From NCBI GenBank assembly GCA_024636495.1, contig JAGXGZ010000050.1:62001-126000 (forward strand): DNA of 64,000 nucleotides, written 5' to 3'. Position 1 is the stretch's first letter. Every line of letters starts with the position of its first letter. The translations under genes and the position numbers were made by a program. This DNA is from Roseobacter sp. Lineage in GTDB: Bacteria; Pseudomonadota; Alphaproteobacteria; Rhodobacterales; Rhodobacteraceae. The notes under the pieces were generated by a model. The model was not told the origin of the DNA. It saw only the letters and a list, made by a program, of their open reading frames with translations, and did no database searches. Positions 1 through 64,000 of this stretch are shown here, one piece after another.

Positions 1-276
1 TGCATGTAACGCGGATATCATTTCGTGGCTGTCCGACGCTGGTCCCAAAGTGGCCACTACTTTTACATTGCGTGTACGTTTCATATTTGGGGTCTTCCTT
101 CGTCGGGTTTGGGCCAATCACCGGCCCCGGTTTTGCTTGGATCGCTATGAACTAACATGGGCCATATCCAATTGGGATAGTAAATATGTTAGCGTTAACA
201 TCAAAATTTCGCAAGCGGTCGGATTTTCATTCCTGTACGTCTCGCCTAGAAATACAGCCTAAAAGGTTTCAGCCGT
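1..276. other. Leading region without a recognised gene
   Basis: I see no convincing gene in the first 276 bases. A 70-codon open frame exists at 50-262, but its translation matches nothing I recognise, it has no clear ribosome binding site, and the stretch is more AT-rich than the genes that follow. It probably holds the promoter of the next gene and perhaps the end of an upstream unit outside the window. Confidence 0.5.
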
Positions 277-1014
277 ATGACATATCACCCCTTCTCGATT
301 GACGGTCCGGATCGCCCTGCGCGATGGTTGGTCACCTGCGATCACGCCGCCAACACAGTGCCACAGACCATCGCTGGTGGCGATCTGGGCCTGGACGACG
401 CAGATATGGAACGGCATATCGCCTATGATATCGGCGCGGCGGGGGTCTCGCGCGCCTTGGCTGAACGGCTGAACGGACCTGCGATTTTCAGCAACTTTTC
501 GCGTCTGGTGATTGACCCGAACCGGGGCGAAGACGACCCAACACTGCTGATGAAGCTATACGACGGGACCATCATTCCCGCCAACCGCAACGCCGATCAT
601 GCAGAGCGTGAACACCGCCTGAACACCTGTTACCGTCCCTATCATGACGCTTTGGCGAAACTGGCGGCGCGTCCTGCAACGGTGGTCGTGTCCATACACA
701 GCTTTAACCCTCAATTGCGCGGTCGCGCCCCCCGCCCTTGGCAGATCGGCGTGCTTTATGCGCAGGACAAGCGGCTGGCGGCCCCGCTGTTAGACCGTTT
801 GCGGCGCGAACCTGATCTGACCGTCGGCGATAATGAACCCTATTCCGGCCACCTGCCCGGCGACGCGATTGACCGTCACGCCCTGCAACAGGGGCGGCCC
901 AACGTACTGATAGAGCTGCGCAATGATCTTATCGCTGATGCTGCTGGCCAACAGGCTTGGGCGGATCGCTTGGCCCCGATCCTTGAAACCACATTGGCGC
1001 AGACCCAACTTTGA
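277..1014 (+). CDS. N-formylglutamate amidohydrolase family protein
   Basis: 245 aa, matching the N-formylglutamate amidohydrolase (HutG/FGase) family of zinc-dependent hydrolases that release L-glutamate from N-acyl-glutamate, classically at the end of histidine degradation. Visible features are the N-terminal CDHA motif (residues 21-24), the SNFSRLVIDPNR segment (72-83) and VSIHSFNP (138-145), where His residues are expected to bind metal. No hutH, hutU or hutI lies nearby, so a role in histidine use is not supported by context. It is an orphan on the plus strand, followed 17 bp later by the DUF1244 gene. The convergent dgcN-dgcA operon close by needs an N-acetyl-L-Glu deacylase, which makes an acyl-glutamate hydrolase here worth noting, but that link is my inference. 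Confidence 0.8.
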   Translation: MTYHPFSIDGPDRPARWLVTCDHAANTVPQTIAGGDLGLDDADMERHIAYDIGAAGVSRALAERLNGPAIFSNFSRLVIDPNRGEDDPTLLMKLYDGTIIPANRNADHAEREHRLNTCYRPYHDALAKLAARPATVVVSIHSFNPQLRGRAPRPWQIGVLYAQDKRLAAPLLDRLRREPDLTVGDNEPYSGHLPGDAIDRHALQQGRPNVLIELRNDLIADAAGQQAWADRLAPILETTLAQTQL

Positions 1015-1031
1015 CCTTCAAGAGGAGAAAC

Positions 1032-1346
1032 ATGATGCCCACACAGACCGAAATCGAACTGCAAGCCGCCGCCTTTCGCCGCCTGCAACAACACCTGATG
1101 CAAGACCGTACCGATGTGCAAAACATCGACATGATGAACCTTGCTGGATTTTGCCGCAATTGCCTGTCGCGATGGTATCAAGAGGCCGCCGATGAACGCG
1201 GTATTAAAATGGGCAAGGAAGAAGCCCGCGAACTGTTTTACGGCATGACGATGGATGAGTGGAAAGCTAACCACCAGACAGACGCAAAGCCCGATCAGCA
1301 AGAGGCGTTCAAGGTCGCGTTCGAGGAAAATGTAGGGAAGGGTTGA
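1032..1346 (+). CDS. DUF1244 family protein
   Basis: 104 aa from the ATG at 1032, chosen because AGAGGAGAAAC directly precedes it; an ATG one codon later is equally possible. It matches the small alphaproteobacterial DUF1244 family, short helical proteins of unknown function. The FCRNCLSRW segment carries a Cys-x2-Cys pair at residues 41 and 44 that could bind metal or form a disulfide. The C-terminal third is charged and probably exposed. It lies 17 bp after the FGase-family gene and is likely co-transcribed with it. No function can be assigned. Confidence 0.8.
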   Translation: MMPTQTEIELQAAAFRRLQQHLMQDRTDVQNIDMMNLAGFCRNCLSRWYQEAADERGIKMGKEEARELFYGMTMDEWKANHQTDAKPDQQEAFKVAFEENVGKG

Positions 1347-1558
1347 TTCCGCAAAAGGGTTACACTCGGGGAACCGAAATACGACACCATCTGCGCAAAA
1401 TCGGGAACTTGGCTGCGCCACTGATGAGGAATGCGGCGCAATCTTAAACAGTGTCCATCATCGTATCAGAAACCATCCTAAACGATTGAAAGTTTTGACT
1501 TAGTCTAGATTCCGGCTTAGAGGATTTAGCATCAATTTACCCTCTATGGTGGTTTTCA
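1347..1558. other. Intergenic region before the RTX-like gene
   Basis: About 210 bases with no recognisable gene. It becomes AT-rich towards its right end and presumably carries the promoter of the RTX-repeat gene. No motif stands out. Confidence 0.4.
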
Positions 1559-2464
1559 GTGATGCTTGCTCTGCTTTTTCTACCGGCACTCTTAGGCGCT
1601 GCCCTTCTGGGAAATTTTTTCGACGATAATGATGACGATGAAACCGCAAACGACGAGGCCGCTGCGGAAGAAAAGATTGTCAGCGATGGGTTTGTCGGCA
1701 CGAATGCCCCCGAGTTGCTGACCGCTGATTCCGAGGGCGGTTTTATCGCCAGCAGCGGTGGCAATGACACGATCAATGGCTCTGACAACGGTGATATCCT
1801 GCTTGGTGGTAACGGCGACGATGTGATCTTTGCGCGTGCCGGCAACGATGTGGCTTTAGGCGATGCTGGCAACGACCGCGTCTTTCTGGGCGACGGAAAT
1901 GACGCATACAGCCCCGGAGAGACGAGCTATGCCGAGCTGGCGGGCGACGATCTGGTGCGCGGCGGGGACGGCGACGACTTCATCGTCGATCTGCGCGGAT
2001 CGAACACGCTTTTCGGCGATCTTGGGAGCGACATTCTGATTTCGTTCGACGGGCTCAGCGGCAACGGCATCTATGACAAACCCGGCGAGCTTGGTACCAC
2101 GGACACGCTTTCAGGTGGCTTCGGAAGCGATATTCTGGCCGGGGATGACGGCGATATCATGACAGGCGGCAGAGGTTTCGAGACATTCTATGCCATTGAT
2201 GATGAAGATCCCGATGGTGCCGATGACCTGCGCGAAGTGCGGATCACCGATTTCGACCCCAAGGCTGATGCCCTGATGATCACACATCTGAACGGCAGCC
2301 TGCGCGGCGACATTTCGCTTGATTTCGACGATGCTCAGCAGGGTGTGCGTGCCGCCTATGAAGGACGCCCCGTTGCGTTTCTGGAAGGGCTGAACGCCGA
2401 AGATATCCCGAATATTTACGTTGCAGTGACAACACTTGACGGGTTTTCCCAAGCCGTTGCCTAA
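1559..2464 (+). CDS. Small RTX (haemolysin-type calcium-binding) repeat protein
   Basis: About 300 aa; either GTG at 1559 or the adjacent ATG at 1562 may start translation. The first 18 residues are hydrophobic (signal anchor or signal peptide), followed by a very acidic stretch (FFDDNDDDE). From about residue 65 to 210 there are degenerate Gly/Asp-rich repeats such as GGNGDDVIF and GGDGDDFIV, typical of RTX beta-rolls that bind calcium. RTX proteins are usually exported by a type I system using a C-terminal signal, but no such transporter genes are adjacent. The last 70 residues have no recognised domain. It could be a secreted or surface calcium-binding protein; the function is unknown. A strong hairpin follows the stop codon. 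Confidence 0.75.
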   Translation: MMLALLFLPALLGAALLGNFFDDNDDDETANDEAAAEEKIVSDGFVGTNAPELLTADSEGGFIASSGGNDTINGSDNGDILLGGNGDDVIFARAGNDVALGDAGNDRVFLGDGNDAYSPGETSYAELAGDDLVRGGDGDDFIVDLRGSNTLFGDLGSDILISFDGLSGNGIYDKPGELGTTDTLSGGFGSDILAGDDGDIMTGGRGFETFYAIDDEDPDGADDLREVRITDFDPKADALMITHLNGSLRGDISLDFDDAQQGVRAAYEGRPVAFLEGLNAEDIPNIYVAVTTLDGFSQAVA

Positions 2465-2472
2465 CAAGATTT

Positions 2473-2502
2473 CCCACGCTGCGGAATGACCAGCAGCGTG
2501 GG
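2473..2502. terminator. Bidirectional hairpin between convergent genes
   Basis: A perfect 10-bp inverted repeat, CCCACGCTGC and GCAGCGTGGG, around a 10-nt loop. It lies between the stop codons of the convergent RTX-like gene and the D-amino acid aminotransferase gene. There is no strong T-run on either side, so efficiency is uncertain, but the position fits a shared terminator. Confidence 0.65.
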
Positions 2503-2510
2503 ATGATCCC

Positions 2511-3374
2511 TCAAACCGCCGCCTTGCGCATTTCATCCAGATAGATTTCGCGCAGGCGTGGTGCGATGCGGCCCGGTGTGCCGTCGCCCAAAGCTACACC
2601 GTCAATCTCGACCACAGGCATCACAAAGGCGCTGGCCGAGGTGGTGAATGCCTCGTCCGCCTCTTTCGCCTCGTCGATGGTAAAGTTGCGCTCCTCAACC
2701 TCCATCTGTGCCTCGCGTGCGAAACGCAGAACTGCGGCGCGGGTGATGCCGTGCAAAATATCATTGCTCAGCGCGCGGGTAATGATCTTGTTGCCCTTCA
2801 CGATATAAGCGTTGTTGCTGGTGCCTTCTGTGACAAAGCCATCCTCGACCATCCACGCATCATCGCAGCCGACCTTCTTGGCCATCATCTTGCCCATCGA
2901 CGGGTACAGCAACTGCACCGTCTTGATGTCGCGGCGGCCCCAGCGGATGTCTTCGATGCTGATGACCTTGGCACCTTTTTTGGATGCGGGGCTATCTGCC
3001 ATGCCGGGCTTGTTCTGGGTGAACATCACGATTGTGGGCACCGTGGTTTCAGGGTCAGGAAAGGCAAAATCGCGGTCGCCGTCAGACCCACGGGTGATCT
3101 GCAAATAGATCAAACCTTCGTTGATCTCGTTGGCGCGCACCAACTCGCGATGAACCTCCAACAGGTCCTCCTTCGAGATCGGATTGCGCATGTCCAACTC
3201 GCCCAAGGACCGCTCGAGGCGGATGGCGTGGCCGTCGAAATCGATCAGCTTGCCGTCCAGCACCGATGTGACCTCGTAAACACCGTCAGCCATCAAAAAC
3301 CCCCGATCAAAGATCGAAACTTTCGCTTCGGTCTCGGGCAGGTAGTCGCCGTTTACATATACAGTCCGTGTCAT
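2511..3374 (-). CDS. dat: D-amino acid aminotransferase (class IV PLP enzyme)
   Basis: 287 aa from the ATG at 3374, preceded by GAGAGGG. Fold-type IV aminotransferase, resembling D-alanine transaminase, which exchanges amino groups between D-amino acids and 2-oxo acids, for example D-Ala + 2-oxoglutarate to pyruvate + D-Glu. Visible motifs are the N-terminal VYVNGDYLPETEAKVSIFDRGF, a lysine in the MMAKK segment (about residue 166) at the expected Schiff-base position, and TEGTSNN (182-188), which normally contacts the cofactor. A branched-chain aminotransferase or aminodeoxychorismate lyase is the main alternative within the class; overall similarity and the neighbours favour D-amino acids. 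It is the last gene of the apparent dgcN-dgcA-exonuclease-dat operon, 23 bp after the exonuclease stop. Confidence 0.85.
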   Translation of the reverse strand: MTRTVYVNGDYLPETEAKVSIFDRGFLMADGVYEVTSVLDGKLIDFDGHAIRLERSLGELDMRNPISKEDLLEVHRELVRANEINEGLIYLQITRGSDGDRDFAFPDPETTVPTIVMFTQNKPGMADSPASKKGAKVISIEDIRWGRRDIKTVQLLYPSMGKMMAKKVGCDDAWMVEDGFVTEGTSNNAYIVKGNKIITRALSNDILHGITRAAVLRFAREAQMEVEERNFTIDEAKEADEAFTTSASAFVMPVVEIDGVALGDGTPGRIAPRLREIYLDEMRKAAV

Positions 3375-3397
3375 CTTTGCCCTCTCAATCGCCGGGA

Positions 3398-4018
3398 TCA
3401 TTCCGGCGCAAGCCCTGTGAAATCTGCCGGGGCCAACCGCCCGGCGCGAAGAAGAAATTGCAACGCAACCGCCACCCCTTCGGCATCTGCACGTGCATCA
3501 TGGGCGGGACCGTGCTGTTCCAACCCGTAATGGCCGCAAATTGTGTTGCTGCGCAAGCCACAGATTGTCTCGGGTGTCTCGCCCACCGCCATGAGGATCG
3601 GCGTTGAATTGCGAAACTGTCCGGCAGGGATCGGGCTGAGCTGGTTTTGCACAATTAGCGATGCGGCAAGGGTTAGCAAATCATCCTTGCCCCAGCTCAG
3701 CAACAGCGCGCCATCGGCATCGGTTTTCAGCTCTGATAGCGCGTCCATCAATGGCTGGGCCTCATCTTGCAACAACGCGTCCGTGATGCCGGTAAGGCGG
3801 GTCAGCGGCGGGTCGATGGGAACAATCCGGCCATCGCTGTCTGTGGGTTGCACCATCCAACCCTCCCTTGCCGAAATATCAAACCCGTCGTCCAGCAAAA
3901 GCTGGACCGCACCGATCTGCACGCACAAAGGGTCCGGGTCTTGCGGCCCGCACCAGAACCGCGTCGGCGCCTCGGGGGGCGTTAGAAACTCGCAATCATA
4001 AATGGCCACCTGTGCCAT
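3398..4018 (-). CDS. DEDDh-type 3'-5' exonuclease
   Basis: 206 aa from the ATG at 4018, one base after the dgcA stop (TAG-T-ATG), so translation is probably coupled. All acidic positions of the DEDDh family are visible: D8-x-E10 in IYDCEF, D112 in WGKDD, and the HDARAD motif with H173, D174 and D178. These metal-dependent enzymes trim DNA or RNA 3' ends; relatives include DnaQ epsilon, RNase T and oligoribonuclease, but the sequence does not clearly join one of these. It sits between genes of D-amino acid metabolism, which is unexpected for a nuclease and may only reflect operon sharing. An extended start at 4066 would run into dgcA and has no better ribosome binding site. Confidence 0.8.
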   Translation of the reverse strand: MAQVAIYDCEFLTPPEAPTRFWCGPQDPDPLCVQIGAVQLLLDDGFDISAREGWMVQPTDSDGRIVPIDPPLTRLTGITDALLQDEAQPLMDALSELKTDADGALLLSWGKDDLLTLAASLIVQNQLSPIPAGQFRNSTPILMAVGETPETICGLRSNTICGHYGLEQHGPAHDARADAEGVAVALQFLLRAGRLAPADFTGLAPE

Positions 4019-4019
4019 A

Positions 4020-4985
4020 CTATCCCCACAACGCAGCCGACGGCGGATGCACGCCGGACGCGTCAAAGATCAACGCGTTCTCGCGATCTTCGGCCAGCAG
4101 CAATGGCCCGTCAAGGTCGACCACCTTGGCTCCCTGCGCCACCAGCGTTGCCGGTGCCATCGCCAGCGATGAACCGACCATGCAGCCGACCATCACGTCG
4201 TAGCCTTGCGCAAGTGCGGCATCGCGCAACGACAATGCTTCGGTCAGGCCGCCGGTCTTATCAAGCTTGATGTTCACGACATCATATTTGCCTTTCAGCG
4301 CGGCAAGGCTCTCACGGTCATGGCAGCTTTCGTCTGCACACACAGGGACAGGTCTGTCCATTCCGATCAACGCGTCGTCGTCTCCGGCAGGTAAAGGCTG
4401 CTCGACCAGCGCCACGCCAAGCCTGACCAAATGTGGGGCCAGATCGGCATACACCTCTGCCGACCAGCCTTCATTCGCATCGATGATGATCGTCGCATCA
4501 GGCGCACCAGCGCGCACAGCCTCGAGCCTTGGCATGTCGTCCGGCGTGCCCAGCTTGATTTTCAGCAAGGGCCGATGCGCATGCAAAGCTGCCTGTTCGC
4601 GCATCTTCTCGGGGCTGTCCAACGACAGGGTATAGGCCGTGATCTCTGGCCGCGGAGACTTCAGCCCCGCCAGTTCCCAAACCCGCTTGCCAGCTTTCTT
4701 GGCCTCAAGATCCCACAACGCGCAATCCACCGCATTGCGCGCAGCGCCCGCTGGCAACAGATCGTACAGCGCCGCACGATCAAAACTGCCCGGCAAACCT
4801 TCGATCTCGGCGGTCACGCTCTCAAGCGTTTCATCATATCGGGCATAGGGCACACATTCACCCCAACCCATCACACCGTCATCGGTGATCCGAACGGTCA
4901 GCACCTTTGCCTCGGTCCGGGACCCGCGCGAAATGGTAAAGACCTGTGCCAGTCGAAACACGTCCCGACTTACTTCAATACGCAT
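4020..4985 (-). CDS. dgcA: N-acetyl-D-glutamate racemase DgcA (enolase superfamily, dipeptide-epimerase-like)
   Basis: 321 aa, muconate-cycloisomerase subgroup of the enolase superfamily. The two-base machinery is visible: K142-x-K144 (KIKLG) on one face and K240 in NIKLDKTGG on the other, with Mg ligands at D169 (DANEGW), E195 (VEQPL) and D218 (CADES). By sequence alone it would be called an L-Ala-D/L-Glu epimerase. Its pairing with a DUF1611 gene 45 bp upstream matches the DgcN-DgcA route described in marine bacteria, where this protein racemises N-acetyl-D-Glu to N-acetyl-L-Glu. The dipeptide-epimerase activity (murein peptide recycling) remains the alternative; no mpaA or ldcA-type recycling genes are adjacent. 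Confidence 0.8.
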   Translation of the reverse strand: MRIEVSRDVFRLAQVFTISRGSRTEAKVLTVRITDDGVMGWGECVPYARYDETLESVTAEIEGLPGSFDRAALYDLLPAGAARNAVDCALWDLEAKKAGKRVWELAGLKSPRPEITAYTLSLDSPEKMREQAALHAHRPLLKIKLGTPDDMPRLEAVRAGAPDATIIIDANEGWSAEVYADLAPHLVRLGVALVEQPLPAGDDDALIGMDRPVPVCADESCHDRESLAALKGKYDVVNIKLDKTGGLTEALSLRDAALAQGYDVMVGCMVGSSLAMAPATLVAQGAKVVDLDGPLLLAEDRENALIFDASGVHPPSAALWG

Positions 4986-5030
4986 GATCGCTCCTTCATT
5001 TTGCCAGACAAACTCTCCCCGAAGGGCCGA

Positions 5031-6032
5031 CTAGAGGGATGCCAAAGCATCAGCCAGCTTGGCAGCCCCTTGGCGGAACGGGTCAACGGCAGGCAATCCC
5101 AGCCGCGCTTCAACCTCGGCCAGATACGCCTCTGCCTCGGCCAGGGACATATGCTGCGTGTTGATCGAAATTCCCATGACCTTGCAATTTGCGTTGGCAA
5201 CTTTTGCCATGGTCAGCGCGGTATCGCGCACATCTTCCAGACTGGGCAACGTGTAATCAGGCAAGCCGCGCATCGTCTTGCGGGTCGGCTCGTGGCACAG
5301 GATCAGCGCATCGGGCTGGCCACCATGGATCAAAGCAAGGCTCACCCCTGAATAGGACACGTGGAAAAGACTACCCTGCCCCTCGATCACATCCCAATGG
5401 TCTGCGTCGTTATCGGGGGTCAGATATTCAATCGACCCGGCCATGAAATCGGCGACAACGGCGTCAAGCGGCACGCCGTCACCGGTGATCAAAATACCGG
5501 TTTGGCCCGTGGCGCGGAAACTGCACTTCATGCCCTTTTCCTTCATCGCCGCATCCAGTGCCAAGGCGGTATACATCTTGCCAACGGAACAATCGGTCCC
5601 CACCGCAAGCACCCGCTTGCCCGTGCGTTTAACACCACTGGCGATCGGATATTTCACCGATGGGATACGCACGTCATGCAGGCTGCGCCCATGCTTTTGC
5701 GCGGTGCTGACCAGATCGGCCTCGTCGCGCAACAGGTTATGCAGGCCCGATGCCAGATCAAAACCCATCTCAAGCGCCTCGATCAGTATTGTTTTCCAAG
5801 CAGCACTGATGATGCCGCCCCGGTTGGCAACGCCGATCACAAGGGTCTTGGCCCCTGCTTCCCTGGCCTGAGCCAACGTCATATCGGGAATACCCAAATC
5901 GGCCTTGCAGGCGTCCATCCGCAACTGGGCGACCGCGTTGTCAGGCCGCCAGTCCTTGATCCCTTGGGCAACCTTGACCGCAAGCTGGTCAGGCGCATCG
6001 CCTAGAAATAGAAGATATGGTGTTTCGATCAT
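5031..6032 (-). CDS. dgcN: D-glutamate N-acetyltransferase DgcN (DUF1611 family)
   Basis: 333 aa from the ATG at 6032, with GGAG upstream; the open frame continues further 5' but the extension is not protein-like. DUF1611 family, with an N-terminal Rossmann-like domain (1-130) and a C-terminal P-loop-type domain carrying GTDCSVGK (145-152). The family was long annotated as NAD-dependent epimerase-like or as unknown. Its members paired with dgcA have been described as N-acetyltransferases of D-Glu, the first step of D-Glu catabolism in marine Proteobacteria. It is the first gene of the four-gene minus-strand operon and is divergent from the malyl-CoA lyase gene across a 249-bp AT-rich gap. The call rests on family membership and gene pairing. 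Confidence 0.8.
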   Translation of the reverse strand: MIETPYLLFLGDAPDQLAVKVAQGIKDWRPDNAVAQLRMDACKADLGIPDMTLAQAREAGAKTLVIGVANRGGIISAAWKTILIEALEMGFDLASGLHNLLRDEADLVSTAQKHGRSLHDVRIPSVKYPIASGVKRTGKRVLAVGTDCSVGKMYTALALDAAMKEKGMKCSFRATGQTGILITGDGVPLDAVVADFMAGSIEYLTPDNDADHWDVIEGQGSLFHVSYSGVSLALIHGGQPDALILCHEPTRKTMRGLPDYTLPSLEDVRDTALTMAKVANANCKVMGISINTQHMSLAEAEAYLAEVEARLGLPAVDPFRQGAAKLADALASL

Positions 6033-6281
6033 GATCAGGCTCTCCAACAAATGGCTTCGCGTCAGTTTCGTTGTTTCTTGCCGCAAAGAGGTTGCAAATG
6101 CACGCAAAGAACAAGGGAGTGTCGATGAATATTGCAACAAATTAAACAATTGCAGAATATTTATGCACGCCGCCGCACCGCCTAATGCTGCAACTGCGAA
6201 ATCCGGCTTGCGACCTACCGCGTAATTTAATACCAGCTTGATCGACCCAGCCGAAACATAATTACCCAAGGAACTCTGAAC
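6033..6281. promoter_or_regulatory. Divergent promoter region between dgcN and the malyl-CoA lyase gene
   Basis: 249 bases, clearly more AT-rich than the flanking genes, with no gene. Several TTGCAA and GCAAA words cluster here: CCGCAAAG near 6081, GTTGCAAATG at 6091-6100, CGCAAAG near 6103, ATTGCAAC at 6131-6138 and AATTGCAG at 6148-6154. The last two form an imperfect inverted repeat around ACAAATTAAAC. TTTGCAA-like sites are known for ScfR/RamB/PccR regulators of short-chain acyl-CoA metabolism, so one could control the lyase gene. This is a suggestion from motif likeness only. Confidence 0.45.
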
Positions 6282-7241
6282 ATGAGCTTTCGCATTCAGC
6301 CCGCACCGCCCGCACGCCCCAACCGTTGCCAATTGTTTGGACCGGGTTCGCGCCCGGCTATTTTCGAGAAAATGGCAAGCTCGGCCGCTGATGTGATCAA
6401 TATCGACCTTGAAGACAGCGTAGCACCGTCAGACAAGGACAGTGCACGTGTCAATGTGATCAAGGCTATCAACGAAGTTGACTGGGGCAACAAAACCCTA
6501 TCGGTGCGGATCAACGGGCTGGATACGCCCTATTGGTACCGCGACGTGGTTGATCTGCTTGAGCAGGCCAGCGACCGTCTGGACCAGATCATGATCCCCA
6601 AGGTTGGGTGTGCCGCAGACGTCTATGCCGTCGATGCGCTCGTTACGGCGATTGAGGCTGCCAAAGGGCGCACAAAGCGCATTGCCTTTGAGGTAATCAT
6701 CGAATCAGCCGCCGGGATCGCGCATGTCGAAGAGATCGCGGCCTCAAGCCCACGGTTGGAAGCGATGAGCCTGGGTGCCGCTGATTTCGCCGCCTCGATG
6801 GGAATGCAGACCACCGGAATTGGTGGGACGCAGGAAAATTACTACATGCTGCATGATGGGGTAAAGCACTGGTCCGATCCATGGCATTGGGCACAGACCG
6901 CGATTGTCGCCGCCTGCCGGACCCACGGCGTCTTGCCTGTTGATGGACCGTTCGGTGATTTTTCGGATGACGAAGGGTGCCGCGCGCAGGCCCGCAGGTC
7001 GGCGACGCTGGGCATGGTTGGCAAATGGGCCATCCACCCCAAACAGATTGCTATCTCGAACGAGGTGTTCACCCCGTCAGACGAAGCCGTGGCAGAGGCC
7101 CGCGAGATTTTGGCCGCCATGGAAACGGCCAAAGCCAACGGAGAAGGCGCGACAGTCTATAAAGGTCGCTTGGTCGATATCGCCAGCATCAAGCAGGCTG
7201 AGGTCATCGTGCGCCAGTCCGAGATGATCTCGAAGCGCTGA
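6282..7241 (+). CDS. mcl1: L-malyl-CoA/beta-methylmalyl-CoA lyase (HpcH/HpaI aldolase, CitE-like)
   Basis: 319 aa, ATG at 6282 after AAGGA. CitE/HpcH family lyase closely resembling alphaproteobacterial Mcl1, which cleaves L-malyl-CoA to acetyl-CoA and glyoxylate and beta-methylmalyl-CoA to propionyl-CoA and glyoxylate in the ethylmalonyl-CoA pathway. Motifs are the NRCQLFGPGSRPAIFEKM N-terminus with the phosphate-binding Arg, INIDLEDSV with an acidic pair, EVIIESAAGI with the catalytic-region Glu, and GKWAIHPKQI near the C-terminus. The other pathway genes (ccr, ecm, mcd) are not in the window. It is transcribed away from dgcN and is followed by the interspersed hairpin repeat. Confidence 0.88.
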   Translation: MSFRIQPAPPARPNRCQLFGPGSRPAIFEKMASSAADVINIDLEDSVAPSDKDSARVNVIKAINEVDWGNKTLSVRINGLDTPYWYRDVVDLLEQASDRLDQIMIPKVGCAADVYAVDALVTAIEAAKGRTKRIAFEVIIESAAGIAHVEEIAASSPRLEAMSLGAADFAASMGMQTTGIGGTQENYYMLHDGVKHWSDPWHWAQTAIVAACRTHGVLPVDGPFGDFSDDEGCRAQARRSATLGMVGKWAIHPKQIAISNEVFTPSDEAVAEAREILAAMETAKANGEGATVYKGRLVDIASIKQAEVIVRQSEMISKR

Positions 7242-7256
7242 TCACATCAAACGACA

Positions 7257-7318
7257 GTGGGGGGCCAGCCCCCCACGCCCCCCGGGATATTTCCAAGCCA
7301 GAGAAAACGGGGGGCTTG
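7257..7318 (+). repeat. Interspersed hairpin repeat, copy A
   Basis: Contains GTGGGGGGCCAGCCCCCCAC (7257-7276), a near-perfect hairpin, followed by CCCCCCGGGATATTT and AGCCAGAGAA. A second inverted pair, CCAAGCC (7293-7299) and GGCTTGG (7312-7318), closes the element. The same core is found in reverse orientation at 38833-38880. It lies between the malyl-CoA lyase and LysE-type genes and could act as a terminator or an mRNA-stabilising structure. Confidence 0.75.
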
Positions 7319-7350
7319 GCGCGGTGCTAAAGTTCGGGCATCACGTGGCC

Positions 7351-7950
7351 ATGACATTTGATGTATTTTCTGCGCTTGCGCTTTTTACGCTTATCACTTC
7401 GCTGACACCGGGGCCAAACAACCTGATGCTCATGGCGTCAGGGGCGAATTTCGGGTTTGCGCGCACGGTGCCCCATATGCTGGGAATCACCTTTGGCTTT
7501 ATGGCGATGCTGTTGCTGGTTGGCCTTGGCCTGATCCGCGTGTTTGACGCGTTTCCGGTGATCTATACCGTTCTCAAGGTGCTGAGCGTTCTGTATCTGC
7601 TGTTTTTAGCCTACAAGATCGCGACAGCGGCCCCTGCACAGCAAGCCAAGGCAGGCAGCCGGCCGCTAAGCTTTCTGCAAGCGGCAGGGTTCCAATGGAT
7701 CAACCCCAAAGCGTGGGCTTTTGGGCTGAGCATCATTACCATTTACGTCCCTGTATCAGGGTTCGGACCACTTTTTATTGCAGCGCTTGTCGTGGCGGTG
7801 ATGGCCGCCCCATCGGTGACAATCTGGACAGTGATGGGCAAGCAGCTTGCGCGTTTTCTGACCAATCCCCGACGCTTGCGGCTGTTCAATGTAACGATGG
7901 CAATCTTGCTTGTCGCATCCTTGATCCCTGTCCTTTGGCCCGCGTCATAA
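7351..7950 (+). CDS. LysE/RhtB family exporter
   Basis: 199 aa from the ATG at 7351. Inner-membrane exporter of the LysE/RhtB family, which moves amino acids or their derivatives out of the cell. The N-terminal signature LTPGPNNLMLMASGANFGF is clear, and about six hydrophobic segments span the protein. An upstream in-frame start at 7324 would add nine residues that look untranslated. Substrate cannot be read from the sequence. It sits between mcl1 and accA without obvious coupling to either. Confidence 0.85.
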   Translation: MTFDVFSALALFTLITSLTPGPNNLMLMASGANFGFARTVPHMLGITFGFMAMLLLVGLGLIRVFDAFPVIYTVLKVLSVLYLLFLAYKIATAAPAQQAKAGSRPLSFLQAAGFQWINPKAWAFGLSIITIYVPVSGFGPLFIAALVVAVMAAPSVTIWTVMGKQLARFLTNPRRLRLFNVTMAILLVASLIPVLWPAS

Positions 7951-8015
7951 ACAGGTTGCGTTGCAAACATCGCAAATCAGCGCCATATAGCCAGTAACCA
8001 AGCACGGGGCATGTG

Positions 8016-8978
8016 ATGACACAGTATCTGGATTTTGAGAAACCTCTGGCCGAGATCGAGGGCAAGGCCGAAGAGTTGCGCGCCCTTGCGCGATCTTCTG
8101 AAGGGATGGATGTCAGTGCCGAGGCCAAGGGATTGGACCAGAAGGCACATCAGATGCTTGACGACTTATATAAGTCGTTGACCCCATGGCGGAAATGCCA
8201 AGTTGCGCGACACCCCGATCGGCCCCATTGCAAAGACTATATCGAAACGCTTTTTACCGATTACACTCCGCTTGCAGGTGACCGGAACTTTGCCGATGAC
8301 CATGCGGTTATGGGTGGCTTGGCGCGTTTCAACGACGTGCCCGTGATGGTGATCGGTCACGAAAAGGGCAACGACACAAAGTCACGGATCGAACGGAATT
8401 TCGGGATGGCCCGCCCCGAAGGCTACCGCAAAGCTGTGCGATTGTTGGATATGGCGGGTAAGTTTGGCCTGCCGGTTATTACCTTGGTCGACACGCCCGG
8501 TGCCTATCCCGGAAAAGGCGCCGAAGAGCGGGGCCAGTCAGAGGCGATTGCCCGGGCGACAGAGAAATGTTTGCAGATCGGCGTGCCGTTGGTATCGGTC
8601 ATCATTGGCGAAGGCGGGTCAGGCGGGGCTGTGGCCTTTGCAACGGCAAACCGTGTCGCGATGCTTGAGCATTCGGTTTATTCGGTGATTTCGCCCGAGG
8701 GCTGCGCGTCGATCTTGTGGAAAGATTCGGAAAAGATGCGCGAAGCGGCAGAGGCCTTGCGCCTCACGGCACAGGATCTGAAACAGCTGGGCGTCAACGA
8801 CCGGATCATCCCGGAACCGCGCGGTGGGGCGCACCGCGATCCCAAGGCGGCCATCACGTCGGTCGGCAAAGCGATTGCAGGGATGCTTGAGGATTTGAGC
8901 GGCAAAGACAGCAAAGCGTTGATTACCGATCGCCGCAAGAAATTCATGGACCTTGGCTCAAAAGGCTTGGCTGCCTGA
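8016..8978 (+). CDS. accA: Acetyl-CoA carboxylase carboxyltransferase subunit alpha
   Basis: 320 aa from the ATG at 8016; a GTG one codon upstream is also in frame. AccA pairs with AccD to transfer the carboxyl group from carboxybiotin to acetyl-CoA, the first committed step of fatty acid synthesis in the cytoplasm. Diagnostic segments are [14 protein letters not shown] at the N-terminus, the KPEGYRKA-like [17 protein letters not shown], and [23 protein letters not shown] with the following GEGGSGGA oxyanion region. Length is normal. accD is not in the window. A textbook terminator follows. Confidence 0.96.
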
Positions 8979-8991
8979 TCTGAGGGGGTGA

Positions 8992-9026
8992 CCGTTTCCT
9001 GACACAGGAAACGGGCCAGACTTTTT
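8992..9026 (+). terminator. Rho-independent terminator of accA
   Basis: Perfect 10-bp stem, CCGTTTCCTG (8992-9001) and CAGGAAACGG (9005-9014), with a 3-nt loop. It is followed by GCCAGACTTTTT, so the T-run starts a few bases after the stem. Confidence 0.85.
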
Positions 9027-9039
9027 GCATAAGTCCGGC

Positions 9040-9690
9040 TTATGTCGCGAGCATCCGCAGCCCTTGCGTAACATCGGTTCTAACGGCCAGACGCAGACCT
9101 GGTTCGTCGCCTGCGCGCAGGGCTGCAATGATCAGCCTGTGGAAATGTGGCGGCTCTGTCCGGCGCAAACGCCCATAAAGCGCGCGCATGGTTGGGCCCA
9201 TTTGCAGCCAAACGGTCTCTGCCATTGCCAGCATCGCGGGCGCTTGGGCACGCAGATACAACGTCCTGTGAAATTCAAGATTTGTCCGAATATAGCCGAC
9301 AGCATCGCGGTGCGCGACTGCTTCGGATACCGCGTTGTTGATCGTTTGCAACCGCTCGATCAGCGCGAAATGGGCGCGCGGCAGGGCGCGGCTGGCAAGT
9401 TCGACTTCGATCAGCGCCCGTAAAGCCGCAAGTTCCTCGATTCGCTCGTTGCTAAGTTCGGGCGTCGAGATGCGGCCCGAGGTGGACATCGTCAACGCCC
9501 CTTCGGCCGCCAGACGGCGTACCGCTTCGCGGGCGGGCGTCATCGACACCTCGTATTCTTTGCCGATGCCCCGCAAGGTCAATGCGTGGCCCGGTGGCAG
9601 GTCGCCATGCATGATACGGCTGCGCAACTGGCGGTACACGCGGTCATGCGCAAGCGGATTGGCATCAAGGGGACGGGGATGAAGGTTCAT
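9040..9690 (-). CDS. GntR family regulator (FadR subfamily, FCD domain)
   Basis: 216 aa from the ATG at 9690, preceded by AAAGG. The N-terminal winged helix (about residues 12-75) includes LRGIGKEYEVSMTPAREAVRRLAAEGAL, the recognition region of GntR proteins. The remainder is an FCD ligand-binding domain with conserved EFHRTLY and HFHRLIIAAL segments, whose Asp/His residues often hold a metal and an organic acid. It faces away from accA. The regulated genes and ligand are unknown; no catabolic partner is immediately adjacent. Confidence 0.85.
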   Translation of the reverse strand: MNLHPRPLDANPLAHDRVYRQLRSRIMHGDLPPGHALTLRGIGKEYEVSMTPAREAVRRLAAEGALTMSTSGRISTPELSNERIEELAALRALIEVELASRALPRAHFALIERLQTINNAVSEAVAHRDAVGYIRTNLEFHRTLYLRAQAPAMLAMAETVWLQMGPTMRALYGRLRRTEPPHFHRLIIAALRAGDEPGLRLAVRTDVTQGLRMLAT

Positions 9691-9779
9691 GACGGCCTTT
9701 GTGATCACAGAAAGTTTGCACGTCAACACATGTTGTTGGCGCAAGCTGGGTGCATAGCGGGTTCGACCCACCCCGCATC

Positions 9780-10469
9780 CTACCCAAAACGGTAGCGGTG
9801 CAGATCACTGCCATTTTTGCGCAACCATCCGCGTGCATCTTTGTAAGGCCCATAGATGCGTTCCACCTCGGCCCAGAAGGCAGGCGAATGGTTCATCTGT
9901 GCCAGATGCGCAACCTCGTGCGCGGCAACATAATCCAACACCTCTGGCGGGGTCAGGATCAACCGCCACGAGAACATCAGTCCCCCATCAGAAGTGCAAG
10001 ATCCCCAACGTGACCGCGTATCGCGAAGGGTCAGTTTTGTGTAAGGCCGCCCCAAGGCCGCCGCATAGTCGTCACAGGCTCCTGCCAGCCTGTCGCGCGC
10101 CAACTCCTTTAGGTGTGCCGCCAATCGAACGGGCACACGGTCTTCGCGTCCGGGCACGGCGATTGACGCATCGCCCAATTGCACGCGCCGCCCCTCTCCC
10201 GGCACAACCCGAACCATCCGCCCACCCAAAGGAAATTCTGCACCGATCCCGATCGGGACGTCCTCGCCGCGCGCGGTCAGATGACCCCGAATCCAGTCTT
10301 CCTTTTCGCGCGCGAACGCGAGGCCTTCAGCCTCTTTCAACCGCTTCGGCATGGTCAGCGTCACGCGCCCGTCAAGCTGCGAGATGCGCAGGGAAATCCG
10401 CTTGGCCCGTGCAGAGCGGCGCAGGATAAGCGGGATCGGCGGATTGCCGGGCAGGATCGGATCGGGCAT
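9780..10469 (-). CDS. YgjP-like M48-type zinc metallopeptidase (DUF45)
   Basis: 229 aa. The C-terminal half has the zinc signature HEVAHLAQMNHSPAFW, with the HExxH core and a third ligand expected further on, and the preceding TRWGSC-like segment DTRSRWGSCTSDGGLMFSWRL typical of the YgjP/SprT-like DUF45 family. The N-terminal part (ILRRSARAKRISLRI) is also family-typical. The enzyme is predicted cytoplasmic, as no signal peptide is visible. Its substrate is unknown. It is downstream of nothing obvious on the minus strand and faces the FYDLN gene divergently. Confidence 0.85.
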   Translation of the reverse strand: MPDPILPGNPPIPLILRRSARAKRISLRISQLDGRVTLTMPKRLKEAEGLAFAREKEDWIRGHLTARGEDVPIGIGAEFPLGGRMVRVVPGEGRRVQLGDASIAVPGREDRVPVRLAAHLKELARDRLAGACDDYAAALGRPYTKLTLRDTRSRWGSCTSDGGLMFSWRLILTPPEVLDYVAAHEVAHLAQMNHSPAFWAEVERIYGPYKDARGWLRKNGSDLHRYRFG

Positions 10470-10582
10470 TTCAGGGTTCCGGACAAACAGGGGGGTGGCG
10501 ATTGCCTTTGACAGTTCCTATCTCATATGGCACTTGCCCTGAATCATCTATACGCAACAACACTTTCAAAAAGGGGACTTCG

Positions 10583-10909
10583 ATGCCCAATGAAGAATGG
10601 GGAACCAAGCGCCTGTGCCCCACAACGGGCAAACGGTTCTACGACCTGAACAAAACACCCATCATCAGCCCATATAGCGGCGAAGTGGTCGAGGTGGACA
10701 ATTCCAAATCCCGCATGATCGCCGCCGACGCCGAGGATGCTGTTACAGCAAAAGCCAAGAAGGCCGACGTTGATGACGACGAAATCCTGGTAGATGACGA
10801 CGATGTGGACGTGGATCTGGATGATGATATTCTGGATGACGACGACGATGACGAAGATACTGTGCCGCTTGACGAAATAGCGGACGTCGCAGCGAATGAC
10901 GACGACTGA
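10583..10909 (+). CDS. FYDLN-acid domain protein (TIGR02300 family)
   Basis: 108 aa from the ATG at 10583, preceded by AAAGGGGAC. The N-terminal 35 residues carry the family hallmark GTKRLCPTTGKRFYDLNKTPIISPY-type sequence, resembling a small zinc-ribbon half-site (one Cys visible). The C-terminal half is almost entirely Asp/Glu, with runs such as DDDDVDVDLDDD. The family is restricted mostly to Alphaproteobacteria and has no known function. The acidic tail suggests binding to basic proteins, metal ions or nucleic-acid-binding surfaces, but this is inference. It ends shortly before tRNA-Ala. Confidence 0.85.
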   Translation: MPNEEWGTKRLCPTTGKRFYDLNKTPIISPYSGEVVEVDNSKSRMIAADAEDAVTAKAKKADVDDDEILVDDDDVDVDLDDDILDDDDDDEDTVPLDEIADVAANDDD

Positions 10910-10921
10910 TTGAAGATTGCA

Positions 10922-10956
10922 AAGGCGGGAATGGATTTTCCCCTTGATCCCGCCTT
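10922..10956 (+). terminator. Possible terminator after the FYDLN gene
   Basis: A 9-bp perfect inverted repeat, AAGGCGGGA (10922-10930) and TCCCGCCTT (10948-10956), with a 17-nt loop containing TTTTCCCC. There is no T-run after the stem, so termination is uncertain. Confidence 0.45.
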
Positions 10957-11027
10957 CGCTTGCGCCTATTCAGCCGCACATCGACCTTCCCAAGGTTGAT
11001 ATTCTACCAGGATCAATGATCCAAGAT

Positions 11028-11103
11028 GGGGCCTTAGCTCAGCTGGGAGAGCGCCTGCATGGCATGCAGGAGGTCAGCGGTTCGATCCCGCTAGGCTCCA
11101 CCA
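11028..11103 (+). tRNA. tRNA-Ala (anticodon GGC)
   Basis: 76 nt including an encoded CCA end. The acceptor arm GGGGCCT pairs with AGGCTCC (one G-U), the D arm contains AGCTCAGCTGGGAGAGC, the anticodon stem CCTGC/GCAGG encloses ATGGCAT with anticodon GGC, and the T arm is GCGGTTCGATCCCGC. It reads GCC codons. A truncated integrase-like frame lies 82 bp downstream, consistent with use of the tRNA 3' end as an attachment site. Confidence 0.97.
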
Positions 11104-11185
11104 AACCTCACCAAGGTATTGAAAACAAACAAAGACCCTTGTTATAAGGCGTTTGTTTACGTGGTTGTTACAGTGAGGTGTTACA

Positions 11186-11284
11186 GTGGCCGCTTTAGAA
11201 CAGATGCCCGGACACCCAAGATTATACCGCCGCAATGCAACCTACTGGCATCGTGCGGCCAGCGTTTCAATCAATTTGCAATAA
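11186..11284 (+). pseudogene. Remnant of a tyrosine-type integrase N-terminus
   Basis: A GTG-initiated frame of 32 codons ends in TAA. Its product contains MPGHPRLYRRNATYWHRAAS, resembling the N-terminal segment (LYRR-x-x-x-YW-x-RAA) of phage and genomic-island tyrosine integrases common in Rhodobacteraceae. Nothing downstream continues the protein in any frame before pobA ends on the other strand. The upstream sequence repeats TGTTACAGTG twice (near 11165 and 11180). Together with the tRNA-Ala gene this looks like the scar of an excised or decayed integrated element. The fragment is short, so the call is tentative. Confidence 0.5.
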
Positions 11285-11315
11285 GTCTCATGCACATTGC
11301 TCCGTCGCGCAAAAT

Positions 11316-12485
11316 CTAGAACGGCAATCCGATGTAATTCTCGGCCAGATCACGCCGTGCGGTTTCGCTTTGTGACAGGTGGCTCAGGGTCGCTTTGCGC
11401 ATTTGGGCTGCAAAACTATCCTCTCCGTCGAATTGGTGCAGCATCGTTGTCATCTGCCAGCTAAAGCGCATCGCCTTCCAAATTCTGGCAAGCGCGCGGT
11501 CTGCATAGCTTTCCACACCCGACATGTTATTCTTCTTTAATGCAGCAATCAGTGCGTCGTGCAGATAATAAACGTCAGACACGGCAAGGTTCAGCCCCTT
11601 GGCACCGGTTGGCGGCACGATATGCGCAGAATCGCCTACCAAAAACAGGCTTCCCCATCTGAGCGGTTCGCTGACAAAAGACCTCAGCGGCGCGATAGAT
11701 TTTTCTATGGAAGGACCCGTGATCATATTTTGGGCGGTCTCGTGCGGCAGGCGCATCTTCAATGCCTCCCAAAAGCGATCATCGCTCCACTCCTCGACCT
11801 TGTCTGTCAGGGGCACCTGAACGTAATAGCGACACAGATTTTCATTGCGCATAGACGCCAAGGCAAACCCGTGGCGCGAATTAGCATAGATCAATTCATG
11901 GTTGGCCGGGGGCGTGCGGGACAGGACGCCAAGCCAGCCGAAGGGGTAAACCCGCTCGAACTCATCGCGCTTCTCGGCCGGGATGGTTTGACGACTGACC
12001 CCGTGAAAGCCGTCACAGCCAGCGACAAACCGACAATCCACACGGTGCAGTACCCCGTCCTTTGTGTATTCAACATAGGGCGCCGTGGTCGCTGCATCTT
12101 GTATCACCACGCCCTCAACCTCGTGCACGATCGTCGTACCGATCGCATCCTGGGCATCATACAGATCAGCTGTCACTTCGGTCTGACCATAGACCATGAC
12201 CTTTTTGCCGGTTAGTTCGTAAAAATTGATGCGCACCATCAGATCGTCATCGGTCAGATAGCAGCCCTCGTGAGGTTGGCCTTCGCGGTCCATTCGATCA
12301 CCGACACCGGCCTCGCGGAGCAGATTGACCGTGCCGTCCTCAAGAACACCTGCACGAATGCGCGCCAAGACGCGCGCGCGGCTGGTACGTTCCAAAATGA
12401 CCGTGTCGACCCCTGCACGGTTAAGCAGTTGCGAAAGCAACAGACCTGATGGCCCGCCTCCGATGATGACAACTTCGGTTTTCAC
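11316..12485 (-). CDS. pobA: 4-hydroxybenzoate 3-monooxygenase
   Basis: 389 aa, a normal length for this flavoprotein. It hydroxylates 4-hydroxybenzoate to protocatechuate using NADPH and oxygen, feeding the beta-ketoadipate pathway. Seen are the FAD dinucleotide-binding GGGPSG near the N-terminus (residues 9-14), ILERTSRARVLARIRAG, the DG motif in CDGFHGVSR, and the second FAD motif GDSAHIVPPTGAKGLNLA. A divergent AraC-type gene starts 94 bp away, the usual arrangement with PobR. No protocatechuate-cleavage genes (pca) are in the window. Confidence 0.95.
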   Translation of the reverse strand: MKTEVVIIGGGPSGLLLSQLLNRAGVDTVILERTSRARVLARIRAGVLEDGTVNLLREAGVGDRMDREGQPHEGCYLTDDDLMVRINFYELTGKKVMVYGQTEVTADLYDAQDAIGTTIVHEVEGVVIQDAATTAPYVEYTKDGVLHRVDCRFVAGCDGFHGVSRQTIPAEKRDEFERVYPFGWLGVLSRTPPANHELIYANSRHGFALASMRNENLCRYYVQVPLTDKVEEWSDDRFWEALKMRLPHETAQNMITGPSIEKSIAPLRSFVSEPLRWGSLFLVGDSAHIVPPTGAKGLNLAVSDVYYLHDALIAALKKNNMSGVESYADRALARIWKAMRFSWQMTTMLHQFDGEDSFAAQMRKATLSHLSQSETARRDLAENYIGLPF

Positions 12486-12579
12486 TGCGAATACCCTTTG
12501 ATTGGTTACCCTCCATATTATAGGCTAAAACCCGGTTCGGTGAATGGACCAACAGCGCAATCACTGGTACTATTCGTGC
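12486..12579. promoter_or_regulatory. Divergent promoter region of pobA and its AraC-type regulator
   Basis: 94 bases between the two start codons, relatively AT-rich, and the expected binding place for the PobR-like activator. I could not identify a specific operator by eye. Confidence 0.5.
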
Positions 12580-13431
12580 ATGACGCAAATGCACCATATA
12601 CCTGATTACGCGCTTTATGGCGAAACTGCCGCCTTCCCAGATGTGGTACATTGCGAACATATAAAGGATCGCGCACCGGATCATGGCTGGCGCATTTCGG
12701 CGCATCGCCATGCGCAACTGGTTCAGGTCTTCTATATCCAATCAGGCAGCGCAGTGGCTGATGTAGATGGGCAGAAATTCACCCTTTCGGACAACCAGCT
12801 GTTTTTTATCCCTGCGCAGGCAGTGCACAGCTTTGCCTTTGCGCCCAATACCCAAGGGATGGTGCAGTCTTTTCCCCTGTCCGTTGTGCACAGTATCGTA
12901 CCCATGAACGCAGACCTTGCCGGCGCGCTGTCTCAACCATTTGTGGCAAGGCCGGAAGCACATCTGCTGGCGATTATGTCGGTGCTGGACGCATCGCTGA
13001 AAACCACCGGGCCTTACCGGACGCATACGGCGGTCGGGCTGGCCCATAGCGTGTTGTCTATGACCGCCGCTTTGAGGGTTTCGCATATCGGCAACCAGCA
13101 ACGCGGCCCTGACCGACGGTTGGCACGATTGGATCAGCTGATTTCAGACCAGCACTCCTTGGGCCGCAATCCATGCGATTACGCGGCTGAAATGGGTCTA
13201 AGCACTGGTCATCTAAGCCGCCTGTGCCGCGCCGCCAAAGGGATGTCTGCCTCCGCATATATAGAGACGCAAATCATTCAAGAGGCGTGCCGACTGCTGG
13301 CATTTACCCAACTTTCCGTGGCCGAGGTCGGGTACCGTCTGGGATATTCCGATCCGTCCTATTTCTCACGACGCTTTCGGGTCGTACAGGGGCAGACGCC
13401 GTCGCTCTATCGGCAACGATTTTCGGGCTAG
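12580..13431 (+). CDS. pobR: AraC family regulator, PobR-like
   Basis: 283 aa from the ATG at 12580 (an ATG at 12544 would add 12 residues). The N-terminal cupin-type sensor domain includes WRISAHRHAQLVQVFYI and FFIPAQAVHSFAF. The C-terminal AraC domain has two helix-turn-helix motifs, one around CDYAAEMGLSTGHLSRLCRAAKG and one ending VAEVGYRLGYSDPSYFSRRFR. Divergence from pobA over 94 bp strongly suggests it activates pobA in response to 4-hydroxybenzoate, as described for AraC-type PobR proteins. The symbol is inferred from that context. Confidence 0.82.
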   Translation: MTQMHHIPDYALYGETAAFPDVVHCEHIKDRAPDHGWRISAHRHAQLVQVFYIQSGSAVADVDGQKFTLSDNQLFFIPAQAVHSFAFAPNTQGMVQSFPLSVVHSIVPMNADLAGALSQPFVARPEAHLLAIMSVLDASLKTTGPYRTHTAVGLAHSVLSMTAALRVSHIGNQQRGPDRRLARLDQLISDQHSLGRNPCDYAAEMGLSTGHLSRLCRAAKGMSASAYIETQIIQEACRLLAFTQLSVAEVGYRLGYSDPSYFSRRFRVVQGQTPSLYRQRFSG

Positions 13432-13576
13432 GGTCAAACCGTATCGAATTTGCCCAAAAATAAGGCACACCGGGAATTGGAGCCCGAAAAACTGCCGAAC
13501 TTCACTGTTTGCCATCGCTCCCCCGGCGAATCCGGCTATCCATAGATCTGATTTTGATGGCGCAGCGGAGGGGCCG

Positions 13577-14416
13577 ATTAACATCGCGACACATATCGAT
13601 CTTGCGCCACAGGCCGTCACCCAGCCCCGGGCTTTGGGTGCTTTGTGCATTGCCAGCAAGACCTATGGGGCAAGCTCCGTTATCGCTGATCTGTACCAAT
13701 CGGGCTGCCTGAAGGCGCTGTTCCCACGCGCCGCTTCTGCTGGGCTGACCGGCGTGTTCCTGAACACCTCTGGCGGGATGACGGGTGGTGACCGCCTCAC
13801 GATTGAGGCGACCGCTGGAGCGCACAGCCGCTTGACCCTGACCTCGCAAGCAGCCGAGCGTGTGTATCTGGCGCAACCCGGCCCCCCGGCGCGGCTGACG
13901 ACGACCCTAAGCGTCGCAGATGGCGCGCGGATCGACTGGCTGCCGCAAGAAACCATCCTGTTCAACGGCTCTGCCCTGCAACGGCGGCTCGAGGTCGATC
14001 TGGCCCCCGATGCGACCTTCTTTGGGGTTGAGCCGCTGGTCTTTGGCCGTGTGTCCATGGGCGAAACACTGACCTCGGGCAGTTTTGCCGACAACATCAC
14101 CATCCGCCGCGACGGTGCCCTCATCTTTGCCGATGCCGTGCGCCTGTCGGGCGATATCGCCGCGCAGCTTTCCGGCCCTGCGACGGCTGCCGGTCACTTT
14201 GCCATAGCCAGCGTGATCTATGCCGCCCCCGATGCCGAGGCATTGCTGACCCCGCTGCGCGCCATGCTGCCCCAAACCGCAGGGGCCAGCCTAATCCGGC
14301 CCGGCGTGCTTTATGCGCGACTGCTGGCCCCCGACAGTTACATCCTGCGCCAATCTTTGGTGCCGATCATCGCCCGCCTGCATGGCGCGGCCCCACCCAA
14401 AACATGGATGCTTTGA
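13577..14416 (+). CDS. ureD: Urease accessory protein UreD
   Basis: About 279 aa if started at the ATT at 13577, which has GGAGGGG at 13567-13573. The first conventional start in frame is a TTG at 13634 with no good ribosome binding site, which would begin inside the first conserved strand ([11 protein letters not shown]). UreD serves as scaffold with UreF and UreG for nickel insertion into apo-urease. Conserved features include [45 protein letters not shown] and the C-terminal WML. It is the first gene of the urease operon and ends one base before ureA. Confidence 0.9.
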
Positions 14417-14417
14417 C

Positions 14418-14720
14418 ATGCAGCTCACCCCCCGTGAAAAAGACAAACTACTGATCGCCATGGCGGCCGAGGTCGCGCGCAAGCGGCTGGCCCGCGGCGT
14501 CAAGCTGAACCACCCCGAAGCCATCGCCCTGATCACCGACACCGTGGTTGAGGGGGCACGCGATGGCCGCAGCGTTGCCGATATGATGCAAGCGGGCGCG
14601 CAGGTCATCACCCGCGACCAATGCATGGAAGGCATCCCCGAGATGATCCACGACATTCAGGTCGAAGCCACATTTCCCGACGGTACCAAGCTGGTCACTG
14701 TCCACAACCCTATCCGCTAG
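14418..14720 (+). CDS. ureA: Urease subunit gamma
   Basis: 100 aa, the standard length. Diagnostic segments are [47 protein letters not shown], and [18 protein letters not shown] at the C-terminus. It is the smallest structural subunit of the heterotrimeric bacterial urease, which hydrolyses urea to ammonia and carbamate in the cytoplasm. The ATG at 14418 follows the ureD stop (14414-14416) by one base. Confidence 0.97.
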
Positions 14721-14732
14721 AAAGGCCCCAAC

Positions 14733-14918
14733 ATGAAAAAACTGACCATCCTGCCCGCGCTTATGCTGGCCTCGCCTGCATTGGCCCACCCCGGCCTGCA
14801 CATGACACCGCATGGGGCCGAATGGATGCCGGTCTTTATGGGTCTCGCCGTGATCGCCACAGCCGCCACCGTTGCCCTGCGCGCCCGAGTCAAAGCCAAA
14901 GCAAAGTCGCGCAAATGA
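14733..14918 (+). CDS. Small membrane protein encoded within the urease operon
   Basis: 61 aa, ATG at 14733, in the 12-bp-spaced slot after ureA and overlapping ureB by ATGA. Residues 1-18 look like a signal peptide ending ALA, followed by a His-containing stretch [13 protein letters not shown], then one hydrophobic helix (about 33-50) and a strongly basic tail [12 protein letters not shown]. The predicted form is a periplasmic His-rich N-terminus anchored by a single helix. I know no assigned function. The His residues and the position suggest a role in nickel handling or another urease-related membrane process, which is inference. Similar short frames are found between urease genes of relatives by my recollection. 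Confidence 0.75.
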
Positions 14919-15220
14919 TCCCCGGTGAAATCCTATGCGCCGAGGGTGACATCACCCTAAACGCAGACCGCGAGGCGATCACGCTGATGGTCGCCAACAC
15001 CGGCGACCGCCCCGTGCAGGTCGGCAGCCACTACCACTTTGCCGAAACCAACCCCGCGCTGGATTTCGACCGCGCAGCCGCCCACGGCTGCCGTCTGGAC
15101 ATCGCAGCAGGCACCGCCGTGCGGTTCGAACCTGGCCAGCGCCGCGAAGTGCAGCTGATCCAGCTGTCAGGCGACCGCAAGGTGTTTGGCTTTAACGGTG
15201 CCGTGATGGGTGCGCTTTAG
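14915..15220 (+). CDS. ureB: Urease subunit beta
   Basis: 101 aa, the usual length. Recognised by [44 protein letters not shown] and [24 protein letters not shown] with the terminal GFNGAVMG. It is the second structural subunit of urease. Its ATG overlaps the stop of the preceding small membrane protein gene (ATGA at 14915-14918), indicating translational coupling. Confidence 0.97.
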
Positions 15221-15241
15221 GGCGCTAAAAGGAAAATTATA

Positions 15242-16951
15242 ATGACCACCAAACTCCCCCGCTCTGAATATGCCGCGATGTATGGGCCGACCACAGGCGA
15301 CCGTCTGCGCCTTGCCGATACCGATCTGATCATCGAGGTCGAACGCGACCTGACCACCTATGGCGAAGAGGTCAAATTCGGCGGTGGCAAGGTGATCCGC
15401 GACGGGATGGGGCAGTCTCAGGTCACGCGGGCGAATGGGGCGGTCGATACCGTGATTACCAACGCGCTGATTGTGGATCATTCGGGCATCTACAAGGCGG
15501 ATGTCGCGCTCAAAGACGGGCGCATCGCGGGCATCGGCAAGGCGGGTAACCCCGACACCCAGCCAAATGTCGATATCATCATCGGACCGGGCACTGAAAT
15601 CATCGCAGGCGAGGGACGCATCCTGACCGCTGGCGGGTTTGACAGCCATATCCACTTTATCGCCCCCCAGCAGATGGAAGACGCGCTGCATTCCGGCGTG
15701 ACCACCTGTTTTGGCGGTGGCACCGGCCCTGCGCACGGCACGCTCGCCACCACCTGCACTCCCGGCCCGTGGCATATCGGGCGGATGTTGCAGGCGATGG
15801 ACGGTGTGGTGATGAACATCGGCCTGTCAGGCAAAGGCAACGCCAGCCAGCCAGGCGCGCTGATCGAGATGGTCAATGGCGGGGCCTGCTCGCTCAAACT
15901 ACACGAGGATTGGGGAACGACGCCTGCCGCGATTGATTGCTGCCTGTCGGTGGCCGATGATATGGACGTGCAGGTGATGATCCATACGGATACGCTGAAC
16001 GAATCCGGCTTTGTCGAACACACTCTGGCCGCCATGAAAGGCCGCACGATCCACGCCTTCCACACCGAAGGGGCAGGCGGCGGTCACGCGCCAGACATCA
16101 TCAAGATTTGCGGCGAAGAGCATGTTTTGCCGTCTTCAACCAACCCCACGCGGCCCTTCACCGTGAACACGTTGGAAGAGCATCTGGACATGCTCATGGT
16201 CTGTCACCACCTTGATAAATCCATCCCCGAAGACGTTGCCTTTGCCGAAAGCAGGATCAGGCGCGAAACGATTGCCGCCGAAGATATCCTGCACGACATC
16301 GGTGCCTTTTCGATCATCGCGTCAGACAGTCAAGCGATGGGGCGCGTGGGCGAGGTGTTGATCCGCACATGGCAAACCGCCGATAAAATGCGCAAACAGC
16401 GCGGGCGTCTGCCCGAGGAAACCGGCGACAACGACAATTTCCGCGTCAAACGCTACATCGCGAAATACACGATCAATCCGGCCATTGCCCATGGTGTAAG
16501 CCGCGAAATCGGGTCGATCGAGGTGGGCAAAAAGGCCGATCTGGTACTGTGGAGCCCCGCCTTCTTTGGCGTAAAGCCCGAAATGGTGCTGATGTCCGGT
16601 ATGATCGTGGTCGCGCAAATGGGCGATCCGAATGCGTCGATCCCGACACCTCAGCCGGTCTATACGCGCCCCATGTTCGGGGCCTATGGCAGCGCCTTGA
16701 AACACTGTGCAGTGACCTTCATCTCCGAGGCGGCGCAATCGAACGGGCTGCGCGATCAGCTGGGCCTGTCAAAGCAAACCATCGCCGTCAAGAACACCCG
16801 CAACATCGGGAAATCCGACCTGATCCACAACTCGGCCACCCCCAAGGTCGAAGTGAACCCAGAAACCTACGAAGTACGCGCCGACGGCGAATTGCTGACT
16901 TGCGAGCCCGCCAGCGTCCTGCCGATGGCGCAACGCTATTTTATGTTTTAA
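15242..16951 (+). CDS. ureC: Urease subunit alpha (catalytic)
   Basis: 569 aa, full length. It carries the dinuclear nickel centre. Visible catalytic motifs are the H-x-H of [11 protein letters not shown], the lysine that becomes carbamylated in SLKLHEDWG, nickel-binding histidines in [12 protein letters not shown] and [14 protein letters not shown], and the flap region VCHHL with its catalytic His. Start ATG at 15242 lies 21 bp after ureB, with AAAAGGA upstream. The C-terminus MAQRYFMF is typical. The urea transporter genes often near this operon are absent from the window. Confidence 0.98.
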
Positions 16952-16959
16952 GGCCTCAT

Positions 16960-17412
16960 ATGACTGATCTGACTTCCGCCCATACCATCAAACGACACGG
17001 CCATTGGACCGATGCCCATGACCGCTGCGTGCTGACCTATGACGAACGGTTCTTGCGCCGCAAACGCCTGCTGACCGCCCGCAACCAAGGGTTTTTGGTC
17101 GATCTGCCCCATACGGAATCGCTAAACCATGGGGATGCGTTCCAGCTGGAAGATGGCAAGTTCATCGAGGTGATCGCGGCCGAGGAAGCCTTGCTTGAGA
17201 TCACCGGCGACGATCTGGTCCGGCTGGCGTGGCATATCGGCAACCGCCATTGCCCCTGTCAGGTGGAACCCACACGCCTGCTGATCCAGAACGACCACGT
17301 GATTCGCGACATGCTGGGCAAGCTGGGCGCGACCCTGCGCGATGTGTCCGAGCCTTTCATTCCCGAAGGCGGCGCTTACGGCCATGGCCGCACCCATAGC
17401 CACGCCCACTGA
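16960..17412 (+). CDS. ureE: Urease accessory protein UreE
   Basis: 150 aa from the ATG at 16960, eight bases after the ureC stop. UreE is the nickel chaperone that hands nickel to the UreD-F-G complex. The N-terminal peptide-binding domain contains LTYDERFLRRKRLLTARNQGFLVDLPHT, and the metal-binding domain has LAWHIGNRHCPCQV with its conserved His. The C-terminus is His-rich (YGHGRTHSHAH), a typical nickel-storage tail. Its stop overlaps the ureF start (TGATG). Confidence 0.95.
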   Translation: MTDLTSAHTIKRHGHWTDAHDRCVLTYDERFLRRKRLLTARNQGFLVDLPHTESLNHGDAFQLEDGKFIEVIAAEEALLEITGDDLVRLAWHIGNRHCPCQVEPTRLLIQNDHVIRDMLGKLGATLRDVSEPFIPEGGAYGHGRTHSHAH

Positions 17413-18047
17413 TGCAAACGCAGGCTTTGATAACGCTGGCCCAATGGCTCTCGCCCAGCTTTCCTATTGGCGCGTTCAGCTATAGCCACGGGCTTGAGAT
17501 GGCTGTGAGCGATGGCACGATCCACGACGCCGCATCCCTGCAAGCGTGGCTTGGCGGCATTATCGCCCACGGCGCTGGCCGGACCGATGCGATCCTGCTT
17601 GCAGCTGGCTATCGCGGTGAGGGGTTGTCCAGCGTGGATGCGCAGGCCCGTGCTTTGGCGCCATCAGCGGAACGGTTGACCGAGACCACACAGCAAGGTG
17701 CCGCCTTTGTGCGGGTGGTCAATGACGTCTGGTGCCATAATCTGCCTGATCTGACCTTACCGGTCGCCTTTGGCGCGGCCTGCGCGACCCAAGACCTGCC
17801 GCTGCAAGACGCCGCCCACCTGTTCCTGCACGCCTTTGTCAGCGCGCTGGTGTCGGCCGCGATCCGAGCGGTGCCTTTGGGGCAAACCGATGGGCAACGG
17901 GTGATCACCGCCCTTGGCCCCCTGTGCCAGCAGACGGTGCAAACCGCCCTAAGCCAAACCGTCGACGACATCGGCAGCGCCTGCTTTCTGGCCGATATCG
18001 CCTCGATGCAACACGAAACGCTTTATTCAAGGATGTTCCAGACATGA
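17412..18047 (+). CDS. ureF: Urease accessory protein UreF
   Basis: 211 aa, all-helical accessory factor that bridges UreD and UreG during nickel loading. Family markers are [24 protein letters not shown] at the N-terminus and the C-terminal [22 protein letters not shown]. Its ATG overlaps the last base of the ureE stop and its own stop overlaps the ureG start (ATGA at 18044-18047), so all three are probably translationally coupled. Confidence 0.95.
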
Positions 18048-18673
18048 GTTCCCCCAACGGCCCTTTGCGCATCGGAATCGGCGGCCCTGTGGGCGCGGGC
18101 AAGACCACCCTCACCGCCGCCCTGTGCCGCGCCATGCGTGACCGCTGGTCGATCGGGGTCATCACCAACGACATCTACACCCAGGAAGACGCCGAAGCGC
18201 TGATGCGGATGCAGGTTCTGCCACAGGACAGAATCATCGGGGTGGAAACCGGCGGCTGCCCGCATACTGCGATTCGCGAAGATGCCTCGATCAATCTGGC
18301 CGCCGTGGCGCGGATGCAGGAACGTCATCCAGACCTTGATTGCATCTTGATTGAATCGGGCGGCGACAACCTGTCGGCCACCTTCAGCCCCGAACTGGCG
18401 GACATCACACTTTATGTCATCGACGTTGCCGCAGGCGAGGAAATCCCGCGCAAGGGTGGCCCTGCGATTACCAAATCCGACATCCTGATCATCAATAAAA
18501 CAGACCTCGCGCCCTATGTTGGCGCGTCGCTCGAAGTCATGGACCGCGACGCCAAACGCATGCGCGGAGAGCGGCCTTTCGTCTTTGCCGCGATGAAATC
18601 CGACAAGGGTGTGGCCGAAGTGCTCGACCTGATCGTGCGCATTGGTGGGTTACAATTGGTTCCAGCCGATTAA
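18044..18673 (+). CDS. ureG: Urease accessory GTPase UreG
   Basis: 209 aa SIMIBI-class GTPase that powers nickel delivery. The P-loop is [11 protein letters not shown] (residues 12-22), followed by [12 protein letters not shown], the Cys-Pro-His nickel site [27 protein letters not shown] and the base-recognition motif NKTDL. It is the last gene of the urease operon. The following 130 bases hold no gene; a GCGCTTTGTTTTTT stretch near 18718 may help terminate but has no clear stem. Confidence 0.97.
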
Positions 18674-18805
18674 CAATTTGTAACAAAACTGGCGGATTAT
18701 TGCCGTTCGTTAACAGAGCGCTTTGTTTTTTCCTTAAATTCGTCAAATGTCCGCCGAGCTTTACCGAGGCAGTAAGGCGGCAAAAACAACGGTTGGGGAA
18801 ACTAA

Positions 18806-19423
18806 ATGAGCGTGAAACGCCAGTGGTCATCTAAGATAGGCATTCCATTTATATGTTTAGGTCTACTTTTTGCTGCGGGGTGCGCTCGCGCCCCTGCCGA
18901 GCTTCAGACGATTTCCTCAGCTGGTATCAACCCTGATCTTCACGCGATGGCGATACGGGAAGTTAAAGATTTGCAATCTCAAGGCCGTCGCGTTTGGTGC
19001 GTGCCTTTCGCCCGCAACGCCAGTGGCGTCGACATTCGCGGCAACGCCAACACGTGGTGGGGTCAGGCGGAAGGGCTGTATGCACGTGGCAAACAGCCCG
19101 TCATCGGGGCCGTGATGGCGTTCAAGGCAACGCGCAAGAATCCGATGGGTCATGTCGCTGTCGTGTCCGAAGTCGTTTCCCCCCGCGAGATCAAGGTCGA
19201 TCACGCCAATTGGAAGCGCAACAAAATTTCCCTGAAGATGAATGTGATCGACGTTTCAGCCGCCAACAACTGGTCTGAAGTGCGTTTGGAAAGCCAGGCC
19301 GATTCCTTTGGCAGTGTTTATCCGATCAACGGTTTCATCTATCCAGACAGCACGCTTCATCCAGAGCCCGCTTATACACCAGCGCCCGTTTTTGCGTTTT
19401 TGAGCGCGCCGTCCAAACCGTAA
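18806..19423 (+). CDS. CHAP-domain lipoprotein (putative cell-wall amidase/peptidase)
   Basis: 205 aa. A lipoprotein signal peptide is visible, with lipobox LFAAGC cleaved at about Cys26. The CHAP domain includes the catalytic Cys in RRVWCVPFAR, His in MGHVAVVSEV and a likely third residue in KVDHANW. CHAP enzymes cut peptidoglycan stem or cross-bridge peptides, or act as amidases. It therefore probably acts at the cell envelope. The gene is alone on the plus strand and ends 10 bp before the convergent dnaE2 stop. Confidence 0.85.
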   Translation: MSVKRQWSSKIGIPFICLGLLFAAGCARAPAELQTISSAGINPDLHAMAIREVKDLQSQGRRVWCVPFARNASGVDIRGNANTWWGQAEGLYARGKQPVIGAVMAFKATRKNPMGHVAVVSEVVSPREIKVDHANWKRNKISLKMNVIDVSAANNWSEVRLESQADSFGSVYPINGFIYPDSTLHPEPAYTPAPVFAFLSAPSKP

Positions 19424-19433
19424 AACACCGACC

Positions 19434-22400
19434 CTAGTGAAAATCCCGTGACTTCGGGATTACCCGCACATTGCGCGGGTGCTGTCGGGGGGCGACCTGA
19501 TTGGGCAACGGATGGGTGACCTCGTCCCCGCGCGCAAAGGTGGCAGGCAGGCGTTCACGCCCCAGCGCCTCAAGCCGCTCGCTGCGGTTTTCCAGCCGTT
19601 CGGCAACCACATGGATCACCCGCCCGTCCGTCTGCATCCGCCCATGCACCACCAGCAGCCGCGATGACATGATCACAGGTCGGAAATGCTCGAACAGCTT
19701 GGGCCAGATCACCAGATTGGCGACCCCGGTTTCATCCTCGATCGTGACAAAGCAGACCCCCTTGGCGCTGCCGGGCTTTTGCCGCACCAGCACCAGTCCC
19801 GCCAGTGACACGCACCGCCCGTGGTTCAGGCTGGGCAGATCGCCCGCAGCGATGAACCCCTGTTTGCGCAGGCTGGCGCGGAAAAAGCTGATCGGATGCG
19901 CCTTAAGCGACAGCCGCAACGTCTGATAATCTGCCACCACCTGTTCGGCCTGCGGCATCGCGGGCAGCAGCACAGGCGGCTCTGCCCCTTCGTCCACCGC
20001 ATCGGCATGAGTGAAGATCGGCAAATCCGGCGCGTCTTTCAACGCCTGCGCCTGCCACAGCGCTTGGCGGCGGTCGATCCCCATGTTGCGCATCGCGTCC
20101 GCTTCGGCCAGCTTTCGGATCTGACCGCGATCCAACCGAGCGCGGGTTTTCAGATCGGCAACATCGTCAAACGGGCGGTCGCGTGCTTCCATAATCCGTG
20201 CGGCGGCATCGGCGCGCATCCCGTCGATCTGGCGCATCCCCAACCGCAGGGCAAACCCGTCTGCAGAAGGTTCCAGCGTGCAGTTCCAATCCGAAAAATC
20301 GACATCCACCCCGCGGACCTCGACCCCGTGTTCGCGGGCATCGCGCACGATCTGCGCAGGTGCGTAAAACCCCATCGGCTGGCTGTTGAGCAGCGCACAG
20401 GCAAAAGCCGCCGGATAGTGGCATTTCATCCAGCTGGAGACATAGACCAGCTTGGCAAAGCTGGCCGCGTGGCTTTCGGGAAATCCGTATTCGCCGAACC
20501 CCTTGATCTGGTCAAAACACCGCTGCGCAAATTCCGGGTCATAGCCCCGTTCAGTCATCCGCCCGACCATCTTTTGTTGCAGCAGTTCAATCGTACCACG
20601 CGACCGGAACGTCGCCATCGCCTTGCGCAGCTCGTTCGCCTCTTTGGGGGAAAATTTCGCCGCATCAATCGCGATCTTCATCGCCTGTTCCTGAAAGATC
20701 GGCACGCCCAAGGTGCGCCCCAGAATTTTCAGCAACTCGTCTTGCGGATGTTCTGGCCCCGGTGCGGGATAGCTGACGCCTTCCTGCCGTTGCCTGCGCC
20801 GCAGGAAAGGATGCACCATATCGCCCTGAATGGGGCCGGGGCGCACGATGGCAACCTCGATCACCAGATCATAGAACACACGCGGGCGCAGCTTGGGCAG
20901 CATCGCCATTTGCGCGCGGCTTTCGACCTGAAACACCCCCAGACTGTCGCCTGCACACAGCATATCATAGGTGGCCTCGTCATCCGCAGGCACCGTCGCC
21001 AGTTCCTTGTCATCGTTGTAATGTGCGCGCATCAGATCAAAGCATTTGGCGATGCAGGTCAGCATCCCAAGTGCGAGAATATCCACCTTAAAGATACCAA
21101 GTGCGTCGATATCGTCCTTGTCCCATTCGATAAAACTCCGCTCTGGCATGGCACCGTTGCCGATGGGCACCATCTCGGTCAAAGGCCGTTCGGTCAGAAT
21201 AAACCCGCCGACATGCTGGCTCAGGTGACGCGGCATTCCGGTCATTTCACGCGCCAGCAGCATGACGCGGCGCAGGTAAGGGTCCGACAGGTCCATGCCT
21301 GCCTCCTTGACGCGGTCCTCGCTGACATTGGCCTCGAAACTGCCCCAGACGGTGCTGGCGAGCTTGCTGGTCACATCCTCGGACAGGCCCATCGCCTTGC
21401 CGACCTCGCGAATGGCCGACCGCGGGCGGTAATGGATCACCGTCGCACACAGCCCAGCACGGTGGCGACCGTATTTGGCATACATATACTGGATCACCTC
21501 CTCGCGCCGCTCATGTTCGAAATCGACATCAATATCGGGCGGCTCGTCACGTTCCTCGCTTAGAAACCGTTCAAACAAAACATCATGCTCGGCAGGGTCC
21601 ACTGCCGTGATGCCAAGGCAGAAACATACGGTGGAATTGGCGGCAGACCCGCGCCCCTGACACAGGATCGGCGGCTGCGCGTCCTGACGGGCAAAGCGCA
21701 CGATGTCGTTGATGGTCAGGAAATACCGCGCGATCTTTTTGGATCGGATCAGCGCGAATTCCTTCTCGATGATCGCCTTGATCCGGTCGGGCACACCTTG
21801 GGGATAACGGCTCGCCCCCCCCTCCCACGTCAACCGCTCCAACTCCTCCTGAGCACTGCGCCCCTCTGGCACGATCTCGTGGGGGTATTCATATTTCAGA
21901 TCATCCAAGGAAAACGTGCAGGCATCCGCCACCTTGCGCGTCGCGGCAATCGCATGGGGCCAAGGCGCGAACAGACGGCACATCTCGGATGGGGGTTTCA
22001 GGTAACGCTCCGCATTCGCCTCTAGCAAGAAACCGGCGGTATCAATTGTGCGCCCCTCGCGGATACAGGTCATCACGTTCTGCAACGGGCGCCGACTGGC
22101 GGCGTGATAAAGCACATCATTGGTGGCCAATATCCCCAAGCCATGCGCCTGGGCGATGCGGTCCAACCGGTTGATCCGCGCCACATCATCGCCGCGATAG
22201 AGATACGCCGCCCCCACATGCCGCATCCCCGGCAAAGCACGCGTCAGACGCGGCAACCCGGCCTCGAACACATCTAGGGTCTCGGGCGGCATCACGATCA
22301 TCTCGATCCCTTGGGCATGATCCGCCACCATCTCAAGTGTCAGATGGGTGGTGCCCTTTTCCTGCCAGCCGCCACCAACATCGGCCATCTTACCCTTGGA

Positions 22401-22745
22401 CAACAGCACCGACAGCCGCGCATAGGCGTCGCGATCCCGCGGATAGGCCAGCAAATCCGTACCACACATCAATACCAACCGCGCCCCGATGATGGGCCTT
22501 ATCTTGGCCTTCGCCGCCTCCACATGCACGCGCACAACACCGGCCAAAGTATTATGATCCGCAATTCCCATCGCGTCATAACCCAACAAGTTGGCCGTCG
22601 CGGTCAGATCAACGGCATCCGACGCTGCCCGCAGAAACGAGAAACAACTGGCCAACCCCAACTCCACATACGCACTCGGAGAATGCCACTGAAACGGCTC
22701 GTCCTCCTCAATCGTGCGACGCGGCAGCGCATCATTCTGCGGCAT
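19434..22745 (-). CDS. dnaE2: Error-prone DNA polymerase DnaE2
   Basis: 1103 aa, C-family polymerase lacking the replicative DnaE C-terminus, which is the DnaE2/ImuC form used in SOS mutagenesis. The N-terminal PHP domain starts YVELGLASCFSFLRAASDAVDL and includes GIADHNTLAG. The palm has PDIDVDFEHERREEVIQYMYAKYG with catalytic Asp residues, and QGRGSAANS lies upstream. A C-terminal OB domain contains VSLAGLVLVRQKPGSAKGVCFVTIEDETG. It is the last gene of the imuA-imuB-dnaE2 set on the minus strand, 72 bp after imuB, and is presumably controlled by the LexA box upstream of imuA. Confidence 0.95.
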   Translation of the reverse strand: MPQNDALPRRTIEEDEPFQWHSPSAYVELGLASCFSFLRAASDAVDLTATANLLGYDAMGIADHNTLAGVVRVHVEAAKAKIRPIIGARLVLMCGTDLLAYPRDRDAYARLSVLLSKGKMADVGGGWQEKGTTHLTLEMVADHAQGIEMIVMPPETLDVFEAGLPRLTRALPGMRHVGAAYLYRGDDVARINRLDRIAQAHGLGILATNDVLYHAASRRPLQNVMTCIREGRTIDTAGFLLEANAERYLKPPSEMCRLFAPWPHAIAATRKVADACTFSLDDLKYEYPHEIVPEGRSAQEELERLTWEGGASRYPQGVPDRIKAIIEKEFALIRSKKIARYFLTINDIVRFARQDAQPPILCQGRGSAANSTVCFCLGITAVDPAEHDVLFERFLSEERDEPPDIDVDFEHERREEVIQYMYAKYGRHRAGLCATVIHYRPRSAIREVGKAMGLSEDVTSKLASTVWGSFEANVSEDRVKEAGMDLSDPYLRRVMLLAREMTGMPRHLSQHVGGFILTERPLTEMVPIGNGAMPERSFIEWDKDDIDALGIFKVDILALGMLTCIAKCFDLMRAHYNDDKELATVPADDEATYDMLCAGDSLGVFQVESRAQMAMLPKLRPRVFYDLVIEVAIVRPGPIQGDMVHPFLRRRQRQEGVSYPAPGPEHPQDELLKILGRTLGVPIFQEQAMKIAIDAAKFSPKEANELRKAMATFRSRGTIELLQQKMVGRMTERGYDPEFAQRCFDQIKGFGEYGFPESHAASFAKLVYVSSWMKCHYPAAFACALLNSQPMGFYAPAQIVRDAREHGVEVRGVDVDFSDWNCTLEPSADGFALRLGMRQIDGMRADAAARIMEARDRPFDDVADLKTRARLDRGQIRKLAEADAMRNMGIDRRQALWQAQALKDAPDLPIFTHADAVDEGAEPPVLLPAMPQAEQVVADYQTLRLSLKAHPISFFRASLRKQGFIAAGDLPSLNHGRCVSLAGLVLVRQKPGSAKGVCFVTIEDETGVANLVIWPKLFEHFRPVIMSSRLLVVHGRMQTDGRVIHVVAERLENRSERLEALGRERLPATFARGDEVTHPLPNQVAPRQHPRNVRVIPKSRDFH
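19442..19461 (+). terminator. Possible hairpin after the CHAP gene
   Basis: AATCCCG (19442-19448) and CGGGATT (19455-19461) form a 7-bp perfect stem. It overlaps the last codons of the convergent dnaE2 gene and has no T-run, so it is a weak candidate terminator for the plus strand. Confidence 0.35.
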
Positions 22746-22746
22746 C

Positions 22747-22780
22747 GCGACACCAATCGGGAGGGAGGGAGGGGTGTCGC
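22747..22780 (-). other. Hairpin in the imuB-dnaE2 spacer
   Basis: GCGACACC (22747-22754) and GGTGTCGC (22773-22780) form an 8-bp stem around a G/A-rich loop, immediately upstream of the dnaE2 start codon on the minus strand. The loop on that strand is CT-rich, so no obvious ribosome binding site is exposed. It could modulate dnaE2 translation. Confidence 0.4.
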
Positions 22781-22817
22781 CGCAGGCGCACGTCTGCCGC
22801 CCTTATGCAAAAACCCA

Positions 22818-24362
22818 TCACGCAAAAACCCCGTGCAAAAACCACACCGGATCGCCGCCGCGCCCGTCGCCCAAGATCCCCTGACGGTAAATCCAGAACC
22901 GTCGCCCGTCCTGCACCTCGACCTTGTAATAATCCCGCAACCGCGTACCGGGCTTGTCACGCCACCATTCCGGCGCAATCCGTTCCGGCCCCTCGAACCG
23001 CACCATGTGATAGGCCACGCGCCGCCACTGAAACCGCGCAGGCGGGCCTTCGGGCACGGCATACAGCACCGTTACTTCCTCCGCCGGGTCCAGCAAACGC
23101 AAAGGCCGCTCGCAGGTCATCACAGGGGCCTGCGCCGCGCGATGCGCAATCGCAGGCACGCGGGCCTCGACCCGTTCAGGCAGATGGCTTTCGCACCACG
23201 CCGACCAAGTAATTTTCTCGGGGCCCAGCCGTGCCGTCAGCCGGTCCAGCAAAGCCGCCACATCGCGCCCCGCATCACGGCTGCCATCCAGATGGTCCTG
23301 ATGCAGCGACAAGGGTTCGATCCGCAGCGCCTCAAGCGTCAGCAGATCAAAGCCGAAACCGGGGTCGATCCCGTCCAGCTTTCCGGTCAGCAACCGCAAC
23401 ATATGCGCCGGATCACGAGTCGCCGTGGCCGTCACCACATCGCGACTGCGCCATTCGCCGTCCACCCGGTAGATCGTCAGTCGTAACAACCGCGCCCCCT
23501 GCTCGGCTCGCGCCAGATCGGCGCACAGCGCCTCTGCCAAGGCAGGCAATTGCGGCACAGGATCGATCACAGGCTCGGGCAATCGCACCCGTGACAGCCA
23601 GACCTGCGCATCGGGCGGCGCGTTCAGCGGATCGGCGGCACGGCCCGTGGCGCGGTCCAGCAAAACCAGCGGGTTGCGATCCTCGGCCAGCCCCGAAAAC
23701 CGCCGCATAAGCGCCACGCGTGGCACATCCGCCAACGCGCCAATCGTCTTGAGGCCCAGCCGCGTCAGCAGGCGCAACATATCCTCACTCAGCCGAAGTG
23801 CCGCGACAGGCAAAGGGGCCAGCTGCGCCATCATCGTCGTGCCATCGCAAATAACCGACGGCTGCCCATAGCGCGCCAACATCTGTGCCGCCCCCCGTGA
23901 CGGTGCCATGGCAAGCCGCACAGTCAGGCCCTGCATCTTGAACCGTGTCGCCATGTCGCGCAGCATCGCCGCTTCGCCGCCAAACAGATGCGCGGCACCT
24001 GTTACGTCCAGCACAATCCCGTCTTGGCCATCGCGCACAGTCCAGGGGCACCAGCGCCGCGCCCAATGGGCCAGCCGTTCCAACAGCTTGTAGTCGCCCG
24101 CCGCATCGGCGCGTTCCACATGCAGATCAGGATATATCGCCTGCACATCGACCACCCGCGTACCCGCCGCAATGCCCCGCGCGCGCGCTACCGTATTCAT
24201 CGCGTGGATCACCGGACCGTGGGTGCCATCACGCGCCAGCACCACAGGCACATCATCCGCCGGAGGCGTGCGATGCTGGCTGATGATCCGCCGCCACCGC
24301 TCCATCGCCAGATCGGGGAAGTAGACCGAGACAATCCTCGGCTCGTTGCGCGTGGCTGTCAT
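22818..24362 (-). CDS. imuB: ImuB, Y-family polymerase-like protein
   Basis: 514 aa from the ATG at 24362, which lies inside the end of imuA. Y-family fold, beginning RIVSVYFPDLAMERWRR, but the usual HVDLDAFFASVE metal-binding segment and the SIDE motif are replaced, as expected for ImuB, which is catalytically dead and tethers DnaE2 to the sliding clamp. A little-finger region and a long C-terminal extension are present. The mutasome works with ImuA and DnaE2 in translesion synthesis after DNA damage. Confidence 0.92.
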   Translation of the reverse strand: MTATRNEPRIVSVYFPDLAMERWRRIISQHRTPPADDVPVVLARDGTHGPVIHAMNTVARARGIAAGTRVVDVQAIYPDLHVERADAAGDYKLLERLAHWARRWCPWTVRDGQDGIVLDVTGAAHLFGGEAAMLRDMATRFKMQGLTVRLAMAPSRGAAQMLARYGQPSVICDGTTMMAQLAPLPVAALRLSEDMLRLLTRLGLKTIGALADVPRVALMRRFSGLAEDRNPLVLLDRATGRAADPLNAPPDAQVWLSRVRLPEPVIDPVPQLPALAEALCADLARAEQGARLLRLTIYRVDGEWRSRDVVTATATRDPAHMLRLLTGKLDGIDPGFGFDLLTLEALRIEPLSLHQDHLDGSRDAGRDVAALLDRLTARLGPEKITWSAWCESHLPERVEARVPAIAHRAAQAPVMTCERPLRLLDPAEEVTVLYAVPEGPPARFQWRRVAYHMVRFEGPERIAPEWWRDKPGTRLRDYYKVEVQDGRRFWIYRQGILGDGRGGDPVWFLHGVFA

Positions 24363-24975
24363 AGCGGGCCGTCCAGACACCGGGGGCGCGGCCACGGGCG
24401 CGGAACAAATCCGCCTCCCAGACCGGCATGCCGGGGGCTTGGGCGTTGAAGCGGTTCACCCCCGAAGGCCGCGACCGCAGCCGCCAGCGTTCGCGCGCCG
24501 CACTCAGCGCGCCGTGATCGCCCGACCGGATCAACCACAGCGGCACGCCGGATTGTTCGGCCCGCAGCGCCAACCGCTTGGTGGCGGTAAAGCTGAGCAC
24601 CTCTGGCGCACCGTGAATTTCGCCCACAACCGCCGACAGGCCGGCGCAGGACGCCCCTTCCTCCATCGCCCATAGCACGTCGCGCGGGTGGCTGACCTCG
24701 ACCCGCAGGATGTGGCCGTGAAAGCCAAAGCCCCGCAGTGCCGCGCCATAAAGCCGCCCGTTTTCGCGCCGTGACATGCGGTCTTGGATCCACAGCACTG
24801 GGTCCTTGCTGTCGGGCAAACACGCCAGCACAAACCCCGTCCCTGCTGCATCGAAGGGCGCGTCCGGCAGAACATCGCGCAGGATCGCACCCCCCATGTG
24901 TGGTGCAGGTATGTCCTTGACCAGACGTTTGTCTGACAAGGAAATCACTTGTGCAAATTTGGAATCGGGTGTCAT
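24253..24975 (-). CDS. imuA: ImuA, SulA/RecA-like mutasome protein
   Basis: 240 aa from the ATG at 24975, preceded by GGAGGG. RecA/SulA-like fold with LPDAPFDAAGTGFVLACL near the N-terminus and WEADLFRARGRAPGVW close to the conserved end. The reading frame continues about 35 codons beyond that point into imuB, giving a 110-bp overlap; this tail looks non-conserved. ImuA is required with ImuB and DnaE2 for induced mutagenesis in Alphaproteobacteria. The SOS box upstream supports LexA control. Confidence 0.88.
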   Translation of the reverse strand: MTPDSKFAQVISLSDKRLVKDIPAPHMGGAILRDVLPDAPFDAAGTGFVLACLPDSKDPVLWIQDRMSRRENGRLYGAALRGFGFHGHILRVEVSHPRDVLWAMEEGASCAGLSAVVGEIHGAPEVLSFTATKRLALRAEQSGVPLWLIRSGDHGALSAARERWRLRSRPSGVNRFNAQAPGMPVWEADLFRARGRAPGVWTARYDSHAQRAEDCLGLLPRSGDGAVAADHQPASHASGG

Positions 24976-24989
24976 GCATCCCTCCATAT

Positions 24990-25004
24990 GTTCACTTTTT
25001 GTTC
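24990..25004 (-). promoter_or_regulatory. LexA (SOS) box upstream of imuA
   Basis: On the minus strand the sequence is GAAC-AAAAAGT-GAAC, a perfect match to the alphaproteobacterial LexA consensus GAACN7GAAC. It sits 15 bp upstream of the imuA start codon, where LexA would block transcription of imuA-imuB-dnaE2. Confidence 0.9.
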
Positions 25005-25041
25005 TACATGAAAAGAGTGCCTTTGACGAGGTCGATTTCAA

Positions 25042-25325
25042 GGCCGCACATCATTTTCAGCTAAGCCCAAGCAATCATTTTAGATTCTGTCCCTCGCGGG
25101 TAAAAGACAAAACAGTGATCAAAGAAACGCGAGGGCGTTCTGCGGCATAGCGGCGATAAAAGCGCAGTTTAATGTTGAAATAGGTCTAAACTACTTACCT
25201 TTTGACAAAGTCATGTACATCCGACCCACAAGCGATTAGGGACGGGCGCAACACTCGGCTGGCGTACGCGCCAACGCCGTGCAGCGCGTTATTCAGGCGC
25301 AAATTTATTCAGACAGGACATTCCG
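25042..25325. other. Intergenic region between imuA and the DEAD-box helicase gene
   Basis: About 280 bases, AT-richer than the genes, without a recognised gene or RNA. It should hold the helicase promoter on the plus strand and upstream sequence of imuA on the minus strand. AGGACATTCCG just before 25326 is the helicase ribosome binding site. Such a long leader may carry cold-responsive regulation, but no specific motif is seen. Confidence 0.4.
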
Positions 25326-27488
25326 TTGATTCAGACCATCGCAGACGCGCTTGCCAAACAAGGCTATGAAACGCTTACCCCCGTACAAAAGGCGGTCACC
25401 GATCCGGCCCTTGCCGACGCTGACCTATTGGTATCGGCACAAACCGGATCAGGCAAGACCGTAGGTTTCGGTCTGGCGATTGCACCGACATTGCTTGGCG
25501 GCTCGGAGAAATTCGGCCACGCAGGCGCACCGCTGGCCTTGATCATTGCACCGACCCGCGAATTGGCGATGCAGGTCAGCCGCGAATTGACCTGGCTTTA
25601 TGGCCCTGCCGGGGCCGTCGTGACCACGTGCGTGGGCGGCATGGACACGCGCACCGAACGCCGCGCCCTAGACCGGGGTGCGCATGTTGTCGTGGCCACG
25701 CCGGGGCGCCTTTGCGATCACATCAAGCGCAATAACATCAACCTCAATGACATACGCGCCGTGGTACTGGACGAGGCCGACGAGATGCTGGACCTTGGCT
25801 TTCGCGACGAGCTTGAGTTCATTCTGTCGGAAGCACCCGAAGAACGCCGCACCTTGCTGTTTTCCGCAACAGTGCCCGCCGCCATCGCAAAGCTTGCCAA
25901 AGCCTACCAGCGCAATGCGCAGCGGGTCGAAACCATCGGCGAGGCCAAGCAGCACACCGATATCGAATACCGCGCCCTGAACGTACATCCGCGCGATATC
26001 GAAAACGCAATCATCAACGTCTTGCGGTTCTACGAGGCCAAGAACGCCATCGTATTCTGTAACACCCGCGCTGCCGTTGCCCGCCTGACCACCCGTTTTA
26101 CCAACCGGGGCTTCTCGGTCGTGGCTTTGTCGGGCGAGCTGTCGCAATCCGAGCGGACAAACGCCTTGCAAGCCCTGCGCGATGGGCGTGCCCGCGTCTG
26201 TATTGCCACCGACGTTGCCGCGCGCGGCATCGATTTGCCCAATCTCGAGCTGGTCATTCACGCGGATCTGCCGTCGAATTCTGACACTTTGCTGCACCGT
26301 TCCGGTCGCACAGGCCGCGCCGGACGCAAAGGTGTGTCCGCGCTGATCGTGCCTGCGAAATTGCGCAGCAAAGCCAACCGCCTGATTGGTGGTGCCAAGC
26401 TGAAAGTTGAATGGGCCAACCCACCGTCAGCCGAAGAAGTGAACGCCGAAGACGAAAAGCGTTTGTTGGCCGATTCCGCTTGGTCTGATCCGATCCCGGA
26501 TGATGCAGCGGGATTTGTCGCTAATCTGGTAGAGCAATTTAGCCCCGAACAACTGGCGACCGCTTTCGTCAACCTTTACCGCGCGCGTCAATCCGCACCG
26601 GAACAGCTTGCCGAACCTGGCACGCCCGCCGATGAAAAGCCACGCGGCGATTTTGGCCCGTCGGTCTGGTTCTCGATCTCGATCGGGCGCAACCAAGAGG
26701 CAGAGCCGCGCACCATCCTGCCGATGATCTGCCGCATGGGCGATCTGACGAAGGATGACGTGGGCGCGATCCGCGTGCAGCCCAGCCATACATTTGTGGA
26801 AATCCTTGCCACGTCGGCAGCAAAATTCACCAACGCGCTTGGCCCTGATATGAAGGTCGAAGACGGCGCGATTGTCACCAAGCTGGACAAGGCCCCCGAC
26901 CTGTCGCGCGGCCCCAAGCCCGCCGGCAGAGGGCCAAAGCCTGACCGTGGCCCGAAACCTGATCGTGGTCCGCGCCCCGAACGCGCGCCCCGCCCGGCCT
27001 ATGACCCCGATGCACCAACTGCACCGCGCAAACCGCGTGCCGAAACAGTCGAGGCACCTGTCGCTGTCAGCGAAACACCCCGTGCGCCAAAATCTGACAA
27101 ACCACGCAGCGACAAACCCAAGTTTGAAAAGCCCCGTGCTCCCAAAGGTGAACGGCCGCCAAAGTCACACAAGACTGAACGCACACCGATGAAAGCAGGC
27201 GCTGCCCCCAAGCCGAAATCGAACCCAAAGCCCGAAAGTTTCGACAAGCCCAAGGCAAAAGCCGTTTGGAAAAAAGACAAGCCCGCAGGCCCACGCACCG
27301 ATGCCCCGCGCAGCGATGCGAAACCTGCAGCTGACAAACCTTACAAGGCGCGCGCTGCCGATCCGTCGAAACGTTTCGTGCCACCAAACAAGTTGGGAAA
27401 AGCTGGCGGTAAGCCAAAAGGTGGCAAGCCCGTTGGCGGCGGCGAAGGTGCACCCAAGCGCCCCAAAACCAGCTTTCGGCCCAAGTAA
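25326..27488 (+). CDS. DEAD-box ATP-dependent RNA helicase with long basic tail
   Basis: 720 aa, TTG start after AGGACATTCCG. The helicase core (about 1-370) shows the Q-motif region GYETLTPVQKAV, motif I AQTGSGKT, PTREL, DEAD (VLDEADEML), SAT, and motif VI HRSGRTGRAGR. Residues about 420-510 form a DbpA-like RNA-binding domain (VWFSISIGRNQ... GAIRVQPSHTFVEI). The last 200 residues are a low-complexity Lys/Arg/Pro tail with repeats such as GPKPDRGPKPDRGPRPERAPRP, likely a disordered RNA-binding or condensate-forming region. The DbpA/CsdA group acts in ribosome assembly and cold adaptation. It stands alone. Confidence 0.92.
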   Translation: MIQTIADALAKQGYETLTPVQKAVTDPALADADLLVSAQTGSGKTVGFGLAIAPTLLGGSEKFGHAGAPLALIIAPTRELAMQVSRELTWLYGPAGAVVTTCVGGMDTRTERRALDRGAHVVVATPGRLCDHIKRNNINLNDIRAVVLDEADEMLDLGFRDELEFILSEAPEERRTLLFSATVPAAIAKLAKAYQRNAQRVETIGEAKQHTDIEYRALNVHPRDIENAIINVLRFYEAKNAIVFCNTRAAVARLTTRFTNRGFSVVALSGELSQSERTNALQALRDGRARVCIATDVAARGIDLPNLELVIHADLPSNSDTLLHRSGRTGRAGRKGVSALIVPAKLRSKANRLIGGAKLKVEWANPPSAEEVNAEDEKRLLADSAWSDPIPDDAAGFVANLVEQFSPEQLATAFVNLYRARQSAPEQLAEPGTPADEKPRGDFGPSVWFSISIGRNQEAEPRTILPMICRMGDLTKDDVGAIRVQPSHTFVEILATSAAKFTNALGPDMKVEDGAIVTKLDKAPDLSRGPKPAGRGPKPDRGPKPDRGPRPERAPRPAYDPDAPTAPRKPRAETVEAPVAVSETPRAPKSDKPRSDKPKFEKPRAPKGERPPKSHKTERTPMKAGAAPKPKSNPKPESFDKPKAKAVWKKDKPAGPRTDAPRSDAKPAADKPYKARAADPSKRFVPPNKLGKAGGKPKGGKPVGGGEGAPKRPKTSFRPK

Positions 27489-27636
27489 AGCTTTGTATCT
27501 AAAATCTAAAGGTCATCTGTAGGGACTTATTTATTGCAATTTGACATAATGCCACACTGATTTACGTCATAAAGCGTCGCAGATTCCGAGTTGTTTTATC
27601 TTGGATAGTGCGCGCTTCTGACAAGGAATGTGGTGT

Positions 27637-29433
27637 ATGTTAAATAGTAAAATCAGTTTAAAGATGATCTTGTTGACCTTGCTTGGTCTGGGTGTCGCGG
27701 GCGGGGCCGTGGGTGCCGCCGTGATCGCGCTTGGGTTGGTATCAACCTCTGCAAGACCGCCGCATTATCCAATTACGACATCGCTGCTACACACGGTGTT
27801 CAAAAGGTCCGTATCGGCGCGCGCCGATACACCCCCGCCTGCTGATTTTGCCGATGCTGGTCGCGTCAAGCTGGGTGCACAGCACTATGAAAACGTCTGT
27901 TCAAAATGTCATGGTGGCCCCGGCCTTGGGCAAAATCCGATTGCGCTTTCGATGCGCCCACGCCCTCAGCACCTGCCTGCCGTTGTAGATCAATTCACCG
28001 ATTCCGAGCTGTTTGTCATCTTGCAAAACGGCGTACGCTTTAGCGCTATGCCTGCATGGCCAACGACCGAAAACCAAGATGAAATCTGGTCGATCGTCGC
28101 GTTTCTGCGCGAGCTTCCCGATATGGACGGTGCGACATATGCCAATATGGTCAAGCCAATTCAGGACGTGCCCCAAATGCCTTATGGCGTGCCCGGCGAG
28201 CTGGCCACCAGCAACGTCGGCATCAAAGCTGATCCGATTGAAGAGTACCTTTATGCAGCACCTGCAACCGAATGGGCCGATATCGCCTTGGGTGGATTGC
28301 CCGTTGCGCGCTGTGCGGCATGCCACGGTGCAGATGGCAGCGGTTCCGCCACTGACGGGCGTGCGCCAAACCTGACATTGCAAAGCGCCGGTTACATCTC
28401 GAACGCGTTACAAGCCTATGCCACAGGTGCAAGAGCCAGCGGGATCATGCAGGTTGTCGCATCGGGCCTATCAGACCAGCAGATCACGCAGCTGGGTCAA
28501 TACTATGAAAACCTGCCTGACGTCGTGCTGCCAACACTTGGCCAGCAAGACGCGGCGTTAATGAACCAAGGTGCGCAGATCGCGATGTTTGGCAAACCGC
28601 AGGTCGCCGTTGCCGCCTGCTTGGATTGCCATCAGCGCACACGTGTTCCCAGCGGGCTGAATGTGCCAAACATTGCTGGTCAGAACGCCATATATCTTAA
28701 CAGCCAATTGGCAGCCTTCAAAGCAGGCGAACGTCAAGCGGTTGGCCTGTATAACCCGATGCAGCACGAAGCTGGCGGTTTGGACGCGGATGAGATGAAA
28801 GCAGTCTCAGCCTATTTTGCGACCCTAGATCCAGCAACCGAAGCTTCCTTGCCGCCACTGGGACCACAGGTTGATCCTGCCAACGGCAAGCAGATAGCCG
28901 AGATGGTTTGCAGCAAATGTCACGAGCCAAACAGTGCCGGCGTTGAAAGCGGTGAATATCCTAACCTCACGGTGCACAGCGCGGAATATCTACAACAGCA
29001 ATTGCTGAGCTTTCGCAGCGATCAGCGCAAAAACGAGCGGATGCTGCAAGTTGCCCGGCGGATCGAAGAGCAGGACATTATTGATGTCGCCGCTTATCTG
29101 GGTAATGGGATGACATTGCCATCGCTTGGAAACGTGAACCCCATTCAGGCGCGAAACGGTCAAACGATTGCCGAGAACGGGCTGGCCGATGTTGGCGTAC
29201 CTGCGTGCCTGACATGTCATAGTGCGGCGCAGACCAAAGAGATGCCATTGATCGCAAGGCTTCAGGGTCAAAACGTCAATTATCTGCGCAATCGTCTTGA
29301 TTACTTTGCCCGCGAATCGAGCTTGCCCTTGCCGGGACTGAACCCGATGCACCGGTTTGCCAAGGCATTGACTGAAGACCAGCGCGCAGATGTGGCGGCG
29401 TGGTTTGCGACGCAAGAGGCGCTTCCTAAATAG
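27637..29433 (+). CDS. Membrane-anchored pentahaem c-type cytochrome
   Basis: 598 aa from the ATG at 27637, with AAGGA nine bases upstream. One N-terminal membrane helix (about 8-35) anchors a periplasmic part with five CxxCH haem sites: CSKCH (88-92), CAACH (about 228), CLDCH (about 328), CSKCH (about 425) and CLTCH (about 524). The domains resemble tandem cytochrome c4/c553 units, each with a distal Met likely (for example SAMPAW, YNPMQHE, LNPMHRF). The combination of five class I domains in one chain is unusual. No oxidase or dehydrogenase gene is adjacent, so its donor and acceptor are unknown. A hairpin follows the gene. Confidence 0.85.
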   Translation: MLNSKISLKMILLTLLGLGVAGGAVGAAVIALGLVSTSARPPHYPITTSLLHTVFKRSVSARADTPPPADFADAGRVKLGAQHYENVCSKCHGGPGLGQNPIALSMRPRPQHLPAVVDQFTDSELFVILQNGVRFSAMPAWPTTENQDEIWSIVAFLRELPDMDGATYANMVKPIQDVPQMPYGVPGELATSNVGIKADPIEEYLYAAPATEWADIALGGLPVARCAACHGADGSGSATDGRAPNLTLQSAGYISNALQAYATGARASGIMQVVASGLSDQQITQLGQYYENLPDVVLPTLGQQDAALMNQGAQIAMFGKPQVAVAACLDCHQRTRVPSGLNVPNIAGQNAIYLNSQLAAFKAGERQAVGLYNPMQHEAGGLDADEMKAVSAYFATLDPATEASLPPLGPQVDPANGKQIAEMVCSKCHEPNSAGVESGEYPNLTVHSAEYLQQQLLSFRSDQRKNERMLQVARRIEEQDIIDVAAYLGNGMTLPSLGNVNPIQARNGQTIAENGLADVGVPACLTCHSAAQTKEMPLIARLQGQNVNYLRNRLDYFARESSLPLPGLNPMHRFAKALTEDQRADVAAWFATQEALPK

Positions 29434-29471
29434 GCAAAAAATTGGGTGGGAGAATGGATTTGAACGTCATC

Positions 29472-29501
29472 CGGGCCGGAGTTTTCAAAACTTCCGGCCC
29501 G
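29472..29501 (+). terminator. Hairpin terminator after the cytochrome gene
   Basis: CGGGCCGGA (29472-29480) pairs with TTCCGGCCCG (29492-29501), extended by GTTTTC/AAAAC in the loop side. A short CTTT follows. The GC-rich stem and position 38 bp after the stop codon support a terminator. Confidence 0.65.
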
Positions 29502-29566
29502 CTTTGCCAGGCAAACATAGTGCGGATACATAGGCTTGCTTCAGTTTCATCGGTTGACTGTCTGAA

Positions 29567-29599
29567 TTGGACTTAACATCAGGCTGCAGCTGGCCCTAC
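29567..29599 (+). promoter_or_regulatory. Candidate TauR binding repeats upstream of tpa
   Basis: TTGGACTTAA (29567-29576) and CTGGCCCTAC (29590-29599) are spaced 23 bp start to start. As I recall, TauR of Rhodobacter binds direct repeats close to CTGGACYTAA in front of taurine genes; the two sites match at nine and eight of ten positions. They lie about 90-120 bp upstream of the tpa start. A similar word, CTGGACTTTA, also occurs at 51781 in an unrelated gap, so chance matches are possible. Confidence 0.4.
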
Positions 29600-29687
29600 T
29601 GGCGCGTTCGTTTTTACGATGTGGTTTCATCAAAGCATCGCTATACTTGCGTGCAAAGACACCCCAAGCATCCGAAAGGTCTGGTCC

Positions 29688-31079
29688 ATGGACGGTACAT
29701 TCAACGAAAACGACATCTCCCGTGTGGTTGAGGCCGACCGCGCCCATATTTGGCACCACCTAAGTCAACACAAGCCTTACGAGACGACAGACCCCCGTAT
29801 CATCGTCGAAGGCAAAGGCATGCGCGTCTGGGATCAAAAGGGCAAAGAGCATCTGGATGCCGTGTCGGGCGGGGTCTGGACCGTTAATGTCGGCTATGGT
29901 CGCGAAAGCATCGCCAACGCAGTGCGCGACCAGTTGATCAAGCTGAACTATTTTGCAGGCTCTGCCGGATCGATTCCGGGGTCGGTCTTTGCTGAAAAAC
30001 TGATCGAAAAGATGCCGGGGATGAGCCGGGTCTATTACTGCAACTCTGGATCAGAGGCGAACGAGAAGGGCTTTAAGATGGTCCGCCAGATCGCCCACAA
30101 ACGTTATGGCGGCAAGAAGCACAAGATCCTGTATCGCGACCGCGACTACCACGGAACCACTATTGCCTGTCTGTCGGCGGGCGGTCAGGACGAGCGCAAT
30201 GCACAATACGGCCCCTTTACCGACGGCTTCGTGCGCGTGCCTCATTGCCTTGAGTATCGCAAGTTCGAACAGGACGGTGCCCCCGAGGATAACTACGGCG
30301 TCTGGGCGGCAGATCAGATCGAAAAGATCATCCTTGCCGAAGGGCCTGACACCGTGGGTGGTCTGTGTCTTGAGCCCGTCACCGCAGGTGGTGGGGTCAT
30401 CACGCCCCCCGATGGTTATTGGGAGCGGGTTCAGGAAATCTGCCGCAAATACGATATTTTACTGCACATCGACGAAGTCGTGTGCGGCGTGGGCCGTACC
30501 GGCGAATGGTTCGGCTATCAACACTACGGGGTGAAACCGGATATGGTGACGATGGCAAAGGGTGTTGCCTCTGGCTATGCCGCCATCGCCTGCCTTGTGA
30601 CCACCGAAGAGGTGTTCAACATGTTCAAGGATGACGCAACTGATCCGATGAACTACTTCCGCGATATCTCGACCTTTGGGGGCTGCACCGCTGGCCCGAC
30701 AGCGGGCATCGAGAATATGGCGATCATTGAACGCGAAAACCTGCTGCAAAATACCACCGACATGGGCCACTACATGCTGGAACAGCTGGAAGAGCTTTCC
30801 GACAAGTATTCGGTCATCGGCCAGGTGCGCGGCAAAGGTTTGTTCTTGGGCGCTGAACTGGTCGAAGACCGGAGCACCCGCGTGCCAGTCGCCGAAAAGC
30901 TGGTTCAAGCCATTGTCGCGGACTGCATGGCCCAAGGTGTGATTATCGGGGCGACCAACAGATCGCTGCCGGGAAAAAACAACACCCTGTGCTTCAGCCC
31001 CGCATTGATCGCGAAGAAGGACGATATCGACGAAATCATTGCCGCCGTTGACGGTGCCATGGGGCGGGTTTTCGGATAA
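29688..31079 (+). CDS. tpa: Taurine--pyruvate aminotransferase
   Basis: 463 aa from the ATG at 29688. Class III PLP aminotransferase with HIDEVVCGVGRTGEWFGYQHYGVKPDMVTMAKG, which includes the cofactor Asp and the Schiff-base Lys (MAKG), and YYCNSGSEANEKGFKMVRQ. Tpa moves the amino group of taurine to pyruvate, giving sulfoacetaldehyde and alanine. The name follows from strong resemblance to Roseobacter Tpa and from the tauR and xsc genes downstream; an omega-amino acid transaminase is the alternative if context is ignored. Confidence 0.9.
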   Translation: MDGTFNENDISRVVEADRAHIWHHLSQHKPYETTDPRIIVEGKGMRVWDQKGKEHLDAVSGGVWTVNVGYGRESIANAVRDQLIKLNYFAGSAGSIPGSVFAEKLIEKMPGMSRVYYCNSGSEANEKGFKMVRQIAHKRYGGKKHKILYRDRDYHGTTIACLSAGGQDERNAQYGPFTDGFVRVPHCLEYRKFEQDGAPEDNYGVWAADQIEKIILAEGPDTVGGLCLEPVTAGGGVITPPDGYWERVQEICRKYDILLHIDEVVCGVGRTGEWFGYQHYGVKPDMVTMAKGVASGYAAIACLVTTEEVFNMFKDDATDPMNYFRDISTFGGCTAGPTAGIENMAIIERENLLQNTTDMGHYMLEQLEELSDKYSVIGQVRGKGLFLGAELVEDRSTRVPVAEKLVQAIVADCMAQGVIIGATNRSLPGKNNTLCFSPALIAKKDDIDEIIAAVDGAMGRVFG

Positions 31080-31180
31080 AAAGCCATGCGACACGGCCAA
31101 TTCCCGCCGATGCAATAAATCAAACTGGAACTATTCATGATCCCCTGCGTTTAATTTTATAGTAGAATTTGGAGAAGACC

Positions 31181-31438
31181 ATGAAGAAATTTTTGTTGAT
31201 CCTGCCATTGATTGGCGCAGTCGCTGCCTGCGACACACAAACCGGGTCCACCCTGACCGGCGCTGGCGCTGGTGCCGCCTTGGGTGCTGTTGTTTCGAAC
31301 GACAGCGACCGCGCGAAGGGTGCCGTACTTGGGGGCTTGGCTGGCGCAGCCGCTGGTGCGTATCTTGGCCGTGGTGCGAACGGTCAGTGCGTTTACCAAA
31401 ACTCCGCTGGCCAGCGCTACACCGCTGCTTGCCCATAA
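31181..31438 (+). CDS. Small glycine-zipper lipoprotein
   Basis: 85 aa from the ATG at 31181, with GGAG upstream. Lipoprotein signal with lipobox VAAC (Cys about 17), then a Gly/Ala-rich segment GAGAGAALGAVVSN and GAVLGGLAGAAAGAYLG typical of glycine-zipper domains, ending with QCVYQNSAGQRYTAACP, where two Cys may pair. It resembles small outer-membrane or periplasmic lipoproteins of unknown function. It lies between tpa and tauR but has its own strong terminator, so a link to taurine is doubtful. Confidence 0.8.
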   Translation: MKKFLLILPLIGAVAACDTQTGSTLTGAGAGAALGAVVSNDSDRAKGAVLGGLAGAAAGAYLGRGANGQCVYQNSAGQRYTAACP

Positions 31439-31470
31439 AATTATTCTGCCACAGGGTAGAAAAGACATTA

Positions 31471-31500
31471 GGCCTCGGCATTTGCCGGGGCCTTTTTTTT
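31471..31500 (+). terminator. Rho-independent terminator after the small lipoprotein gene
   Basis: GGCCTCGGCA (31471-31480) and TGCCGGGGCC (31483-31492) form a 10-bp stem with one G-T pair and a tight TT loop, followed by eight Ts (31493-31500). Confidence 0.9.
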
Positions 31501-31558
31501 GCGGACAGACCATAATGCCAGATTGCGCGGTACCTAAGGCCAGCCTAGGCTAATCTTT

Positions 31559-33022
31559 ATGGCACTTCCCGTAGAAACCTTTTTCCTGCATCCCGATGCC
31601 CAAGGCACGCTGCAACAGCAGATCCAACAGATGATTGCCCAAGGCATCCTGTCGGGCCGTTTTCGTACAGGTGAAAAGCTGCCCTCGACCCGCAGGCTGG
31701 CCCAGCATCTGGGGCTTAGCCGGATCACCGTGACCATCGCCTATACCGAGTTGCTGGCGAATGATTATCTGACCTCGAAAGGTCGATCAGGCTATTTCGT
31801 TTCCGAAAATGCGCCTCCTGCCCCTCATTTCAAGCCGGCCGAGGAGACCGTCGATTCCGTAGACTGGACTCGCGCCATCGGGCAGCGTTTCAGCGGCGGT
31901 GCGACCCCCGTCAAGCCGCAAGATTGGGGTACGTTCCGGTTTCCGTTCATCTATGGCCAAGCCGATCCAACCCTGTTTGACCACGCCAATTGGCGACTTT
32001 GCGCATTGCAGGCCTTGGGTCAGCGCGATTTCACGTCGCTGACAACGGATTACTATGACCAAGACGACCCAAAGCTTATCGAATTCATCGCACGTCATTC
32101 ACTGCCAAGGCGCGGTATTTCGGCCAAACCCGAGCAAATTCTGATCACCCTTGGTGCCCAGAACGCTTTGTGGCTGACAGCCCAGGTATTGCTGACCCAG
32201 CGACGGCACGCGGCCTTGGAAAACCCCTGCTATCCCGCACTGCGTGATATCCTGACGCAATCGCGCTGCCACATTTCATCTGCTCAGGTGGATCACGAGG
32301 GGCTTATTCCGGACACGCTTCCTGACGATACCGACGTGATCTTTACGACCCCCAGCCACCAATGCCCCACGACCGCGACCATGCCCATGGCCCGCCGTCA
32401 TTCTTTGCTTGACCGCGCGCGCGCGCTGGATGCGCTAATAGTCGAGGATGATTACGAATTCGAGATGTCCTTTCTCAAATCACCTTCCCCTTCGCTGAAA
32501 TCGCTCGATCAGGATGGGCGGGTGATCTATGTGGGCAGCTTCTCCAAATCACTTTTCCCCGGGTTGCGCCTTGGCTATCTGGTGGGTTCCGAACCCTTCA
32601 TCCGCGAAGCACGCGCCCTGCGCGCCTCGGTTCTGCGGCACCCGCCGGGGCATATCCAGCGCACCGCCGCCTACTTCCTTTCGCTGGGCCATTACGACGC
32701 TCTTGTCCGCCGGATGAGCAACGCCTTGCACAAGCGCCGCACCGCGATGGAACAAGCAATCATTGAAAACGGGCTGCAAATCGCCGGACGGGGGGCGTAT
32801 GGCGGATCATCGTTTTGGATGCGCGCCCCGGATCATATCAGGACGGACGCTCTGGCCAAGCAGTTGCGTGCAAAATCTGTTTTGATCGAACCCGGTGCGC
32901 CCTTTTTCCATGGCGACACACCACCGCAAAACTATTATCGGCTCGCGTATTCCTCGATCCCGTCTGCGCAGATCGCTGAAGGCATTGCCCTTGTTGCCGA
33001 AGAAATTAAAAACGGAACCTGA
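31559..33022 (+). CDS. tauR: TauR-like MocR/GntR regulator with aminotransferase domain
   Basis: 487 aa, ATG at 31559. The N-terminal GntR winged helix includes KLPSTRRLAQHLGLSRITVTIAYTELLANDYL. The C-terminal fold-type I aminotransferase-like domain has IVEDDYEFEMSF and the PLP Lys in GSFSKSLFPGLRLGYLVG. Regulators of this MocR type sense substrates via PLP; TauR activates taurine genes in Rhodobacter relatives. The position between tpa and xsc supports that role, though it is on the same strand as both rather than divergent. Confidence 0.85.
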   Translation: MALPVETFFLHPDAQGTLQQQIQQMIAQGILSGRFRTGEKLPSTRRLAQHLGLSRITVTIAYTELLANDYLTSKGRSGYFVSENAPPAPHFKPAEETVDSVDWTRAIGQRFSGGATPVKPQDWGTFRFPFIYGQADPTLFDHANWRLCALQALGQRDFTSLTTDYYDQDDPKLIEFIARHSLPRRGISAKPEQILITLGAQNALWLTAQVLLTQRRHAALENPCYPALRDILTQSRCHISSAQVDHEGLIPDTLPDDTDVIFTTPSHQCPTTATMPMARRHSLLDRARALDALIVEDDYEFEMSFLKSPSPSLKSLDQDGRVIYVGSFSKSLFPGLRLGYLVGSEPFIREARALRASVLRHPPGHIQRTAAYFLSLGHYDALVRRMSNALHKRRTAMEQAIIENGLQIAGRGAYGGSSFWMRAPDHIRTDALAKQLRAKSVLIEPGAPFFHGDTPPQNYYRLAYSSIPSAQIAEGIALVAEEIKNGT

Positions 33023-33120
33023 ACTGGCCTTATCCAGCGCACCTTGCTGGTCCTACCCGCATGCCCCCCAGCGCCTAATGTGCGCCAAACCTGAAATCAC
33101 TGCCAAGGATGCCCCCCCAC

Positions 33121-34899
33121 ATGAAGATGACCACCGAAGAAGCCTTTGTGAAAACCTTGCAGATGCATGGCATTGATAACGCATTCGGCATTATCGGGTC
33201 GGCGATGATGCCGATCTCGGATATCTTCCCCGACGCGGGCATCACATTCTGGGACTGTGCACACGAAGGCAGCGCTGGCATGATGGCAGACGGTTTCACC
33301 CGCGCCACCGGCAAAATGTCGATGATGATCGCGCAAAACGGCCCCGGCATCACCAATTTCGTGACCGCCGTGAAAACCGCCTATTGGAACCACACGCCCT
33401 GCCTTTTGGTCACGCCGCAAGCCGCAAACAAGACCATCGGCCAAGGCGGATTTCAGGAAATGGAGCAGATGAACCTGTTCGCCGATTGCGTCGCTTATCA
33501 GGAAGAGGTTCGCGACCCCTCCCGCGTTGCGGAAACGCTCAACCGCGTGATCATGCAGGCCAAACGCGCCTCTGCCCCTGCGCAAATCAACGTGCCCCGA
33601 GATTTCTGGACGCAGGTGATCGACATCGACTTGCCCGAAATCGTCGCATTCGAGCGCCCCTCCGGCGGGGAAGAGGCCATCGCAAAGGCAGCCGCTTTGC
33701 TGTCGAGCGCCAAGTTCCCCGTGATCCTGAACGGCGCTGGCGTGGTGCTGGCCACAGGCGGTATCGAGGCCAGCAAACTGCTGGCCGAACGCCTAAGCGC
33801 GCCGGTTTGCGTCGGCTACCAGCATAACGATGCCTTCCCCGGCGGACATCCGCTTTTTGCTGGCCCCTTGGGCTACAACGGGTCCAAAGCGGGGATGGAA
33901 CTGATCGCCCGCGCCGATGTGGTGCTGGCCCTTGGCACGCGGCTGAACCCGTTTTCCACCTTGCCGGGATATGGCATGGATTACTGGCCCGCGAACGCCA
34001 AGATCATTCAGGTCGATATCAACCCCGACCGCATCGGTCTGACCAAAAAGGTCAGCGTTGGCATCGTCGGGGACGCCACCAAAGTGGCCACCGCCCTGCT
34101 GGCGCATCTGTCCGAGACCGCTGGCGATGAGGGCCGCGCGGACCGAAAAGCCATCATTGGCGAGACCAAGTCAAAATGGGCACAGCAACTGTCCAGCATG
34201 GACCACGAGGATGACGATCCCGGCACCACATGGAACGAACGTGCCCGCGCGGACAAGCCCGACTGGATGAGCCCCCGCATGGCGTGGCGCGCCATTCAAT
34301 CTGCGCTGCCCGCCAATGCGATTATCTCATCTGACATCGGCAACAACTGCGCCATCGGCAACGCCTATCCGTCCTTTGACGAGGGCCGCAAATATCTGGC
34401 GCCCGGTCTGTTTGGCCCCTGCGGTTACGGCCTGCCTGCCATTGTGGGCGCCAAGATCGGCTGCCGCGATGTGCCCGTCGTGGGCTTTGCTGGCGATGGT
34501 GCCTTTGGCATCTCGGTCAATGAACTGACCGCCATCGGGCGCGGCGAATGGCCAGCCGTGACCCAAGTCGTGTTCCGCAACTACCAATGGGGCGCCGAAA
34601 AGCGCAACTCGACCCTGTGGTTCGACGATAACTTCGTCGGCACCGAGCTTGACGAACAGGTGTCCTATGCGGGCATCGCGCAGTCTTGTGGGTTACAAGG
34701 CGTCGTGGCGCGCACCATGGACGAACTGACCGCTGCGCTGAACAAGGCCGTCGATGATCAGATGAACCACGGCAAGACCACCGTGATCGAGGCGATGATC
34801 AACCAAGAACTGGGCGAGCCCTTCCGCCGCGATGCGATGAAAAAACCAGTCTCGGTCGCGGGCATCAGCAAAGACGACATGCGCGCCCAGACTGTCTGA
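33121..34899 (+). CDS. xsc: Sulfoacetaldehyde acetyltransferase
   Basis: 592 aa from the ATG at 33121; an ATG at 33109 is also in frame but lies on top of the AAGGA site. Thiamine-diphosphate enzyme converting sulfoacetaldehyde and phosphate into acetyl phosphate and sulfite. Typical Xsc sequence includes MKMTTEEAFVKTLQMHGIDNAFGIIGSAMMP, the ThDP-activating Glu region HEGSAGMMADGF, and the GDGAFGISVNELTAIGR cofactor motif. Three bases separate its stop from ackA, so the acetyl phosphate it makes is used by the next gene product. Confidence 0.95.
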   Translation: MKMTTEEAFVKTLQMHGIDNAFGIIGSAMMPISDIFPDAGITFWDCAHEGSAGMMADGFTRATGKMSMMIAQNGPGITNFVTAVKTAYWNHTPCLLVTPQAANKTIGQGGFQEMEQMNLFADCVAYQEEVRDPSRVAETLNRVIMQAKRASAPAQINVPRDFWTQVIDIDLPEIVAFERPSGGEEAIAKAAALLSSAKFPVILNGAGVVLATGGIEASKLLAERLSAPVCVGYQHNDAFPGGHPLFAGPLGYNGSKAGMELIARADVVLALGTRLNPFSTLPGYGMDYWPANAKIIQVDINPDRIGLTKKVSVGIVGDATKVATALLAHLSETAGDEGRADRKAIIGETKSKWAQQLSSMDHEDDDPGTTWNERARADKPDWMSPRMAWRAIQSALPANAIISSDIGNNCAIGNAYPSFDEGRKYLAPGLFGPCGYGLPAIVGAKIGCRDVPVVGFAGDGAFGISVNELTAIGRGEWPAVTQVVFRNYQWGAEKRNSTLWFDDNFVGTELDEQVSYAGIAQSCGLQGVVARTMDELTAALNKAVDDQMNHGKTTVIEAMINQELGEPFRRDAMKKPVSVAGISKDDMRAQTV

Positions 34900-34902
34900 C
34901 GG

Positions 34903-35985
34903 GTGGCGGGCACCCATATCCTTGTGATGAACGCAGGGTCGTCTTCGATCAAGACGGCCCTGTTCGATGCCGCCCTGACCGAGGTCCTGCGGATCGAGGC
35001 CACAGGCATCGGCACCGCAGGGTCGATCAAAATCGGGACCATTGCCCAAGCCGCTGACCTGTCCGATAACGCCGCCGCCCTTGCCGCGATCTTTGCCGCA
35101 CTCGCGGGCCAAGGCATCGCCGTCAGCACCCTGCACGCCGTGGCCCACCGCGTCGTCCATGGCGGCACCAAACTGACCCAAGCCAGCCTGATCACGCCGC
35201 AAGTCCGCGACGCCATCGCCGACTGCATCACGCTCGCCCCCTTACATAACCCGCACCATCTGGCCGCAATTGATGCGGTTCGCCAGCTTGCCCCCGATCT
35301 GCCCCAATGCGCCAGTTTCGACACTGCCTTTCACGCCACCATCCCCGATGTCGCCCGCCGCTACGCCTTGCCCGATCGCACCGATCTGGCGGGCTTGCAA
35401 CGCTACGGCTTTCACGGCACCAGCTACGCGGCCCTTGTGCGCGCGCTCCCTGAGCAAAGCGGCACGCTGCCCCGGCGGTTGCTGGCCTGTCACCTTGGCA
35501 ATGGGGCCTCGCTTTGCGCGATCCTTGACGGGCGAAGCGTGGCCACAACCATGGGGTACTCGCCGCTTTCAGGCCTGACCATGGGCACCCGCGTGGGCGA
35601 GATTGATGCAGGTGCTGTACTACGGCTGGTCCGGCAATTGGGTTTGGATGAAACCGAAACCCTGTTGCACCACGACGCTGGCCTGCTGGGGCTCTCTAAC
35701 CTCAGCCCAGACATGCGCAGTCTCGAAACCAGCGACAGCCCCGCAGCGCAATTTGCCATCGATCATTTCTGCTATTGGGCCGCCCGCCAAGCGGGGTCGA
35801 TGATCGCCGCGATGGGCGGGTTGGATGCCATCGCCTTTACCGGCGGTATCGGCGAGAACTCAGCCACGATACGGAACACCATTCTTGACAAGCTTTCTTG
35901 GATGGGAAACCTTCCCAGTTATACCGTGGAAGCACAGGAAGAAATTCAGATTGCCCGCGAAGCCAGCGTTTTACTGACCCCCTGA
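34903..35985 (+). CDS. ackA: Acetate kinase
   Basis: 360 aa, GTG start at 34903, three bases after the xsc stop. ASKHA-fold kinase converting acetyl phosphate and ADP into acetate and ATP. Signatures are ILVMNAGSSSIKTALF at the N-terminus, YGFHGTSYAAL, and HLGNGASLCAILDGRSVATTMG. It is somewhat shorter than the usual 390-400 aa but both signatures are intact. In many sulfonate users the gene after xsc is pta; here no pta is visible in the window. The next gene, soeA, begins 15 bp later. Confidence 0.93.
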   Translation: MAGTHILVMNAGSSSIKTALFDAALTEVLRIEATGIGTAGSIKIGTIAQAADLSDNAAALAAIFAALAGQGIAVSTLHAVAHRVVHGGTKLTQASLITPQVRDAIADCITLAPLHNPHHLAAIDAVRQLAPDLPQCASFDTAFHATIPDVARRYALPDRTDLAGLQRYGFHGTSYAALVRALPEQSGTLPRRLLACHLGNGASLCAILDGRSVATTMGYSPLSGLTMGTRVGEIDAGAVLRLVRQLGLDETETLLHHDAGLLGLSNLSPDMRSLETSDSPAAQFAIDHFCYWAARQAGSMIAAMGGLDAIAFTGGIGENSATIRNTILDKLSWMGNLPSYTVEAQEEIQIAREASVLLTP

Positions 35986-36000
35986 AGAAAGAGAGCAAGG

Positions 36001-38829
36001 ATGACGCATAAGCAACCGGTTCTCGACCTAAGCCCGCCTGTATCGGACGAAATCCGCAAAACAACCTGCTATATGTGTGCCTGCCGCTGCGGGATCGATG
36101 TGCATATGAAAGCGGATGCCACGGGCGAAATGAAGGTCGCTTATATCGAAGGCAACCGCGATCATCCCGTCAACAAAGGCGTGCTATGCGCCAAGGGGAG
36201 CGCAGGCATCATGCAGCACAATGCGCCCGCCCGGTTGCGCAAACCTCTCAAACGCGTTGGCGAACGCGGATCAGGCGAATTCGAGGAAATCGAATGGGAA
36301 GAGGCCCTGCAAATCGCCACCGATTGGCTGGCCCCGATCCGCGCCGAGGCGCCCGAGAAGCTGGCGTTTTTTACGGGGCGCGATCAATCCCAAAGCTTTA
36401 CCTCATTCTGGGCGCAAAACTTTGGCACGCCGAATTATGCGGCCCATGGCGGGTTCTGTTCGGTTAATATGGCAGCGGCGGGGATCTACACTATTGGCGG
36501 CGCATTCTGGGAATTTGGCCAGCCAGATTGGGACCACACCAAGCTGTTTATGTTATTCGGCGTGGCCGAGGATCACGACAGCAATCCCATCAAAATGGGT
36601 ATCGGCAAGATCAAAGCACGCGGCGCGCGGGTCATTGGCGTCAACCCGATCCGCACCGGCTATAACGCCGTGGCTGATGATTGGGTCGGCATCACACCGG
36701 GCACCGACGGGCTATTTATCCTGTCGATGATCCATTGCCTGATGAAAGCCGGGCGCATGGATCTGGACTATCTGGCGCGCTTCACCGATGCGCCGGTGCT
36801 GGTCAATGGCGATGAAACCTCGCCCGAATTCGGCCTGTTGCTGCGCGACGACGCGGGCAAGCAATTGGTGATCTGTCGCAAGACCGGCAAGCTGACGGCC
36901 TTTGACACCCCCGGCGTGCGCCCCGATCTGTCGGCCACCCATACCGTGGGCGACATCACGCATCGCCCCGTCTTTCACCACATGGCGGAAAAATACCTCT
37001 GCGAGGAGTACGCCCCCGAGGCCGTAGCCGGGCGATGCGGCATCCCTGCGCCGCGCATCCGTGCCATCGCTGCTGAAATCGCGCGGACAGCCTTTGACGA
37101 GGCGTTCGAGCTTGACCATGAATGGACCGATTTTCGCGGCGATACCCACAAGACCATGACGGGCCGCCCCGTATCCTTTCACGCCATGCGCGGAATCTCG
37201 GCCCATGCCAACGGGTTTCAGACCTGCCGCGCCTTGCATACGCTGCAAATCATCCTTGGCACCGTCGAAGTCCCCGGCGGCTTTCGTTTCAAACCCCCCT
37301 ATCCCAAACCGGCGACAGCGCACCCCAAACCCCATTGCGGCGTGACCCCCGGCCAACCGCTGGACGGCCCGCATCTGGGCTATGTCCACGGGCCGAATGA
37401 TCTGGCGCTAAAGCCCGATGGCACCCCTGCCCGCATCGACAAAGCCTTCACCTGGGAAAACCCGCTCAGCGCCCATGGCCTGATGCATATGGTGATCTCG
37501 AACGCCCACGCGGGTGATCCCTACAAGATCGACACGTTGTTCATGTATATGGCGAATATGTCGTGGAATTCGTCGATGAATACCGGCGGCGTGATGCAGA
37601 TGCTGACCGACAAAGACGCAAACGGCGACTACGTCATCCCGCGCATCATCTATTCCGATGCCTATAGCTCGGAAATGGTGGCGTTTGCTGATCTGGTCCT
37701 GCCCGACACGACTTATCTTGAGCGTCACGATTGCATCAGCCTGCTGGACCGTCCGATCTGCGAGGCCGACGCCGCCGCCGATGCAATCCGCTGGCCCGTG
37801 GTGGAACCCGACCGCGATGTGCGCGGCTTCCAATCGGTGCTGTGTGATCTGGGTGCGCGACTGGGGTTGCCGGGGTTTGTAAACGATACCGGAGGCCAGA
37901 AATACGCCGATTACGCCGACTACATCACCAACCACGAACGTCGCCCCGGCATCGGCCCACTGGCAGGGTTTCGCGGCGCGGATGGCAGCAAATCAGGACG
38001 CGGCGCACCAAACCCCAGCCAACTGGACAGCTACATCAAAAACGGCGGGTTTTTCGTCGAACATATCCCCGACGGTGCGCAATATTACAAACCGTGGAAC
38101 GCTGCCTATCAGCACTGGGCCGTCAAAATCGGCCTGTTCGATGCGCCCCAACCCTATCTTTTCTCGCTCTATGCCGAACCCCTGCGCCGCTTTCAACTGG
38201 CCGCCGAAGGCCATGGAGACCGCCAACCCCCGGACCACCTGCGCGCCCGAATCAAACACACCATGTCGCCCCTGCCCATCTGGTACGAGACCGACCAAAG
38301 CGGCAACGACGGCTTCACCATCACCGCCCTGACCCAGCGCCCGATGGCGATGTACCACAGCTGGGGCAGCCAAAACGCATGGCTGCGCCAACTACATGGC
38401 CACAACCCGCTCTATGTCCCGACAAAGCTGATGCGCGAAAACGATCTGATGGACGGGGACTGGGCCCGCGTCACCTCCCCCCATGGCGGAATCACCGTGC
38501 CCGTGCTTGAAATGGCGGCGCTCAACGAAAACACAGTCTGGACATGGAACGCCATCGGCAAACGCAAAGGTGCTTGGGCGCTGGATGAAAACGCCCCCGA
38601 GGCCACCAAAGGCTTCCTGCTCAACCACCTGATCCACGAACTTCTGCCGCCCAAGGGCGACGGATTACGCTGGTCCAACTCCGACCCGATCACAGGCCAG
38701 GCCGCGTGGTTCGACCTCAAGGTCAAACTCGCCAAAGCCACCCCACCAACGGAATCCAAACCCGTCATAGCCAAACAAAAATCCCCCGTCCCCAAAGCCC
38801 CAAAAAATCTCAAATGGCAAACCAAATAG
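36001..38829 (+). CDS. soeA: Sulfite dehydrogenase SoeA, molybdopterin subunit
   Basis: 942 aa molybdopterin oxidoreductase of the DMSO reductase family. The N-terminal [4Fe-4S] motif is CYMCACRCG with a fourth Cys in GVLCAKG. No Tat signal is seen, so it faces the cytoplasm, as known for SoeABC, which oxidises sulfite to sulfate and passes electrons to quinone. The assignment rests on the SoeB and SoeC partners and on the position after xsc, which makes sulfite. A Pro/Lys-rich 30-residue tail (from about residue 912) is peculiar. Thiosulfate or polysulfide reductases are the alternatives by family. Confidence 0.88.
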   Translation: MTHKQPVLDLSPPVSDEIRKTTCYMCACRCGIDVHMKADATGEMKVAYIEGNRDHPVNKGVLCAKGSAGIMQHNAPARLRKPLKRVGERGSGEFEEIEWEEALQIATDWLAPIRAEAPEKLAFFTGRDQSQSFTSFWAQNFGTPNYAAHGGFCSVNMAAAGIYTIGGAFWEFGQPDWDHTKLFMLFGVAEDHDSNPIKMGIGKIKARGARVIGVNPIRTGYNAVADDWVGITPGTDGLFILSMIHCLMKAGRMDLDYLARFTDAPVLVNGDETSPEFGLLLRDDAGKQLVICRKTGKLTAFDTPGVRPDLSATHTVGDITHRPVFHHMAEKYLCEEYAPEAVAGRCGIPAPRIRAIAAEIARTAFDEAFELDHEWTDFRGDTHKTMTGRPVSFHAMRGISAHANGFQTCRALHTLQIILGTVEVPGGFRFKPPYPKPATAHPKPHCGVTPGQPLDGPHLGYVHGPNDLALKPDGTPARIDKAFTWENPLSAHGLMHMVISNAHAGDPYKIDTLFMYMANMSWNSSMNTGGVMQMLTDKDANGDYVIPRIIYSDAYSSEMVAFADLVLPDTTYLERHDCISLLDRPICEADAAADAIRWPVVEPDRDVRGFQSVLCDLGARLGLPGFVNDTGGQKYADYADYITNHERRPGIGPLAGFRGADGSKSGRGAPNPSQLDSYIKNGGFFVEHIPDGAQYYKPWNAAYQHWAVKIGLFDAPQPYLFSLYAEPLRRFQLAAEGHGDRQPPDHLRARIKHTMSPLPIWYETDQSGNDGFTITALTQRPMAMYHSWGSQNAWLRQLHGHNPLYVPTKLMRENDLMDGDWARVTSPHGGITVPVLEMAALNENTVWTWNAIGKRKGAWALDENAPEATKGFLLNHLIHELLPPKGDGLRWSNSDPITGQAAWFDLKVKLAKATPPTESKPVIAKQKSPVPKAPKNLKWQTK

Positions 38830-38832
38830 CCC

Positions 38833-38880
38833 CTTCTCTGGCTCCTAAATATCCCGGGGGTGTGGGGGCTGGCCCCCACT
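38833..38880 (-). repeat. Interspersed hairpin repeat, copy B (inside the soe operon)
   Basis: On the minus strand it reads GTGGGGGCCAGCCCCCAC followed by ACCCCCGGGATATTT and AGCCAGAGAAG, the same core as at 7257-7306. It fills most of the 76-bp spacer between soeA and soeB. The hairpin would form in the operon mRNA and could tune soeB-soeC expression or RNA stability. Confidence 0.75.
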
Positions 38881-38905
38881 CCGACAGCAGCAAAGCAAAC
38901 CGCAC

Positions 38906-39652
38906 ATGACCGAACTGCCAAAAACGACCCAGAAAAAACTCGGCCTCGTGATCGATCTGGACACCTGTGTCGGCTGCCATGCCTGCGTGATCTCGTGCAA
39001 AGGCTGGAACACCGAAAACTACGGCGCGCCACTGTCAGACCAGGACGCCTACGGTGCGGCACCATCCGGCACCTTCCTCAACCGCGTCCACAGCTATGAG
39101 GTTCAGCCCAACGAAGGTGCTGCTCAACTGATCCACTTCCCCAAATCCTGTTTGCATTGCGAAGACGCGCCTTGCGTCACCGTCTGCCCCACGGGTGCCA
39201 GTTATAAACGCAGCGAAGACGGCATCGTGCTCGTCAACGAATCCGACTGTATTGGCTGCGGGCTTTGCGCATGGGCCTGCCCCTACGGTGCCCGCGAAAT
39301 GGACCAAGCGGCAGGCGTGATGAAAAAATGCACCCTTTGTGTGGACCGCATCTATAACGACAACCTGCCGGAAGAAGACCGCATCCCGGCTTGCGTGCGC
39401 ACCTGCCCCTCCGGTGCGCGGCACTTTGGGGACCTTGGTGATCCCGACAGCGCGGTCAGCCAGTTGGTCGCAGATCGCGGCGGCGTCGATCTGATGCCCG
39501 AACAGGGCACAAAACCGGTGAATAAATATCTGCCCCCCCGCCCCAAGGACCAGATGCCAGAAATCGACGTGCTTGCCCCGTTTCTCGCCCCCATCACCGA
39601 CCAGCCCAAAGGGTTTCTGGGCTGGCTCGACCGTACCTTGGATAAACTCTGA
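38906..39652 (+). CDS. soeB: Sulfite dehydrogenase SoeB, iron-sulfur subunit
   Basis: 248 aa ferredoxin-like electron-transfer subunit with four Cys clusters: DTCVGCHACVISCKGWN, SCLHCEDAPCVTVCPTGA, DCIGCGLCAWACPYGA and CTLCVDRIYN ... CVRTCPSGA, enough for four [4Fe-4S] centres. It would carry electrons from SoeA to the membrane subunit. Its stop overlaps the soeC start codon (TGATG). Confidence 0.9.
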   Translation: MTELPKTTQKKLGLVIDLDTCVGCHACVISCKGWNTENYGAPLSDQDAYGAAPSGTFLNRVHSYEVQPNEGAAQLIHFPKSCLHCEDAPCVTVCPTGASYKRSEDGIVLVNESDCIGCGLCAWACPYGAREMDQAAGVMKKCTLCVDRIYNDNLPEEDRIPACVRTCPSGARHFGDLGDPDSAVSQLVADRGGVDLMPEQGTKPVNKYLPPRPKDQMPEIDVLAPFLAPITDQPKGFLGWLDRTLDKL

Positions 39653-40524
39653 TGCATCCTGCCCCGTCCGTAATCTTCTTCAGCACGTTCTCGGGTCTGG
39701 GCTTTGGCCTGCTGTTCTGGCTCGGGCTTGGCTGGCCGTCGCCCGATGGCGTCGTCGCCTTTGTGTTCTTCGCCATTGCCTATCTGCTGGCCGTCGGCGG
39801 GCTGATCGCCTCGACCTTCCATCTTGGCCACCCCGAACGCGCGCTCAAGGCGTTTAGCCAGTGGAAAACCAGCTGGCTCAGCCGCGAGGGGGTCTGCGCC
39901 GTGGCCGCTCTGATCGTGATGGCAATCTATGGTGCCGGAGCGGTCTTTGCTGGGGAGCACTGGCGCGTCCTTGGCGTGATCGGCGGGCTCCTCTCCCTCG
40001 GCACCGTTTTCACCACCGCAATGATCTATGCCCAGCTCAAAACCGTACCGCGCTGGAACATGCCCCTGACACCGCTCAACTTTCTGTCGCTTTCCATTGC
40101 GGGCGGTGCGCTGCTGGCTGGGCAAGTCACTTGGGCGCTGTGGCTGATCCTTCTCGCAGGTGCCATCCAACTTGCCACTTGGATCGTGGGGGACACGCGC
40201 TTTGCCACCTCGGGCACCACGCTTGCCACCGCCACCCAGCTGGGCGGCATCGGGCAGGTCCGCGCGTTTGAGCCACCGCACACAGGCACCAACTATCTGC
40301 TGCGTGAATTCGTCTATGTGATCGGGCGCAAACATGGTTTCAAACTGCGGGTGATCGCGCTTGTGCTGATGACCGTGCTACCCATCGTTCTGCTGCTGGT
40401 GCCTTTCTCGCATGTGGCGGGCGGGCTTGCCGTACTGGTGCATGTGGCGGGTGTGTTAGCCGCCCGCTGGCTGTTCTTTGCGCAGGCGGAACATGTCGTC
40501 GGTCTGTACTACGGCAAAAGGTAA
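39652..40524 (+). CDS. soeC: Sulfite dehydrogenase SoeC, membrane anchor subunit
   Basis: 290 aa with about eight hydrophobic helices, DmsC-type membrane anchor that passes electrons to the quinone pool. The N-terminus (PSVIFFSTFSGLGFGLLFWLGL) and the STFHLGHPERALKAFSQWKTSWLSREG segment are characteristic of the DmsC family. It is the last gene of the xsc-ackA-soeABC run, coupled to soeB. No export gene for sulfate or sulfite (tauE-type) follows. Confidence 0.9.
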   Translation: MHPAPSVIFFSTFSGLGFGLLFWLGLGWPSPDGVVAFVFFAIAYLLAVGGLIASTFHLGHPERALKAFSQWKTSWLSREGVCAVAALIVMAIYGAGAVFAGEHWRVLGVIGGLLSLGTVFTTAMIYAQLKTVPRWNMPLTPLNFLSLSIAGGALLAGQVTWALWLILLAGAIQLATWIVGDTRFATSGTTLATATQLGGIGQVRAFEPPHTGTNYLLREFVYVIGRKHGFKLRVIALVLMTVLPIVLLLVPFSHVAGGLAVLVHVAGVLAARWLFFAQAEHVVGLYYGKR

Positions 40525-40583
40525 AACGGGCGCGCAGGTTTTACCCCACACGCCCGAAGGTCGCGATAAAACAGCGTAAAGGC

Positions 40584-41459
40584 TTAAGCCATCAAACCGG
40601 CGTGACGCAGACCCGCATTCACCAGCGCCTTGGTGCTGTCTGTCAATGGTGTCAGCGGCAGGCGTACCTCGTCCGAACACAGGCCCAGCTGCGACATGGC
40701 GTATTTCACACCGACCAAGCCCGGCTCGGTAAAGATCGCTTTGTGCAGCGGCATCATCTTGTCCTGGATAGCCAAGGCGGCAGCGTAATCACCGGCAAGA
40801 CAATGCGCCTGCATCTGGCTCAGCAGCTTGGGTGCCACATTGGCAGTCACCGAAATACATCCAACGCCGCCTTGGGCGTTGAACCCGTGCGCGGTCGCAT
40901 CCTCGCCCGAAAGCTGGATGAAATCCGGCCCGCACAGCATCCGCTGGTCACAGACCCGCGCCAGATCACCGGTGGCATCCTTGACACCGACGATGCGCGG
41001 CAGCTTGGCCAGCTCGGCCATGGTCGCTGGCGTCATGTCCACGACGGAACGGCCAGGGATGTTGTAGATGATGATCGGCAGACCGCAGGCTTCATGGATT
41101 GCGGTGAAATGCGCGATCAGCCCGGTTTGGGTCGGCTTGTTATAATAGGGGGTAACGACCAGAACGGCGTCGGCGCCGACTGTTTCGGCGTGCTTGGCCA
41201 GACGGATGCTTTCAACCGTGTTATTCGACCCGGCTCCCGCAACGACAGGAATGCGTCCGGCAGCGGCTTTGACCACTTCGGCAACGACGGTTTCATGTTC
41301 GGCATGAGTCAAGGTGGGCGACTCGCCCGTGGTACCAACGGGGACCAGCCCGTTTGACCCTTCGGCGATGTGCCACTCAACCAGCTTTTTGAGCGTGTCC
41401 AAATCCAGCGCGCCGTTCGTGAACGGCGTGACGAGTGCAGGTAGTGAACCTTGTAACAT
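40584..41459 (-). CDS. dapA: 4-hydroxy-tetrahydrodipicolinate synthase
   Basis: 291 aa from the ATG at 41459, with AAGGAGCG upstream. Class I aldolase fold; condenses pyruvate with aspartate semialdehyde at the branch to lysine and diaminopimelate. Motifs are [49 protein letters not shown] with the catalytic Tyr, and the Schiff-base Lys in GVKDATGDL. It is divergent from the lytic transglycosylase gene across 129 bp. Confidence 0.95.
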
Positions 41460-41588
41460 GAGCACGCTCCTTTTCTTGCGTTGCTGGGCAGGCGCCCTAT
41501 TGCTGACTGGCGGCAACGTGAGTTGAACCCTGCGCGCCTTACAGTATGTTGCAAGGCTGTAGCCCCTGAACAGTAGGAAATGCAAGTG

Positions 41589-43553
41589 ATGACACGCGCC
41601 CTCGCGACGCTGATACTGGTTTTGACCCTTGCGTCTCCTGCGCTGGCCGAACGCCCTCGGCCACTAGGTTGGGCGATGGATGCTGTAAGGGCGGGCAACT
41701 GGGACAATGCCGCGATGATTGCCAGCCGCGATGGCACAGTGGCCAAAGACATTGTCGAATGGCACCGCCTGCGTGCAGGACTGGGCAGCTATGACGAGGT
41801 GACCGCGTTCCTGAACCGCCGCCCCGACTGGCCCGGAGAAGACTATCTGCGCGCGCAATCAGAAGACGCAGTGATCGCCGCTGGCGATGCCGCCATGATC
41901 GCGTTTTTCCAAGGCCGCGAGCCGCAAACCCCCCGCGGTGTTCTGGGCTATACTGCGGCCCTGACACGGGCAGACCGTGGCGGAGAGGCGCAAGCGCGGC
42001 TTGTTCTGGCGTGGCGCACCCTGCCAATGGATGCGATTTCCCAAGCGCTGTTTCTTGCCGCACACGAGGCGTTGCTGAAACCCCATCATGCCGCACGTTT
42101 GGACGCGATGCTGTGGCAGGGCGAACAGACGCAAGCGCGGCAGATGTTTGATCTGGTCAGCGCAGACGCCAAGGCGCTGGCGCAAACGCGGATCGCCCTG
42201 CAAAACCGCCAAGGCGATGTGAACGCGCTGATCAACGCGTTGCCAGCCCGCATGGGCGGCGATGCAGGGCTGCAAAAAGACCGCTTTGAATGGCGCATCC
42301 GCAAGGGGTTTGAGGACAGCGCCAAAGACCTGCTCCTGTCGCAATCGATCAGCGCCGCAGCCCTTGGCCAACCCGAGGCATGGGCCAACCGCCGCCGTGC
42401 GCTTGCCCGCGACGAGATGCGCAGCGGTGATCCGAAACGCGCCTACCGCATGGCCTCGCAACATTTCCTGGAGGAAGGATCGCATTACGCCGATCTTGAA
42501 TGGTTGTCGGGCTATATCGCGCTGCGTTTTCTCAAAGACCCCGAACTGGCGCTGATCCATTTCAGCAAACATGACAACGCCGTCGAATCCCCAATCAGCC
42601 AAGGCCGCGCCGCCTATTGGCAGGGCCGCGCCTTGCAAGACATGGGCGACGCGGCGGGGGCAGCCAAAGCCTATGCAAAAGGGGCAGAATTTCAGTCGTC
42701 ATTCTATGGTCTGTTGGCCGCCGAACGCGGGAACCTGCCGTTTGATCAGACATTAGCTGGCGAAGCGCCCAAACAGGATTGGCGCAGCTCTGCGCTTGCC
42801 TCTGCGCCCCTGTTCCAAGCAGGGATGCTTTTGCAAGCCTCGGGCGAGCTGAGCCTTGCCGAGCGGTTCTGGACCCATCTGGCAGAGCAGTTGATCGCAG
42901 ATGATGCCGCCCTGCTGGGTCAGGCCGCAATTGACATTGGCCAGCCGCATCTGGCCGTGATGATCGGCAAGCGCGTGGCCCAGCGCGGCATTACGATTGC
43001 GGCCCCTTATTACCCGCTGCATCCGGCGATCAAGCTGGACCTGAACATGGCCCCCGAAATGGTGCTGGCCATCACACGACGCGAAAGCGAATTTGACCCC
43101 GTCGTGCAAAGCCATGTTGGCGCGCGCGGATTGATGCAGTTGATGCCCGGCACCGCCGATGATGTCGCGCGCGATCTTGGGGTCAGCGGCCTGCACACAA
43201 CGGATCGCCTAACCGCAGACCCCGATTACAACGCGCTGTTGGGGGCGACGTATCTGGCGCAGATGGCGGGGCAGTTTAATGGCAATGTCGTCATGGTGTC
43301 GGCGGCCTATAACGCTGGCCCTGCCCGCCCACCGCGCTGGATGAACGACTATGGCGACCCGCGCGAAGGCGACATTGACGTGGTTGACTGGATCGAGATG
43401 ATCCCGTTCCGCGAGACGCAAAATTACGTCATGCGCGTCACAGAAAGCCTGCCGGTCTACCGCGCCCGTCTGGGTTTAAACCCGCTGCCGCGCCCCTTTA
43501 CCGAAGAACTTATCGGATCAACGCTTTTGCCGTTCGCGCCAAAAGGTGAATAG
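41589..43553 (+). CDS. slt: Soluble lytic murein transglycosylase (Slt family)
   Basis: 654 aa from the ATG at 41589 (41580 is in frame but too close to the AGGA site). Signal peptide ending ASPALA at about residue 20. A long helical superhelix domain (about 25-470) precedes the SLT lysozyme-like domain, with the catalytic Glu in [11 protein letters not shown], followed by [20 protein letters not shown] and [13 protein letters not shown]. It cleaves the glycan strands of peptidoglycan in the periplasm, giving 1,6-anhydro ends. Its end overlaps that of the convergent transporter gene by 36 bp. Confidence 0.93.
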
Positions 43554-44417
43554 GCCAGCGGCCACAATCAGCGCGGCACCGATGGCAACATTGGTGCGCA
43601 CGTCTTCTCCGAAAATGCTGATGCCGATGATGCTGGCAAAGACCAGTTGCAGATAGGCAAAGGGCTGCACCGCGCTGGCCTCGGCCACCTCGTAACAGCG
43701 GATCAGCAGCCAGTGCCCCGTCACGCCCGTGACGCATAGGATCGCCATATAGATCCAATCGGTCGCCGCCATCGGTTCCCAAAACCAGATGCCCGCAGCC
43801 GTCATGGCGATAGCCCCGGTAATGCCTGTCCAGAAAAAGCTCGTCGCGGTTTTGTCCTTGCGGCCCACATAGCGGGTCAGCAGGCCATAAACTGCAAACA
43901 TCGCTGCCGCGATCAGCGGGATGATGGCAGCGGGGTTAAAGACGTTCATGCCCGGTTGCAGGATGATCAACACCCCGACAAAGCCCACACCAATCGCCGC
44001 CCACCTGCGCCAACCCACGCTTTCGCCCAGCACGGGGCCAGACAGGGCCGCGACCAACAGCGGATAGCAGGTAAAGACCGCGTGGCTTTCGACCAACCCC
44101 AGAATGGTGAACCCGATCACCATCACGCAAATCTCGGCGGCCAGCAGCAGGCCGCGCAGCGTTTGCAGCACGGGCTGGCTGGTTTTGGCCACGGCGCGCA
44201 AGCCGCCCGCATGCCGTTTGGCAATGGCAATCACGAAGGCCGCAAAGAACCAATAGCGGATCATCACGACCATCATGACGTTGTATTCGGCGGCCAAATG
44301 CCGCGACAGCCCGTCTTGCACCGCAAAAACAAAGGTCGTCAGCACCATCAGCGTAATGCCAAGCGGGATGTTGTTTGACTGCGCCGCCGCCGCTGCGCGG
44401 TTGGTGGCGCGGGTCAC
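43518..44417 (-). CDS. DMT superfamily (EamA) transporter
   Basis: 299 aa from a GTG at 44417 that overlaps the mnmD stop (GTGA). Ten hydrophobic helices in two EamA repeats, the second repeat around AAAMFAVYGLLTRYVGRKDKTATSFFW to the C-terminal [16 protein letters not shown]. Substrate unknown; the family exports metabolites or amino acids and includes RhaT/YdcZ-type members. Its 3' end overlaps the lytic transglycosylase gene tail to tail. Confidence 0.85.
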   Translation of the reverse strand: MTRATNRAAAAAQSNNIPLGITLMVLTTFVFAVQDGLSRHLAAEYNVMMVVMIRYWFFAAFVIAIAKRHAGGLRAVAKTSQPVLQTLRGLLLAAEICVMVIGFTILGLVESHAVFTCYPLLVAALSGPVLGESVGWRRWAAIGVGFVGVLIILQPGMNVFNPAAIIPLIAAAMFAVYGLLTRYVGRKDKTATSFFWTGITGAIAMTAAGIWFWEPMAATDWIYMAILCVTGVTGHWLLIRCYEVAEASAVQPFAYLQLVFASIIGISIFGEDVRTNVAIGAALIVAAGLFTFWRERQKR

Positions 44418-45085
44418 ACGCGCACCGCCTGCGTCATGTGGCGCTTGCGGCCATACCCCTTGGTCCGCTGAACCGCGAAACCTGCCGCTTCCAATGCGCG
44501 CCGAACGGCCCCTGCGGCAGTGTAGGTCGCTGCCGTGCCAAAGGGTGCTGCGTGCCGCGACACATCGTTTAGCAACTCCGGCTCCCAAAGCTCTGGGTTT
44601 TTGGCGGGTGAAAACCCGTCCAGAAACCATGCATCGGCCAAGCCTTGCCATAGGGGGACGGTCTGGCGGGCATCCCCGATGATGACAGTCAGCTCAAGAC
44701 CCGGAAAAGACATCGTGCCGCCTTCAGGCGTCCATGCTGCCAGCAAAGCATCGCGCTTGCCGTCAAATTCGGGAAATTTCTCATGCGCCTGCGCCATGTC
44801 CGCGTGCGTCATCGGGTAAGCCTCGAATGATGTGAATTGCAAAGTCCCACGCGTGCCATTGCGCGCCCAAGCATCCCAAGCAACCAGCAGGTTCAGGCCC
44901 GTGCCAAACCCCAATTCCCCAATGCGAAACCCGTCGCGAAACCGATTGGGCAGATCATTGCCCTGCAAAAATACATAGCGGGTTTCCTCAACACCGTTAT
45001 CAAGGCTGAAATACGGGTCATCAAACATGGACGACACCGGAACACCGCTGTCTTTCCATTCAATATCAGCTGTCTGGTTCTCCAC
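44414..45085 (-). CDS. mnmD: tRNA mnm5s2U methyltransferase MnmD
   Basis: 223 aa SAM-dependent methyltransferase corresponding to the N-terminal half of bifunctional MnmC. SAM-binding signature IGELGFGTGLNLLVAWDAW, then DAWFLDGFSPAKNPELWEPELL and the C-terminal GYGRKRHMTQAV, all typical of MnmD/MnmC1. It would methylate 5-aminomethyl-2-thiouridine at the wobble position of tRNAs. The FAD domain that is fused in E. coli MnmC is not here; a divergent gene for a similar oxidase starts 61 bp away. Confidence 0.9.
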   Translation of the reverse strand: MENQTADIEWKDSGVPVSSMFDDPYFSLDNGVEETRYVFLQGNDLPNRFRDGFRIGELGFGTGLNLLVAWDAWARNGTRGTLQFTSFEAYPMTHADMAQAHEKFPEFDGKRDALLAAWTPEGGTMSFPGLELTVIIGDARQTVPLWQGLADAWFLDGFSPAKNPELWEPELLNDVSRHAAPFGTAATYTAAGAVRRALEAAGFAVQRTKGYGRKRHMTQAVRV

Positions 45086-45146
45086 GGGGCGGCCTTATGT
45101 TATCGGGTCTTTCGAAAACACTGCGCAAAATTGGCGAGGATTGGCA

Positions 45147-46178
45147 ATGGTTGAAATCACGATACGCGGGGCGGGAATATTTGGCCTGTCTATCGCATGG
45201 GCCTGTGTGCAGCGCGGCGCATCGGTTCAGGTGATTGACCCAAATGGGCCGGCATCCGGCAGCAGTGGCGGCATCGTGGGGGCCTTGGCCCCGCACGTGC
45301 CCGAAAAATGGAGCGCGAAAAAAGCGTTCCAGCTGGAAAGCCTGTTGATGGCAGAGCCGTTCTGGCGCGAGGTTGAAACCGTCGGGGGTGGCCAATCGGG
45401 CTATTGCCGCAAGGGGCGCTTGCAGCCGATCACGGATGAAAAGGCCTTGGCGCTGGCGCATCGCCGCGCCGAGACTGCGCAGGACCATTGGGCCGATCAA
45501 GCGGTCTGGCAGGTGGTTCGGGCCACCGCATCCGATTGGGAACCCGCCAGCCCCTCTGGCTGGTTGGTCTATGACAGCCTAAGCGCGCTGATCCACCCGC
45601 GCCGCGCCTGCGAGGCATTGGTGCTGGCGCTCGCCGCCAAGGGCGTCGAGGTTCAGGCCGAAGGGGCCGACAAGGGCCGTGTTCTGTGGGCAACGGGGGT
45701 CGCAGGATTGCAAGAGATGTCAGCCAGCTATGCGCGTGTTGTCGGGTCGGGCGAAAAAGGGCAGGCAGCCCTTTTGGCCCATGACGCCCGCGACATGCCG
45801 CAGCTTTTTGCGGGCGGGGTCCATATCATCCCCCACCGCGATGGCACGGTTGCGGTCGGGTCCACCACCGAACGGTATTTTGACAGCCCCGACCAGACCG
45901 ATGCAAAACTAGACGATGTGATCGCTGCCGCCTGTGCTGCGGTGCCCGCTTTGGCGGATGCAAAGGTGATCGACCGCTGGGCAGGTCTGCGCCCGCGCAG
46001 CCATAGCCGCGCACCGATGTTGGGGGCTTGGCCTGAAAGGCCCGATCATTTCATCGCCAACGGCGGGTTTAAAATCGGCTTTGGCATGGCGCCCAAAATC
46101 GCGCAGATCATGGCCGATCTGCTGCTGGACGGACGCGACACGATCCCCGACGGGTTCAGGGTCGAAGACAACCTGTAA
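45147..46178 (+). CDS. FAD-dependent oxidoreductase (DAO family), MnmC C-domain-like
   Basis: 343 aa from the ATG at 45147. N-terminal FAD-binding ITIRGAGIFGLSIAWACVQRGASVQVID, then SSGGIVGALAPHVPEKW and the C-terminal RWAGLRPRSHSRAPMLGAW, matching the DAO fold of glycine oxidase ThiO and of the MnmC oxidase domain. The active-site-region AGGVHIIPHRDGTVAVGSTTERYFD is typical. Because it is next to and divergent from mnmD, it may be the detached partner that deacetylates cmnm5s2U to nm5s2U, but glycine or another amine could be the substrate. Confidence 0.8.
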   Translation: MVEITIRGAGIFGLSIAWACVQRGASVQVIDPNGPASGSSGGIVGALAPHVPEKWSAKKAFQLESLLMAEPFWREVETVGGGQSGYCRKGRLQPITDEKALALAHRRAETAQDHWADQAVWQVVRATASDWEPASPSGWLVYDSLSALIHPRRACEALVLALAAKGVEVQAEGADKGRVLWATGVAGLQEMSASYARVVGSGEKGQAALLAHDARDMPQLFAGGVHIIPHRDGTVAVGSTTERYFDSPDQTDAKLDDVIAAACAAVPALADAKVIDRWAGLRPRSHSRAPMLGAWPERPDHFIANGGFKIGFGMAPKIAQIMADLLLDGRDTIPDGFRVEDNL

Positions 46179-46188
46179 GCGTTGCCCC

Positions 46189-46986
46189 CTAGGCACTGGC
46201 GACCATGCACTGTCGCCCGTCTGGCCCTTGCACCCAAAGATCGCGACCATTGCGGCACAGGGTTGCTGCCTCGTGGTGCATCAAGGGCGATGTCGCGCGA
46301 AAGGTGAACGTGGTTAGCGGGCCTAGTTCGGCCTCGGCCTTGAGCATCAAAAGCTGCGCCAATAGCGGGCCATGCACAACCAAGCCATCGTAGCCATCAA
46401 TGTCGCGCGCGTAGTTCAAATCATAGTGGATACGGTGGCCATTGAAGGTCAGCGCCGAATAGCGAAACAGCAAGGTCGAGGTAAACGTGACGCTTTCAGA
46501 AGTTTGCGCATCTGTGCGCGCTTGCGGCGGGATAGGCTTGGGTGCGGTAGGGTCAGGATCCTCGCGGTAAACCAGATCTTGCCATTCGGTGATGCATAGC
46601 CCGCTGTCTTGCAAAATTTCATGGCGCAATGTGACAAAACCCAGCGGCCCGCTGCGCCCGTCCTTGCGTTGCTGGCTTTCGCAGGTCGTGTGTTTTTCGG
46701 CTACTGTTCCGGCTTTCAGTGGCGCGTGAAAGGTTATCCGCCCTCCTGCCCACATGCGGCGCGGTAGACCCATATCGGGGATCACCCCGCCGACCTTTGG
46801 GTGGCCATCACGACCCAGCATCACAGGTGGTTCAGGGTCCCAAAAATAGAGCTGGTGAAAAAACGGCGGCAGGGTGTCGCCAGTGCGAACCCCGCCCGAC
46901 CGCCCAAGAGCGGCCAAAAAAGCCTCCGCGCGGGCGGGGTCGATCACATCGTGATGTCGCTGTTGGGTCTTAGGCACATTATCCAT
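46189..46986 (-). CDS. FAS1-like dehydratase / MaoC-type acyl-CoA hydratase
   Basis: 265 aa with two hotdog units. The N-terminal part (FFHQLYFWDP, MLGRDGHPKVGGVIPDMGLPRRMWAGGRI) matches the FAS1-like dehydratase domain, and the C-terminal part (FRYSALTFNGHRIHYDLNYARDIDGYDGLVVHGPLLAQLL) carries the hydratase-2 signature with Asp and His. Relatives include the mesaconyl-C4-CoA hydratase and HTD2-type dehydratases. The substrate cannot be read; an enoyl- or mesaconyl-CoA is likely. It is followed downstream by a small gap to the FAD oxidoreductase end. Confidence 0.82.
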   Translation of the reverse strand: MDNVPKTQQRHHDVIDPARAEAFLAALGRSGGVRTGDTLPPFFHQLYFWDPEPPVMLGRDGHPKVGGVIPDMGLPRRMWAGGRITFHAPLKAGTVAEKHTTCESQQRKDGRSGPLGFVTLRHEILQDSGLCITEWQDLVYREDPDPTAPKPIPPQARTDAQTSESVTFTSTLLFRYSALTFNGHRIHYDLNYARDIDGYDGLVVHGPLLAQLLMLKAEAELGPLTTFTFRATSPLMHHEAATLCRNGRDLWVQGPDGRQCMVASA

Positions 46987-47049
46987 TGCCCAACGCTAGC
47001 CAAAATTGAATCGCCCCGCAATCCGCACAACGAGGCCCCTTACCAATGC

Positions 47050-47592
47050 TTAGCGGCCAATCTCGGCGCGCAACGCGTCCATAAGTTGGGTCAGTTCCTT
47101 GACATACATCTCGCCGGTCAGGTGCCCGTTTTCATCAAAAGCGTTGTGGCTGGCGGCCAGATGGATTTCCGGCCCCTGCAAGATACGTGGCCGGAAGGGC
47201 ACCATAAAGCTGCGCAGGATCAGCTGCGCCCGTTCGCCGCCTGCACGCCCCGCTGCGGCAGACATCACGGCCAAGGGTTTACCACTCCACGGATTGCCAT
47301 CGACCCGGCTGATCCAGTCCAATGCATTTTTCAGCGCACCTGAAGGGCCTTTGTTATATTCCACAGTCGAAATCAGAACAGCATCGGCATTTGCGATCTG
47401 GTCTGCGGTTTTCTGGACGGCTGCGGGCACACCATTGGCCTCTTCCTCGTCCGCATCATACAGCGGAAAACGAATGTCAGCTTCGGCATAGTCGCAATCG
47501 CCGAAAAGACGGGCGGCCTCGGCCAGCAACATTGAATTTGTCGACGCTTTGCGCAGCGATCCGGAAATCCCGATGAGGGAAGGTTTGGCCAT
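47050..47592 (-). CDS. NADPH-dependent FMN reductase
   Basis: 180 aa flavodoxin-like protein. FMN phosphate loop GISGSLRKASTNSML near the N-terminus, TVEYNKGPSGALKNALDWISR (contains the PEYN-like motif) and GKPLAVMSAAAGRAGGERAQLILR. This group includes ChrR/YieF-type reductases that reduce quinones, azo dyes or FMN with NADPH. It is a single-gene unit; the physiological substrate is unknown. Confidence 0.9.
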   Translation of the reverse strand: MAKPSLIGISGSLRKASTNSMLLAEAARLFGDCDYAEADIRFPLYDADEEEANGVPAAVQKTADQIANADAVLISTVEYNKGPSGALKNALDWISRVDGNPWSGKPLAVMSAAAGRAGGERAQLILRSFMVPFRPRILQGPEIHLAASHNAFDENGHLTGEMYVKELTQLMDALRAEIGR

Positions 47593-47654
47593 GATGTTTG
47601 TCCTTCTTATTCGTTTGTCGTGCCACGAGGTGTGGCGGCACCCTCAAAAAGCAA

Positions 47655-47680
47655 GAGGCCCCGGGTAATACCGAGGCCTC
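47655..47680 (-). terminator. Terminator after the YiaD-like lipoprotein gene
   Basis: On the minus strand GAGGCCTCGG (47680-47671) pairs with CCGGGGCCTC (47664-47655) with one G-T pair and a 6-nt loop, followed by TTGCTTTTTGAGG. It lies 22 bp after the stop codon of the upstream gene on that strand. Confidence 0.8.
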
Positions 47681-47701
47681 CTTTGCTTAAATCGAACGGG
47701 T

Positions 47702-48370
47702 TTATGCTGCGTTTGGCAGGATCACGATCTCGACCCGGCGGTTCTGCGCTTTGCCCGATGCGTTCAGGTTGCTGGCAACCGGCTGGCTTTCGCCCCGCCC
47801 GATCGAGCGGATACGCCCCGACGGAACACCGTTTGAGATCAGCACGTTCGCCACCGCGCGCGCGCGGCCTTCGGACAGTTGCTGGTTGTATGCCGCGTCG
47901 CCGTCGCTGTCGGTGTGGCCAATGATCTGGAGCGTCGAATTGCTGTAGACGTTGACGTTGCGCGCCAAGGCGGCCAAGTCGCTTTGCATACCGCCCTGAA
48001 CCGTTGTGCTGTCTGTTGCGAACAGAATGTCTTGGGGCAGTGTCACGATCAAACGGTCGCCGGTGTTGGTGATGATCACATCGCTATCAAGCTGACGGCG
48101 CAAATCTGCCTCTTGTTTGTCCAGCGAATAGCCGACACCCGCACCGATTGCGCCGCCCGCCAGCGCACCGGCAAGCGCGCCGTCTGCACGGTTGCCATCA
48201 CCGCGCGACAATGCACCGATCACCGCACCTGCGCCTGCACCGATCAGGGCACCATTACGGGTCTTTGCATTGGGATCGTTCGGGTTGCCGCCAATTGGGC
48301 CCGGCTCGCATGCGCTAAGGGCAAGAACACTTGTCATCGCTACCGCGATCGTCATTTTTGAAAAAGTCAT
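47702..48370 (-). CDS. OmpA-family lipoprotein, YiaD-like
   Basis: 222 aa from the ATG at 48370. Lipoprotein signal with lipobox ALSAC (Cys about 21), a glycine-zipper segment (GALIGAGAGAVIGALSRGDG and GALAGALAGGAIGAGVGYSLD), and a C-terminal OmpA peptidoglycan-binding domain with IIGHTDSDGDAAYNQQLSEGRA and SLGRGESQP-like SIGRGESQPVASN. It would link the outer membrane to peptidoglycan. Own terminator, so single-gene unit. Confidence 0.9.
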   Translation of the reverse strand: MTFSKMTIAVAMTSVLALSACEPGPIGGNPNDPNAKTRNGALIGAGAGAVIGALSRGDGNRADGALAGALAGGAIGAGVGYSLDKQEADLRRQLDSDVIITNTGDRLIVTLPQDILFATDSTTVQGGMQSDLAALARNVNVYSNSTLQIIGHTDSDGDAAYNQQLSEGRARAVANVLISNGVPSGRIRSIGRGESQPVASNLNASGKAQNRRVEIVILPNAA

Positions 48371-48496
48371 TTTATCTTTCTGCCTTTGTTTGGGGCCCCG
48401 TTCGGGCGAGGCATCTCGTCGCACAACTCTCCTACACGAGGTCCGGTTCCCTTTAAAATGTCTCTGCGCAAACGGTCGGCACCAACCCGCCTATGA

Positions 48497-49366
48497 TTAC
48501 ACGTCCGCGCGTGCAGATTCGTATGCCAGCATTGCCCGTTTGACAGGGATACCCCAGTGATACCCGCCCAAACCGCCAGACTTGCGCAAGGCCCGGTGGC
48601 AGGGGATCAGCCAGCTGATGGGATTGCGCCCAACGGCGGTGCCAACGGCGCGCACGGCTTTTGGTGTGCCGATGGTCTGGGCGATTTCCGAATACGTGGT
48701 AACATTGCCTGACGGGATATTCAGCAACGCCTCCCAGACCTTGATCTGGAACGGGGCGCCGATCAGGTAGATCGGGGCCTTGCCACCCCCACCGGACTGC
48801 GCGCCAAAAGCCGTCTGCACCCAACCTTCCAGCAGATCGGGATTCTGCTTGAACCGGGCGCCGGGCCAACGCCGGGTCAGATCCTCCATGGCTTCGGCCG
48901 CTCCCATCTCAGCGGAAAAAGCGAGGCCGCAGATGCCGCGGTCCGTGCCCATCACCAACGCAGGTCCGAACGGGCTGTCAAACCAACCCCAAGAGATATC
49001 CAGACCGTCGCCTTTGCGGGCAAATTCACCGGGGCTCATGGCCTCCCAACGCAAGAACAGGTCGTGCAGCCGACCCGAACCTGAGAGGCCGACCTCTTGC
49101 GCTGCGCTAAGCGTGGTAAACCGATCCCGAAGCAAATCTTTAGCGTGATCCAGCATCAGATATTGTTGATAGCGTTTTGGCGATACGCCCACCCACCGCG
49201 AAAACAGCCGTTGGAAATGCGCAGCGCTCATTCCCATTTCGCTGGCAATCTGATCCAGCGCCAAAGGATCCGAAGCATGATCGATCACCTCAATAGCCCG
49301 GCGCATCACGCCGTAATGGTAGGCTGCTTCAGGGTCGATCATCGGGGGTGTGATATTCTGTTTCAT
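48497..49366 (-). CDS. Ada-like AraC/O6-alkylguanine-DNA methyltransferase fusion
   Basis: 289 aa. Residues about 20-110 are an AraC-type DNA-binding domain (LDQIASEMGMSAAHFQRLFSRWVGVSPKRYQQYL). Residues about 120-289 are the methyltransferase, with IPSGNVTTYSEIAQTIGTPKAVRAVGTAVGRNP and the active-site PCHR (ISWLIPCHRALRKSG). It removes O6-methyl groups from guanine. It lacks the N-terminal zinc domain of E. coli Ada that senses methylphosphotriesters, so its activation mechanism must differ or it is purely a repair enzyme. Confidence 0.9.
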   Translation of the reverse strand: MKQNITPPMIDPEAAYHYGVMRRAIEVIDHASDPLALDQIASEMGMSAAHFQRLFSRWVGVSPKRYQQYLMLDHAKDLLRDRFTTLSAAQEVGLSGSGRLHDLFLRWEAMSPGEFARKGDGLDISWGWFDSPFGPALVMGTDRGICGLAFSAEMGAAEAMEDLTRRWPGARFKQNPDLLEGWVQTAFGAQSGGGGKAPIYLIGAPFQIKVWEALLNIPSGNVTTYSEIAQTIGTPKAVRAVGTAVGRNPISWLIPCHRALRKSGGLGGYHWGIPVKRAMLAYESARADV

Positions 49367-49508
49367 GGTATCAAACTACGCATCGGCGGTCCGTTCTGCG
49401 ACCCGAAACTTGCGCCAAATGCGGAGCATTCAGGCAGGTGTCAGGAAATGCTGCTTCAGGCCCTGCCTTGGCTTGCCCTAATGGCAAATTCCAATCATAC
49501 CATGTGCC

Positions 49509-50153
49509 ATGACAAAAACACTCGATTATCATACTATCCGCGAGATTTTTACCCGCTTTCAGGCGGCGGATGCCGAACCCAAGGGCGAGCTGGACCACAC
49601 CAATGTCTATACATTGCTGGTGGCTGTCGCGCTTAGTGCGCAGGCCACCGATGCAGGGGTGAATAAAGCAACAAAGGCCCTGTTCGAAATCGTTGAGACG
49701 CCACAGCAAATGCTGGACCTCGGCTTGGACGGGTTAATCGACCATATCAAAAGCATCGGCCTGTTTCGCCAAAAAGCCAAGAACGTGATCAAGCTTAGCC
49801 AGATTTTGGTCGACGACTATGCGGGCGTCGTGCCCAACAGCCGCACAGCCTTGCAATCGCTGCCCGGCGTCGGCCGCAAGACCGCAAATGTTGTGCTGAA
49901 CATGTGGTGGAACTATCCCGCACAGGCCGTAGACACCCATATCTTTCGCGTCGGCAATCGCACCCGAATTGCACCGGGCAAAACCGTGGATGCGGTCGAG
50001 CGGGCCATCGAAGACAATATTCCCGTTGATTTTCAACAACACGCCCATCACTGGATGATCCTGCATGGCCGTTATCATTGCAAAGCGCGCAAGCCGCAGT
50101 GCAGAACCTGCATCATCCGTGATCTCTGCCCCTATGAGGAAAAAACTGAATGA
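49509..50153 (+). CDS. nth: Endonuclease III
   Basis: 214 aa bifunctional DNA glycosylase/AP lyase for oxidised pyrimidines. Helix-hairpin-helix LPGVGRKTANVVLNMWW with the catalytic Lys region near LFRQKAKNVIKLSQ and the conserved Asp in VDTHIFRVGNR. The C-terminal [4Fe-4S] loop is CKARKPQCRTCIIRDLC, spacing C-x6-C-x2-C-x5-C. Its stop overlaps the start of the next gene (ATGA at 50150-50153). Confidence 0.95.
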   Translation: MTKTLDYHTIREIFTRFQAADAEPKGELDHTNVYTLLVAVALSAQATDAGVNKATKALFEIVETPQQMLDLGLDGLIDHIKSIGLFRQKAKNVIKLSQILVDDYAGVVPNSRTALQSLPGVGRKTANVVLNMWWNYPAQAVDTHIFRVGNRTRIAPGKTVDAVERAIEDNIPVDFQQHAHHWMILHGRYHCKARKPQCRTCIIRDLCPYEEKTE

Positions 50154-51139
50154 CCCAATATGAAGTAGTCGGAATCGGCAACGCCGTTGTCGATGTGATC
50201 TCCCATGCCAATGACGCGTTTCTTGGCGAGATGAACATCGAAAAAGGTATCATGCAACTGATCGAACGTGACCGCGCAGAAGACCTGTATGGTGCAATGC
50301 AAGACCGCTTGCAGACCCCCGGCGGGTCGGTCGCCAACACGATTGCGGGCATCGGTGCGCTTGGTCTGCCGACGGCGTTTATCGGCCGGGTCAAAGACGA
50401 CGATCTGGGCCAGTTCTATGCCAAGTCGATGATCGACGGCGGCACGGATTTCGTGAACGCGCCCGTTGCGGGCGGTGATCTGCCCACATCACGCTCGATG
50501 ATCTTTGTGTCGCCCGATGGCGAGCGGTCGATGAATACCTATCTGGGCATTTCAACCGATCTGGGGCCGGATGATGTGCCGGAAGCTGTGACTTCGGCGG
50601 CCAAGATCATTTTCCTCGAAGGCTATCTGTTCGACAAGGATCAGGGCAAGCAAGCCTTCCTTGAGGCCTCGCGCCAGGTGCGTGCAGCGGGCGGCAAGGC
50701 AGGCATCGCGATCTCTGATCCGTTTTGCGTGAACCGTCACCGCGACGATTTCATCCGCATGATCCGCGACGAATTGGATTACGTCATCGGCAACGAGGCC
50801 GAGATCCGGTCCCTGTTTGAGACTGACGATATGGAAGACGCGCTGGCGCAAACAGCCGCCATGTGCGGCACGGTTGTCTGCACGCGCTCTGGCGACGGCG
50901 TCACGCTGATCCGCGACGGAGAGCGTGTCGATGTGCCGGTGACCAAGATCACGCCCGTCGATGCCACAGGCGCAGGCGATCAATTCGCTGCCGGCTTCCT
51001 ATACGGCATGGCCACGGGCCGCGATCTTGAGACATGCGGCAAGATGGGCAATGTCTGCGCGGCAGAAGTCATCAGCCACGTTGGCCCTCGCCCCGAGGTG
51101 GACATCATGGCGCTGTTCAAAGCCCAAGGCTTGGTCTGA
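50150..51139 (+). CDS. PfkB-family sugar/nucleoside kinase (adenosine-kinase-like)
   Basis: 329 aa ribokinase-like kinase. N-terminal VVGIGNAVVDVISHANDAFL, the GG switch region TPGGSVANTIAGIGALG, and the C-terminal anion-hole signature PVDATGAGDQFAAGFLYGMA with the catalytic Asp. Commonly annotated as adenosine kinase in Rhodobacteraceae, though ribokinase or other sugar kinases share all motifs. Translationally coupled to nth by a 4-bp overlap and followed 3 bp later by a GNAT gene. Confidence 0.85.
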   Translation: MTQYEVVGIGNAVVDVISHANDAFLGEMNIEKGIMQLIERDRAEDLYGAMQDRLQTPGGSVANTIAGIGALGLPTAFIGRVKDDDLGQFYAKSMIDGGTDFVNAPVAGGDLPTSRSMIFVSPDGERSMNTYLGISTDLGPDDVPEAVTSAAKIIFLEGYLFDKDQGKQAFLEASRQVRAAGGKAGIAISDPFCVNRHRDDFIRMIRDELDYVIGNEAEIRSLFETDDMEDALAQTAAMCGTVVCTRSGDGVTLIRDGERVDVPVTKITPVDATGAGDQFAAGFLYGMATGRDLETCGKMGNVCAAEVISHVGPRPEVDIMALFKAQGLV

Positions 51140-51142
51140 TCC

Positions 51143-51736
51143 ATGCTGGGTGATGGCTTTCACGACGTGCCTGCGGGCAAGATCGCAATGGTTGTCACGC
51201 TTCTGGAAATGCGCGAACCCGCACCGATCCGCGAAATCGACTTGTCAGACGGCGTGACCTTACGACAGGTCACGCCCACGCTGGCATGGTACCGTGACAT
51301 CTTTCGCCGCGTCGGCGCGCAGGAATGGCTGTGGTTTGCGCGGCTCAAGATGTCGGACGCAGAACTGGGCGGGATTTTGAAAGACCCCGATGTGACATTC
51401 TTTACCCTCTCGAAAGACGGGCAGGACGAGGCATTGCTCGAGCTCGATTTCCGTCAACCTGACGCGTGCGAACTGATGTATTTCGGTCTGACGCATGCGC
51501 TTATTGGATCAGGCGCGGGTCGTTTCCTGATGAACCATGCGATTGCCACGGCATGGGCACGGCCCATCACGCGCTTCCACGTCCACACCTGCACGATCGA
51601 CAGCCCACAAGCGCTTTCGTTCTATATCCGCAGCGGCTTCAAAGCCTACGCGCGTCAGATAGAGGTCGCAGATGACCCGCGCCTGACGGGCACGCTGGGG
51701 CAAGACGCAGGGCCGCATGTACCGATTATTGAGTGA
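51143..51736 (+). CDS. GNAT family N-acetyltransferase
   Basis: 197 aa, ATG at 51143, three bases after the kinase stop. The acetyl-CoA-binding region is around FGLTHALIGSGAGRFLMNHAIATAW, and the C-terminal CTIDSPQALSFYIRSGFKAY is the usual last strand of the fold. Substrate unknown. Third gene of the nth-kinase-GNAT run. Confidence 0.8.
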   Translation: MLGDGFHDVPAGKIAMVVTLLEMREPAPIREIDLSDGVTLRQVTPTLAWYRDIFRRVGAQEWLWFARLKMSDAELGGILKDPDVTFFTLSKDGQDEALLELDFRQPDACELMYFGLTHALIGSGAGRFLMNHAIATAWARPITRFHVHTCTIDSPQALSFYIRSGFKAYARQIEVADDPRLTGTLGQDAGPHVPIIE

Positions 51737-52028
51737 AGTTTAAGTGATTTTTGAGGCTTGGCGGAAGTCGGCTTTGGGGACTGGACTTTAGTAGATTAGG
51801 CTCAAATTTCCAGAAAACGCAAACTTGCGGGTATGGAACAAGACTAATGTTTCGCAGTCTCGATTTCTTAGAGTAGGAATAGACAGCTAAGGCCCCTTTA
51901 TTAAAAGATCCAATGATGCCTTGAACGCGACAGACCACTGAAAACTATATTTTTCTCGCGGCCTCGCGCTCTCTTGTTCGGTACCACTTACCTCCCATTT
52001 ACGAAATACGTTTAACTTGGAGGCCGAC
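51737..52028. other. AT-rich intergenic region
   Basis: About 290 bases, noticeably AT-rich, with no gene I can support; short frames on the minus strand look random. CTGGACTTTA at 51781 resembles a TauR half-site but there is no taurine gene here. GGAGG just before 52029 is the ribosome binding site of the next gene. Confidence 0.4.
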
Positions 52029-52277
52029 ATGGTCCGTTTTCTTATTTCCACTCTTATCCTCGTTGCTGCCCCTGCTTTTGCCGATGAACTATCGGGCACC
52101 GTCATCGCATTTGATCGCGTCGATAACATCATCGTTCTAGACGATAAAAGCGTTCTGAAAATTCCCAACCCTGAGATCATTCCCGAGGGTCTGGTTGCAG
52201 GAGATACCATCGCCGTAGAATTCAAAAGCGACGGTGACAACGGTTACGGACGTTTTATCAGTATCGAAAAGAAGTAA
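52029..52277 (+). CDS. Small secreted protein, DUF1344-like
   Basis: 82 aa from the ATG at 52029 behind GGAGG. Cleavable signal peptide (residues 1-18, ending AFA). The mature part DELSGTVIAFDRVDNIIVLDDKSVLKIPNPEIIPEG resembles the small periplasmic DUF1344 fold, an OB-like beta barrel of unknown function. Single gene, no partner nearby. Confidence 0.7.
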   Translation: MVRFLISTLILVAAPAFADELSGTVIAFDRVDNIIVLDDKSVLKIPNPEIIPEGLVAGDTIAVEFKSDGDNGYGRFISIEKK

Positions 52278-52443
52278 CCGATCTAGGGTTTCTTCTGCCT
52301 ATGGCCTGTCGGGTAAAAAACCAGACAGGCCGTAACGCTGACAAACGCCGGGGTTGGTCGAAAGTCCGGTTTGATGAGCGCAGAATAGTTTCCGGCTTAT
52401 CTAAGGTATTGTGCGAAACGGCAGCAACGTCGATGTTGCAAGC

Positions 52444-53733
52444 ATGGCAACCGAAAAAGAATTTTCCTTGGCAGCGCTGGCTGGTTCGGCGCGATGGCAC
52501 ATTCGGGTGTTTCAGACCCACCAGTTTCTTGATCGTTTTGCGATGGGTCTGACGGTTGCCGTTGTTGCTCTGGCGTTAACCGACAAAGGTATGGACCTCT
52601 TTCAAATCTCGCTTCTTTTTGGGGTCTATTCGCTCACGACTATGGCGATGGAACTCCCGTTCGGCGGTTTGGCTGACAACATTGGACGCAAGCCGGTCTT
52701 TCTGACGGCGGTCATCGCTAGCCTAGTTTCAGTCGCACTTTTTGTCGCAACGAGCGACTTCTATGGTCTCGCGGTATCTTTTGCATTCATCGGTTTAGGA
52801 CGTGCGCTGCGGTCAGGCACGCTCGATGCCTGGTTTGTTGAAACCTTCAAAGCCACCGCGCCTAATGTTGATGTTCAACCCGCGCTTGCCAAAGCGCAAT
52901 GGGCCAATGCAATGGGTTTGGCTGTCGGCGCCGTGTTGGGAGGTCTTTTGCCTGATGCGTTTGGTTCGGTCGCCGAGAGATACGGCTTCAGCATTTACGA
53001 TGTTTCCTATGCGGCAAGCTTTGGTGTCATGCTAGGCGTGTTTGTTTTCACAGTATTTGCCATTGTAGAAAAACCGCGCCCGATGAACCCCTTTGCTCTT
53101 AAACAAGGATTCACAAACGTCCCGTTGGTGGTCAAAGACGCAGGCCTTCTGGCCCTAAAACATCCCGCGCTGTCGCTGCTTTTGGCAGCACTGGCACTTT
53201 TCCTGATGGCCACCAACCCGGTCGAGGTGATTTGGCCGACCCATGCAAAACCTATGCTGGATGAAGGCTATGCAAACACCGTCATTGGTGCATTGACGGC
53301 GACGTATTTCTTCTCTGTCGCTCTCGGCGCATCGCTGTCTCCGCGCATCAGCGGGATTTTCAAACGGCGGCACGCAATGACACTTGCGGCAACTTTTGCC
53401 TGTCTGGCGGGCGTTCAGATTGCCATGGCGGTACAGGGCAATATCATCGGCTTTGTGACGGTTTTCATCCTGTATTCCGTAATTCTTGGCATCAGTGAGA
53501 CGCCTGCCAGCAGCATTTTGCATAGCTGCGTAGAGGATCGTCAGCGATCCACAATGCTATCTCTGAGATCGCTGATACAACAATTGGGAGCGACATTGGG
53601 TCTGGTTTTGGCCGGAGCCGTCGCACAGATGTACTCCACCCCTGTCGCGTGGATGGTCGCCGCAGTGTTTCTTCTCATTGCGGTTATACTGACCTTGGTG
53701 TTGGTCAAACGATTGGCCGCAGGATCGGAATAG
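52444..53733 (+). CDS. MFS transporter
   Basis: 429 aa from the ATG at 52444, about twelve hydrophobic segments. The loop between helices 2 and 3 has the MFS motif GGLADNIGRKPVFLTAV. The N-terminal DRFAMGLTVAVVALALTDKGMDLFQISLLFGVYS fits drug or metabolite efflux members. Substrate unknown; no regulator is adjacent. Confidence 0.85.
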   Translation: MATEKEFSLAALAGSARWHIRVFQTHQFLDRFAMGLTVAVVALALTDKGMDLFQISLLFGVYSLTTMAMELPFGGLADNIGRKPVFLTAVIASLVSVALFVATSDFYGLAVSFAFIGLGRALRSGTLDAWFVETFKATAPNVDVQPALAKAQWANAMGLAVGAVLGGLLPDAFGSVAERYGFSIYDVSYAASFGVMLGVFVFTVFAIVEKPRPMNPFALKQGFTNVPLVVKDAGLLALKHPALSLLLAALALFLMATNPVEVIWPTHAKPMLDEGYANTVIGALTATYFFSVALGASLSPRISGIFKRRHAMTLAATFACLAGVQIAMAVQGNIIGFVTVFILYSVILGISETPASSILHSCVEDRQRSTMLSLRSLIQQLGATLGLVLAGAVAQMYSTPVAWMVAAVFLLIAVILTLVLVKRLAAGSE

Positions 53734-53807
53734 CCGACGTTCGCGCGTTAAGCAGCATCGCTCAATATGGCCTCAAAGCTGACCATGATGCAAAACTGCC
53801 TTCCCCT

Positions 53808-54299
53808 CTAGGCCACCCCCAAATACGGGCGAAACGCCGCCACGACGGCCTCGTAAACATCGCGCTTGAACGGCACGATGTTGGCGACCAGATCCTCCAC
53901 CGGCAACCAGCGCCACTCCGAAAACTCTTGATGCTCGGTCTCTAGGTTGATCTCGTCGTTCGCCCCGTGAAAGCGCAGCAGGAACCATTTTTGTTCCTGC
54001 CCGCGATAGCGACCTTTCCAGATGTTGGGCACCAGATCATGGGGTAGATCGTAGGGCAGCCAACCTTCGGTTTGCGTGACCACCGATACGGAGTTGGGCG
54101 AGATGCCGGTTTCCTCCTCAAGCTCGCGCAGGGCGGCGACTTCGGCGTGTTCGCCTTTTTCAACGCCACCTTGGGGCATTTGCCATGCGTCCTGATCGCG
54201 GTCTGTTCGCTGGCCGACGAATACATGGCCATCGGCATTCACCAGCATCACGCCGACACAAGGGCGGTAGGGCAGTTTGGCGATCTCTTCTGGGGTCAT
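53808..54299 (-). CDS. rppH: RNA pyrophosphohydrolase
   Basis: 163 aa from the ATG at 54299 (GAGAAGG upstream; a start at 54341 would add 14 residues). Nudix hydrolase that removes pyrophosphate from mRNA 5' ends and starts decay. The Nudix box is intact: [23 protein letters not shown] (residues about 41-63). [26 protein letters not shown] and WQMPQGGV are typical of RppH/NudH. It is convergent with the MFS gene and divergent from fadH. Confidence 0.92.
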
Positions 54300-54402
54300 G
54301 TACCGGGCCTTCTCATCATCTGGCAGGGCGCGATCTACCACAAGAACCTGCCTAGGTATATCGCCTTACGCAGCGTTGCGCGTGACAGGGGGTAGCGCTT
54401 AG

Positions 54403-56476
<2,074 letters not shown>

Positions 56477-56484
56477 GTTGAGGG

Positions 56485-56512
56485 GGTAAGGTGGGGCAAG
56501 ACCCACCCTACC
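56485..56512. terminator. Hairpin between fadH and the DUF4399 gene
   Basis: GGTAAGGTGGGG (56485-56496) and ACCCACCCTACC (56501-56512) pair over 10 of 12 positions around CAAG. Both flanking genes end here, so it could terminate either strand. No clear T-run. Confidence 0.55.
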
Positions 56513-56519
56513 GCTAGAA

Positions 56520-56957
56520 TCACTCGACGGTGATCGTGATCACGTCGGACATGATTGGTGTCGCGTGGGGCACATGGTTCTGGTCTGCCAGCACAAGCTG
56601 CAACGTGTGCGTGCCGGGGGCCAATTCCACCATCGCTTCGGTCTGACCACCACCAAAGTGAATGTGCGTCTCGTCAGCCGGGATCGACGTGCTCAGCGCT
56701 TCGGGGTCGTCTGACCCGAAAACTACGCTATCGACGATCACATGATGATGGCCGGTCATTTCCTTTTCAACACCAGCTGGGGCAACGCCCATGCCCTGCA
56801 AACCGAATTGCACTTTGACGGGCGAAGACACTGTCGCGCCGTCCATCGGGGAAATGATATATTGAACCGCATCCGGGTTCGACGGTGTCGGGCCACCTGC
56901 GTACAAAGGCAATGCCATTGATGCCAGAACGGCAGCTGTCGCCAAAAGATGTTTCAT
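56520..56957 (-). CDS. DUF4399 periplasmic protein
   Basis: 145 aa with a signal peptide (1-19, MKHLLATAAVLASMALPLYA) and GGAGG upstream. The core matches DUF4399: SPMDGATVSSPVKVQFGLQGMGVAPAG, GHHHVIVDS and HIHFGGGQTEAMVELAPGTHTLQLVLADQNHVPH. Its clustered histidines (HHH, HIHFGGG, HVPH) could bind a metal such as copper. Function unknown. Confidence 0.85.
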   Translation of the reverse strand: MKHLLATAAVLASMALPLYAGGPTPSNPDAVQYIISPMDGATVSSPVKVQFGLQGMGVAPAGVEKEMTGHHHVIVDSVVFGSDDPEALSTSIPADETHIHFGGGQTEAMVELAPGTHTLQLVLADQNHVPHATPIMSDVITITVE

Positions 56958-57095
56958 GGAAATCCTCCTTTAAGATGACTTAAGGATAGCCCGTATCGCC
57001 AACCTTCAAGCCCATCCTCGTCAGAGGCACAGCTTGCGCATCGGGCGCGGTCTGTCAGACTATGAAGATTGTCAGTTCTAGTTCCGGATCTTCCC

Positions 57096-58037
57096 ATGCC
57101 GATTTGTGTTTTCGATATTTATGCCGACGGGACATCATCAGTTCCCCAAGATACCCGTCTGACCGGCTCTGGTGCCTATAGATGGTGGCATTTCGATCTG
57201 ACCGACGAGATGCTTGTACCTTGGGTCCGCGAACATCTGCGCGAGATCCCCGCCGGATCCTTGATCCAGAAACAAACGCGCCCGCGCTGTGACAGGTTTG
57301 AAAGCGGGTTGATCCTGAACCTGCGCGGCATCAACCTGAACCAGGGCGAAGATGCCGACGAGATGGTGTCGGTCCGGATGTATGTGGAATCCGATCTGCT
57401 GATCACCGTGCGGCGCAAAAAGGTGTTCGCCATCGATGCAATCCGTCTTGCGACCGAAGGGCAAACTGCGCCACCTTCGCCCGCCGAGTTTCTGGAGGAC
57501 CTTATCGGTCGTCTGACAGCACGGGTTCAGCAACATGTCGAGGGCATAGACGAGATCACCGATTTCTTCGAAACCGATCTTGAGGACAAGGAAACGCCGA
57601 CGCCCCGGGAACTGCCTGAGATCCGGCGCAGCGTAATTAGGTTGCGGCGCTATCTTGATCCACAGCGCGCTGCGCTCAGCAAGCTGGCATCGCTGGACAT
57701 CCCTTTGATTCCCGAAGACAGCCAACTAGAATTGCGCGAACAGGCCAACAGCGCCTTGATCGCCGTCGAGGAGCTGGACGAGCTGCGCGACCGCCTTGTG
57801 TCGGTACAGGAAGAACACGATGCCAACATCGCCCAGCGACAGGCGCGGCACGGCTATGTTCTGTCTGTGGCGGCCGCGATTTTCCTGCCGCTTGGCTTTA
57901 TCACGGGCCTGTTTGGTGTGAACGTGGGCGGCATGCCGGGCACCGATCACCCTTGGGCGTTTGCCGTTCTGTGCCTTGGTATGCTTTTGCTGGCAGTGCT
58001 GATGTTTCTTGTCCTAAGGCTTGTCCGCTGGATCTAA
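57096..58037 (+). CDS. zntB: ZntB/CorA family divalent cation transporter
   Basis: 313 aa from the ATG at 57096. Long cytoplasmic N-domain followed by two membrane helices at the C-terminus (about 255-275 and 288-310). The pore loop after helix one reads GVNVGGMPG, the GxN form found in ZntB, rather than the GMN of classical CorA magnesium channels. The family moves zinc or other divalent cations. Direction and metal cannot be decided from sequence. Confidence 0.85.
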   Translation: MPICVFDIYADGTSSVPQDTRLTGSGAYRWWHFDLTDEMLVPWVREHLREIPAGSLIQKQTRPRCDRFESGLILNLRGINLNQGEDADEMVSVRMYVESDLLITVRRKKVFAIDAIRLATEGQTAPPSPAEFLEDLIGRLTARVQQHVEGIDEITDFFETDLEDKETPTPRELPEIRRSVIRLRRYLDPQRAALSKLASLDIPLIPEDSQLELREQANSALIAVEELDELRDRLVSVQEEHDANIAQRQARHGYVLSVAAAIFLPLGFITGLFGVNVGGMPGTDHPWAFAVLCLGMLLLAVLMFLVLRLVRWI

Positions 58038-58184
58038 AGGGCGCTGTAACAGACAATTGTTTCAGTGTTTCTGCGCCGCGAACGATCCTCGCAATCACCT
58101 TGCTACTGTCCCATCCCTGCCGCGATCCTGCCTGAATTGGCCGTCATACCAGTCTCAACGCAGATGATTGAAAAGGGGACGGCA

Positions 58185-59090
58185 ATGGACCGCCTGACAG
58201 AAATGGAAGCCTTCGCCACAGTCGTGGACCAAGGTGGTTTCACAGATGCCGCCAAGAAGATGGGTATCTCGAAGTCCGCCGTATCCAAGCATGTCTCATC
58301 GCTTGAGGCGCGCCTTGGGGCACGCCTGCTGAACCGGACAACGCGACGGGTCAGCCCAACCGAAATCGGCCTTGCCTATTACGACCGCGCCCGCCGCGTT
58401 CTGAATGATGCTGGCGAAGCCGATGCATTGGTCACCTCGATGCAATCGGCCCCTTCCGGCTTGCTGCGTATCTCGGTTGCGACAGATTTTGGCGTCAATC
58501 ACTTGTCGCCTGCGCTTTCAGGGTTTCTTGAGGAATTTCCCGACATCACCGTCAACATGGTGCTCAACAATCGCTATGTTGAACTGATCAGCGAAGGCTT
58601 CGATATGGCCGTGCGCATCGGAGAGCTGGAAGACAGCACCCTGCGCGCCCGCAAATTAACCGAAACCACCAAACGCATGATCGCCAGCCCTGGTTATTTC
58701 GAAAAGTACGGTCGCCCAGAAAAGATCGACGACCTGAACGATCACAAGCTGCTTCATTATTCGAACCAATCCAGCGGCAACATGTGGAAGCTCACCTCGC
58801 CCTCGGGTGAAAAACGTCAGGTGCGCACCGCTGGCTGGCTGTCGGTCAATGACGGGCAATCGCTTTTGAATGCTGCGATTTCAGGGCTTGGCATCGCCTA
58901 CCTGCCCAGCTTTCTATATTCTGAAGCGATGGAAAAGGGTCTGGTCGAAGATGCCATTCCCGAACTCCCGCTGGAAACTCAAGGTATCTACGCAGTTTAC
59001 CCTCCTGGCCGCTTCACGCAGCCTAAAGTACGCGCTTTTATCGATTTCCTGGTTCATGCCTTTGCAGACAAAGGCCCGACCGACTGGTAA
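58185..59090 (+). CDS. LysR family transcriptional regulator
   Basis: 301 aa from the ATG at 58185, with AAAAGGGG upstream. Winged helix MDRLTEMEAFATVVDQGGFTDAAKKMGISKSAVSKHVSSLEARLGARLLNRTTR-type region in residues 1-60, then a periplasmic-binding-like effector domain with GLLRISVATDFGVNHLSPAL. Belongs to the CrgA/DmlR-like subgroup of LysR proteins. Target genes unknown; it may regulate itself or a distant locus. Confidence 0.9.
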   Translation: MDRLTEMEAFATVVDQGGFTDAAKKMGISKSAVSKHVSSLEARLGARLLNRTTRRVSPTEIGLAYYDRARRVLNDAGEADALVTSMQSAPSGLLRISVATDFGVNHLSPALSGFLEEFPDITVNMVLNNRYVELISEGFDMAVRIGELEDSTLRARKLTETTKRMIASPGYFEKYGRPEKIDDLNDHKLLHYSNQSSGNMWKLTSPSGEKRQVRTAGWLSVNDGQSLLNAAISGLGIAYLPSFLYSEAMEKGLVEDAIPELPLETQGIYAVYPPGRFTQPKVRAFIDFLVHAFADKGPTDW

Positions 59091-59182
59091 ACCTGTCGCC
59101 AAACTCTCTCGTGGTGAAATTGTCGAGATAATTCGATCCCCCTCGCGTCCTGAAAAGGTTGCGGGGGTTCAGTTTGTCGGGA

Positions 59183-60109
59183 TCAGTCTTGGGAAAGCAG
59201 AACCGCCTCGACCCGCCGGTTCGCCTCTCGGCCTTCTGCCGTAAGGTTGGACGCGACCGGAGCAAGATAGCCCATGCCCAGCGCTTCGACCTGAGAAGGC
59301 GGAATGTCATATTTTTCCAGCAACCGCTGACGCACAGCAGCCGCACGGTTGCGCGACAATGCGATATTCGGGTCAAGACCGCCATCACTGTCGGTGTGAC
59401 CCACAAGTGCGATCCGAATAGCGGGCCGATCCTTGAGGAATGCCGCCAGACCGGCAAGCGCGCCAATGCTCGCATCGTTTAAAGCCGCCGTACCCGAACT
59501 GAAATCCAGACCCGACAACACGACATGCCCCTGCTCAAGCAGCTTTGCCGCCAGCCCGTTTTCCCCAACAACTATCTGCGCTGTCTGCGCACTGGCGACT
59601 GGATCAGGCTGAGCACTGGCAGCCCCCGCCTGAATGATCTGCACATAGGCAGACGACGTCGAGGTGCTGGCGAACAAAGTGATCACATCGCTGGGCGCGG
59701 CCAAAGGCCCCTTAACGGCCGTGACGTACTGATAGGCGCGAATGTTGACGTACATGTTCGGACCGGGCAGCGTTTCAACAGCAAAACGAAAGTCGAAGCC
59801 ACCACAGGCCACGGCGCTGCAATCGAGGACGATCTGGTATCCTGAATCCTCAAGCTGCGACCGAAGCGGGCGCAGCACTTGCAAGGGCGTCAGGCCCGAA
59901 ACCTCGAGCCGCCAAGCAGACCGCGCGACATTGCCTTCGACGGTGACGGTTTCTAACGTGCCCCCCTCAAACGGGGTAATCGGGGCCGTATAGGTGTCAG
60001 GTCCGGTGTTACGCGTGACTGTCTCGCGCGCGGACGGGGGCAGTGACAATTCAACGGCCCCCGCCTGCGTTGCCAAAGCAAAACAGACAAGCCCAGCGCG
60101 CCAGATCAT
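59183..60109 (-). CDS. OmpA-family protein with C-terminal peptidoglycan-binding domain
   Basis: 308 aa with a signal peptide (1-18, ending AGA). The middle part (about 25-170) has no recognised domain but contains a disulfide-capable pair (DCSAVACGGFD). The C-terminal OmpA domain has LVGHTDSDGGLDPNIALSRNRAAAVRQRL and GMGYLAPVASNLTAEGREANRRVEAVLL. Probably envelope-located, gripping peptidoglycan. It overlaps the AhpD-like gene by 4 bp (ATGA) and is the last gene of an apparent four-gene minus-strand operon. Confidence 0.88.
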   Translation of the reverse strand: MIWRAGLVCFALATQAGAVELSLPPSARETVTRNTGPDTYTAPITPFEGGTLETVTVEGNVARSAWRLEVSGLTPLQVLRPLRSQLEDSGYQIVLDCSAVACGGFDFRFAVETLPGPNMYVNIRAYQYVTAVKGPLAAPSDVITLFASTSTSSAYVQIIQAGAASAQPDPVASAQTAQIVVGENGLAAKLLEQGHVVLSGLDFSSGTAALNDASIGALAGLAAFLKDRPAIRIALVGHTDSDGGLDPNIALSRNRAAAVRQRLLEKYDIPPSQVEALGMGYLAPVASNLTAEGREANRRVEAVLLSQD

Positions 60110-60675
60110 CTGAACTGCGCGTGATAGGCGTCGTTGGGCCGCATATTGGTAGCGCTTGCAACACGGTTGGTCATGTTGAAGAACCCCGCCACCGACGCAA
60201 TGTCAAAGATGTCCCGATCGCTAAATCCCACATCCCGCAGACCTTGGCGGTCGCTTTCGGTTGTTTTGGCACTGGCCACCGTCAGACTTTCGGCAAATTC
60301 CAGCATCGCCCATTGCCGCGCATCCAGATCGGCCACGCGCCAGTTCATCACCATCTGCTCTCCCAGAATGGGATTGCCCGATAGCTGGCGCACAGCTGCG
60401 CCATGGGCCGTCAGGCAGTAGTAGCATTTATTCACCGACGACACGACCACGGCGATCATTTCGCGCTCAAGCTTGGACAGGTTTGAGACACCCAGCATGA
60501 TATCGTTGTACATGGCGGTAAAGGTGTTCAGCTTGTCGATGTCAAAGGCATAGGCCTGCAACACATTGGGGATCATCCCCAGCTTGTCCTGACAGACCTC
60601 AAAGTATTTCTGCGTGGCTTCAGGCAGTGGATCGACCATCGGCAAATCAAGGGCGGTGGGGGCGTCTTTGGCCAT
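60106..60675 (-). CDS. AhpD-like peroxidase-related protein (carboxymuconolactone decarboxylase family)
   Basis: 189 aa all-helical protein with the redox pair in SSVNKCYYCLTAHGAAVRQLSG, the AhpD-type CxxC followed by His. The family includes alkylhydroperoxidases that use lipoyl or thioredoxin-like electron donors. It lies 12 bp after the GNAT gene and overlaps the OmpA-family gene by 4 bp. Confidence 0.88.
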   Translation of the reverse strand: MAKDAPTALDLPMVDPLPEATQKYFEVCQDKLGMIPNVLQAYAFDIDKLNTFTAMYNDIMLGVSNLSKLEREMIAVVVSSVNKCYYCLTAHGAAVRQLSGNPILGEQMVMNWRVADLDARQWAMLEFAESLTVASAKTTESDRQGLRDVGFSDRDIFDIASVAGFFNMTNRVASATNMRPNDAYHAQFR

Positions 60676-60687
60676 CTTGTGGCTCCT

Positions 60688-61401
60688 TCACTCGGGGCTT
60701 TGCCGATAATGATAGTCGCCCACATTGGCAAAGCCCAGACCCTGATAAAGCCGGTTTGCAGGCGTGTTCGCCTTTGTGCAAAGAACCGCCATGTGGCTGG
60801 CACCTTGTGCCTGCGCCCAGACGGCTGCACGGCGCATCATCCATTTCCCCACGCCCATGCCGCGCTGATGTTCCAACACCTCGACCGCGTGAACCATGCA
60901 TATGCCATCGTGGATTGCAGCAAAGGCCACGCCACCGGGTTTTTCCTTCCAGCGTGACAGGATCGCAGTTTTCTGTACGGCACGGTGCATCACCTTGATC
61001 CGGTCTGGTCCAATGCCGCCTTCGGCCCAGATTTCCAGCATGATCGCCAAGGGCTCCCAGATCTCAAATGCGGTGACGGGCGGGATCGGGATGTCGGTCA
61101 GCTTTGCTATCGGCAAGACATACAGGTTCACCGGATCAATCACCTGGTATCCGCGCGCCTCAAGCGCTTGATCCAGCGCATCATCGCCATGACGCAGCAT
61201 AAACAAGGGTTTCTGCCCCATTGCGCGCATCGCATCTGCCGCTTGGGTTATGTCGGCCTCCGGGTCCGCGATTGATGCCGCCGACACCCGCTTGCCCCCC
61301 CCTTGGCCATCGCGCAAGGTCCAGCCATTTTCAGTCCAACGGCGTGCGGCGGGCCAGGTCTGGTCGATGACCTCGTAAAGCCGGGCCAAATCCGCGGTCA
61401 T
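60688..61401 (-). CDS. GNAT family N-acetyltransferase
   Basis: 237 aa. The acetyltransferase fold is in the C-terminal half, with VHAVEVLEHQRGMGVGKWMMRRAAVWAQAQGASHMAVL as the acetyl-CoA pyrophosphate loop region and ANTPANRLYQGLGFANVG at the end. The N-terminal half is less conserved. Overlaps the CinA-like gene by 4 bp. Substrate unknown. Confidence 0.82.
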   Translation of the reverse strand: MTADLARLYEVIDQTWPAARRWTENGWTLRDGQGGGKRVSAASIADPEADITQAADAMRAMGQKPLFMLRHGDDALDQALEARGYQVIDPVNLYVLPIAKLTDIPIPPVTAFEIWEPLAIMLEIWAEGGIGPDRIKVMHRAVQKTAILSRWKEKPGGVAFAAIHDGICMVHAVEVLEHQRGMGVGKWMMRRAAVWAQAQGASHMAVLCTKANTPANRLYQGLGFANVGDYHYRQSPE

Positions 61402-62117
61402 TGAAAGGCTGCTTCGATCTTTTGAACAGCCTCGTTGATCTCTACGGGGTCAACCCCCCGGATAACGATATGCGCGCCATATTTACCGTCTTTCTGAAAC
61501 GGGTAGGATCCGATCGACAGCGCCGGATGGTCCTTTGCCACTTGTCCCAGAGGGCCCGCAATATCCCCTTCGCCGCGATCAATGCGCACGGTGCTGCTGA
61601 TCAACGGCGCCCCTCCGGTCAAGGTGGGCAAAACACTGGCCACCATCGCCTCGAATACCGACGGGACACCGGCCATGACATGGACGTTTTCCAGCTTGAA
61701 ACCGGGTGCGGCGGAAACAGGGTTGTCGATCAGCGTTGCATCATCGGGGATACGGGCCATGCGCAGGCGCGCCTCGTTCAGCTGGGTGCCTGATTTGGCA
61801 TAGTGGGTTGCCAGAATGGCGCGTGCGTCATCGCGCACGTCGATGTGTTTATTGAACGCCGCCGCAATGCAATCCGCCGTAATGTCATCATGCGTCGGGC
61901 CGATACCGCCGCTGGTGAACACGCTGTCGTACATTTTCGACAGTGCCTGAACCGCGCTGACGATGGTGTCATGTTCATCCCCGATCACCCGCACCTCTTT
62001 CAGGTCGATGCCGACGCTTGTCAGCTGCCCTGCCAAATGGTGCATGTTGGAATCGCGGGTACGTCCCGACAGGATTTCATCGCCGATGACGATCATAGCG
62101 GCAGTGGGGTTTGACAT
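61398..62117 (-). CDS. Molybdopterin-binding / CinA-like N-domain protein
   Basis: 239 aa MoCF-biosynthesis domain with AAMIVIGDEILSGRTRDSNMHHLAGQL, VFTSGGIGPTHDDITADCIAAAF and GVPSVFEAMVASVLP, as in the N-terminal half of CinA. The C-terminal nicotinamide-nucleotide amidase domain of full CinA is absent. CinA N-domains hydrolyse ADP-ribose or NMN-related compounds; MogA-like molybdopterin adenylation is the other option. First gene of the GNAT-AhpD-OmpA run. Confidence 0.85.
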   Translation of the reverse strand: MSNPTAAMIVIGDEILSGRTRDSNMHHLAGQLTSVGIDLKEVRVIGDEHDTIVSAVQALSKMYDSVFTSGGIGPTHDDITADCIAAAFNKHIDVRDDARAILATHYAKSGTQLNEARLRMARIPDDATLIDNPVSAAPGFKLENVHVMAGVPSVFEAMVASVLPTLTGGAPLISSTVRIDRGEGDIAGPLGQVAKDHPALSIGSYPFQKDGKYGAHIVIRGVDPVEINEAVQKIEAAFQ

Positions 62118-62165
62118 ATACCTGTCTCCTTGAGGGGGCGTTGAATGACGTATAGGTCACTGCAC

Positions 62166-62870
62166 ATGCGCTTTCAAACCGAACTTGTCCCCGCCCGCCT
62201 GATCCGCCGCTACAAACGGTTTCTGGCCGATTGCACGTTGGAAGACGGCCGCGAGGTTACAGCCCATTGCTCCAATCCCGGATCGATGTTGGGATTGGCA
62301 GAACCGGGCATGCGCATTTGGCTTGAGCCGAACGACGACCCAAAGCGCAAGCTGAACTATGGATGGCGGCTGATAGACCAGGAGAACGGGCATTTCACCG
62401 GCGTAGATACATCATTGCCGAACCGGGCAATAAAAGCGGCACTTGAAGCGCGCGAGATCGACGCCTTGTCGAAGTACGGCACCATACGCCCCGAGGTGAA
62501 GTATGCCGAAAACTCACGGATAGACTTTTTGCTGACCGAACCGGGCCTGCCCGATACCTATGTAGAGGTGAAATCCGCGACGTTATCGCGCAGCCCCGGT
62601 TTGGCTGAATTCCCCGACAGCGTCACCAAACGCGGTGCCAAGCATCTAAAGGATCTAGCGGCGATGGCACGCTTGGGCCACCGCGCCGTCCTTTTGTATC
62701 TGGTGCAACGCACGGATTGCACAGAATTCGCCCTCGCTGCTGATATTGACCCCGGATATGCCGCTGCTTTTGCAGATGCGCGTGCAGCCGGGCTGGAAAC
62801 AATGGTGATCGCAACGCATATTACCCCTCAAGAGATTGCTTTGGCCGACCATTTACCGCTAAAGGAATGA
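62166..62870 (+). CDS. sfsA: DNA/RNA nuclease SfsA
   Basis: 234 aa from the ATG at 62166; the ATG at 62145 would add seven residues. SfsA family, once called a sugar fermentation stimulation protein and later found to have nuclease features. Typical segments are MRFQTELVPARLIRRYKRFLADC, VTAHCSNPGSMLGL, RIDFLLT, DTYVEVKSATL (with the PD-ExK-like acidic and Lys residues) and FPDSVTKRGAKHLKDL. It is divergent from the CinA-like gene and precedes map. Confidence 0.92.
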   Translation: MRFQTELVPARLIRRYKRFLADCTLEDGREVTAHCSNPGSMLGLAEPGMRIWLEPNDDPKRKLNYGWRLIDQENGHFTGVDTSLPNRAIKAALEAREIDALSKYGTIRPEVKYAENSRIDFLLTEPGLPDTYVEVKSATLSRSPGLAEFPDSVTKRGAKHLKDLAAMARLGHRAVLLYLVQRTDCTEFALAADIDPGYAAAFADARAAGLETMVIATHITPQEIALADHLPLKE

Positions 62871-62935
62871 CCCCGGACTGGTCCTTGACCGAAACCCGCG
62901 CTAAGGATGTTTAAATTATGATGGAGAGACCGGTG

Positions 62936-63751
62936 ATGAATGAACACCGAGGACGCCAGACGAAAGACGGCATCCGCATTTACGATCCTGCGGATTTCGC
63001 CGGAATGCATGCGGCTGGGAAACTGGCCGCTCAGATTCTTGACGATATTGCAGCGCATGTGTTTGTCGGTCAGACCACAGGGGCTATCGACGGCCTGATC
63101 ACCCAGATGGTCGAGGACGCAGGCGCAAAATCCGCGACGATCGGCTATAAGGGCTACAAGCACGCCAGCTGTATTTCGATCAATCATGTGGTTTGTCACG
63201 GCATCCCCGGCGACAAAAAGCTGAAAGACGGTGATATCCTGAATATTGACGTCACAGTGATTGTCGATGGCTGGTTTGGCGACACCTCTCGGATGTATGT
63301 CGCAGGCAAGCTGCCGCGCAAGGCGGAACGTCTGATCGAGATTACCCATGACGCCCTGATGCTGGGCATCGAAGCGGTCAAACCCGGCAATACCTTTGGC
63401 GATATCGGCCATGCCATCCAAAGCTATGTCGAAGGTCACCGGATGAGCGTCGTCACCGATTTCTGTGGGCATGGTTTGGGCCGTGTTTTTCACGCCCCGC
63501 CAAATGTGCTGCACTACGGGCGCCCCGGCACCGGGTCTGTTTTGGAACCGGGCATGTTTTTCACGATTGAACCGATGGTCAATCTGGGCCGCGCCGAAAC
63601 CAAAGTTCTTGCCGATGACTGGACAGCCGTGACCCGCGACAAATCGCTGTCAGCGCAATTCGAACATTCCGTCGGCGTGACCGAAACGGGCGTTGAGATT
63701 TTCACCCTGTCGCCCGCCGGGACCTTCCATCCGACCTACACCCAAGACTAG
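62936..63751 (+). CDS. map: Methionine aminopeptidase, type I
   Basis: 271 aa from the ATG at 62936 (GGAGAG upstream; earlier ATGs at 62918 and 62921 look less likely). Removes the initiator Met from nascent proteins. The dinuclear metal site is complete: INHVVCHGIPG, ILNIDVTVIVDGWFGDTSRMY with two Asp ligands, CGHGLGRVFH with the metal His and ending EPGMFFTIEPMV with the Glu ligands. Confidence 0.95.
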   Translation: MNEHRGRQTKDGIRIYDPADFAGMHAAGKLAAQILDDIAAHVFVGQTTGAIDGLITQMVEDAGAKSATIGYKGYKHASCISINHVVCHGIPGDKKLKDGDILNIDVTVIVDGWFGDTSRMYVAGKLPRKAERLIEITHDALMLGIEAVKPGNTFGDIGHAIQSYVEGHRMSVVTDFCGHGLGRVFHAPPNVLHYGRPGTGSVLEPGMFFTIEPMVNLGRAETKVLADDWTAVTRDKSLSAQFEHSVGVTETGVEIFTLSPAGTFHPTYTQD

Positions 63752-64000
63752 CTTTTGCGCTTGTCCATGCGCAGTTCAAGCACCGCCCAAATGATGCTGC
63801 CGGCATAGGCAAAGCAGCATATGACCAGCGTGGCCCATGGGAAGCTTACAAGGCAGGCGATGAAGCCGGTAAAGAATATCAGGAAATAAGTCACGTTGGT
63901 GCGCGAAAAGCTAACCGACTTGAACGACCATGTGGGAATGCGGCTGATCATGATCCAGCCGACCAGCACGATGTAAATACATGCCAGAAAATCCGGCATC
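63748..64000 (-). CDS. PssA-like phosphatidylserine synthase, 3' end only
   Basis: About 83 codons run off the right edge of the window, so the start and catalytic CDP-alcohol motif are missing. The visible end has three hydrophobic helices and MISRIPTWSFKSV followed by LVSFPWATLVICCFAYAGSI, which resembles the C-terminus of alphaproteobacterial CDP-diacylglycerol--serine O-phosphatidyltransferase. Confirmation needs the upstream sequence. It overlaps the map stop codon by 4 bp on the opposite strand. Confidence 0.6.
   Translation of the reverse strand, partial: MPDFLACIYIVLVGWIMISRIPTWSFKSVSFSRTNVTYFLIFFTGFIACLVSFPWATLVICCFAYAGSIIWAVLELRMDKRKS

Follow-up and report, generated by a model that had tools for sequence, protein, structure and literature searches.

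A putative D-glutamate catabolism operon of Rhodobacteraceae with a predicted DEDDh exonuclease gene as a likely passenger

Layout of the locus

The window, by which is meant the whole 64,000-nucleotide stretch of Roseobacter sp. DNA that was analysed, carries four co-directional ORFs on the minus strand between positions 2511 and 6032. Their intergenic gaps, computed from the ORF coordinates, are 45, 1 and 23 bp, in agreement with the gene order, single strand and spacing given in the original prediction. The four genes, the slot between two of them and the flanking genes are as follows:

5031..6032, minus strand: dgcN, putative D-glutamate N-acetyltransferase with N and C domains of DUF1611, 333 aa (NF041892, PF07755, PF17396)
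4020..4985, minus strand: dgcA, putative N-acetyl-D-Glu racemase of the enolase superfamily, 321 aa (NF042940)
3398..4018, minus strand: predicted DEDDh 3'-5' exonuclease gene, occasional cargo, 206 aa (motif and AlphaFold2/Foldseek)
2511..3374, minus strand: daat, class IV aminotransferase (DAAT) of the D-amino-acid transaminase subfamily PRK06680, 287 aa
3375..4019, no strand assigned: dgcA-daat slot, the 645 bp between both genes, with the exonuclease inside (gap-size survey)
6282..7241, plus strand: HpcH/HpaI aldolase (CitE-like lyase), conserved neighbour divergent from dgcN (PF03328)
277..1014, plus strand: N-formylglutamate amidohydrolase family gene, convergent neighbour (PF05013, 159 bits)

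The exonuclease ORF begins 1 bp past the dgcA stop. A scan of positions 2400-6350 found no sigma-70-like internal promoter and five terminator-like sites, about the level of shuffled sequence (3.8). The four genes presumably share a transcript. The flanking genes were followed over 23 dgc loci, 21 with the exonuclease (two of which, L031 and L107, are one sequence) and two without it (L187 and L188). The aldolase gene is present at 20 of them and the amidohydrolase family gene at 12, several loci being incomplete; the latter's product is a candidate deacylase for N-acetyl-L-Glu.

Identity of the three enzymes

The dgcN and dgcA identities proposed in the original prediction are upheld, as both products score above the cut-offs of NCBIfam equivalog models. 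DgcN reaches 551.8 bits on NF041892 (cut-off 480), carries PF07755 and PF17396 in a Pfam search, and has 7xrj_A as its closest solved chain (E 1.7e-169). DgcA, encoded 45 bp downstream of dgcN, reaches 511.4 bits on NF042940 (cut-off 400) and misses the cut-off of the L-Ala-D/L-Glu epimerase model PRK15129 (319.5 bits against 343); its closest solved chains are 4gfi_A and 1jpd_X. The same pattern is seen in G055, a genome that lacks dgcN, whose DgcA scores 503.2 bits on the DgcA equivalog, a pass, and 315.8 on the epimerase model, a miss.

The identity of the aminotransferase holds at the level of the subfamily, where it passes the PRK06680 cut-off (374.5 bits against 320), and not at that of the equivalog TIGR01121, whose cut-off of 277.45 it misses with 235.2 bits. 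Residues Y33, R101, F103, K151 and E183 are kept in all 87 aligned sequences, the window's copy included. The reference enzyme 1daa, the D-amino-acid transaminase of Bacillus sp. YM-1, has the canonical Tyr/Arg/His carboxylate trap, with His100 as its histidine. Like that enzyme, the window's DAAT belongs to class IV and keeps the catalytic Lys (K151) and Glu (E183), the Tyr (Y33) and the first Arg of the trap (R101); unlike it, the protein has Phe (F103) at the position of His100 in 87 of 87 sequences, and the canonical trap is thus incomplete, a change that may affect specificity. The idea that DAAT is the sole source of D-Glu for the cell wall is weakened, because a MurI-like gene is present in the genome (E 1.1e-41; 143.5 bits, just below the cut-off of 146.65).

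The DgcN-DgcA route of D-glutamate catabolism was reportedly described by Yu et al. in 2023 (ISME J 17:537). The locus resembles that pathway in that both enzymes exceed their equivalog cut-offs and are encoded by adjacent genes, and differs from it in that a D-amino-acid transaminase is attached in the Rhodobacteraceae and, in the window, an exonuclease gene is added between dgcA and daat.

In the parts of PMC11747546 covered here, the Rhodobacteraceae strain LCG007, placed by its authors in GTDB Sulfitobacter_E, is annotated with a D-amino acid transaminase, a D-Glu N-acetyltransferase and an N-acetyl-D-Glu racemase, that is, with genes for the same three activities as the window, and growth is reported on D-Glu, D-Ala, D-Phe, D-Lys and D-Ser; these parts mention neither gene order nor an exonuclease. 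No description of a dgcN-dgcA-daat operon or of its exonuclease was found in the portions of the literature searched, which included PMC12363236, PMC10845958, PMC11747546 and PMC9790009 and did not extend to the original ISME J and AEM articles, and one may be published.

The exonuclease family

No Pfam or NCBIfam model matched the window's exonuclease at E <= 0.01, and no Pfam family, RNase_T (PF00929) included, did so at E <= 1, while 13 of the 17 members of an alignment that contains it match PF00929 at the latter threshold (best 8.7e-7). The catalytic pattern of DEDDh nucleases is DxE, D and Hx4D. Residues D8, E10, D112, H173 and D178 are invariant in all 17 sequences, and since these are the five catalytic residues the DEDDh label of the original prediction is borne out. 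An AlphaFold2 model (pLDDT 90.3, pTM 0.88) has as its best Foldseek match 1w0h, the 3'hExo/ERI1 nuclease (E 2.8e-8, TMq 0.73), and the 50 best matches are all DEDD-type nucleases or bigger proteins with such a domain. The predicted fold thus resembles those of ERI1/3'hExo and of the Streptococcus thermophilus DnaQ domain (8h2f, TMq 0.62), with a complete DEDDh set, but identity in the structural alignments is 17 and 19%, respectively, and sequence searches of the PDB returned weak matches alone. The protein belongs to a separate alphaproteobacterial family, in which a stretch RFWCGPxDPDP is conserved. The gene is under purifying selection, with dN/dS of 0.07-0.23 in nine of ten pairs and dS saturated in the tenth. 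The product probably has 3'-5' nuclease activity, with RNA or single-stranded DNA as its substrate.

A phage origin was considered and found no backing: none of the 173 candidate stretches picked out of viral contigs by a pattern scan was a relative, and phage records held no match. Plasmid records held 14 matches, all from Rhizobium, Agrobacterium, Ensifer or Phyllobacterium and below 60% identity.

Occupancy of the dgcA-daat slot

Adjacency was counted over three sets of 150 listed genomes, from 171, 187 and 151 positives. Among 131 listed Rhodobacteraceae genomes, 129 have DAAT on the strand of dgcA and no more than 5 kb downstream of it, and in 99 it follows directly (gap of at most 150 bp); the aminotransferase thus withstands the original prediction's own check of conservation beside dgcNA. 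Another 19 listed dgcA genomes have no listed DAAT; in the 13 inspected, DAAT adjoins dgcA in 12 and follows an insert in one (G048). Of 30 loci read in a sample of the class, 29 have dgcA adjoining dgcN, and DAAT comes next in two.

The gap between dgcA and daat measures 151-5000 bp in 30 of the 131 genomes, and the exonuclease fills it in six, so that the exonuclease fails the same check and a four-gene functional unit is not supported. In most of the remaining 24 the insert is an unrelated gene; occupants found in other genomes include a metallophosphoesterase, a NUDIX protein, IlvD, a YdcZ transporter, an abhydrolase, DUF3800 and DUF6544, and one transporter lies on the opposite strand. 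One search behind these counts gave 20 hits, reduced to 17 when three weak, split or fragmentary ones (G001, G063 and G098) were removed. An HMM built from the collected exonucleases revealed no convincing divergent exonuclease hidden in other inserts at 40 loci, its best match (E 0.027) falling in the G011 insert, which holds an abhydrolase. With the dgcN-dgcA junction as a control, 111 listed genomes could be compared at both junctions: gaps of 151-5000 bp occur in two at dgcN-dgcA (the largest 184 bp) and in 27 at dgcA-DAAT, with discordant genomes split 26 to 1 (sign test, p = 4e-7).

History of the exonuclease gene

Relatives were taken as the best 80 of 182 matches, and operonic copies are over-represented among them because those kept most resemble the window's copy. 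At 20 of 21 loci, the window included, the exonuclease gene starts between -4 and +4 relative to the dgcA stop, and its translation is therefore probably coupled to that of dgcA. All 21 operonic copies fall in one clade of 23 rows, the other two members of which lie elsewhere, and none occurs in the remaining 67 rows. Among the best 80 relatives, three of 64 non-operonic loci are near dgc genes (L081 at roughly 3 kb from dgcN, and L148 and L150 each some 4 kb away from a dgcA gene), and the neighbours of the non-operonic copies inspected vary from locus to locus.

Mapped onto an 83-row DgcA tree, a non-random set of 21 exonuclease carriers and 62 others drawn mainly from best matches and insert-bearing genomes, the presence of the exonuclease takes 18 changes, against 18.7 for shuffled labels; well-supported branches force three of these and no more. 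Over 17 shared rows, strong splits of the exonuclease tree conflict with those of DgcN (3), DgcA (3), DAAT (4) and CitE (3), whereas the six other gene pairs show 0-1 strong conflicts, with the enzyme trees themselves poorly resolved (0-2 of 14 splits common to one another). In an AU test on 20 rows, the exonuclease rejects the enzyme topology and the enzymes reject that of the exonuclease, with p below 1e-45. L107, identical to L031, and L093, a near copy of L027, were dropped from the AU and split tests, and L107 from the comparison of coupling and rates. The exonuclease evolves faster than the enzymes (median ratio 2.8), and the conflict could stem in part from this or from hidden paralogy. 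In pairs of loci such as L022-L135 and L079-L086, the exonucleases are nevertheless closer than the enzymes, with ratios of 0.70 and 0.64 against that median. In ten pairs examined for co-transferred flanks, no clear footprint was found in the 3' sixth of dgcA (z of 2.0, 2.3 and 1.5 in three pairs and -0.5 to 0.8 in seven) or in the first sixth of DAAT, which shows no general rise.

A proposed pathway and a passenger gene

The reading we favour, and think likely, is that dgcN-dgcA-daat forms a D-glutamate catabolism operon of the Rhodobacteraceae, with the exonuclease as a translationally coupled single-gene passenger in a permissive dgcA-daat slot and not an enzyme of the pathway. Going by family membership, the transaminase would transfer the amino groups of D-Ala and other D-amino acids to 2-oxoglutarate, yielding D-Glu, or would itself use D-Glu directly; DgcN would acetylate D-Glu, DgcA would racemise N-acetyl-D-Glu to N-acetyl-L-Glu, and a deacylase encoded elsewhere would set L-Glu free. 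The exonuclease would stand outside this pathway, its slot taking unrelated genes.

The single route from D-amino acids to L-Glu put forward in the original prediction is a plausible one: the enzyme identities and the DAAT link speak for it, and it is weakened by 16 of the 150 listed dgcA genomes that have no dgcN match at E <= 1e-75. Fifteen of these have a listed DAAT, linked to dgcA in every case, and the sixteenth (G131, locus L189) has the linked pair as well. Since the pair is kept there, dgcA probably has a use without DgcN, which argues that dgcA and DAAT together do something besides the DgcN route and counts against our favoured reading.

What this use might be is addressed by the view that DgcA and DAAT serve mainly in peptidoglycan recycling, where DgcA would epimerise L-Ala-D/L-Glu dipeptides and DAAT would remove D-Ala, and DgcN would add the D-Glu branch in the majority of lineages, though not in every one. 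It would account for the 16 genomes, and DgcA's score of 319.5 bits on the model for dipeptide epimerases speaks in its favour, as does the protein's second solved relative, the L-Ala-D/L-Glu epimerase 1jpd; we nonetheless hold it to be rather unlikely, as DgcA scores 111 bits above its own equivalog cut-off and below that of the epimerase, the G055 protein from a genome without dgcN does likewise, and the dgcN-dgcA pair is spread more widely than dgcA-DAAT across the class sample.

For the exonuclease, the strongest competitor of a passenger is an ancestral operon member lost many times within the Rhodobacteraceae, the odd tree reflecting fast evolution and not transfer. The single clade of operonic copies with near-constant coupling, a rate about 2.8 times that of the enzymes, which can blur trees, and the three forced changes on the DgcA tree all fit such a history, and coupling at 20 of 21 loci, with two of 23 clade members outside the operon, is a closer attachment than a random passenger would require. 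It is a minority possibility in our estimate, given that the AU test rejects swapped topologies both ways, that some locus pairs have exonucleases closer than their enzymes, and that presence on the DgcA tree is no more clustered than shuffled labels. We think it improbable that co-expression was selected because the nuclease serves the biology of the pathway, for example by scavenging nucleic acids alongside wall debris: tight coupling, purifying selection, the three copies 3-4 kb from dgcN or dgcA and the phosphohydrolases (metallophosphoesterase, NUDIX) among other occupants would suit such a role, but the gene occurs in six of 131 listed operons and no more, the slot also takes IlvD, an opposite-strand transporter and unrelated families, and the non-operonic copies inspected have varying neighbours. 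Very improbable is a nuclease that trims or degrades its own operon mRNA and so sets daat output; the nearness of its predicted fold to ERI1-type RNA exonucleases and its place just upstream of daat agree with this, whereas 99 of the 131 listed operons leave no room for it.

Building on the passenger reading, it is conceivable, at somewhat less than an even chance, that the dgcA-daat junction is a cargo-exchange slot in a core metabolic operon, where single unrelated genes swap across genera of the Rhodobacteraceae through recombination within the conserved enzyme genes on either side. The C-terminal codons of dgcA (Trp-Gly-stop, TGGGG) may serve as a built-in ribosome site, expressing at once a gene that lands right behind them, and the exonuclease, the most frequent occupant in the sample, would have moved from genus to genus and landed each time at the same position, precise to the codon.

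Implications

Three of the four genes form a standard marine-bacterial set that would convert the mirror-image amino acid D-glutamate to a usable form, and the nuclease gene is probably an occasional visitor to a gap where several unrelated genes have settled in other bacteria. This corrects a functional reading from gene order alone, as an operon gene that starts 1 bp downstream of its neighbour need not be a member of the pathway. It also favours including a D-amino-acid transaminase in the DgcN-DgcA route of marine Rhodobacteraceae, an addition that would link D-Ala recycling to that of D-Glu. Finally, it draws attention to a slot in the genome at which a metabolic operon has repeatedly been joined by unrelated genes.

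Gene content of the operon

The original prediction, a four-gene operon taking D-amino acids to L-glutamate, is matched exactly in its four open reading frames, their strand and their gaps (45, 1 and 23 bp).

The operon and its flank (window coordinates, strand, product)
5031-6032, -, dgcN
4020-4985, -, dgcA
3398-4018, -, exonuclease
2511-3374, -, D-amino acid aminotransferase (DAAT, gene daat)
1559-2464, +, RTX calcium-binding repeat protein, adjoining daat; matched in just 2 of the 23 dgc loci read
277-1346, +, N-formylglutamate amidohydrolase family gene and DUF1244 gene, converging on the operon

By curated models, DgcN and DgcA are identified to equivalog level; the aminotransferase is placed no more closely than its subfamily. 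In a family profile search the window's exonuclease by itself had no family-model match; 13 of the 17 members of its alignment matched RNase_T at E <= 1, all 17 share the five catalytic residues, and the nearest folds to its AlphaFold2 model (pLDDT 90.3) are ERI1/3'hExo and DnaQ-type nucleases. The gene is a real DEDDh exonuclease, whose product, judged from sequence and model, is probably active.

The D-Glu route, which would end with deacylation, could be supplied by DAAT from D-Ala and other D-amino acids. Family knowledge and three reports (PMC12363236, PMC10845958, PMC11747546) indicate that D-Glu can be acetylated and then racemised as N-acetyl-Glu. The data call for caution over this mechanism on three counts. 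One concerns DAAT: the position held by His in the D-amino-acid transaminase of Bacillus sp. YM-1 is Phe in all 87 aligned sequences. A three-enzyme reading (DgcN-DgcA-DAAT) is plausible; the chemistry of this route is mostly known and its arrangement is conserved in the family. A second caution is that 16 of 150 listed dgcA genomes lack dgcN at E <= 1e-75 with DAAT still beside dgcA. They include G055, from the window's genus, in which the protein is nevertheless recognised as DgcA at 503.2 bits. The G055 locus (L044 and L188), in which dgcN is absent while dgcA-daat and the divergent CitE-like aldolase gene are still in place, offers a natural experiment on DgcA in the absence of DgcN.

The third caution concerns the deacylase, for which the amidohydrolase gene 1.5 kb beyond daat is a tentative candidate. 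This gene is found in 12 of the 23 dgc loci, and the DUF1244 gene near the operon in 15; recurrence of the former may be mere conserved gene order.

Conservation of the layout

Across 198 Rhodobacteraceae genomes (197 genera), DgcA is present in 171 (E <= 1e-40), DAAT in 187 and DgcN in 151 (both E <= 1e-75), and an exonuclease relative in 20 (E <= 1e-3), full-length in 17. Among the 131 genomes with dgcA and DAAT both among the matches listed, the two lie <=150 bp apart in 99 (median 12 bp) and 151-5000 bp apart in 30, on opposite strands in one and on separate contigs in one. Six of the 17 full-length exonucleases occupy the dgcA-daat gap (G000, G003, G009, G140, G173 and G181). Conservation beside dgcNA thus holds for the aminotransferase and fails for the exonuclease. 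In a class sample dgcN occurs in 39/142 genomes (37 over the cut-off), and dgcA adjoins it in 29/30 loci read; DAAT adjoins dgcA in 2/30, one from Rhodobacteraceae, a count that a DAAT behind an insert escapes, as in the window's own locus, because these loci extend only ~500 bp beyond dgcA. From both surveys, dgcN-dgcA looks like the wider core and DAAT mainly a family-level addition, with the exonuclease sporadic.

The 30 dgcA-DAAT inserts are of mixed content, not one gene type.

Contents of the dgcA-daat slot
Exonuclease: 6 genomes
Metallophosphoesterase: 4 genomes (G052, G153, G127, G144)
NUDIX: 4 genomes (G082, G112, G020 broken, G157 degraded); a remnant also in G002
YdcZ-type transporter, opposite strand: 3 genomes (G005, G076, G064)
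IlvD: 3 genomes (G163, G179, G152)
Abhydrolase: 2 genomes (G084, G011)
DUF4189-like protein, under the family cut-off: G097
DUF6544: G031
DUF3800: G103
Other ORFs: G094
Short or unassigned: 3 genomes (G119, G126, G104)

Two operonic loci carry double cargo, the exonuclease with NUDIX (L083) or with a YdcZ gene (L028). The broken, degraded and remnant NUDIX copies (loci L159, L165 and L172) suggest decay after insertion. The control junction, dgcN-dgcA, measures 151-5000 bp in 2/111 genomes (largest 184 bp), as against 27/111 for dgcA-DAAT; of the discordant genomes, 26 have the longer gap at dgcA-DAAT and 1 at dgcN-dgcA (p = 4e-7 by a sign test that assumes independent genomes, which related genera are not wholly). 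In one genome beyond the 111 (G062), dgcN lies ~64 kb off.

Probable coupling and descent of the exonuclease

The exonuclease start, picked by script as the codon nearest the expected position, falls -4 to +4 bases from the dgcA stop in 20 of 21 loci, the window included, and TGGGG, which could be a ribosome site, directly precedes that stop in the 33 loci examined for dgcA ends. Exonuclease dN/dS is 0.07-0.23 in nine pairs, values that are rough because dS is high in most and saturated in a tenth pair.

A public-genome scan gave 182 exonuclease relatives. Of the best 80, those nearest the window, 16 sit in an operon ordered as here; another three, non-operonic, lie 3-4 kb from dgcN (L081, Arenibacterium) or a dgcA (L148 and L150, two Mesorhizobium). 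In a 90-row exonuclease tree all operonic copies fall within one 23-row clade, which has two non-operonic members (L078 and L036); the other 67 rows hold no operonic copy. A non-operonic relative in G001 (L038) is broken into two overlapping reading frames, and three relatives (L191, L194 and L195) lie on rhizobial plasmids typed conjugative, with varying neighbours.

We prefer the reading that the exonuclease was transferred into the same site; a less likely alternative is that it was lost repeatedly while evolving fast. On an 83-row DgcA tree the 21 loci with the exonuclease are spread about, presence needing 18 changes against a mean of 18.7 for shuffled labels, although no more than 3 of these are required by the well-supported branches taken alone. 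For 20 operonic loci including the window, AU tests mutually reject the exonuclease and concatenated-enzyme topologies, and over 17 shared rows the exonuclease has 3-4 strongly supported split conflicts with each of DgcN, DgcA, DAAT and CitE, as against 0-1 among non-exonuclease gene pairs. Gene trees have few splits in common (0-2/14), so the enzyme trees give no firm species tree. The exonuclease/enzyme divergence ratio has a median of 2.8, and the exonucleases are less divergent than the enzymes in L079-L086 (0.64) and L022-L135 (0.70). No clear co-transfer footprint was seen in the exonuclease flanks of ten pairs compared.

Between the window and Sulfitobacter noctilucae (L075) identity is 94% for the aminotransferase, 84% for dgcA, 76% for dgcN and 58% for the exonuclease, unequal values that hint at mosaic descent of the operon.

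For the exonuclease, the best explanation is a passenger that is coupled to dgcA and occupies a cargo slot. The operon stands as observed, with the three enzymes plausibly forming a route, and the passenger reading resolves the point that the original prediction had left unexplained, the presence of the nuclease, yet it renders the four-gene unit ordinary.
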